Shown here piece after piece: positions 1 through 32,271 of a DNA stretch of 32,271 nt. Location: NCBI GenBank assembly GCA_039961735.1, contig JABRVX010000047.1, positions 1 to 32,271 of the forward strand, read 5' to 3'. Within the stretch, counting starts at the first letter, position 1; every line of letters starts with the position of its first letter. The DNA comes from Fimbriimonadia bacterium. GTDB taxonomy: Bacteria; Armatimonadota; Fimbriimonadia; Fimbriimonadales; JABRVX01. The position numbers and the translations under genes were made by a program. The notes under the pieces were generated by a model, which saw only the letters and a list, made by a program, of their open reading frames with translations, had not been told where the DNA came from and ran no database searches.

Positions 1-190
1 GCATCTTGCCCATGGTCAATCACGGGCGGGACGCCCGTGCCACGGGCACCATGGACATCTTGCGTAGCATGGGCATCTTGCCCATGGTCAATCACGGGCG
101 AGACGCCCGTGCTACGGGCACCATGGGCATCCTGCGTAGCATGGGCATCTTGCCCATGATCAATCACGGGCGAGACGCCCGTGCCACGGG
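1..190. repeat. 72-bp tandem repeat, 2.6 copies (HGRDARATG type)
   Basis: Units start at 1, 73 and 145, each beginning GCATCTTGCCCATG and containing the palindrome CACGGGCG.GACGCCCGTG. Units 1 and 2 are 72 bp; the third stops near 190. A few substitutions separate the copies. Because 72 is a multiple of three, one plus-strand frame stays open and reads as repeated HGRDARATG peptides. Such translated repeats recur in several environmental genomes, and I treat this as repetitive DNA rather than a gene. The array runs off the left edge, so its copy number is unknown. I see nothing definite in 191-308; no terminator is obvious there for the lipoprotein genes that end at 309. Confidence 0.9.
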
Positions 191-308
191 GATATTTCAC
201 ATCTCGCTTCTTATCGATCACATCTCATGCAGCTACGAACCACGCTTCCGTCTCCGCAATACAGATGCTACCCTTACGACAGGTGTGCGGCACCTCCGTA
301 GTTGCAGC

Positions 309-755
309 CTAGTCTCTTCTTGCCTCGCTCAGGACCAGCGCGCCTTCGCCGGTAACGCCGCGAGGGAGGAGGAGGAAGCGGCCATCCCGGCGAGCCTCGA
401 TGAGAACCGACGGGCGGCCACCGAACAGACGAGGTGCCGGAGGCGAGGTGGCGCGTAGTTCCAGCAAGAAACCTTCCCTCTGAGCGTGCTTGGTCCAGGT
501 GCCGCTTATCTCCTCGCGAGCTCCGCCCTCGGTGAACACGACGTCGCACGAGAAGGCACCGCTGTCACGCAACTCCAGCCGGACGTACTGCAAGGGGCCG
601 GCACTCGGCCCCTTCGTCTCCCAGGCCCCCTGAGGGGAACCCTCGGAGCAGCCCATCAGCCCCACGACCACAGCGAGAATCGCGCCGAGAAGACGGGAGT
701 TACGACCGATCACGGGCTCACGACCCGAGACCGCCCACCGGGACGCCCGGATCAC
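309..755 (-). CDS. Small lipoprotein, lipocalin-like pattern, third of three
   Basis: No function recognised. The product of about 148 residues has a lipoprotein signal: a basic stretch, a hydrophobic segment, then LMGC with the acylated Cys at residue 36 of this start. The mature part shows a G.W motif (QGAWET), a second GTW, and alternating hydrophobic residues, as expected of a small beta-barrel or lipocalin-like fold. The start shown is GTG at 755, 19 bp after the preceding stop. A GTG at 713 would give a more typical 22-residue signal peptide, and neither start has a good Shine-Dalgarno. It is last in a three-gene unit and probably co-transcribed. The fold is inference; lipidation is well supported. 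Confidence 0.7.
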   Translation of the reverse strand: MIRASRWAVSGREPVIGRNSRLLGAILAVVVGLMGCSEGSPQGAWETKGPSAGPLQYVRLELRDSGAFSCDVVFTEGGAREEISGTWTKHAQREGFLLELRATSPPAPRLFGGRPSVLIEARRDGRFLLLPRGVTGEGALVLSEARRD

Positions 756-774
756 GCATTGGGAGGCGGTGTCC

Positions 775-1182
775 TCACTCGGCCTTCGTGTAGGTGCTCG
801 TCATCCCGGATCCGTCCTGTGCGGTGAGCGTCATGGAATTCTTGCCGAAGGTGACTTCGCTCTTCTGCTCCGGTATCGCATTGACAGGAATGGGTTGGCC
901 GGCAAGCTTGATCTCGGTGAATTTGACGGACAGGTACTGCTTCTCGTCCTTCTGCTCCATCCGCCAGGTCCCCTTCATCGAGATGGGGGCCTGCTGTCCT
1001 CCTGCGGAGGCGACCAACTCACCGACCATCGAGTTGTCCTTCTTATACTCGATGGTCCCTTTTGCGGAAACCCCTTGGATGGTTGTGTCCACGTTCCACT
1101 TGCCCACGATGCTCGGTTTGCACCCGGTCACCAAGAGCAGGCACACTATCGCGAGGGTCGCCAACAGCCATCTCTTGCTCAT
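775..1182 (-). CDS. Small lipoprotein, lipocalin-like pattern, second of three
   Basis: A 135-residue predicted lipoprotein. The ATG at 1182 follows GGGAGGA at good spacing, so the longer frame to 1293 is unlikely. The signal MSKRWLLATLAIVCLLLVTGC ends in a clear lipobox, with Cys at residue 21. The mature sequence begins IVGKWNVDTT and has a later GTWRMEQ. The order G-[KN]-W, an internal hydrophobic strand, then G-x-W is shared with both neighbours. The C-terminal half is strand-rich with Thr and Ser (SEVTFGKNSMTLTAQDG), which fits a periplasmic or outer-membrane-tethered beta-sandwich or lipocalin-like protein. Gaps to its neighbours are 16 and 19 bp, so one operon is likely. Function is unknown. 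Confidence 0.8.
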   Translation of the reverse strand: MSKRWLLATLAIVCLLLVTGCKPSIVGKWNVDTTIQGVSAKGTIEYKKDNSMVGELVASAGGQQAPISMKGTWRMEQKDEKQYLSVKFTEIKLAGQPIPVNAIPEQKSEVTFGKNSMTLTAQDGSGMTSTYTKAE

Positions 1183-1198
1183 CACGTCCTCCCGTTCT

Positions 1199-1645
1199 CT
1201 AGTCCTTCGGCTTCGCAGAGGGTACGCTTCCTGCCCCGACCAGTTTGGTCGTGACCTTCTTGCCACCGATCTCGCGCGTCCATTCGATCCCACCTTCCAC
1301 CCACCTGTATGGGCCGGTCTCGGTTCCGAGGAGTTGTGGCATCTCGGTCAGCATCTGGTTCCAGTACACCTCCGTCTTGGTGATGGTCAGGATGTGTTTC
1401 TCCTCGTCGGCCTCCCACTTGCCGTGGATGTCCAGTGCACCGGGCTGGTTTTGGTACTCCAGCCTCCAGTACTGGATCATCTTCCCGTCTGGTTGCAACA
1501 CCATAGAGCCTCCGGCTTCCTGCCCAAGAACCGTGTCTTTGAGGCTCCAGTTCCCAATCAGGGTTCTCTCTTCCCTGCCTCCGCATCCGGCCAATCCGAT
1601 CAGTGCAGCGCTCAGCAGTAGAAGCGAGAACAATCGGTTCGACAT
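1199..1645 (-). CDS. Small lipoprotein, lipocalin-like pattern, first of three
   Basis: A 148-residue predicted lipoprotein at the head of a three-gene unit. The ATG at 1645 is preceded by GGAGGTC at about 9 bp. The signal peptide ends IGLAGC, with the lipid-bearing Cys at residue 21, followed by GGREER. The mature protein starts LIGNWSLKDTVLG, then VLQPDGKMIQYWRLEY and HGKWEADEEKHILTIT. This G.W / PDG / G.W layout resembles small lipocalin-like domains known from many environmental genomes, and it recurs in the next two genes, suggesting old tandem duplication. It diverges from the PEP-CTERM gene across the 1646-1853 gap, which holds a palindrome and a sigma-54-like site. Function unknown. 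Confidence 0.8.
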   Translation of the reverse strand: MSNRLFSLLLLSAALIGLAGCGGREERTLIGNWSLKDTVLGQEAGGSMVLQPDGKMIQYWRLEYQNQPGALDIHGKWEADEEKHILTITKTEVYWNQMLTEMPQLLGTETGPYRWVEGGIEWTREIGGKKVTTKLVGAGSVPSAKPKD

Positions 1646-1788
1646 TGCATGTGACCTCCGTTCCTCTCCCCAATCCGGTCGTCGCAGGTCGAGTTTCGGG
1701 GCCCACCCCGACTGTCCTCCCGGAAGGGGAGCGGCTCCCAGCCCGGAGTGAGGGCCGCGTCATAGTCGGTGCTCCTGCATCCCTCTAG

Positions 1789-1808
1789 ATTGTGTCAATT
1801 GGCACAAT
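1789..1808. promoter_or_regulatory. 20-bp palindrome, candidate operator
   Basis: ATTGTGTCAATTGGCACAAT is a palindrome with one mismatched pair (T1795 against G1802). It lies between the divergent lipoprotein and PEP-CTERM genes and overlaps the -24 part of the sigma-54-like promoter. Its symmetry and length suit a dimeric repressor or activator site. The regulator is unknown, and part of the symmetry could be incidental to the promoter sequence. Confidence 0.5.
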
Positions 1809-1814
1809 GATTGC
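1799..1814 (+). promoter_or_regulatory. Sigma-54 (RpoN) -24/-12 promoter for PEP-CTERM gene
   Basis: The sequence TTGGCACAATGATTGC matches the RpoN consensus YTGGCACG-N4-TTGC in all core positions except the G after CAC. GG (1801-1802) and GC (1813-1814) have the exact -24/-12 spacing. Transcription would start near 1825, giving a 5' leader of about 29 nt that contains AAAGGA (1844-1849) and ends at the ATG at 1854. In several PEP-CTERM/exosortase systems, sigma-54 and the PrsK/PrsR two-component pair control PEP-CTERM genes, so the position makes biological sense. No RpoN-dependent activator is encoded in this window. Confidence 0.7.
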
Positions 1815-1853
1815 GCTGGGCTCACTAGACCCGATTGCACAGAAAGGATAGCC

Positions 1854-2975
1854 ATGCAGATCCAGAACCAATTGAAGGCTCTGCGCAGCCTAGCCTCGTT
1901 AGCCCTGTCGCTCGGGATGTGTTTGTCCGCCCAGGCTTTGGTGTGGCAGACGAAGTTCGACCTCACGTCTATTTCCTCCGAGAACTACGACCTAGCAATC
2001 GGCCCGCTTCGCGCCCACGTGGCCTATGAGCATGCGGGCCACGTCTACTACGCCACCCGGACTCCTTGGGACTCGGATTGGGCCACCGTTGACCTCGGAC
2101 CCGGAGCGACTCCCTCGGTTGCCCTTGGTCCCGACGGCACTGCCCACGTCGCGTTCGTGAATGCAGGCAGCATTCACGTCGCCTCCAGCGCGGACGGATG
2201 GGCATCTGCCCCGGTTGCAGCCGGCTTGTACGGTTCACTCGATGTGGATGGCTCCGGAGTGCTGCACCTGATGCTCGAAGGCAACTACGATGGCGACGGC
2301 TACACCGAGATTGCCCTCGTCCAGAACGCAGGTTCCGGCTGGTCCGACCTCTCCGTGTTGCACGACGGCTGGTACGATTCGGGGTCCGGCAACTACTTCT
2401 CCCAGATGTCCCTCGCGGCGCTTCCCGGCAGCGGTTACGTCTATGCGCTCGAGTCGGCGAACTGGGGCGGGAAGGTATCTTGGTCGGCCAAGTATCCCAG
2501 CGCCATTGTCCCGGGAGGCAACAACACCTCGATGGAGGTCGGCTGGAACGCCGGTTCTGAACTCTCTCGCCAAGCCATAGCGGCCGGTGATGGCCTCCTC
2601 GGATTCACCTTTGCCACCGGTGGCACCGTGTATGCCAGCACCTGCACGGCAGGCATCTGGTCGGGTTTCGAATCGCTCGGCGCCGGGGGACAGGCCACCG
2701 TGGACGCAAAGAACGGTGTTGCTGTAGCCTTTCAGAATGGTGGTGTCCTTCGGTTCGCCAAGGATGGGAGCGTTGAAACGGTCCTGTTCGAAGGCGCAGA
2801 GGTCCGCGGCATCCGGCCTTTTCTGGTATCGGAAGGCGAGGAATACTTCCTCCTTTATCGCGACGAGCAAGGTACGTTGAGCCTACTCACCACAGCGGCA
2901 GTTCCGGAACCGGGCGCAGTGACATGTCTGTTGGCGGGGGCCCTGCTTACCGCAGCACGGCGTCGCAAACGCTAA
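1854..2975 (+). CDS. Secreted PEP-CTERM sorting-domain protein
   Basis: A 373-residue exported protein. Residues 1-28 are a signal peptide (basic start, hydrophobic core, CLSAQA). The last 24 residues form a PEP-CTERM signal: VPEPGA, a hydrophobic helix, then the basic tail ARRRKR. That signal is recognised by an exosortase, which cuts and transfers proteins to the surface or polysaccharide layer. Between these lie repeated strands such as AHVAYEHAGHVYYA, AHVAFVNAGSIHVA and VLHLMLEG, suggesting a beta-propeller-like body, rich in Gly and Trp. The ATG at 1854 follows AGAAAGGATAGCC. A sigma-54-like promoter sits just upstream and a 14-bp hairpin downstream. The binding target is unknown. No exosortase gene is in the window. 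Confidence 0.85.
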   Translation: MQIQNQLKALRSLASLALSLGMCLSAQALVWQTKFDLTSISSENYDLAIGPLRAHVAYEHAGHVYYATRTPWDSDWATVDLGPGATPSVALGPDGTAHVAFVNAGSIHVASSADGWASAPVAAGLYGSLDVDGSGVLHLMLEGNYDGDGYTEIALVQNAGSGWSDLSVLHDGWYDSGSGNYFSQMSLAALPGSGYVYALESANWGGKVSWSAKYPSAIVPGGNNTSMEVGWNAGSELSRQAIAAGDGLLGFTFATGGTVYASTCTAGIWSGFESLGAGGQATVDAKNGVAVAFQNGGVLRFAKDGSVETVLFEGAEVRGIRPFLVSEGEEYFLLYRDEQGTLSLLTTAAVPEPGAVTCLLAGALLTAARRRKR

Positions 2976-2988
2976 CAGTTCCCTAACA
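2972..2988 (+). promoter_or_regulatory. Possible Pho-box-like direct repeat before phoB
   Basis: CTAACAGTTCCCTAACA is two copies of CTAACA with a 5-bp spacer (11-bp period), the same architecture as the better site before pstS. It overlaps the PEP-CTERM stop codon and lies 131 bp before the chosen phoB start. No -10 hexamer follows at the expected distance, and the hairpin at 2991-3024 comes directly after it. It may act in autoregulation or be chance. Confidence 0.3.
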
Positions 2989-2990
2989 TC

Positions 2991-3024
2991 CCCGAGAGCC
3001 CTAGTACTTGCTAGGGCTCTCGGG
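2991..3024 (+). terminator. Strong hairpin after PEP-CTERM gene
   Basis: CCCGAGAGCCCTAG pairs perfectly with CTAGGGCTCTCGGG (14 bp) around the loop TACTTG. It lies 15 bp after the stop codon, as expected for a terminator insulating the phosphate operon. No T-tract follows on either strand, so termination may be weak, factor-assisted or bidirectional. Confidence 0.6.
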
Positions 3025-3118
3025 CTACCTAGGACCCGTCTGTGGTTAGGTTGTGCAGGTATGCTATTACCAACGCAGCGGGGCAGGGCCCGCCCACCAG
3101 AACGTCGGAGGTTGCGCG

Positions 3119-3805
3119 TTGGGAAAGGCGAGCATCCTAGTGGTTGACGACGAGGAAGACATCCGCGAGATGATCCGCTACAACCTCGAGCGCGAGGGGT
3201 ATTACGTTCGGTGTGTGGAAACCGGGGAGGCCGCCGTTTCAGCAGCTAAGGCGAAACCTCCGAGCCTGATCGTTCTGGATTTGATGCTGCCTGGGTTGGA
3301 CGGCCTTGAAGTGTGCCGAGTTCTGAAACGGGAGCCGAGGACCGCGAGCATCCCGATCATCATGCTCACTGCACGCGGTGAAGAAGCCGATATCGTAGTA
3401 GGCCTGGAGCTGGGGGCGGACGACTACATCACAAAACCGTTCAGCCCTCGCGTTCTGAATGCCAGGATCCGTGCAGTGTTGAGGCGTGCCGCCATGGAGC
3501 AGGTCGGGGAAGACACGCAGATCGAGATCGGCACTCTGGTAATAGATCCGCGCAGGCATGAGGTACTGCTGGACGGTCAGATACTAGATCTCACGGCTAC
3601 CGAGTTTCGCATTCTTCACTACCTGGCCCGAAAGCGGGGCTGGGTGTTCACGCGGGACCAGATCGTGAACGCTGTTCACCGACACGACTATCCTGTCACC
3701 GATAGATCCGTAGATGTGCATATCGTGTCGCTGCGTCGGAAGCTCGGGGCTGCAGCCAATCTCATCGAGACCGTGCGGGGCGTGGGATACCGCTTCCAAG
3801 GGTAA
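3119..3805 (+). CDS. phoB: Phosphate regulon response regulator PhoB
   Basis: An OmpR/PhoB-family response regulator of 228 residues. The receiver domain (about 4-120) has acidic residues D10 and D11, phospho-acceptor D54 in LIVLDLMLP, T84 in MLTAR and K106 in ITKPF. The winged-helix DNA-binding domain (about 132-228) ends with VDVHIVSLRRKLG and TVRGVGYRF. I chose the TTG at 3119 because GGAGG lies 8 bp before it and the protein then starts next to the receiver; a GTG at 3053 would add 22 unrelated residues. The stop overlaps the phoR start (TAATG). When phosphorylated by PhoR under phosphate limitation it should activate pst transcription. The gene order with phoR and pst makes PhoB rather than another OmpR-type regulator very likely. 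Confidence 0.93.
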   Translation: MGKASILVVDDEEDIREMIRYNLEREGYYVRCVETGEAAVSAAKAKPPSLIVLDLMLPGLDGLEVCRVLKREPRTASIPIIMLTARGEEADIVVGLELGADDYITKPFSPRVLNARIRAVLRRAAMEQVGEDTQIEIGTLVIDPRRHEVLLDGQILDLTATEFRILHYLARKRGWVFTRDQIVNAVHRHDYPVTDRSVDVHIVSLRRKLGAAANLIETVRGVGYRFQG

Positions 3806-5586
3806 TGCGCAGCCGAAGACTGCTCGGAGCGCCTCCTTTTGTTCAGCTTCTGCTTTACTTCGTCGTCGCTTTCGTCCTGTCGTATCTGATCGAACAGCAT
3901 GATGCTTCGGAGCGAAGGTCTCTCAAGCTCGACGAGCTCGCCAGAGTGGCCGAGATGCTGTCCGACCGGCTGGGCTACGACCCTGCAGCTACCGACGTCG
4001 GCCACGTCGCTGATGTACTCCGAACCTACGAGCGCCACATAGGATACCGATACACACTCGTCGGCCCCGATGGCCTCGCGATCCTGGACTCGCGGTTTCG
4101 CGCCAAGTACGTGGGTGACCTATCGGACAGGCCGGACGTTGCCGCGGCTCTGGGCGGGCAGGCCGAGCCACACGTGCGCACTTACTACGACACCGATCGG
4201 GGCCTGTTGAGCGCAGCCGCACCGCTGCCCACACGGACCGGCCCAGGCAGAGCGGTTCGCGTTGTCGCTTCGGCGGCCTCGGTGGGCATCGTGTTCGGTG
4301 ACGTTCTGATGCGGGCCACCATCCTCTCACTAGCCGCTTGGGGCGTCACGGCGCTGTGCTTGCACGCCACGTCCCGACGACTGGCCGATGACCTGGGCGA
4401 CCTGGAGAATGGTGTGCGTGCCTTCGGGCAAGGTCGGCTCTCTGCCCGCATCCCGCCCCCGGGATCCGAGGAATTGGACAACCTGGTGGAGCTTCTTAAC
4501 ACCATGGCGGAGCGCCTAGACAGGGAACGGGCGCAGATGGCGGAGCGCCAAAGCGAGCTCGATGCCGTGCTCGCTGGAATGGTGGAAGGCGTGATCGCCG
4601 TGGACCTAGACGATCGGCTGCTCGCTGCCAACCCAGCGGCCGAACGATTCGTAAGCTTCGATTCCGACCGTTGCCTCGGTCTACCCCTGCAAGGAGTGGC
4701 GCGGAACTCGGAGCTGAACCGAATGCTGGAGCAAGTACGTGAGAAGGGGGGGCCGGTGTACGGGGAAGTCGTTCTCCGCGAGGGCCAGGAGGAGCGAACC
4801 CTCGAGGTGACGGCAAGCCCACTGCGCGACCAGCAAGGATATCTCATGGGCACCCTGATTGTTCTGCACGACATCACTCAGATCCGCAAGCTGGAGAGAG
4901 TCCGTCGAGACTTCGTGGCAAACGTGTCACACGAGCTGAAGACACCGGTCAGCACCATCCGCGGGGCCGTGGAGACTCTTCTGAGCGGGGCAGCAGACAA
5001 ACCGCAGTCCAGGGAGCGCTTCCTCGCGATGATTGATCGAAGTGCCGCGCGCCTGAGCGCGATCATCGAGGACTTGCTCAGCCTGGCTCGGCTGGAAGAG
5101 ACGGGGGGAGGCGGAGTTCCCCTCAAACTACAGCCTCTGCTGCCCTGCCTAAAGGAAGCAATTTTGGACACCGCTCCGCTCGCGGATGCCAGCCAGGTAA
5201 CCGTGAGGTTGTCGTGCCCCGAGAACCTCGCTGCGCCGATCAACCCGCCCCTGCTCGTGCAAGCCGTGGTCAACCTGTTGGACAACGCCATACGCCACAG
5301 CCCTTCCGGGGAGGCCGTGGACCTGGAGGCGGAAGCGGTCGGCAACGACGTGGAGATCCGAGTTCGCGATCGTGGCCCAGGGATCGAGGAGCGACACTTG
5401 CCCAGGCTCTTCGAGCGCTTCTATCGGGTGGATGTGGCGCGGAGTCGGAAGGAGGGCGGTACGGGGTTGGGGCTCTCGATCGTGAAGCACGTCGCGCAAG
5501 TGCACCGGGGTCGAGTCGGTGCCGAAAGCGTGTTGGGACAAGGCAGCACGTTCACAGTACGAATCCCGTCCGGGGGTGGGGGGTAG
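3805..5586 (+). CDS. phoR: Phosphate sensor histidine kinase PhoR
   Basis: A 593-residue membrane histidine kinase that phosphorylates PhoB when phosphate is scarce. Order of parts: TM1 about 9-27; an extracytoplasmic sensor of about 140 residues; TM2 about 166-186; a HAMP linker; a PAS domain about 250-355 (LDAVLAGMVEGVIAVD onward); HisKA with the phospho-accepting His376 in VSHELKTP; then the ATPase domain with N490 in NLLDNAIRH, the DRGPG box near 522 and GGTGLGLS near 551. The long periplasmic loop resembles the larger PhoR/PnpS type (TM-sensor-TM-HAMP-PAS) rather than the short E. coli form. The ATG at 3805 overlaps the phoB stop, so translation is probably coupled. Confidence 0.93.
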   Translation: MRSRRLLGAPPFVQLLLYFVVAFVLSYLIEQHDASERRSLKLDELARVAEMLSDRLGYDPAATDVGHVADVLRTYERHIGYRYTLVGPDGLAILDSRFRAKYVGDLSDRPDVAAALGGQAEPHVRTYYDTDRGLLSAAAPLPTRTGPGRAVRVVASAASVGIVFGDVLMRATILSLAAWGVTALCLHATSRRLADDLGDLENGVRAFGQGRLSARIPPPGSEELDNLVELLNTMAERLDRERAQMAERQSELDAVLAGMVEGVIAVDLDDRLLAANPAAERFVSFDSDRCLGLPLQGVARNSELNRMLEQVREKGGPVYGEVVLREGQEERTLEVTASPLRDQQGYLMGTLIVLHDITQIRKLERVRRDFVANVSHELKTPVSTIRGAVETLLSGAADKPQSRERFLAMIDRSAARLSAIIEDLLSLARLEETGGGGVPLKLQPLLPCLKEAILDTAPLADASQVTVRLSCPENLAAPINPPLLVQAVVNLLDNAIRHSPSGEAVDLEAEAVGNDVEIRVRDRGPGIEERHLPRLFERFYRVDVARSRKEGGTGLGLSIVKHVAQVHRGRVGAESVLGQGSTFTVRIPSGGGG

Positions 5587-5613
5587 CGCAGTCGGACTCT
5601 GGTGGCCCTAGCA

Positions 5614-5645
5614 TTAACGAAATTCTAACAATAGAGGCATAGAAT
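5614..5645 (+). promoter_or_regulatory. Candidate Pho box and -10 of pstS
   Basis: TTAACG (5614-5619), five bases AAATT, then CTAACA (5625-5630) form a direct repeat with 11-bp period, like the TTAACA-type repeats bound by PhoP/PhoB regulators. Nine bases later TAGAAT (5640-5645) matches the -10 consensus TATAAT in five of six positions. There is no good -35, as is usual for activator-dependent pho promoters. The site is in the 77-bp phoR-pstS gap and would let pstSCAB-phoU be induced apart from phoBR. Confidence 0.6.
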
Positions 5646-5678
5646 TCGAGTATCGAGTTTCAGATGGAAGGTGATCAT

Positions 5679-6716
5679 ATGGTACAGGCGTTTGGCAGGA
5701 ATCTGTGGTTAGGCGGACTCGCCCTGGTCGGCATCGCGATAGTGGCCGGCTGTGGTGGGGCCTCGACATCGGAAAGCGGCGAGAAGAGTGGCTCGAAATT
5801 GTCGGGCTCGATCAGCATAGATGGCTCCAGCACGGTCTACCCCATCAGCGAGGCTGCGGCCGAGGAGTTCATGAAGGAGAACCCGGACGTGCGCGCGTCG
5901 GTTGGCACGTCGGGTACAGGTGGCGGTTTCAAGAAGTTCGTCGCCGGCGAGACGGACATCAGCGACGCTTCCCGGCCGATCCAGATAGAAGAGATGGAGA
6001 TCGCCAAGAAGAACGGCATCGAGTTCATCGAACTGCCGGTCGCATTCGACGGCCTCTCCGTGGTAGTGCACAAAGACAACGACTTCGTCGACTACCTGAC
6101 GGTAGAGGAGCTGAAACGCATCTGGGAGCCCGGCAGCAAGGTCCAGTACTGGAGCGACGTGCGGCCTAACTGGCCCAGGCAGAAGATCAGGTTGTTCGGG
6201 CCGGGTACCGACTCGGGTACGTACGACTACTTTACAGAGGCAGTCGTGGGCGAGCAGAAGAAGTGCCGACCGGACTTCCAGCCCAGCGAGGATGACAACG
6301 TGTTAGTGCAGGGAGTGTCGGGCGAGAAGTACGCGCTCGGATACTTCGGATATGCCTACTATGCAGAGAACGCCGACAAGCTGAAGGTCGTCCCCATTGA
6401 CGGTGGAAGCGGTCCTATCACTCCCACGGAGGAGACTATCCGGAACGGACAGTACACCCCGCTAGCACGCCCGCTCTTCATCTACGTCAGTACCAAGGCG
6501 GCAGAGCGACCGGAAGTACAGGCCTTCATAAAGTTCTACATGCAGAACGCCGAGAAGCTGGTCGCCGAAGTGAAGTACGTTCCGCTCCCGGCAAACGTGT
6601 ACGAGATCGCTTTGGAGCGCTTCGAGAAGAGGAAGACTGGATCGGTCTTCGAGGGGAAGCATCAGGTAGGTCTTTCTCTGGAGCAGCTCATGAAAACAGA
6701 AGAGGAATCGCAATAG
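5679..6716 (+). CDS. pstS: Phosphate ABC transporter substrate-binding protein PstS
   Basis: A high-affinity periplasmic phosphate binder of 345 residues that delivers phosphate to PstCA. A lipoprotein signal ends IAIVAGC (Cys25), so it is membrane-anchored, as is common outside enteric bacteria. Phosphate-contacting family motifs are visible: DGSSTVYP near the start of the mature protein, then [20 protein letters not shown] and [11 protein letters not shown] chose the ATG at 5679 because GGAAGGTGA lies just before it; the in-frame ATG at 5664 is part of that ribosome-binding sequence and would add five residues. The C-terminal region ([16 protein letters not shown]) is typical of the family. 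It leads the transporter operon behind the candidate Pho box. Confidence 0.95.
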
Positions 6717-6732
6717 GAGTGATTGGTAGCAG

Positions 6733-7668
6733 TTGACAACGGCTGACCAGGCGATAGGGGGCCGCTCGGTGAGTGGCCTGCAGGCCAAACGGTTCCGATG
6801 GACGGAGTTCTTGCACGAGAACGGCCTCCTTCTCAGCGCCATGGTGTCGATTGCCACTACCATAGCCATCATCTGGGTGCTGGCAACGGAGAGCTTCACC
6901 TTCTTCAAGCAGGTATCTATCTGGGAGTTCCTGACTGGTACGAAGTGGACGCCGCTCTTCAAGCCACAGCACTTCGGTGTGTTGCCACTGGTATGCGGCA
7001 CCATGTTGATCACCGTCGGAGCGGCCCTCGTGGCCATACCTATCGGTGTCGGGTGCGGGATGTACCTAAGCGAGTATGCCACGCCGCGCGTACGAGCAGC
7101 CGTCAAGCCGATCCTGGAAATCCTAGCCGGGATTCCGACAGTGGTGTACGGCTACTTCGCAGTCGCGACCGTCACCCCGTTTCTTCGCCTCGTCCTTCCC
7201 CAGACGGAGGTCTTCAACGCACTCAGCGCCTCTCTGGTGGTAGGTATCATGATTCTCCCCATGGTGGCATCGCTCTCCGACGACGCCTTTCGAGCGGTGC
7301 CGAATTCGCTTCGAAACGCGGGGTTTGCCGTAGGCGCGACGAGGAGCGAGGTTAGCGCGCGGATTGTTTTCCCGGCGGCCCTCTCGGGAGTGTTAGCATC
7401 GTTCGTGCTGGCAGTATCGCGTGCAATAGGCGAGACGATGGCGGTTACGTTGGCCGCGGGCGCATCTCCCAAAATGACGCTAAACCCATTGGAGAGCGTG
7501 CAGACGATGACTGCCTATATCGTCCAGATCAGCCTAGGCGACACTCCGCAAGGGACCATCGAGTACCAGACCCTGTTCGCGGTGGGCATGCTGCTGTTCC
7601 TGATAACGCTCGCGCTCAACATACTCTCGCAGCGCATCCTTCGACGCTACCGAGAGGTGTACGAATGA
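6733..7668 (+). CDS. pstC: Phosphate ABC transporter permease PstC
   Basis: An inner-membrane permease of about 311 residues with six predicted TM helices, pairing with PstA. PstC-like marks are the early [10 protein letters not shown]...[11 protein letters not shown] segment, [15 protein letters not shown], and the cytoplasmic coupling loop [15 protein letters not shown] that contacts PstB. The start is uncertain. TTG at 6733 has GGAG 13 bp upstream; a GTG at 6769 follows AGGGGG at 7 bp and would shorten the protein by 12 residues. The stop overlaps pstA by 4 bp (ATGA). It begins 16 bp after pstS. Confidence 0.93.
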
Positions 7669-8540
7669 GCGGACTCGTCCTGTCGAAGGGTAGCGTTGCG
7701 AAACGACGGCACGCCGATCGTATCTTCTACCTACTGTGTCTAGCCTCGACACTAGTCGGAGTAGTTCTGCTTGCCACGCTCCTGATCGCCGTGTACCAAC
7801 AAGGGGCCAAGTGGCTGACGCTCAAGTTCCTGACCAGCTTTCCCTCTAGGTTTCCGGCTGAAGCGGGCATCAAGTCCGCGCTGTACGGGTCCGTGTGGAA
7901 CATTCTGCTGACCGCCGCGTTCGCACTGCCTATCGGCATCGGCGCCGCCATCTACCTCGAGGAGTATCCCAAGCGTGGGCGCCTCAGCTCCTTTATCGAG
8001 GTGAACATCGCCAACCTCGCCGGCGTGCCGTCCATCGTGTACGGCATCCTCGGGCTTGCCATCTTCGTGCGAACGATGATGCTCGGGCGCAGCGTGTTAG
8101 CAGGCGCTCTCACGATGGCGTTGCTGATCCTCCCGGTGATCATCATCTCGGCGCGCGAGGCGATCCGTGCAGTACCATCCTCCATACGGATGGCCGCATT
8201 CGCCCTCGGCGCCACGCGATGGCAGACCATCTGGTCCCATGTGCTACCGTCGGCCCTCCCGGGCATACTCACGGGTGTGATCCTGTCCCTTTCGCGTGCC
8301 ATAGGTGAGACGGCTCCGCTCATCATGATCGGCGCATTCGCCTACGTGGCCTTCGTGCCTGCCGGCCCGATGGACAAGTTCACCGTACTACCCATCCAGA
8401 TCTACAACTGGGCGAGCCGACCTCAGGAGGACTTCCGTGCCTTGGCGGCTGCGGGTATCATCGTCCTTCTTGCCGTGCTGCTCAGCATGAACGCCGCCGC
8501 CGTAGTCATCCGGCAGCGGTTTCAGAGGTTCCGCCCATGA
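7665..8540 (+). CDS. pstA: Phosphate ABC transporter permease PstA
   Basis: The second permease half, 291 residues with about six TM helices. It has the PstA segment [10 protein letters not shown]...[13 protein letters not shown], the loop [18 protein letters not shown] and the coupling motif [15 protein letters not shown]. The start overlaps the pstC stop and the end overlaps the pstB start, both as ATGA, so stoichiometric production of the membrane complex is likely. With PstC it forms the channel through which phosphate passes upon ATP hydrolysis by PstB. Confidence 0.94.
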
Positions 8541-9364
8541 GCGATGTGATACTGACTACCAAGCTCCCGGAGCCGCCACAGCGCGCGGCAGAGCAGCAAC
8601 CCGTGGAATCCGCAGAGACGATCCTGGAGACGCGCAGCCTCACCGTCCGATACGGCTCGGAGGCCGCGGTCAAGGACGTCAGCCTGTGCATTCCCGAGCG
8701 ACGCATCACAGCTATCATCGGACCCTCGGGATGTGGCAAGAGCACGCTGCTGCGGACCTTCAACCGCATGAACGACTTCATCCCCAGCGTCTCGATGTCT
8801 GGCCAAGTGCTGTATCGAGGCCAGAGCATCTTCGCTCCGGAAGTGGACCCGGTGGAGGTGCGACGGCGCATCGGCATGGTCTTTCAGAAACCCAATCCCT
8901 TCCCGAAGAGCGTGTTCGACAACGTGGCTTGGGGCCCGGCCATCAACGGCGCTTCGCGTTCGTCCCTTCGCGAAGTCGTCGAGACCTCGTTGCGCAAAGC
9001 CGCCCTGTGGGACGAGGTGAAGGACAAGCTACACCAAAGCGGCATGGCCCTCTCCGGCGGACAGCAACAACGACTCTGCATCGCTCGCGCCATCGCGATG
9101 GAGCCAGAAGTGGTGCTCATGGATGAGCCCTGCTCGGCGCTCGACCCAACCGCAACCGCGAGAATCGAGGAGCTTATTATCGAACTGAAGGAACGCTACA
9201 CCATCGTGATCGTAACGCATAACATGCAGCAAGCGGCTCGCGTGTCGGACTTCACAGCGTTTTTGTGCGACGGCGAGCTGATCGAATACGGTCCGACAAC
9301 GCAGGTTTTCACTCTACCTGCAGAGAAACGAACCGAAGATTACATTACGGGCCGGTTCGGATAG
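8537..9364 (+). CDS. pstB: Phosphate ABC transporter ATPase PstB
   Basis: A cytoplasmic ATPase subunit of 275 residues. Walker [10 protein letters not shown] is near residue 62; the Q-loop ([10 protein letters not shown]), signature LSGGQQQR, Walker B VVLMDEP and the switch His in VTHNMQQA follow in order. KPNPFPKS after the Q-loop and the FNRMND segment after Walker A are characteristic of PstB rather than other ABC ATPases. The N-terminus carries about 30 extra polar residues compared with shorter homologues; ATGA coupling to pstA nevertheless supports this start. It powers phosphate import through PstCA. Confidence 0.95.
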
Positions 9365-9374
9365 GAGCATGGAA

Positions 9375-10064
9375 ATGCGGCGGCACTTGGAGCGCGAGAT
9401 AGACGCGCTGAGAAAGAAACTGCTCTCGGTCGGCGCTCTGGTCGAGGAGTCGGGCAAGATGGCCATCGAGGCTCTCATGACCCGCGACGTAGAGCTTGCC
9501 GAACGCGTCATCGAGACCGACGAGCAGATTGATGCGATGGAGGTCGAAGTGGAGGAGGAGTGCCTGAAGGTGCTGGCACTCCACCAGCCGGTGGCTATTG
9601 ATCTGCGGTACGTGGTCGCCATGCTCAAGATCAACAACGACCTGGAACGCATCGGAGACATTGCCACCAACATCGCCGAGCGTGCCATCTACCTTTCGCA
9701 TCGTGTGAAGATTGACATTCCGCAAGACTTCGTGAGCATGAGCCGGCTGGCGCACGAGATGGTACGTGACAGCTTGGATGCGCTCGTGTACCTGGACGCG
9801 TCTCTTGCACGCAAGGTGTGCGAGATGGACGACCACGTGGATGAGTGCAACCGCCGCGTCTATGACTACGTCAAGCAGCAGCTCCTGTTAGGAACTCCGG
9901 AGGTCATGGAGCAGGTGCAACTGCTAACGGTTGCGCGCCACATCGAGCGCATCGGGGATCAGGCGACCAACATCGCAGAGGATGTCCTGTACCTGATCGA
10001 GGGAGAGATCGTGCGCCACAAGCGCCGGGACTCCTACGAAGCAACGCCCGAAGAAGTTCGCTGA
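9375..10064 (+). CDS. phoU: Phosphate signalling regulator PhoU
   Basis: A helical 229-residue protein made of two PhoU repeats (about 5-105 and 115-210). Each carries the metal-binding signature, seen here as DLERIGDIATNIAE and RHIERIGDQATNIAED. PhoU connects the Pst transporter to PhoR and represses the regulon when phosphate is plentiful. The ATG at 9375 has AGGAG 7 bp upstream; the ATG at 9369 is too close to that sequence. The gene starts 10 bp after pstB and is the last of the operon, followed by a hairpin at 10084. Length and motifs are normal. Confidence 0.94.
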   Translation: MRRHLEREIDALRKKLLSVGALVEESGKMAIEALMTRDVELAERVIETDEQIDAMEVEVEEECLKVLALHQPVAIDLRYVVAMLKINNDLERIGDIATNIAERAIYLSHRVKIDIPQDFVSMSRLAHEMVRDSLDALVYLDASLARKVCEMDDHVDECNRRVYDYVKQQLLLGTPEVMEQVQLLTVARHIERIGDQATNIAEDVLYLIEGEIVRHKRRDSYEATPEEVR

Positions 10065-10083
10065 CTCCCTCCCTATGCCTGTC

Positions 10084-10111
10084 ACGCCTCCACCGCAAGC
10101 GGTGGAGGCGT
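10084..10111 (+). terminator. Hairpin after phoU
   Basis: ACGCCTCCACCG pairs with CGGTGGAGGCGT (12 bp) around a CAAG tetraloop, 19 bp after the phoU stop. There is no clear T-run. It is the probable terminator of the pho-pst operon. Confidence 0.65.
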
Positions 10112-10128
10112 ATCGACTCGCACCAAAG

Positions 10129-10158
10129 CGAAGAGCAGGCCGAGCGGCCTGCTCTTCG
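10129..10158 (-). terminator. Hairpin after groL
   Basis: CGAAGAGCAGGCCG pairs perfectly with CGGCCTGCTCTTCG (14 bp). The literal loop is 2 nt, so the terminal pairs probably open. Read on the minus strand it lies 21 bp beyond the groL stop and is followed by CTTTGG, a weak T-rich tail. With the adjacent phoU hairpin it separates the two converging operons. Confidence 0.65.
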
Positions 10159-10179
10159 TGGATCTCGACTAGGTGGTAA

Positions 10180-11862
<1,683 letters not shown>

Positions 11863-11914
11863 TCAAATGCGACGAGCGCCCGTCAGGCCCATCAGGGCTC
11901 GGGCACCGCGACGG

Positions 11915-12205
11915 CTATCGCTCGTGTACGGCGTAGATCTGGTCCTCGTCGAGGATGGTGTATTCCTTGCCGTCGATCGTGACCTCGGTTCCGCCGTACT
12001 TGCTGAAGATGACACGGTCCTTCACCTTGACCGACATCTCCGCACGCTGACCGTTGTCGAGCAGCTTGCCGGGACCGACCGCCACGACGACACCCTCCTG
12101 CGGCTTCTTCTGAGCCGTGTCGGGTAGTAGGATGCCACCGGACGACTTGTCCTCGCTCTCCAGAACCTCGACAACGACCTTGTCACCGAGTGGTCTGAGA
12201 TTCAT
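11915..12205 (-). CDS. groS: Co-chaperonin GroES (Hsp10)
   Basis: A co-chaperonin of 96 residues that caps GroEL as a heptamer. It starts [14 protein letters not shown]. The mobile loop [15 protein letters not shown] (about 17-31) binds GroEL, and [10 protein letters not shown] and [11 protein letters not shown] are family-typical strands. AAGGAG lies upstream of the ATG at 12205. It is the first gene of the heat-shock operon, whose promoter and two CIRCE operators are immediately upstream. Length is normal and no oddities are seen. Confidence 0.97.
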
Positions 12206-12229
12206 AAGCAGCCTCTCCTTGCCATCAGG

Positions 12230-12256
12230 TTAGCACTCTCCAGTTGCGAGTGCTAG
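12230..12256 (-). promoter_or_regulatory. CIRCE operator 1 (HrcA site)
   Basis: TTAGCACTC, nine bases, GAGTGCTAG: a CIRCE inverted repeat with one mismatch from the consensus TTAGCACTC-N9-GAGTGCTAA. It lies just downstream of the -10 of the groES promoter and so covers the start of transcription. HrcA bound here should repress groESL until heat shock. Confidence 0.93.
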
Positions 12257-12259
12257 ACG

Positions 12260-12289
12260 AATCTACCCCGGATCAGAGACAGCGATCAA
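12260..12289 (-). promoter_or_regulatory. Sigma-A-like promoter of groSL
   Basis: On the minus strand, TTGATC (12289-12284), an 18-bp spacer, then TAGATT (12265-12260). These match the -35 and -10 consensus in four positions each. The promoter is flanked by the two CIRCE operators, so transcription would start inside operator 1, about 48 nt before the groS ATG. Confidence 0.7.
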
Positions 12290-12296
12290 GGTCCCG

Positions 12297-12323
12297 ATAG
12301 CACTCTAAGACCTCGAGTGCTAA
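12297..12323 (-). promoter_or_regulatory. CIRCE operator 2 (HrcA site)
   Basis: ATAGCACTC, nine bases, GAGTGCTAA: a second CIRCE with one changed base in the left arm. It lies immediately upstream of the -35; the two operator centres are 67 bp apart. Paired HrcA sites suggest tight repression, possibly with DNA bending or looping. Confidence 0.9.
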
Positions 12324-12357
12324 TTTCGGTGGGCCAGAGGGACGGAAGGCATGGAGC

Positions 12358-12414
12358 GGCCAGGCCGCCGGTGCTGGGACGGCCTGGCCTGTGGGCTACG
12401 CTGCGATATAGCCC
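12358..12414. other. Two consecutive inverted repeats
   Basis: GGCCAGGCCG (12358-12367) pairs perfectly with CGGCCTGGCC (12380-12389), and GGGCTA (12393-12398) with TAGCCC (12409-12414). They lie in the 332-bp gap between groS and the next gene, after the CIRCE sites. They could be a structured leader for the plus-strand gene at 12538 or an insulating hairpin. I see no clear promoter in 12415-12537. Confidence 0.4.
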
Positions 12415-12537
12415 GTGGGACGAGAAACCGTTACCGCGCACCGTTGGGCGGTTATGTTGCTAGAACAGCGGGCGGCCATCCCCAGTTCCCGGATTCGCCT
12501 GCAGGTTCCGACATCTTGCACGACGAAAGGCAAACGC

Positions 12538-13212
12538 GTGAACCTGGTGCAGGCGTTTCGGATTGTTCTGACCACGCCGCGGCTACGGGTCTTGGCGGTG
12601 CGCCCACTCCTCTGGTCGCTCGCGCTGTACGTAGTGATGTGGGTCGTCGCGTGGGTCGGCCTCTCTTGGCTGGTGGTCCGCTGGACCGGAGCCGAGGGCT
12701 CGCTCGCGATTGTCGCGACCCTGGTGAGCGGTGCACTGGCACTGGTGGCTGCGACCTGGCTGGCGGGCTACCTGTTCGTCGCCGTTCTCGGGGTGGTCTC
12801 GTCGTTCTTGTGGGACGCGATATCTCGGCACGTGGACGCACCGGAGGCACGCGAACCGCTTAGCACGGTCAGGCTGGTCGGCGACGGGGCAGCAAGACTG
12901 ATGTTGGCGGGAGTGGTCACCGTCGGGGTCCTTGCTTGGTCGCTGCTTAGCGGTGGGTCGTTCCTGCCGACTTTCCTGGGGGCCGCCGTGCTCGGTTTGC
13001 TGGACTTCACGGCGCCCGCCTTTCTAAGTCGCGGGGTGACGCTCGGTCGTCAGGTGGGTTTGCTGCCTTGCCTTGCGTGGGAGGCCATCTGGCTGGCCCT
13101 GGCCGTGGGCGCCCTGGCCATGCTGCCGCTGCTGGCCGCGCTGCTCGCACCCGTGCTGGTGATCGCCGGAACGCTCAGCGTGGCCGCAATCCCTCAGGAG
13201 CGGCTGCCGTGA
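12538..13212 (+). CDS. CysZ/EI24-like integral membrane protein
   Basis: A 224-residue, very hydrophobic inner-membrane protein with about five or six TM segments. The opening LVQAFRIVLTTPRL, followed by a TM helix, and the inter-helix motif SFLWDAISRHVD resemble the EI24/CysZ family, whose E. coli member takes part in sulfate uptake. Similarity is judged from pattern only, and many EI24 members have no known function. The GTG at 12538 is preceded by AAAGG; the open frame extends to 12415 but those residues do not look like the family. The stop overlaps the next gene by GTGA. No sulfur-assimilation gene is adjacent, so a sulfate role is not supported by context. Confidence 0.6.
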   Translation: MNLVQAFRIVLTTPRLRVLAVRPLLWSLALYVVMWVVAWVGLSWLVVRWTGAEGSLAIVATLVSGALALVAATWLAGYLFVAVLGVVSSFLWDAISRHVDAPEAREPLSTVRLVGDGAARLMLAGVVTVGVLAWSLLSGGSFLPTFLGAAVLGLLDFTAPAFLSRGVTLGRQVGLLPCLAWEAIWLALAVGALAMLPLLAALLAPVLVIAGTLSVAAIPQERLP

Positions 13213-13733
13213 GGCTGTGGGGCCTTGTCGCGGCCCTGCTAGTGTTGGCGGGGTGCGGCTCACCGCCTGCCCCCCCGAAGCCGCAGAACTCTGAGGCGCC
13301 GGAACCCGCACCGGTGCGTCGCGACAAGCCTTGGGACGACTTCGAGACCAAATTGGAAAAGGTGTTCGAGAACGGAATCGAGGTCTCAACCAAGGGTCAC
13401 CCGGGGGACGGGCCGGCGCAGATATATGCCTCTCCGTGGGCAGCGGATGCGTTGCGAAGGCTCTCGGCTGGAAGGGGAGTTGGTACGTCCGCGTTTCGAC
13501 CGGGGGCGCTCATCGTCCTGCAGCATCCGGACGGCACGCTGTACGTGATGCGAAAGCGTCCACTCGGCCGCCTTCCCGACACCAACGATTGGTACTTCGC
13601 CCTCGTTCGGGAAGGGCGATCGGTTCTGGAGTCCGGAACTGCGACGGGAGATCAGGTGCAGGAGGCGTGCGCGGACTGCCACTCGACGATGGCAAAGGCG
13701 AGTGACTGGGTCGTGCCGCCAAGGCTCCGTTAG
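13209..13733 (+). CDS. Lipoprotein with CXXCH haem motif, cytochrome P460-like
   Basis: A 174-residue predicted lipoprotein: signal peptide to LVLAGCGS, then a proline-rich linker. The C-terminal part contains HPDGTLYVMRK, an aromatic segment DWYFALVREG and, near the end, CADCH, a covalent haem c site, followed by WVVPP. This arrangement (mid Lys-rich strands, terminal CXXCH) resembles cytochrome P460-type or related short c-type domains, but the resemblance is by eye. The GTG at 13209 overlaps the preceding stop and has AGGAG 8 bp upstream, so the longer frame to 13068 is rejected. It is probably periplasmic and membrane-tethered, with a role in electron transfer or oxidation of a small molecule. 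Confidence 0.65.
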   Translation: MRLWGLVAALLVLAGCGSPPAPPKPQNSEAPEPAPVRRDKPWDDFETKLEKVFENGIEVSTKGHPGDGPAQIYASPWAADALRRLSAGRGVGTSAFRPGALIVLQHPDGTLYVMRKRPLGRLPDTNDWYFALVREGRSVLESGTATGDQVQEACADCHSTMAKASDWVVPPRLR

Positions 13734-13792
13734 CAGACCTGGAACTTCTTCCAGCACCATCGCGTTTTCCACGTTATCGCGGCATTGCGTCT

Positions 13793-13811
13793 GCGCCCCG
13801 GTTCGGGGCGC
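13793..13811 (+). terminator. Possible hairpin after CXXCH lipoprotein
   Basis: GCGCCCC pairs with GGGGCGC around a 5-nt loop, in the 115-bp gap before the Cys-rich protein gene. There is no T-run, so this is weak support for a transcript end. Confidence 0.35.
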
Positions 13812-13848
13812 GCGGGCTGCTCCGCGATGAGACAGCTCAGGAGGGAGA

Positions 13849-14520
13849 ATGGTTAGGATGAAGGTTACTCTGAAAGTGGCATTGGGGGGCATGCTCGTGG
13901 CGCTGGTCGCGAGTTCGTTCGCCCAGACGTTGAAGCGGGCGCCTTCTATGGAGGAGTGCACCGCGTGCAAGTACATGATCTCGTGCAACCAGGGATGCGA
14001 GAAGCGAAACATCGCTACGGACGAAGCCATGCTCAAGACCGGCTTCGCCATGTTCTTCTTTGGACACTCGGAGGCCGATTCGAAGTGGGTGATCACCGAG
14101 ATGAAGTCCTTCGAGAAGGCAGTCTCCAGTCCTGACGCTCAGTTCTGCGACTTCTGCATGCCGATCGCCAAGTTCGCGATGAGCCCGAATACTCGGAGCG
14201 AGCTAGTGCCGACCAAGAACGGCGCTGTCTACTACATGACGAGCACGGACAAGGCGGCCGTTGCAGAGGTTCACAAGACCATGAAGAAGATGCAGGAGAT
14301 GATGGGCGGCGAAAAGGACGGCCACGACCACGGTGACACCGCGCCGGGCAAGCCCGTTGCCTTCATCGGCAAGGGCGACGGGGTAAAGACCTGCCCAGTG
14401 CTGGGCTACCCGGTCAGCAAGAATGTCTCTGTGCAGCACAACGGCAAGACCGTGTACTTCTGCTGTGCGGGATGCATCGCCAAGTTCAAGGAAAACCCGG
14501 CGGCCTACCTCAAGAACTAA
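13849..14520 (+). CDS. Exported Cys-rich protein with YHS/TRASH-like metal domain
   Basis: A 223-residue protein with a signal peptide ending near ASSFAQ (25-26). The N-terminal part has C37-x2-C40-x5-C46-x3-C50 and later C100-x2-C103. A linker holds GHDHGD (159-163), a likely metal-binding spot. The C-terminal domain CPVLGYPVSKNV...GKTVYFCCAGC, ending FKENPAAYL, has Cys182, 205, 206 and 209 in the pattern of YHS/TRASH-like domains that bind heavy metals. I infer a periplasmic metal-binding or metal-sensing role, possibly copper. AGGAGGG lies 3 bp before the ATG at 13849; an in-frame ATG at 13858 is possible. It follows the haem-motif lipoprotein on the same strand. Confidence 0.75.
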   Translation: MVRMKVTLKVALGGMLVALVASSFAQTLKRAPSMEECTACKYMISCNQGCEKRNIATDEAMLKTGFAMFFFGHSEADSKWVITEMKSFEKAVSSPDAQFCDFCMPIAKFAMSPNTRSELVPTKNGAVYYMTSTDKAAVAEVHKTMKKMQEMMGGEKDGHDHGDTAPGKPVAFIGKGDGVKTCPVLGYPVSKNVSVQHNGKTVYFCCAGCIAKFKENPAAYLKN

Positions 14521-14571
14521 CCCCACTCTGACTGGGGTAGAGGGACCCTCGACGCGAGGCGCCGGGGGTCC
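14521..14571 (+). terminator. Candidate hairpins after Cys-rich protein gene
   Basis: CCCCA...TGGGG (14521-14537) starts at the stop codon, and GGACCC (14543-14548) can pair with GGGTCC (14566-14571), enclosing CTCG/CGAG. Neither has a T-tract. They lie between converging genes and could end transcription in either direction. Confidence 0.4.
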
Positions 14572-14634
14572 TGTGCTCGATGGGTGCCGGGTTCCGAAGC
14601 GCGAACAGGCTCGCGCAGCCCCACGGATGCGTCC

Positions 14635-14979
14635 TTAGCGCTTGTCTTTATCCGGCGAAGGGGTGTCGTCCCACCACTGGCTGCTGCCCTCGTCGTCCCG
14701 GTCGCTCACTTCGATGATGGTCTGCTTAGGAGCGGCAGGCGCGCCTGGGGTCTTCTTAGTCGTCGCCTCGATCTCCTTGGCGATCTCCTCGGCGGAACGG
14801 GGTTGCTGCTTCGGCGGCTCCGTTTGGGGTGCGCCGTGGCTGTGCCCGGCGTGGTCCTGCGCCATGCCGGCAACGGGGTTGATCTCCGGTGGCGCGGACA
14901 TAACGTTCAACAGCGTCAGCGCGACCACCAGGACCACGAGAGCCGCCAAAATGATGACGGGATAACTGCGGTTTCTCAA
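14635..14979 (-). CDS. Small single-pass membrane protein with HAGHSHG motif
   Basis: A 114-residue protein of unknown function. The TTG start at 14979 has GGAGG 8 bp upstream. Residues about 7-27 form one TM helix after a basic start (MRNRSYP), so the rest is probably periplasmic. It contains DHAGHSHG (42-49), a short His-rich run of the kind that binds metals, then a polar, proline- and glutamate-rich tail that looks disordered, ending DTPSPDKDKR. It converges on the Cys-rich YHS-like protein, which also has a His/Asp-rich linker; a shared role in metal handling is possible but unproven. I see nothing certain in 14980-15074. Confidence 0.65.
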   Translation of the reverse strand: MRNRSYPVIILAALVVLVVALTLLNVMSAPPEINPVAGMAQDHAGHSHGAPQTEPPKQQPRSAEEIAKEIEATTKKTPGAPAAPKQTIIEVSDRDDEGSSQWWDDTPSPDKDKR

Positions 14980-15074
14980 CTTCTTGCCTCCGGAAGCGTG
15001 AGGAGTCTACCGTCCCCGTGCTTCGCGGTCAATGTCCGGGCGCGTCGGGTCTTCGCGCGAGTACTCTAGCACGC

Positions 15075-16175
15075 GTGGAAGGGCTTGTCATTGGCATAGA
15101 CGCCAGCCTGCTCGCCGGTCGTTTCACTGGCGACCGAACCTATTGGCGCCACCTCATCCGCGCCCTTACCGCCCTGCGCATCGGGCATTCCTACATCTTG
15201 TATACGCCCGAACCGATCGTGGGGTTCGAGTGTGCGGGAGACACAGTGGAAATGCGAGTGGTACCGGCACGCAATCGGCGCTGGTGGAGCATGGTCGTGT
15301 TGCCGGCAGCCGCTCGACGGGACGGCGTGTGTCTGCTCCACTCGCAGTACACAATCTCGCCCCTTCTCCGGGTGACGGCGGTGACGACGGTACACGACGT
15401 GTCCTTCCTCATTGGTCCCGAGTGGTTTCGGCCACGCGACCGACTGCTGCTTCGGCTGAGCGTTCCTGCTAGCATCCACCGGGCGGCGAAGGTGCTGACG
15501 GTTTCCGAGACCTCGCGGGCGGACATCGAGCGGCTCATCCCTTCGGCACGGGGAAAGACGGTCGCCACACCGCTCGGCACACCGGATGGATTCCGGCGGA
15601 TTGCCGAAGCTTCGTCTATCGTGCAGCAGCGCTTTGGCTTGTCCCAGCCCTACGCTCTCGCCGTCGGCACGCGTCAGCCACGCAAGAACCTGCCGATGTT
15701 GGTTCGTGCATTCGAGCAGGCCGTCGCAAAACACGGTCTGCCGCACAAGCTGGCGCTGGTCGGTAAGAGCGGATGGGGCCCGCTGGTGGAGGGGCCGCAC
15801 GTGCGAGATCTCGGATACGTGCCGGATGAAGCACTCCCCGCCTTGTACTCAGGGGCGGACGCTTTCTTCTTTCCCAGTCTATACGAGGGCTTCGGGCTGC
15901 CCGTGCTGGAAGCGATGGCGTGTGGCTGCCCGGTGGTGTGCTCGGACGGCGGCGCTCTGCCGGAGGTTGCGGGTGATGCCGCGTGGGTGGTTTCAGCGGC
16001 GGACGAAGGTGCGTGGGCCGATGCAATCGGGCGCGTTCTCGACTCGCCGGATCTGAGGGAGGAGTTGGCCGCGAAGGGGGCCGAGCGTGCCAGAATGTTC
16101 TCTTGGCGGGACACCGCCGAGCGAACCGCCGAAGTGTACAGGGAGGTAGCGAAATGGTCTCCGAGGAACTTCTAG
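15075..16175 (+). CDS. GT4-family glycosyltransferase
   Basis: A 366-residue GT-B fold glycosyltransferase. The N-terminal half starts VIGIDASLLAGRFTGDRTYW and includes VTTVHDVSFL, as in mannosyltransferase-like GT4 enzymes. The C-terminal donor-binding half has GTRQPRKNLPMLV and the nucleotide-sugar motif SLYEGFGLPVLEAMACGCPVV, with the two glutamates of the EX7E signature, followed by GGALPEVAGDAA. The start is uncertain: GTG at 15075 fits the family N-terminus but has a poor ribosome site, and an upstream ATG at 15018 is possible. It overlaps the zinc-ribbon gene by 22 bp. Donor and acceptor sugars are unknown. It lies apart from the large polysaccharide locus, on the opposite strand. Confidence 0.88.
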   Translation: MEGLVIGIDASLLAGRFTGDRTYWRHLIRALTALRIGHSYILYTPEPIVGFECAGDTVEMRVVPARNRRWWSMVVLPAAARRDGVCLLHSQYTISPLLRVTAVTTVHDVSFLIGPEWFRPRDRLLLRLSVPASIHRAAKVLTVSETSRADIERLIPSARGKTVATPLGTPDGFRRIAEASSIVQQRFGLSQPYALAVGTRQPRKNLPMLVRAFEQAVAKHGLPHKLALVGKSGWGPLVEGPHVRDLGYVPDEALPALYSGADAFFFPSLYEGFGLPVLEAMACGCPVVCSDGGALPEVAGDAAWVVSAADEGAWADAIGRVLDSPDLREELAAKGAERARMFSWRDTAERTAEVYREVAKWSPRNF

Positions 16176-16339
16176 CCATCTTGGCTTGCCCAGCCTGCGA
16201 CGAGCGCCCACCTCTGACGCAGGAGGGCGAGTTTCTGGTCTGCACCGTGTGCCGGCGCAAGTATCCGGTCGTAGACGACATCCCCCACCTACTCGTGGAA
16301 GAAGCCATCGAACCCGATACGCCGGAGAAGACGAGCTGA
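16154..16339 (+). CDS. Trm112/UPF0434-like zinc-ribbon protein
   Basis: A 61-residue protein beginning MVSEELLAILACPACDERPP and containing CTVCRRKYPVVDDIPHLL. The two CxxC pairs form a zinc ribbon, and the YPV..DIP.LL ending is typical of the YcaR/UPF0434 (Trm112-like) family. In eukaryotes and archaea Trm112 is an activator of methyltransferases; bacterial members have no firmly general role. GGGAGG lies 7 bp before the ATG. The start is inside the end of the glycosyltransferase gene, and the stop overlaps the aroQ start (TGATG), so it is translated as part of a coupled operon. Confidence 0.85.
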   Translation: MVSEELLAILACPACDERPPLTQEGEFLVCTVCRRKYPVVDDIPHLLVEEAIEPDTPEKTS

Positions 16340-16797
16340 TGGCAGGACCTGCAAGACCCCAGGTTCTGGTCGTTCACGGCCCCAATCTCAACTTGCTCGG
16401 CTTCCGCGATCCGAGCCTCTACGGGCCGAAGTCTCTGGAAGAGGTGGACAAGGAGATTCAGAACAAGGCTGAGCAACTCGGGCTCGTGGTGAAGACATTC
16501 CAGAGCAACCACGAGGGTGCGATCCTGGACTTTCTGCACGAGAACCGTACCTGGGCGGATGGGGTGGTGATCAACCCCGGTGGCCTGACGCACACATCCA
16601 TCGCCCTGATGGACGCCCTGAGTGCCTTGCGGCTCCCCATCATCGAGGTGCACATCTCGAACGTGCACGCACGCGAGGAGTTTCGTCGGCACTCGTACGT
16701 GGCGCGCATTGCGCAGGCGCAGATTGCGGGACTGGGCACATACGGGTACCTTCTTGCACTCGAAGGAATCAGGGCGATCCTGGTGGAGGCGATGTAG
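16339..16797 (+). CDS. aroQ: 3-dehydroquinate dehydratase, type II
   Basis: A 152-residue dodecamer-forming enzyme that converts 3-dehydroquinate to 3-dehydroshikimate in the shikimate pathway. Family motifs: VVHGPNLNLLG near the start, the flexible lid with catalytic Tyr in RDPSLYG, QSNHEGAILDFLH, VINPGGLTHTS and EVHISNVHAREEFRRHS. The latter two hold the active-site Asn and His regions. The ATG at 16339 overlaps the preceding stop; the longer frame from 16186 reads through the zinc-ribbon gene and is not used. The next gene starts 1 bp after the stop. The aroQ-peptidase order is common in bacteria, usually followed by efp, which is absent here. Confidence 0.95.
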   Translation: MAGPARPQVLVVHGPNLNLLGFRDPSLYGPKSLEEVDKEIQNKAEQLGLVVKTFQSNHEGAILDFLHENRTWADGVVINPGGLTHTSIALMDALSALRLPIIEVHISNVHAREEFRRHSYVARIAQAQIAGLGTYGYLLALEGIRAILVEAM

Positions 16798-16798
16798 C

Positions 16799-17866
16799 AT
16801 GGATAGGGTGCAGCGGCTAAGAGACGAGTTGCGCTCGCGGGATCTGGAAGCAGTACTGATCACGGACACACGAAACATACGCTACCTAACCGGCTTCACG
16901 GGGAGTTTCGCGCAGGTGGTGGTGGGTCCGTCGCAAGCCACTGTCATCACCGACTCGCGCTATGCCATTCAGGTGCGCGAGGAGTGCCCTGGCTGGGACG
17001 CGAGGACCTTCGCCAGCCCGGTACGGGGGATTGACTTCCTGCGTGACACGCTAACCGACCTGGGGCTGCGGCGCATCGGGTTCGAGGCGGACACGGTCAC
17101 CTATGCCGAGTGGCAGAGGTGGCAGGATTCGTTGGACGGTATCGAGTTCGTCCCCGCCTCCAATCTGATGGACAAATTGCGCATCGTGAAAGACGCGAGC
17201 GAGTTGGAGGCCATACGGCAGGCATGTGGCATGACCGAGGCATGCTTCGAGTACATCCGACCGCTGATCCAGGTCGGTGTCGCAGAAATGGACCTGGCAT
17301 TGGAGATTGACTTCTACTTCCGTCGGCAGGGAGCAGCTAGTGCTTTCGACGTGATAGCCGTAAGCGGAGAACGCAGTGCGCGACCGCACGGCAAGCCTTC
17401 GGAGCGTAAGCTGCAAGTAGGAGACTTCCTGACACTCGACTTTGGCGCCGAAGTAGGCGGTTACTGCGCCGACATTACACGTACAGTGGTAGTCGGAGAA
17501 GCATCGGAGCGGCATCGCATCATCTATCAGGCCGTTCTGGATGCGCAGAAGTCGGCCATCGAGGCCATGCGCCCCGGGAAGACCGGTCACGAAATCGACC
17601 AGATCGCTCGTGACGCGCTGGCCAAATACGACATGGCCCAGTTCTTCGGACATGGCTTGGGTCACGGCCTCGGCTTGATGGTGCACGACTTCGGGCGACT
17701 GGGCCAAAATAGCGAGACGGTCTTGGAGCCGAACATGGTACTCACCGTCGAACCGGGCGTGTACATCGAAGGCTTCGGTGGATGCCGCATCGAAGACGAT
17801 GTGCTAATCACCGAGAACGGCGCGCAAAAGCTGACTGACGCAGGGAATGATCTCCTAGTACTGTAG
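16799..17866 (+). CDS. M24B-family Xaa-Pro peptidase
   Basis: A 355-residue metallopeptidase of the aminopeptidase P / prolidase family, cutting at X-Pro bonds. The N-terminal creatinase-like domain covers about 1-125 ([13 protein letters not shown]). The C-terminal pita-bread domain carries the dinuclear metal ligands: Asp in [17 protein letters not shown] (two Asp), His in [15 protein letters not shown], Glu in TVEPGVYI and Glu in RIEDDVLI. The ATG at 16799 lies 1 bp after aroQ. The gene ends only 3 bp from the convergent wecB-like gene, with no room for a dedicated terminator. PepQ, PepP or YpdF-type specificity cannot be told from sequence alone. Confidence 0.92.
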
Positions 17867-17869
17867 GTG

Positions 17870-18961
17870 CTATTCGCCGAAGTGGCGATCGTACCCGAGA
17901 ACGATCTTCACCACGGTATCCGAGACATTGGGTACCACATACTCCGGCGGCGGTGACCAAGACCGAACCGACTGCAGGGCGACTCGCACCGCATCCTCTA
18001 TCACCTCGGGGATAGCACCTGTGAGAATGTTACTGCCGCACTCTACCGTCTCGGGCCGCTCGGTCACGTCACGAATGGTGACGTTCGGGACCTTCAGAAT
18101 GGAACACTCCTCCTGAACGGTACCGCTGTCCGTGAGCACGCACATCGCACTCTGCTCGAGCTTCACGAACTCGAAGAAGGGGAAGGGCTCCAGCCAGCGG
18201 ATGTTAGGATTGTCCTCCGCCAGACCGAACTCCTGCATGCGCTTGCGTGTGCGTGGGTGCGTGCTGACTATCACGGGCACACCGTGTTCGCGCTGCAAAC
18301 GGTCGAACGCGATAGCGAGGTTGCGGAGACGATGCTCGACGTCTACGTTCTCCGCACGGTGCATTGTTACGAGGAAGAACTCGTCCGGCCGTAAATCGAG
18401 CCTTACCAGGATGTCCGATGCTTCGATGCCGGACCGGTACCGTTGCAGCACCTCATAGATGGGGTTCCCAGTGACGTAGATGCGTTCGCCTGCGATGCCC
18501 TCGCGAAGCAAGTTCTGACGGCTCCGCTCGGTGTACGGCATGAGCACGTCGCTGCAATGATCTATGATGCGCCGATTCACCTCTTCCGGCACACGGTCGT
18601 CATAGCAGCGATTGCCTGCCTCCATGTGATACACGGAGATGCCCAACCTCTTGGCCATGATTGCCGCCATGCTGCTGTTAGTATCCCCCAAGACAAGGAA
18701 CTTGTCTGGTCGTTCTTCTAGCATGAGCCGCTCTGCACCGGCGAGGATGGTACCGATCTGCTCGCCGAAGGAGCCCCGTGCGCCCAAGTAATGATCGGCC
18801 TTTCGCACACCGAGCTGACGGAAGAACACTTCGTCCAGATTAGGATCGTAGTTCTGGCCGGTGTGCAGCACGACTTGTTCGCACAGCGCATCCAGCTTCT
18901 CGATGATCACGCAGAGGCGGATGATCTCGGGGCGAGTCCCGAGGATCGTCATCACTTTCAT
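17870..18961 (-). CDS. wecB: UDP-GlcNAc 2-epimerase (non-hydrolysing)
   Basis: A 363-residue cytosolic epimerase acting at C2 of UDP-N-acetyl-hexosamines. Motifs: [11 protein letters not shown] at the start, [44 protein letters not shown] and MHRAENVD, followed by DSGTVQEE in the nucleotide-binding half. The start region lacks a strong ribosome site, but the ATG at 18961 fits the family exactly and lies 16 bp after the reductase gene. With that reductase and the cupin gene before it, it resembles the last enzyme of UDP-L-FucNAc or L-QuiNAc synthesis (CapG/WbjD/FnlC) as well as WecB, so the exact substrate is open. Last gene of the polysaccharide locus. Confidence 0.9.
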
Positions 18962-18977
18962 CGTTGCATCTCGCGCA

Positions 18978-19889
18978 CTAGCTCCATCGCAGCTTCAGTC
19001 TGTACCTGGCGAGTTCCGATACCATCTGCCCTATCGTGGGTGGTTCCGCATAGCCTGCAGCAGCCCACAACTCGCGATTGAGGTCCTCTCTCTCAGTGGC
19101 CAGACTCCTATCTACTGCGGTCGGCGCCTCCGTGGCGGCGATTTGGATGTCCTCGCGCCCGAAGGTGGATGCAAAGGTACGTAGCAACTCGTACTTCGTA
19201 AGGGTGTCGCCTGGGACCACGTGCTGCCTGCCGGGCATGCGAAGCACCGAGCGCATCACGGCGTGACACAGCTTAGCAAAGTGCAGCGTGGTGACGCCGT
19301 TCCAAAGATGATTGGTAAAGCCTTTGACGCTCGCACCCTCCGGCTGCCCCAAGAACCAATCGAGCAAGAACTTGTGCTCCTTCGGTTCGGGGCCGATGAT
19401 CGAGCAGCGGAGATGGAAGTAATTCTCGGACGGCGTCTCCCCCAGGCTCTTCGTCTTTCCGTAGGCATCCAGCGCGTCATGGGGATCCGACTCTACATAG
19501 GCGCCCTTTTTTCCCGAGTACACACAGTCCGTCGCGATCTGCAACACACGCGTACCCTTCGAGCGGACTGCGGCTTGAAGTCGATGTGGCAGGAGCGAGT
19601 TCACGAGGATGGCACGCTCCACCTCCTTGGCATTGTCATCATGAATCAGCGGCTTGGTAATGCCGATGCAGTTGATCACCCAGTCACACTCGGTGAGGAA
19701 CGAGAGGTCTAGGTCCACACCCTCCGCATCGAACAAGTGCCACTGCACCCGCGGCACGAGAGCGCGCGCACGCTCGACCAACGTCAGGTCCCGCGCGGTT
19801 GCATGCACCTCGAGATCGGACGTGCCGGCGAGGTAATCCGTGACCATCGCTCCCAGCATTCCGGTCCCACCTAACACGAACACCTTCAA
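18978..19889 (-). CDS. RmlD-like NAD(P)-dependent sugar reductase
   Basis: A 303-residue SDR-superfamily protein. The nucleotide-binding loop is GGTGMLG (8-14), and the catalytic YxxxK is in AYGKTKSLGE, preceded by ATDCVYSGKKG. This resembles dTDP-4-dehydrorhamnose reductase (RmlD) and the reductase halves of CapF/FnlB, which reduce a 4-keto sugar. TTG at 19889 is used because GGGAGG lies 8 bp upstream and MKVFVLGG is the expected N-terminus. It follows the cupin gene by 12 bp and precedes the 2-epimerase by 16 bp, so all three probably act on one nucleotide sugar. The 4,6-dehydratase they would need is not clearly present. Confidence 0.83.
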   Translation of the reverse strand: MKVFVLGGTGMLGAMVTDYLAGTSDLEVHATARDLTLVERARALVPRVQWHLFDAEGVDLDLSFLTECDWVINCIGITKPLIHDDNAKEVERAILVNSLLPHRLQAAVRSKGTRVLQIATDCVYSGKKGAYVESDPHDALDAYGKTKSLGETPSENYFHLRCSIIGPEPKEHKFLLDWFLGQPEGASVKGFTNHLWNGVTTLHFAKLCHAVMRSVLRMPGRQHVVPGDTLTKYELLRTFASTFGREDIQIAATEAPTAVDRSLATEREDLNRELWAAAGYAEPPTIGQMVSELARYRLKLRWS

Positions 19890-19901
19890 CTATATGCCTC
19901 C

Positions 19902-20351
19902 CTATCTCTCGACTACACTCCAGATGTCCCACAACCTGGCATCGTATCGCACGTCATCTGAGCGGCTTTCTTCCACCGTAGCCGTGGAATAGAAGACTAG
20001 CACCGCGTCTTCTGTCAGTGACATGAAACCATTGGCATAGCCCGGTGGTATGTACAACACTGCGGGCTTCTGAGCGGACAGCACGTGGCGATGGACCTGC
20101 AAATCCGGCGACGGATGATCCCAATCGTCAATGCGCACCGCGCCTACCACCGCGGAGCCGCAGACTGCCGTCACGTACTTCGCTTCCCTCCGGTGTGCAT
20201 GCCATGCTCGAACGAAGCCGCGATTGTGGTTCCGCACGACATAGAATCGCTTCACGCCGTGAAAGCCGAAGTCGTTCACGAACGCCACGGAGCCGCGGTC
20301 GTCCACCGCCAACCCCCCTTCGATCAGCACCGGCTCATGCCCTAGGTCCAC
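19902..20351 (-). CDS. RmlC/WxcM-like cupin sugar isomerase or epimerase
   Basis: A 149-residue single-cupin protein. Motifs: DDRGSVAFVNDF, VKRFYVVRNH, the metal/substrate segment FVRAWHAHRREAKYV, GAVRIDDW, and LYIPPGYANGFMSL, ending YDARLWDIWSV. It resembles dTDP-sugar 3,5-epimerases and 3,4-ketoisomerases (RmlC, WxcM/FdtA), acting on 4-keto nucleotide sugars. GTG at 20351 is the likely start since AGGAGG lies 7 bp before it; the open frame to 20405 adds Arg-rich residues that overlap the preceding gene. It overlaps the end of that glycosyltransferase by 17 bp and is followed by the reductase. Its DDRGS and WH.H patterns also resemble the cupin half of CapF. Confidence 0.8.
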   Translation of the reverse strand: MDLGHEPVLIEGGLAVDDRGSVAFVNDFGFHGVKRFYVVRNHNRGFVRAWHAHRREAKYVTAVCGSAVVGAVRIDDWDHPSPDLQVHRHVLSAQKPAVLYIPPGYANGFMSLTEDAVLVFYSTATVEESRSDDVRYDARLWDIWSVVER

Positions 20352-21621
20352 AGGTCGCCTCCTCGGGTTCGGTCTCTCGGCTCGATGGGCTGCCTTCGAT
20401 GGCACGACGCGCGGCCACGTCCGTTAGCAACCGCTCGTACGTATCCACGAGGACTTTCTTAGTGTACTTTCGTAGGAACTCGGAACGTCCGTTGGCCCCC
20501 ATCTCTTCGCGCTGCTCGACGGGCATTCGGTACAGGTCGCGAATCGCCTGTGCGAGCGCCTCGGGGCTCTCGGGTGGGCAGAGCACACCGGCTCGGGCAT
20601 CGCTCACGATCTGAGCTGCATCGCCGGCCATCGCGCACACGATGGGTCTGCCACAGGCCAAGTAGGACATCGTCTTTCCCGGGATCGTGATGCGAAAGAG
20701 TGGTTCGTCTCGTAAGTGGATCAGCAGCGCATCTGCCCAGGCGTACAGCCCTGCCATTTCTTTCACTGGCTTGCGTCCTAGAAACCTCACGTTGGTCAGT
20801 CCCTGTGCATCGGCCTTCAGCTGCGGATAGGAGACCCCGTCCCCCACGAGCACCATCTGCACGTCGGGCAGGTCTGCCACCAGCGCCGCGGCCTCCAACA
20901 CCGAGTTCAGTGCCTGGGCCGGCCCCATGTTGCCCGCGAACATCACGTTGAACCGCCCCTCCAGACCGTGCGCCCTACCCACCTCGGGATCGCGCGACAC
21001 CGGTCGAAACAGATCTTCGTCGGCCCAGTTGGGTACGAAGACCAGTTTGTCGGCGGGCACGCCCCTCTCGATAAGCTTCGTACGAAAGCCCGGGGATTGC
21101 ACCACGATGACGCTCGCGGCGCGATACACCTTCGCCGCCAGGCCCTCCAGCCAGCGAATCGCTCGGCTCTCGGCCACCACTCCGCTCGCTATCAGCGTGT
21201 CCGGCCACAGGTCCTGAATCTCATACACGAAAGGCACGCGCCGCAGGCTAGAGACCCAACGGGCCGGGATGCCAGTGGTGAGGGGCGGGTGATACACCCA
21301 CATCGCATCCGCCCGCCCACACAGCATCGGTCCGAGCAGTGAGGCAGACGCCGCGAAGCTGAGATAGTGCGCCGCCCGTCGCTTCGCGGACAGACTGTGG
21401 TCGGGGAAGATGGGTAGGCGAAACACCCTCACGCCATCCATCTCCTCGCGCGTCCATGGGCGTTGTCGGTAGCCTCGATACAGTTTGCCGTACGGATAGT
21501 TGGGTAGACCGCACAGCGCCGTCACTTGGTGCCCGCGCGCGACCAGTTCGCGGCCCAACGCGTGACCGCGCAGGTCGCACGGCTCCGGTGCGTAGTGCTG
21601 CGAAAGCGTGACGATTCTCAA
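20335..21621 (-). CDS. GT4 glycosyltransferase, WcaI/WbuB-like
   Basis: A 428-residue glycosyltransferase. It begins LRIVTLSQHYAPEP, followed by LVARGHQVTALCGLPNYPYGKLY and EIQDLWPDTLI, features of the WcaI/WbuB-like GT4 group (fucosyl- or FucNAc-transferases among them). Donor-binding half: MFAGNMGPAQAL, VLVGDGVSYPQL, and the IPGKTMSYLACGRPIV region with the motif glutamate apparently replaced (GKTMSYLACG). TTG at 21621 matches the family N-terminus, though the ribosome site is weak; the frame extends to 21747 inside the VanZ-like gene. A FucNAc-transferase would fit the neighbouring sugar trio, but specificity is inference. Confidence 0.87.
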   Translation of the reverse strand: MRIVTLSQHYAPEPCDLRGHALGRELVARGHQVTALCGLPNYPYGKLYRGYRQRPWTREEMDGVRVFRLPIFPDHSLSAKRRAAHYLSFAASASLLGPMLCGRADAMWVYHPPLTTGIPARWVSSLRRVPFVYEIQDLWPDTLIASGVVAESRAIRWLEGLAAKVYRAASVIVVQSPGFRTKLIERGVPADKLVFVPNWADEDLFRPVSRDPEVGRAHGLEGRFNVMFAGNMGPAQALNSVLEAAALVADLPDVQMVLVGDGVSYPQLKADAQGLTNVRFLGRKPVKEMAGLYAWADALLIHLRDEPLFRITIPGKTMSYLACGRPIVCAMAGDAAQIVSDARAGVLCPPESPEALAQAIRDLYRMPVEQREEMGANGRSEFLRKYTKKVLVDTYERLLTDVAARRAIEGSPSSRETEPEEATCGPRA

Positions 21622-21649
21622 GGGTGTACTTAGGTTACCCCAGTACGAG

Positions 21650-22363
21650 TCAGCACGCGGTGCGTTCGCGCTTGCGAACGATGCGCACTCCCAGCACGAG
21701 CCCGACAGCGGCACCGACCATGTCCAGCCCAACATCCCAAGATGCACCGGTCCGCCCCGCGCTCATCGTCTGGTGGACCTCGTCGAAGGTTGCGTGGGTG
21801 AGGGCCCACGCGAGAGCGAAAATGACGGCGCGTCTCGGATCGAACAGCCTTGCGAAGCCGAGTGCCACACCCGCGAGTACCGCATAGAAACCTATGTGCA
21901 TGCCCTTCCGCACGTAGAAGACGAGCGTCTCGGCAACGGCGGGAGCCATGCCGAGCCACTGAGTGAAAAAGACGTACATTCGACCTGCCCCGCCGACCGG
22001 CCCGCTGAAGGCCGCTACCAGCAGGCCGAGGGCCAGCATTCCAGTCGCCCACCTTCTCACCGTCGGTGGGCCTGTCATAGATCCGCCTGCCAAAGCCACG
22101 GCAACCAGTGCTGCAACGGAGGGGAGCGCGATCGACGCGCTGCTCAGCGGAGCATCGGGTCGGGTAACTACGAAAGTGACGGAGAGCGCACTCAGGTATG
22201 CGATCACGAGCACGGGGCCGACCCTTCCGGCCAGCAGTAGCGCGCAGAGTGCCACGCCCAACCAGAAACCCGCCAGCAGCGTGAGGCTAGAACCCGCGAC
22301 CGCCGAGACTGCACCGAGCGAGAGCAAGCCGGCGACCGCACCGACCGAGCGCCACTTGCTCAC
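21650..22363 (-). CDS. VanZ-like multi-pass membrane protein
   Basis: A 237-residue integral membrane protein with about six or seven TM helices. The C-terminal half holds the VanZ pattern: KGMHIGFYAVLAGVALGF, then FDEVHQTMSAGRTGASWDVGLDMVGAAVG, with conserved His, Glu, Gln, Arg and Asp at membrane edges. VanZ-family proteins occur in teicoplanin resistance and, very often, in polysaccharide loci, with unknown biochemistry. GTG at 22363 overlaps the previous stop (GTGA). The much longer open frame to 23053 covers the neighbouring glycosyltransferase and is not a gene. Its place between glycosyltransferases suggests a part in exopolysaccharide assembly or anchoring. Confidence 0.83.
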   Translation of the reverse strand: MSKWRSVGAVAGLLSLGAVSAVAGSSLTLLAGFWLGVALCALLLAGRVGPVLVIAYLSALSVTFVVTRPDAPLSSASIALPSVAALVAVALAGGSMTGPPTVRRWATGMLALGLLVAAFSGPVGGAGRMYVFFTQWLGMAPAVAETLVFYVRKGMHIGFYAVLAGVALGFARLFDPRRAVIFALAWALTHATFDEVHQTMSAGRTGASWDVGLDMVGAAVGLVLGVRIVRKRERTAC

Positions 22364-23523
22364 TTCGCCCGACGCCCGGCAAGAGCTTCGTGGAACAACT
22401 TTCGATTCGCCTCCACCATGTCGGTGGATGCGGCGAACCCTCGTGCGAACCGTACCGCAGCCTCGCTTCGTCGGGCGAACTCCTCTTGGTCCATGCCAAT
22501 ACAGGCGCGCAAGGCATCCCCCCACGCAGTTTGGTCTTCCAGTGGTATCACCCACCCCGCATCGCCCAGCGACCTCCAGGGCGTGCGGTCGCTGATCAGG
22601 ACGGGGCAACCTGCCCACAGCGCCTCGATGATAACGTGTCCGAAGTTTTCGCCCTGGGTAGGCAAGAGCAGGAAGTGATGCGCCGCCAGCGTGGATGTCA
22701 CCTCCTGCGGTGCCACCACGCCAGCGTAGTCCCAGCGGGCATTCATCGGCAGACCCGTGAGCGCGTTCATGCAACGTGTCATGTATTCTACGTCCGCAAC
22801 GGGGCCGTAGATGGCTAGGTGGTACTTGTCTTCGATGGTCGTGAGGCGCTCCAAAGCATAAAGCAGGTTCTTCATCGGGTGAATGCGAGATAGGTAGACG
22901 AATCGTGCGTGGCCAGGCAGCTTCGGCGCTCTTTGAGGCAAGCGCTCCGGGCCCCCGATACCCAGCTCCGGAAGGTCGGATGCTACCACATGCCGCACCG
23001 GTCCCATCTTGGCCCGCACTAGGTCGGCTTCCTGATCGGTGCTCATGTGCCACAGCAGACCGTCATAGAGGCGAAGCGCCTTCGCGATGCGTAGAAAGGG
23101 GGCTTTCTTGCGAGCCTTCAGCCCCAGTGCGCCCGGAGAGAACTCCCCCCTCGGAGCCAGCACCACGGGTGTGTCACCTAATACTCCGAAGCGTCGGAGC
23201 AACAGAACGCGGATGGTGAAGCGAGAGAAGAAGCTATTTAGGTAGACGATGTCGGGCTTAGCTTCCCGAATCCGAGCGCGAATGCTTCGGATACCCTGGT
23301 TGCGTGGCGATGCGTAGTAGATGCGGCTACGACCCTGCTCCCACCACTCGTCGTGCGGCACCTGCGGGTAGGGCTCGTCGTCACCCAGGTCCCTATCGCG
23401 CGTGAAGATCGAGAACCGATGCTCGTCGCCCAACGCCTCGACCAGTCGAGCAATTGACCGGATGGGACCGCCCGCACGATAGCCAGGAAGGTACCAGTCT
23501 GCGAATACTAACACTTCGCTCAT
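22360..23523 (-). CDS. GT4-family glycosyltransferase
   Basis: A 387-residue GT-B glycosyltransferase. N-terminal half: VLVFADWYLPGYRAGGPIRS, typical of polysaccharide enzymes recognising a glycan acceptor, and LAPRGEFSPGALGLKARKK. C-terminal half: FVYLSRIHPMKNLLYAL, then LLPTQGENFGHVIIEALWAGCPVL, the EX7E-like nucleotide-sugar site (E..., E in IIEAL). The ATG at 23523 overlaps the preceding gene's stop (ATGA) and its own stop overlaps the VanZ-like start. Linkage and sugar are unknown. Confidence 0.89.
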   Translation of the reverse strand: MSEVLVFADWYLPGYRAGGPIRSIARLVEALGDEHRFSIFTRDRDLGDDEPYPQVPHDEWWEQGRSRIYYASPRNQGIRSIRARIREAKPDIVYLNSFFSRFTIRVLLLRRFGVLGDTPVVLAPRGEFSPGALGLKARKKAPFLRIAKALRLYDGLLWHMSTDQEADLVRAKMGPVRHVVASDLPELGIGGPERLPQRAPKLPGHARFVYLSRIHPMKNLLYALERLTTIEDKYHLAIYGPVADVEYMTRCMNALTGLPMNARWDYAGVVAPQEVTSTLAAHHFLLLPTQGENFGHVIIEALWAGCPVLISDRTPWRSLGDAGWVIPLEDQTAWGDALRACIGMDQEEFARRSEAAVRFARGFAASTDMVEANRKLFHEALAGRRAK

Positions 23524-24824
23524 GGCTCGAACAGGCTCTCGATGAAGGCACGAAAGGTTTGACCATGTACCTCCCATGTTTTGTTCTGCCGGACGTACTC
23601 GCGCGCTCGTTGTCCCATCTGGGCTAGAGCCTCGTGCGGCGTTCCTCGGACCGAGCGGATGGCATCAGCGAGCGCGGCGGGGTGTGCTTCCCGCAGGAGG
23701 AATGTCACGTCCTGCAAGTCCTCTGTGTAGGTGGTCATTACGGGCTTCCCTGTCGCTAGGAGCTGGGCGAGCTTGCCGGGGAAGCTATAGCGCGTGGTGC
23801 GGTACTCGCTCTGGACCAGGTTGAGTAGTAGGTCCGCACGACGGTACAGAGCTACCACCTGGTCGAACGGCAGGTATCCGTGGTAAGTGATCCTCTCGTC
23901 TTCCTGGGCTGCGTGTTGCACCACGTCCTCCAGCTCTCCACTGCCAGCAATCTCGAGGCGATACGTTTCGTCGTCTAACATGGCAAACGCTTCCAGGATG
24001 GTCGAGATCATATTCATCTCGGACAGCCATCCGGCAAACGCTATCGTGAACGTACCACCCTTCTCTTGGAGCAAAGCGGAGAACCTGTCATCGCGAAGCG
24101 GGAGGGGATCGTCTTCAGGGCCCGCGACGCGGAGATGGGCACTACCTGGCGCGACGTGCGCAGCGCCTTGCGGCGGGGAGAGGGAAGGCTCGAACAGGGA
24201 AAGGTACTCTTCCCGCACTCCGGTGTCCACGTGGATGAACCGCGAACGGGGTGCCAGGTCTCTCACGATGTGAGGATTCACGACGTTTAGCCCGTCGAAT
24301 TTAGGTAGGTAGTGCTCGTGGATCCACCAGTTCACCCGCCAGAGCGGCGTATCCGGCTTCAGGTCGCCCGGGACGAAGATGTCGTTCGCCGATGCCATCG
24401 TCTTCGCACCGATAAGTCGCGCCGCCCACAGGGTAGGTATGCAAGGTGGAATCATCAGGTTGATTGCGAGCACTAATCGGCGTTTGCGCCGCTTGCGAAC
24501 CCCCCATCGTAACAACCGGAAGAACGCGGCCACACCCGGCGTGATCACCTTGAACACTCCCAGGTTGAGAAACGGTAACAACCTGACGGGAACGTCGCCC
24601 TCTAGCACATCCCGACCACCCCACACGACGAGTCGCTTCGAGTGTGGGAACCTCGGCACGCACTCCGCGGAAAACACCTCGATGTCCGTGAGGCCCGCGT
24701 GCCGCAAACCGTAGATCAGGTTCTCCTGCCACTGGTTGATCGCCCGGCTGAAGGCAGCGTTATGGTAGCGTGGTCGGTCGGGAACCACGGAACCGACGAA
24801 AGCGATGGCGATATCGCTCTTCAC
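23520..24824 (-). CDS. GT-B glycosyltransferase
   Basis: A 434-residue predicted glycosyltransferase. The GTG at 24824 follows GGAGG at 8 bp and overlaps the preceding stop (GTGA). N-terminal half: IAIAFVGSVVPDRPRYHNAAF and NQWQENLIYGLRHAG. C-terminal half: FTIAFAGWLSEMNMISTILEAF, LEIAGSGELEDVV, ITYHGYLPFDQVVALYRRADLLL, then YSFPGKLAQLLATGKPVM in place of the usual Glu-rich motif. This matches glycosyltransferases of capsule and O-antigen loci that use a modified donor site. Between the halves there is an unusually long segment (about residues 215-260), partly Pro-rich. Specificity unknown. Confidence 0.83.
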   Translation of the reverse strand: MKSDIAIAFVGSVVPDRPRYHNAAFSRAINQWQENLIYGLRHAGLTDIEVFSAECVPRFPHSKRLVVWGGRDVLEGDVPVRLLPFLNLGVFKVITPGVAAFFRLLRWGVRKRRKRRLVLAINLMIPPCIPTLWAARLIGAKTMASANDIFVPGDLKPDTPLWRVNWWIHEHYLPKFDGLNVVNPHIVRDLAPRSRFIHVDTGVREEYLSLFEPSLSPPQGAAHVAPGSAHLRVAGPEDDPLPLRDDRFSALLQEKGGTFTIAFAGWLSEMNMISTILEAFAMLDDETYRLEIAGSGELEDVVQHAAQEDERITYHGYLPFDQVVALYRRADLLLNLVQSEYRTTRYSFPGKLAQLLATGKPVMTTYTEDLQDVTFLLREAHPAALADAIRSVRGTPHEALAQMGQRAREYVRQNKTWEVHGQTFRAFIESLFEP

Positions 24825-26107
24825 GCGCCGGCCTCCACACGCACAGCGCGTCGAGTGTACAGCCACGCGACGAGGATCGCCCAGAATGCCACCATCGCCT
24901 CACCGTCTTGCACACGGTTCAGGGCCGGGAACCAGAATACTACCATTAGTAGCAGGGACAGCGCTGCGGGGGCAAGCGGATTCGTTCCTCGCAAGCAGTC
25001 CGACCAAGCCAGTCCGAACGCCCAGCCTATCAAGAACACGACCGGCACCACTCCGGGAAAGCTGACATCCGAGGCGATCCACGGATAGATGGTGGAGAAC
25101 CACATCCACGCGTCGATGCCGTCTTCGCGCTCCACCTGCGCGGTGTAGGGGCGCCGAGCGAACTCCTCGGAGCGCAAGAAGCGAACGGCGTTGCGCACCA
25201 GAAAGCGCGAGTGGCCGAACCCATAGGTGGGCTTCCACGGCTTCGAGAGACACCGGTCCAAAACGTAGTAGCCTCCCGCGAAGTAGAGCGTGGCACCAAG
25301 CACGCCCTGTCGCCACTCCTCGGGCACTGCCGTCAACAGCGCGTTGCCCTCGTCCGGACGTTCATAGGAGAGGGGCTCCACCGCTACCACGACTCTCCCA
25401 CCTGCCCGCGCCACGTTGGACAGCGCGAAGTAGGCGAAGAAAGCGGCGCACGCGAGCACACCGAAGCCAATCATGCCTGCCCACACCGCTCGGCTGCGTC
25501 GCGTCACTCCCGAGATATGTGCGGCAAGCAGCAGCCATGGAATGAAGATGAGCATATCGGCGATGTATGCCCTCATTCCGATAGCTACCATCAGGGCTAC
25601 CGTCCACAGTGTCACCGCTATCACGCCGAGGCGCAGACCCCAGCCGATTCGCCCCCAGTAGTAGATGCCGACAGGAATGGCCAAGTACAATAGCGGTGCT
25701 ACAAGTATCCGCAGGTACATGGCGACGCTCCCCTGCCCTTCGGTGAGCATCAAAGATGCCTGGTATGCGCCTCCGGGGTCGGTAAGGCCTCGGATCACAT
25801 CGGGCACCCACGAGCCGGAACGCGAGTAGGACAAGAATGGCAGCAGCACCAGGTTCGCCACGACGCTGACTCGCACGAGCGACTCCGGCGTGATGCGCGC
25901 ACAGTATCCGCCTGGTCTCCTTACTAGTGCGAGCACGAATCCTAGCAGCAACGCAACGTGAATGCACGCAACGAGGGTGTATAGGTAGGTGGCATTCTGC
26001 ACCCGCCAAGGCCACGGGCCGAACGCAAAGAGTAGGACTGTGCCCGTCAGGTAGAGCACCACCACCACGATTGGCAGCAGCCGAGCCCACGTCGGCGCGG
26101 GCGTCAC
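24821..26107 (-). CDS. Wzy-like O-antigen/exopolysaccharide polymerase
   Basis: A 428-residue membrane protein with about ten to twelve TM helices and one long extracytoplasmic loop (about residues 240-340, with charged and aromatic residues such as KPWKPTYGFGHSRFL and YPWIASDVSFPGV). That topology is the hallmark of Wzy polymerases, which link lipid-linked repeat units at the outer face of the inner membrane. Sequence identity in this family is low, so the call rests on topology and on its place beside a flippase, a Wzz-like protein and glycosyltransferases. The GTG start overlaps the flippase stop. Confidence 0.75.
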   Translation of the reverse strand: MTPAPTWARLLPIVVVVLYLTGTVLLFAFGPWPWRVQNATYLYTLVACIHVALLLGFVLALVRRPGGYCARITPESLVRVSVVANLVLLPFLSYSRSGSWVPDVIRGLTDPGGAYQASLMLTEGQGSVAMYLRILVAPLLYLAIPVGIYYWGRIGWGLRLGVIAVTLWTVALMVAIGMRAYIADMLIFIPWLLLAAHISGVTRRSRAVWAGMIGFGVLACAAFFAYFALSNVARAGGRVVVAVEPLSYERPDEGNALLTAVPEEWRQGVLGATLYFAGGYYVLDRCLSKPWKPTYGFGHSRFLVRNAVRFLRSEEFARRPYTAQVEREDGIDAWMWFSTIYPWIASDVSFPGVVPVVFLIGWAFGLAWSDCLRGTNPLAPAALSLLLMVVFWFPALNRVQDGEAMVAFWAILVAWLYTRRAVRVEAGA

Positions 26108-27645
26108 AACTGCACCTCTTCGGGCGGAGCGGACTTGCCGAGCAGAGGAATGTTATGAAGCAGGGGGTCAGTATGCCGCAGCAGTAGCAGCGATCCACCT
26201 GCCACCCCGAGCCCGAGAGCCACGACGAAGAACCATCTCGGTACTATCACAGTCGAGCACACCACGGCTCCGGCAACCCACAGCGCACCGTAGATGGCCA
26301 GCATGACTGTGCGCCTCGGTACCCTCTCACCCCAACCCTCTCCCCGAGGCGGAGAGTGGGAGGCTGCAAGAGTGCCACGGTAGGCGAGCCAGCCGGAGAC
26401 CGCTGCGGTGCCGATGGAGGCCGCCGCGAGACCGGTCAGCCCGAACGCGCGGGCGAGAACCGCCATCAGAGGCACTCGCACCAGGGCCTCACCTACCAGC
26501 ATCCAAGCACCCTCCGCCTGCTTACCCGTTGCGCGGTACAGGTAGTTGCTCAGGAAGGACCACCCGGACACCACGAGCCCGGTCGCTAGCACAATGGTCA
26601 GAGCGGCACCACCGAACTGCTCCGCCCCGACCCACACCATCACGAAGCTAGGGTTTATTGCCATGCATGCCGTTCCGAGAGCCATTGTGATGGTCATGTA
26701 TACCGCGACCACCTCCGCCCGCACTCGCATTGCACGGATTCGGCCCTCCTCGTCTGCGACGAGGCTGGCGAAGCCCCCGTAGGCCGCATACGCCACCACA
26801 TCGCTGAAGTACCGTGCGAGGTCCATGGCACGTCGCGTCACGGTCAGCACGGTGGCCGCACCCGGGCCGAGCGTCATCGCGGCGATGGCTGCCTGGCTGT
26901 TGTTCATCACGCCGTAGCCCACACCCGCCAGCAGCACGGGAGGCGAGAGAACCGCCATCTCGCGCAACAGCTCCCCCCGCAGCCGAAAGTACTTCCACAG
27001 CCCGCGATTCAGCACGGACAGTGCGAACCACGAGTTGGCCGCCAGCGCAATCCCCGCACGGGTCGCCGCACCCCAAGCAATCGAATAGAGCCCCCAACCG
27101 CCCACCAGCAGTGCGGCCGTAATGCCGAAACCCACTGCGGTGCCAACTACCAGTGCTGCGTTGACGAACCCAGTCTGCTGAATCCCCTTCGCCAGTCCGT
27201 GTATCCCATGGCTAAGGATATTCATCACTGCGGCTGCGGCACCGATGAGAAAGCAAGCAGACAGTGTCTGGGCCGCATCCCCATGGGCTCCCATCCAAAC
27301 GGGGACCCAGCGGTGCACAGCGAAGGCTGCCGCAAGTGCTGTCGCCGCTACCACCGCCACCATCGCCATTCCAGAGCACAGGTACGCGCCGATGGATGCC
27401 TGATCACGCCTACCATGCGCTGCGCCGATGCGTTGGATCATGATGTTGGGGATCCCGAAGTCGAAGGTCTGCAGCCACACGAGAAGGTCGCCGGAGCCGC
27501 ACCACGCGCCGTACAGTGCCGGACCGATCTCGCGCAGATAGAGCGGCATCAGGATCAGCGTCTGCAGGGCGCCGAGCACGCCGCTCGACGTGGAACCGAC
27601 CATTACCGCCGCAGCGGCTTTCCTTCTACCTCCGGGTCCGTGCAA
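26104..27645 (-). CDS. Wzx-like polysaccharide flippase
   Basis: A 513-residue membrane protein with about 12-14 TM helices of the MOP superfamily. It would flip undecaprenyl-linked repeat units across the inner membrane. Indicators are the N-terminal VGSTSSGVLGALQTLILMPLYL, FDFGIPNIMIQRIGAAHG, and NYLYRATGKQAEGAWMLVGEA. The start is unclear: TTG at 27645 overlaps the previous gene by 20 bp, and an ATG at 27603 would shorten it by 14 residues. Residues about 429-443 (SPPRGEGWGERV) derive from a dispersed palindromic repeat inserted in frame between two hydrophobic segments. The stop overlaps the polymerase start by GTGA. Confidence 0.85.
   Translation of the reverse strand: MHGPGGRRKAAAAVMVGSTSSGVLGALQTLILMPLYLREIGPALYGAWCGSGDLLVWLQTFDFGIPNIMIQRIGAAHGRRDQASIGAYLCSGMAMVAVVAATALAAAFAVHRWVPVWMGAHGDAAQTLSACFLIGAAAAVMNILSHGIHGLAKGIQQTGFVNAALVVGTAVGFGITAALLVGGWGLYSIAWGAATRAGIALAANSWFALSVLNRGLWKYFRLRGELLREMAVLSPPVLLAGVGYGVMNNSQAAIAAMTLGPGAATVLTVTRRAMDLARYFSDVVAYAAYGGFASLVADEEGRIRAMRVRAEVVAVYMTITMALGTACMAINPSFVMVWVGAEQFGGAALTIVLATGLVVSGWSFLSNYLYRATGKQAEGAWMLVGEALVRVPLMAVLARAFGLTGLAAASIGTAAVSGWLAYRGTLAASHSPPRGEGWGERVPRRTVMLAIYGALWVAGAVVCSTVIVPRWFFVVALGLGVAGGSLLLLRHTDPLLHNIPLLGKSAPPEEVQL
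26321..26362. repeat. Dispersed palindromic repeat inside flippase gene
   Basis: The sequence ACCCTCTCACCCCAACCCTC (26321-26340) followed by TCCCCGAGGCGGAGAGTGGG contains the hairpin CTCTCC-N7-GGAGAG (26338-26356). It resembles the short CCCTCTCCC/GGAGAGGG elements scattered through many bacterial genomes, usually between genes. Here the open reading frame runs straight through it. Confidence 0.65.
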
Positions 27646-28954
27646 GGCCGATCACGCATCCGAGCAGTGCACCGCCAAGGGCGCCGAGAGCGGGGTAGAA
27701 CACATACCGCTTGTTGACGGGTCGGTCGTAGATGCCCGGCTCGTCCATCACCTGCCAGAGGATCGGATCACGCTCCACCTGCAACCGCACAATCTCGAGG
27801 TTGGTGCGAAGTTGCTGCACGATTGCCCCGAGCGTTGTCACGTCGCGCAGCAGACGCTGGTATTCCTTGGCCTCTTTCGGCGCAAGGTCAACGAGTCGCC
27901 GGAGGGCTTCTATGCGCGCCTCCAGCCCGACTCGAGATGCTACCGAGTCAGCCAGGCCCTCACCTTTCAGGTCCGTCGCGGGGTCGAGCAGGTCGTCCCT
28001 CAGCGCCTGCAGGTACTTGGTTACTTGCGCACCGAGCTCGGCTCGGGTGATGCCGATTTGCTCCTGAATGCGCTTGATGTGCGGAGAGTCCGGAGCGGAC
28101 GAAACCAGCGCCATGCGCAGCTCGTACTCCAGCCCGATGAGGCGGTCCCTCCAGGGCTTGGCAGCCGCAATATCGGTCGGAAACTCCACGGCCTTGCCGG
28201 ATTGCTTCTCGATGCGCTGCAAGTGCCCGTCAATCACCGCGTTCATACGCTTCAACTCAACCTGCGCGTCCGTGAGTTGGTTGAGCCACGCTGCGGGAAG
28301 CACCACCGCGGTGCCGCCTGCCTGGTTAGGCGTGGCGACTATAGGTGCGGTTGCCACCGAAGACTGGAACTTCTCCAAGCGCTCTTCGGCTTCGGCTAGC
28401 TCTCTAGACTTCTCGTCCAACGCCTGTTGTAACGTGCCTGCATCCGAGGTTACCGGCGGAACGTTCAACTGGACGGTCAACTTGCGCAGCGCCTCCAGGT
28501 GCGCTCGCACCGCCTTCAGCGCCAGCTCGCGATCGCCGTGCCGGATCGAGATTGTGATAGTGTTTCCGGTCTCGCGGTCGTCCACGTCGCGGATGTCGAG
28601 CAGCTTCTTACGGGTGAGGCCGGTCGCCTTCGTCACTTCTTGAAGCACCGTTTCGCTCTCCAGCATCGCCGCCAACATGCGAAGCGGGGAGGGGCCTCCG
28701 AGCACGTTGCCTACCGCGCTGGTATCCACCATGCCGGGTGTCATGACCAGTGGCGAGGGTGAGCGAAGCGGGAGCATCACGGTCGCTTTGGCCTTCCACA
28801 CAGGGGGCAGCAGGTAGGTGACCAAGAGCGTCAGCGCGCCCACCAACACGGCGAGGATCAGAATCAGCCACTTCGCGCGCCACAACCGTCCGAGGGCGCC
28901 GAGTATCTCATCCTCGGCATAACTCGGTTGCGGCGATGGCGCTTCCATGCTCAT
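27626..28954 (-). CDS. Wzz-like chain-length / co-polymerase protein
   Basis: A 442-residue polysaccharide co-polymerase. It has an N-terminal cytoplasmic tail, TM1 about 29-49, a large periplasmic region with predicted coiled coils (about 180-235 and 300-390), and TM2 about 417-438 followed by ARTRR. The segment PPVWKAKATVMLP just after TM1 is the usual Wzz beta-strand region. Such proteins set polymer length and link the inner membrane to the exporter. There is no fused or adjacent tyrosine-kinase domain, so it is of the kinase-free type. GGAGGACC lies 10 bp before the ATG at 28954. It follows the epimerase by 97 bp, room for an internal promoter, though only an isolated TATACT (29029-29024) is seen. 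Confidence 0.87.
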   Translation of the reverse strand: MSMEAPSPQPSYAEDEILGALGRLWRAKWLILILAVLVGALTLLVTYLLPPVWKAKATVMLPLRSPSPLVMTPGMVDTSAVGNVLGGPSPLRMLAAMLESETVLQEVTKATGLTRKKLLDIRDVDDRETGNTITISIRHGDRELALKAVRAHLEALRKLTVQLNVPPVTSDAGTLQQALDEKSRELAEAEERLEKFQSSVATAPIVATPNQAGGTAVVLPAAWLNQLTDAQVELKRMNAVIDGHLQRIEKQSGKAVEFPTDIAAAKPWRDRLIGLEYELRMALVSSAPDSPHIKRIQEQIGITRAELGAQVTKYLQALRDDLLDPATDLKGEGLADSVASRVGLEARIEALRRLVDLAPKEAKEYQRLLRDVTTLGAIVQQLRTNLEIVRLQVERDPILWQVMDEPGIYDRPVNKRYVFYPALGALGGALLGCVIGLARTRR

Positions 28955-29051
28955 ACGCTGAGGTCCTCCGTTCCCTTTCGCCCCATCTGCTTGGTGCGGG
29001 TGAACCGAGGGGCGGGCGGACCCAGTATATCACGCGGCTCCGACCGGGCTC

Positions 29052-30680
29052 CTAGTCCAGGCCGAGGGGCGCTTGCGAGTCTTTGGGTGTCTCGACCTCG
29101 GCGACGGCGTGGGTGCCTAGGATATCCGTCTCCCACCCGTTGCGTGTCTTCAGCGACTCCAATCCGAACTCCTCGGAGAGGAACTTCACGTTGCTGTACT
29201 GCGCATCGCGGTAGTCTTTGACCTGCCCGCTACGGAGCACATGGATCACCTGGCGAATGCCATCCTCGAGGCTCCAGCGAGTCTCGAAGCCGAGCCGCTC
29301 CCCGATCTTGCAGAAGTCCACCCGGTAGTTGCGACGGTCCTTAGGGTCCGAAGGGCTGCTCACCATCTCGGCGGTGGGCACCAGATCGTTGATGGCCGCG
29401 CCGAGTTGCCCGAGGGTGTAGTTCTGGGAGTTGCACCCGACGTTGAAGATCTCGCAGCGCACCAGATCGAGCGGCGCCTCCAGTGCCAAAAGCAGCGAGC
29501 GCGCGGCGTCGTCCACGTGCAGGAAGGGTCTCCACTGGTCGCTCCCGTACACCGTAATCTTTCCGTCTACCACCGCCTTAGCGGTCAAGAGATTGACGAC
29601 CAGGTCGAACCGCGTCCGCCCGCTCATTCCGAAGATGGTCCCGAACCGCAGAATAACGGGGTGGAAGAATTCGGTCGCCATGCTGAGCAACACCTGCTCC
29701 GAGGCCATCTTGCTACGAGCGTAGAGTGACAACGGGTGCAGGGCCGAGCGCTCGTCGAGCAGATCGTCCGATGCGCCGTACACCGAGCATGTGCTTGCAA
29801 AGATGAAACGCCCCACACCATGCCCCTTGGCCACCTCCGCGATCAAGCGGGTGGCGCTGAGGTTGACCTCGATGGTACAGCCTTCGTCCAGTTCGCACGC
29901 CGGGTCGCCGACGATGGCACCGAGGTGGATCACTGCGTCCACGTCCCGCATCGCCCATACGACCTTATCCACCTGACGGAAGTCCGCGCGCACGACCTCC
30001 AGATTCGGGTGCTCACGCACTTTGGCGATGGACTCCTCGCCGTAGATGAACAGGTCCATCAGGCGGACACGGTATCCCTTGTCCAGCAACTTCGGCAGCA
30101 GGGCCGAGCCGATGTAGCCAGCACCTCCGATGAGCAGCACGTGCTTTTGGGGAGGCGCCACTTCGACCGCTTGTCGCGACCGCTCATAGAGCACCACGCG
30201 CGCCCAAATCGCAGCCCACAGTCTAGCCGCAACGAGCAGCACCAGCGAGACGACCCATGACAACAGGATCGCAGCGCGCGGTGCAGTCACGATCTGCGGG
30301 AAGAACAGACACAGCCCGCTCAGCTCGAGATAGGTGAGGGAGACCGCCTGCGAGACTATTAGCACCTTGTACCGGCTGCGATACGCTCGGCCTCGGGTGT
30401 AGAAACCGCTCAGATAGAACGTTAGGAGCCCGAGTACCCCGAGGGCAAAGAACGCCGAGGCGAACTCCCATGGTCGAAGCGGAAGCTCCACCACGGGATC
30501 GGTTGCGCGAGCGTAGGGCCACAGCAATAACGCAACCAAAAGCGAAACCCAGAGCATGGCGAGGTCTGCACCCATCCGCACGACCCGCTCCAGAGCAAAG
30601 AGCGATCTCACGCGGGAGGTGATGCCACCACGGGATCCGCCGCGAGTGTCGTAGGTCCTTCTACTCTGCTGCCGTTCCAT
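29052..30680 (-). CDS. Membrane-anchored extended SDR sugar epimerase/dehydratase
   Basis: A 542-residue protein with two parts. Residues 1-170 hold four TM helices (about 37-57, 73-93, 106-127, 136-159), with FYLSGFYTRGRAYRS and PRAAILL segments typical of the N-terminal domains of FlaA1/CapD or WcaJ-type proteins. Residues 180-500 are an extended SDR: GGAGYIG near 185-191, VIHLGAIVGDPA, ASTCSVYG, catalytic Tyr320 and Lys324 in YARSK, then QWRPFLHVDD. FlaA1/CapD carry a different SDR after a second Rossmann fold, which is missing here. Likely acts on a nucleotide sugar for polymer synthesis. ATG at 30680 follows GGGTGA; an in-frame ATG at 30692 adds four residues. Confidence 0.82.
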   Translation of the reverse strand: MERQQSRRTYDTRGGSRGGITSRVRSLFALERVVRMGADLAMLWVSLLVALLLWPYARATDPVVELPLRPWEFASAFFALGVLGLLTFYLSGFYTRGRAYRSRYKVLIVSQAVSLTYLELSGLCLFFPQIVTAPRAAILLSWVVSLVLLVAARLWAAIWARVVLYERSRQAVEVAPPQKHVLLIGGAGYIGSALLPKLLDKGYRVRLMDLFIYGEESIAKVREHPNLEVVRADFRQVDKVVWAMRDVDAVIHLGAIVGDPACELDEGCTIEVNLSATRLIAEVAKGHGVGRFIFASTCSVYGASDDLLDERSALHPLSLYARSKMASEQVLLSMATEFFHPVILRFGTIFGMSGRTRFDLVVNLLTAKAVVDGKITVYGSDQWRPFLHVDDAARSLLLALEAPLDLVRCEIFNVGCNSQNYTLGQLGAAINDLVPTAEMVSSPSDPKDRRNYRVDFCKIGERLGFETRWSLEDGIRQVIHVLRSGQVKDYRDAQYSNVKFLSEEFGLESLKTRNGWETDILGTHAVAEVETPKDSQAPLGLD

Positions 30681-30723
30681 GCAATCACCCATCCCTGCGG
30701 GTCGGCCGTGCCGCCCGCTATAA

Positions 30724-32121
30724 TCATTGTCGGATCAACCCCCAAAGACCCACTGCACCGAGCAGCACACTAGCTACGTCACCGAGTTCGATACGCGGAG
30801 TCTCTCCTGCCACCACGACGTCACCGGAAACGATCAGGGGGTTCCCCGACGCGTCTGCACTCTTCAGGTACTTCGAGAAGTCTACCGGGATTCTGGATAC
30901 CGTGCCGTCAGAGGAGACGCGAATCAGCGTGATTCTTGCTGCGGGGCCTCTCTTCGTGAGGCCGCCGGCCAGGGCAAGGGCATCGGACAACCGGGTCTCC
31001 ACATCGTCGCGCATCACGAAGAGACCGGGCTGACGCACCTCGCCGACGACGGCGACGCGCCTGGCATTCTCACGGACCAGCACAATGTCGCCCTCCGCGA
31101 TCGTCAGAGGCGTCTGCTCCATCTGCTTAGGGTCGCGCAGGTCCACCCGAAGCGTCTCCTTGCCACGAAGAACCTGGACGTCTCGCAGAGAGGCTTCCGG
31201 CTTGGCACCGCCCGCCATCGAGAGGGCCTGCACCAGCGTCGAGCCCACGGGCAGGTCGTACTGCCCAGGCTGCTCGACCACCCCGAAGACCCACACGCGG
31301 TTGGTCTCCTCGGGGGCCATCGCCACGAAGTCCCCATCTTGCATCGGGAACTCCGATGCACGGCCGGTCTGCACGTCGTACAGTGTCGTGCGAAGCGCCT
31401 CGGCACCTTGCCTGGTGACGGTGACTATAAGGCGCTCAGCTCGGTCGGCCTTCGCCGGAACCATGTCCGCGAGCGCCTGGCGCAACGTCGTGCCCTGTTC
31501 TACCGCGCGCTCTCCCGGCTGCTGAAACTGGCCGGCGAGCCAGACGCGCATCTGACGCCTGGTCTGGATGCTCACGACATCGCCGGGCTGGAGCACCTCA
31601 CGCGCGACGGCGTCGTCGCCGGTTCCGATTGAAAACAGATCGAACTCTTTGTACAGCTTGCCGTCGCGGTAGACGCTCGCAAGCAGCAGCTCTGGGCGGC
31701 GCAGCGTCCCACCGGCACGCGCGACCGCTTCACGCAGGGTGAGTCCGGGCGGCAACTCGAACTGCCCCCCCTGCTTCACCTCACCGATGATCGAGTAATA
31801 CGAGGGCCGAATGCCGGTCAACAGGATCGTGCACTGGGCGAGGGGGAAGTGGCGACGCAGCCGCTCCACGACGTCGTTTTGAACCTCCAGAACGGGCCGT
31901 CCTTCGGCTTGCACCTGCCCGACGTGCGGCAGCGTGAGCACTCCACCAGGAGGAACCGTCAGGTGCATCTCGGGTGGGTCCTTCTGCTCCTGGCCCTCGG
32001 GGCAGAAAAGGTATCGGACGGTGAGCGAATCCCCGATCCGCAGGCGGTAGGCGTCGCCGTCCGCCCATCCGAGGCTGCATGCAAGGCAGAGGAGTGTCGC
32101 GAGTGCGCAGACGTGCTTCAT
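30724..32121 (-). CDS. Wza-like polysaccharide export protein, SLBB repeats
   Basis: A 465-residue exported protein, probably the outer-membrane channel for the polymer. The signal peptide covers about 1-20 (LATLLCLACSLGWA). A lipid anchor at Cys15 is possible, but the lipobox is imperfect. The polysaccharide-export domain follows (YRLRIGDSLTVRYL...LPHVGQVQAEG, about 25-105). Four SLBB-like repeats lie near 109, 192, 276 and 355, each of the type V.G.V.QPG.(Y/F).(L/V)....T...AL..AGG. The hydrophobic C-terminus could form the membrane-spanning helix of a Wza-like ring. ATG at 32121 gives a normal signal peptide; the longer frame to 32208 comes from a repeat. First gene of the locus. Confidence 0.88.
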   Translation of the reverse strand: MKHVCALATLLCLACSLGWADGDAYRLRIGDSLTVRYLFCPEGQEQKDPPEMHLTVPPGGVLTLPHVGQVQAEGRPVLEVQNDVVERLRRHFPLAQCTILLTGIRPSYYSIIGEVKQGGQFELPPGLTLREAVARAGGTLRRPELLLASVYRDGKLYKEFDLFSIGTGDDAVAREVLQPGDVVSIQTRRQMRVWLAGQFQQPGERAVEQGTTLRQALADMVPAKADRAERLIVTVTRQGAEALRTTLYDVQTGRASEFPMQDGDFVAMAPEETNRVWVFGVVEQPGQYDLPVGSTLVQALSMAGGAKPEASLRDVQVLRGKETLRVDLRDPKQMEQTPLTIAEGDIVLVRENARRVAVVGEVRQPGLFVMRDDVETRLSDALALAGGLTKRGPAARITLIRVSSDGTVSRIPVDFSKYLKSADASGNPLIVSGDVVVAGETPRIELGDVASVLLGAVGLWGLIRQ

Positions 32122-32171
32122 GCCGCGATTATGCCCGACCGCCTCACGTGCGGTGGGGCGGTGCTGACCGG

Positions 32172-32200
32172 CGTCATGCTTCGACAAGCTCAGCATGACG
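32172..32200. repeat. REP-like palindrome (SLSKHD type)
   Basis: CGTCATGC (32172-32179), 13 bases containing TTCGACAAGCTC, then GCATGACG (32193-32200): a short stem-loop of the kind found dispersed in many bacterial genomes. On the minus strand it translates as LSLSKHD in the spurious N-terminal extension of the exporter gene. It lies 51 bp before the chosen start, in its leader. The rest of 32122-32271 shows no clear promoter. Confidence 0.7.
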
Positions 32201-32271
32201 GATTTCAACGCCCCTATCCCCCCTCGAATGGGAACCCTTCTGCGCGTGGACCGGATTGGGGCGCACCGACG

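Follow-up and report, generated by a model that had tools for sequence, protein, structure and literature searches.

It is probable that positions 1799–1814 of the analysed window, i.e. the whole contig C47 with a length of 32,271 bp, represent a working sigma-54 promoter of a PEP-CTERM gene. This promoter would be opened by the only sigma-54 activator of the genome, a protein lacking a DNA-binding domain, and would belong to a small circuit serving surface and matrix genes across the Fimbriimonadales. The reading is based on the site itself, on an intact rpoN, on the sole activator with its missing domain, on the recurrence of the site before PEP-CTERM genes and on the loss of the activator together with rpoN, all of which can be read from the genome sequences. 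The features discussed are compiled in Table 1.

The site at 1799–1814 and the gene behind it

As claimed in the original prediction, a near-consensus sigma-54 site with exact -24/-12 spacing is present at 1799–1814 (TTGGCACAATGATTGC). The motif TGGCAC-N5-TTGC (1800–1814) matches the core at 10 of 10 positions and is the only exact occurrence in the window, with both strands searched. Its GG (1801–1802) and GC (1813–1814) are 10 nt apart, and -24/-12 promoters require this GG-N10-GC spacing. The site deviates at two side positions from the commonest consensus, namely A for G after CAC and G for A or T after TTGC; the same departures occur in other sites of the order (11 of 30 and 5 of 30, respectively). 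The ATG follows at a distance of 39 nt and is preceded by an AAAGGA ribosome site (1843–1848). The coordinates given in the original prediction for the transcription start (near 1825), the leader and the AAAGGA likewise agree with the sequence.

Table 1. Features around the predicted sigma-54 promoter (positions in the window)
Feature	Position	Strand	Remarks
Near-palindrome TTGTGTCAATTGGCACAA	1790..1807		8/9 pairs; TGTG-N8-CACA; overlaps -24 element
Sigma-54 (-24/-12) promoter, predicted	1799..1814	+	TTGGCAC-AATGA-TTGC; 10/10 core match
5' leader, predicted, 29 nt	1825..1853	+	from sequence; start inferred about 12 nt past the -12 GC
PEP-CTERM protein gene, 373 aa	1854..2975	+	signal peptide; VPEPGAV...ARRRKR tail
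15-bp perfect GC-rich hairpin	2991..3024	+	between PEP-CTERM gene and phoB; without T run

The protein encoded at 1854 ends with VPEPGAVTCLLAGALLTAARRRKR, in which the PEP-CTERM tail is legible by eye; the respective score was 19.2 bits in the genome search and 14.1 bits when the protein was scanned alone (cut-off 16). Outside of the signal peptide and the tail no known domain was found. In addition, no relatives of this protein were found in 60 other genomes of the order, which counts against the promoter reading. The hairpin behind the gene, which folds as RNA with -35.7 kcal/mol (z -5.7), probably marks the end of a one-gene transcript. A classical terminator scan, which requires a T run, made no call around the gene, the hairpin included.

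The divergent neighbour of the PEP-CTERM gene starts at 1645 and belongs to a row of three small genes on the minus strand (309–1645) encoding secreted or lipoprotein-like proteins, one of them with a match to DUF3994. Directly past the PEP-CTERM gene, phoB-phoR and then apparent Pst phosphate transport genes and phoU are located (3053–10064), the Pst and PhoU labels being assigned from sequence only. Furthermore, REP-like repeat units around CACGGGCGNGACGCCCGTG occupy positions 1–190, and a stretch resembling them seems to be present on contig C55 (L103, about 2011–2745).

Sigma-54 machinery of the genome and of the order

The original prediction had made its validity dependent on the presence of rpoN, and an intact rpoN was found (TIGR02395 312.7 bits, cut-off 277.35), with the RpoN box ARRTINKYR and the domains AID, CBD and DBD all present. 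The exosortase search that had also been proposed revealed one exosortase (TIGR02602 116.9 bits, cut-off 105.55; PF09721 165.8), which is encoded within an EPS cluster on contig C59. The genome contains about 50 PEP-CTERM genes.

A full sigma-54 activation domain occurs in only one protein of the genome, four other hits being weak (≤ 35 bits). This protein of 394 aa consists of a receiver and an AAA+ domain with Walker A motif and GAYTGA loop, and no DNA-binding domain or HTH was found in it. It ends with LLPQSLRAA, and the next frame starts 29 nt further on. With a receiver and an AAA+ domain and without a DNA-binding domain, it has the architecture of the group 5 (FlgR/CtcC-type) activators. 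The gene adjacent upstream encodes a kinase with PAS, HisKA and ATPase domains, which resembles AtoS/ZraS.

The samples contained no other genome of the same family (f1). Nearly all relatives possessing rpoN encode a single activator of this type, with 57–61% identity. In all 45 homologues measured in the order, the activator ends 29–37 residues past GN(V/I)REL, compared with at least 82 residues in activators of other phyla wherever the end falls within the contig; the latter were obtained in a contig search with the activator of this genome as query, in which the order itself was not among the matches. Among 73 genomes of the order, taken from a phylum sample of 251 genomes, 58 contain both rpoN and activator, 12 neither of them, 3 rpoN without a full activator and none the activator without rpoN.

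The joint loss in 12 genomes was observed in G012, G031, G037 and other genomes of family f3. Since G012 and G031 still have an exosortase, exosortase sorting in these two is independent of sigma-54. In one genome (G039), an ordinary rpoN was detected and no activator of the short kind was found, which counts against the promoter reading. G258 (C62:12595–13074) also has rpoN without the short activator; the score of this rpoN (E 3.8e-61) far exceeds those of the others, the frame comprises 387 aa, and the gene was perhaps acquired.

About 30 genomes from other families of the phylum show an activator match reaching at least residue 386 in an open frame of at most 420 aa, and the short form of the activator is therefore probably old in the Armatimonadota. 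Several of these genomes also have a second, longer activator. A wider reading is that in the free-living Fimbriimonadales, and perhaps already in the ancestor of the Armatimonadota, sigma-54 relies on a single activator lacking a DNA-binding domain, as a unit devoted to PEP-CTERM proteins and exosortase-linked exopolysaccharide; all sigma-54 promoters would then fire together from one signal, because this single activator has no DNA-binding domain. We consider the arguments for and against this wider reading to be evenly balanced.

Putative target genes and alternative readings

Exact sites with an ATG within 20–50 nt were examined in 40 relatives. A PEP-CTERM gene starts after 22 of the 127 exact sites read among the matches listed (f2 13, f3 6, f5 3), compared with 0.16 expected from random placement; for this count, tails were recognised by a text pattern and open reading frames were derived mechanically, and the related genomes are not independent of each other. 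The search for the same motif before other PEP-CTERM genes, which the original prediction had proposed for the genome, was successful there (C55) and also in three other families. In 8 genomes of family f2, the site is located 25–41 nt ahead of an EPS-export gene (Poly_export/SLBB), whose product comes close to TIGR03027 (156.5 bits, cut-off 180). The exosortase gene follows 6.4–7.1 kb downstream on the same strand in 6 of these 8 genomes, and the EPS-export gene with the site heads the exosortase cluster in this one family. At the head of the EPS cluster of the genome under study no good sigma-54 site was found. This counts against the promoter reading, and, because f2 is different in this respect, the regulon differs between the families.

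Further targets in f2 are a receiver-PilZ protein and a sigma-70-type factor. The gene of the latter lies 35–40 nt past an exact sigma-54 site in L248, L253, L265, L267 and L273, which suggests a cascade from sigma-54 to sigma-70 in this family.

Altogether, 116 site matches were obtained in f2 versus 18 in the control, among the matches listed and with overlapping ATG choices counted repeatedly. In three rpoN-less genomes of 99% completeness, 7 site matches versus 7 in the control were detected, none of them before a PEP-CTERM gene. Considering the target genes in the relatives and the lack of an excess in genomes without rpoN, sigma-54 is therefore probably active in the order and would serve surface-matrix genes. 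When the 160 nt preceding each of 31 sites were compared, no k-mer was shared beyond the level of shuffled sequences; TTTACA was detected in 1 of these 31 regions and nowhere in the window. The lack of a shared upstream motif is consistent with an activator that would act without an enhancer, although it is no proof of this.

The simplest alternative is a chance match, in which a 10-base pattern in a 3.2-Mb genome merely happens to precede the gene at 1854. In the genome (3,235,078 bp, 77 contigs, 98.9% complete), 10 exact sites are present versus 5 matches of the reversed pattern; an exact match somewhere is therefore unremarkable, but its place is remarkable. Eight of the ten exact sites are not intergenic at promoter distance, and one-mismatch sites show no enrichment genome-wide (33 versus 30 in the control). 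Both results support chance, and the latter also counts against the promoter reading. However, the two sites that do lie between genes at promoter distance, the one in the window and C55:7924, both precede PEP-CTERM genes, with 39 and 47 nt to the ATG. By simple arithmetic, about 0.012 exact sites are expected 12–160 nt ahead of any of 53 PEP-CTERM genes, against 2 observed, the second of which was found after the first had been chosen. When the upstream regions of 46 PEP-CTERM genes of this genome were inspected, the best match reached at least 10, 9 and 8 core positions in 2, 3 and 6 regions; the controls (reverse-complement, reversed and shuffled regions) yielded 0, about 0 and 1–2, and no exact matches. 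A plausible site hence stands before about 3–6 of the 46 genes tested, a small share of the set, which counts against the promoter reading. The excess over the 0.012 exact sites expected, together with the recurrence of the site throughout the order, which is far beyond expectation, makes a chance match unlikely.

Two other readings accept that the stretch is functional. The palindrome that overlaps the -24 element could be a CRP/FNR-like or other dimeric operator on a sigma-70 promoter, with the -24/-12 match as a by-product. Its pairing and its CRP-like spacing speak for this, as do two related copies elsewhere in the genome (2 mismatches each, none in the control). However, no sigma-70-type promoter was found in a scan of 1600–3200, the TTGC of the -12 element lies outside of the palindrome and would have to be matched by chance, and the other PEP-CTERM site of the genome (C55) is not preceded by a palindrome of this kind. 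Three further 18-bp palindromes of like quality occur in the window; in the genome, the sequence itself is nearly unique. We regard the operator reading as improbable, and the palindrome may rather be a candidate site for a second regulator. The remaining reading is the canonical proteobacterial system, in which enhancer-bound PrsR, paired with PrsK, activates the sigma-54 promoter. Sigma-54 sites before PEP-CTERM genes in a genome with exosortase and EPS genes were also described for this system (PMC1569441, PMC9850573), and the activator matches the PrsR model (TIGR02915) over its receiver and AAA+ parts. Its score of 383.7 bits is nevertheless below the cut-off of 502.6, the AtoC and NtrC models fit better, and it has no DNA-binding domain. 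In the kinase no strong transmembrane stretch was found, and PrsK (TIGR02916) was absent among its best 25 of 76 models. In the PrsK/PrsR regulon, motif 1 is situated about 63 nt upstream and has TTTACA as its end (Haft et al. 2006, PMC1569441); this TTTACA was missing from all but one of the 31 regions mentioned above. The search for a PrsR-type activator in this genome of 98.9% completeness therefore had a negative outcome, and control by PrsK/PrsR was rejected; this reading is already largely refuted and very unlikely.

For the preferred reading, a sigma-54 promoter opened by the sole activator, we infer the following course with regard to transcription, activation and signal. RpoN-RNA polymerase would wait at 1799–1814 as a closed complex. 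The activator, after phosphorylation, would open this complex from solution without an enhancer, and it would itself be controlled by the soluble AtoS/ZraS-like kinase of the neighbouring gene. The output at 1854 would probably be a one-gene transcript for a secreted PEP-CTERM surface protein. Across the Fimbriimonadales, the circuit would serve a part of the cell-surface and matrix programme. Certain PEP-CTERM proteins of four families would belong to it, joined in a single family by the receiver-PilZ protein, the sigma-70-type factor and the EPS-export gene at the head of the exosortase cluster.

Comparison with known systems

According to previous descriptions, PEP-CTERM genes are linked to sigma-54 in Proteobacteria only, and this in connection with PrsK/PrsR; the sigma-54 motif ("motif 2"), PrsK, PrsR and PrsT were reported only there (Haft et al. 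2006, PMC1569441). The original prediction had assumed that the same logic operates here. RpoN over PEP-CTERM genes is well supported by the sequences, whereas the PrsK/PrsR part did not hold. Its further suggestion, that such control had perhaps not been described in the phylum concerned, agrees with the literature searched, in which no report of it in Armatimonadota was found. Among papers available without subscription, a search joining Armatimonadota with RpoN gave no result; Armatimonadetes together with sigma-54 gave one match, an unrelated metagenome, and a 2025 survey of sigma-54 regulons mentions neither Armatimonadota nor PEP-CTERM. With the present case, the sigma-54 half of the system is found outside the Proteobacteria, combined with another kind of activator that apparently needs no enhancer. 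This suggests that what recurs in this control is the sigma factor and not the activator.

Like in the proteobacterial PEP-CTERM/EpsH regulon, a -24/-12 site is found a few dozen bases before PEP-CTERM genes that would form one-gene transcripts, in a genome with exosortase and EPS cluster. Unlike there, no PrsR or PrsK and no motif 1 were found, the activator has no DNA-binding domain, the phylum is a different one and only a small share of the PEP-CTERM genes has the site. A comparable single gene is pepA of Aquincola tertiaricarbonis, which also lies behind a TGGCAC -24 element; its RpoN dependence was demonstrated by a mutant and a mapped start in the presence of PrsK/PrsR (PMC9850573), whereas for the gene at 1854 it is predicted from the sequence. 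The targets proposed here, surface and exopolysaccharide functions, also correspond to the picture of sigma-54 as controller of the bacterial exterior, which was drawn with no mention of PEP-CTERM, exosortase or Armatimonadota (PMC3162934).

With this order, numerous natural examples of FlgR/CtcC-type activators become available from outside the pathogens in which these were described, and the genomes with a joint loss of rpoN and activator, including Fimbriimonas ginsengisoli, serve as comparison. FlgR has flagellar genes as targets. Activators of group 5 without a DNA-binding domain are FlgR of Helicobacter and Campylobacter and CtcC of Chlamydia; for CtcC, AtoC was reported as the closest full-length relative and late developmental genes as targets (PMC7175178, PMC7482065). 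The activator described here resembles them in its receiver and AAA+ domains, in the missing DNA-binding domain and in AtoC as the closest full-length relative. It differs from them in its putative targets, and PEP-CTERM and EPS genes under sigma-54 with a sole activator of the FlgR/CtcC type, in Armatimonadota, would be new.
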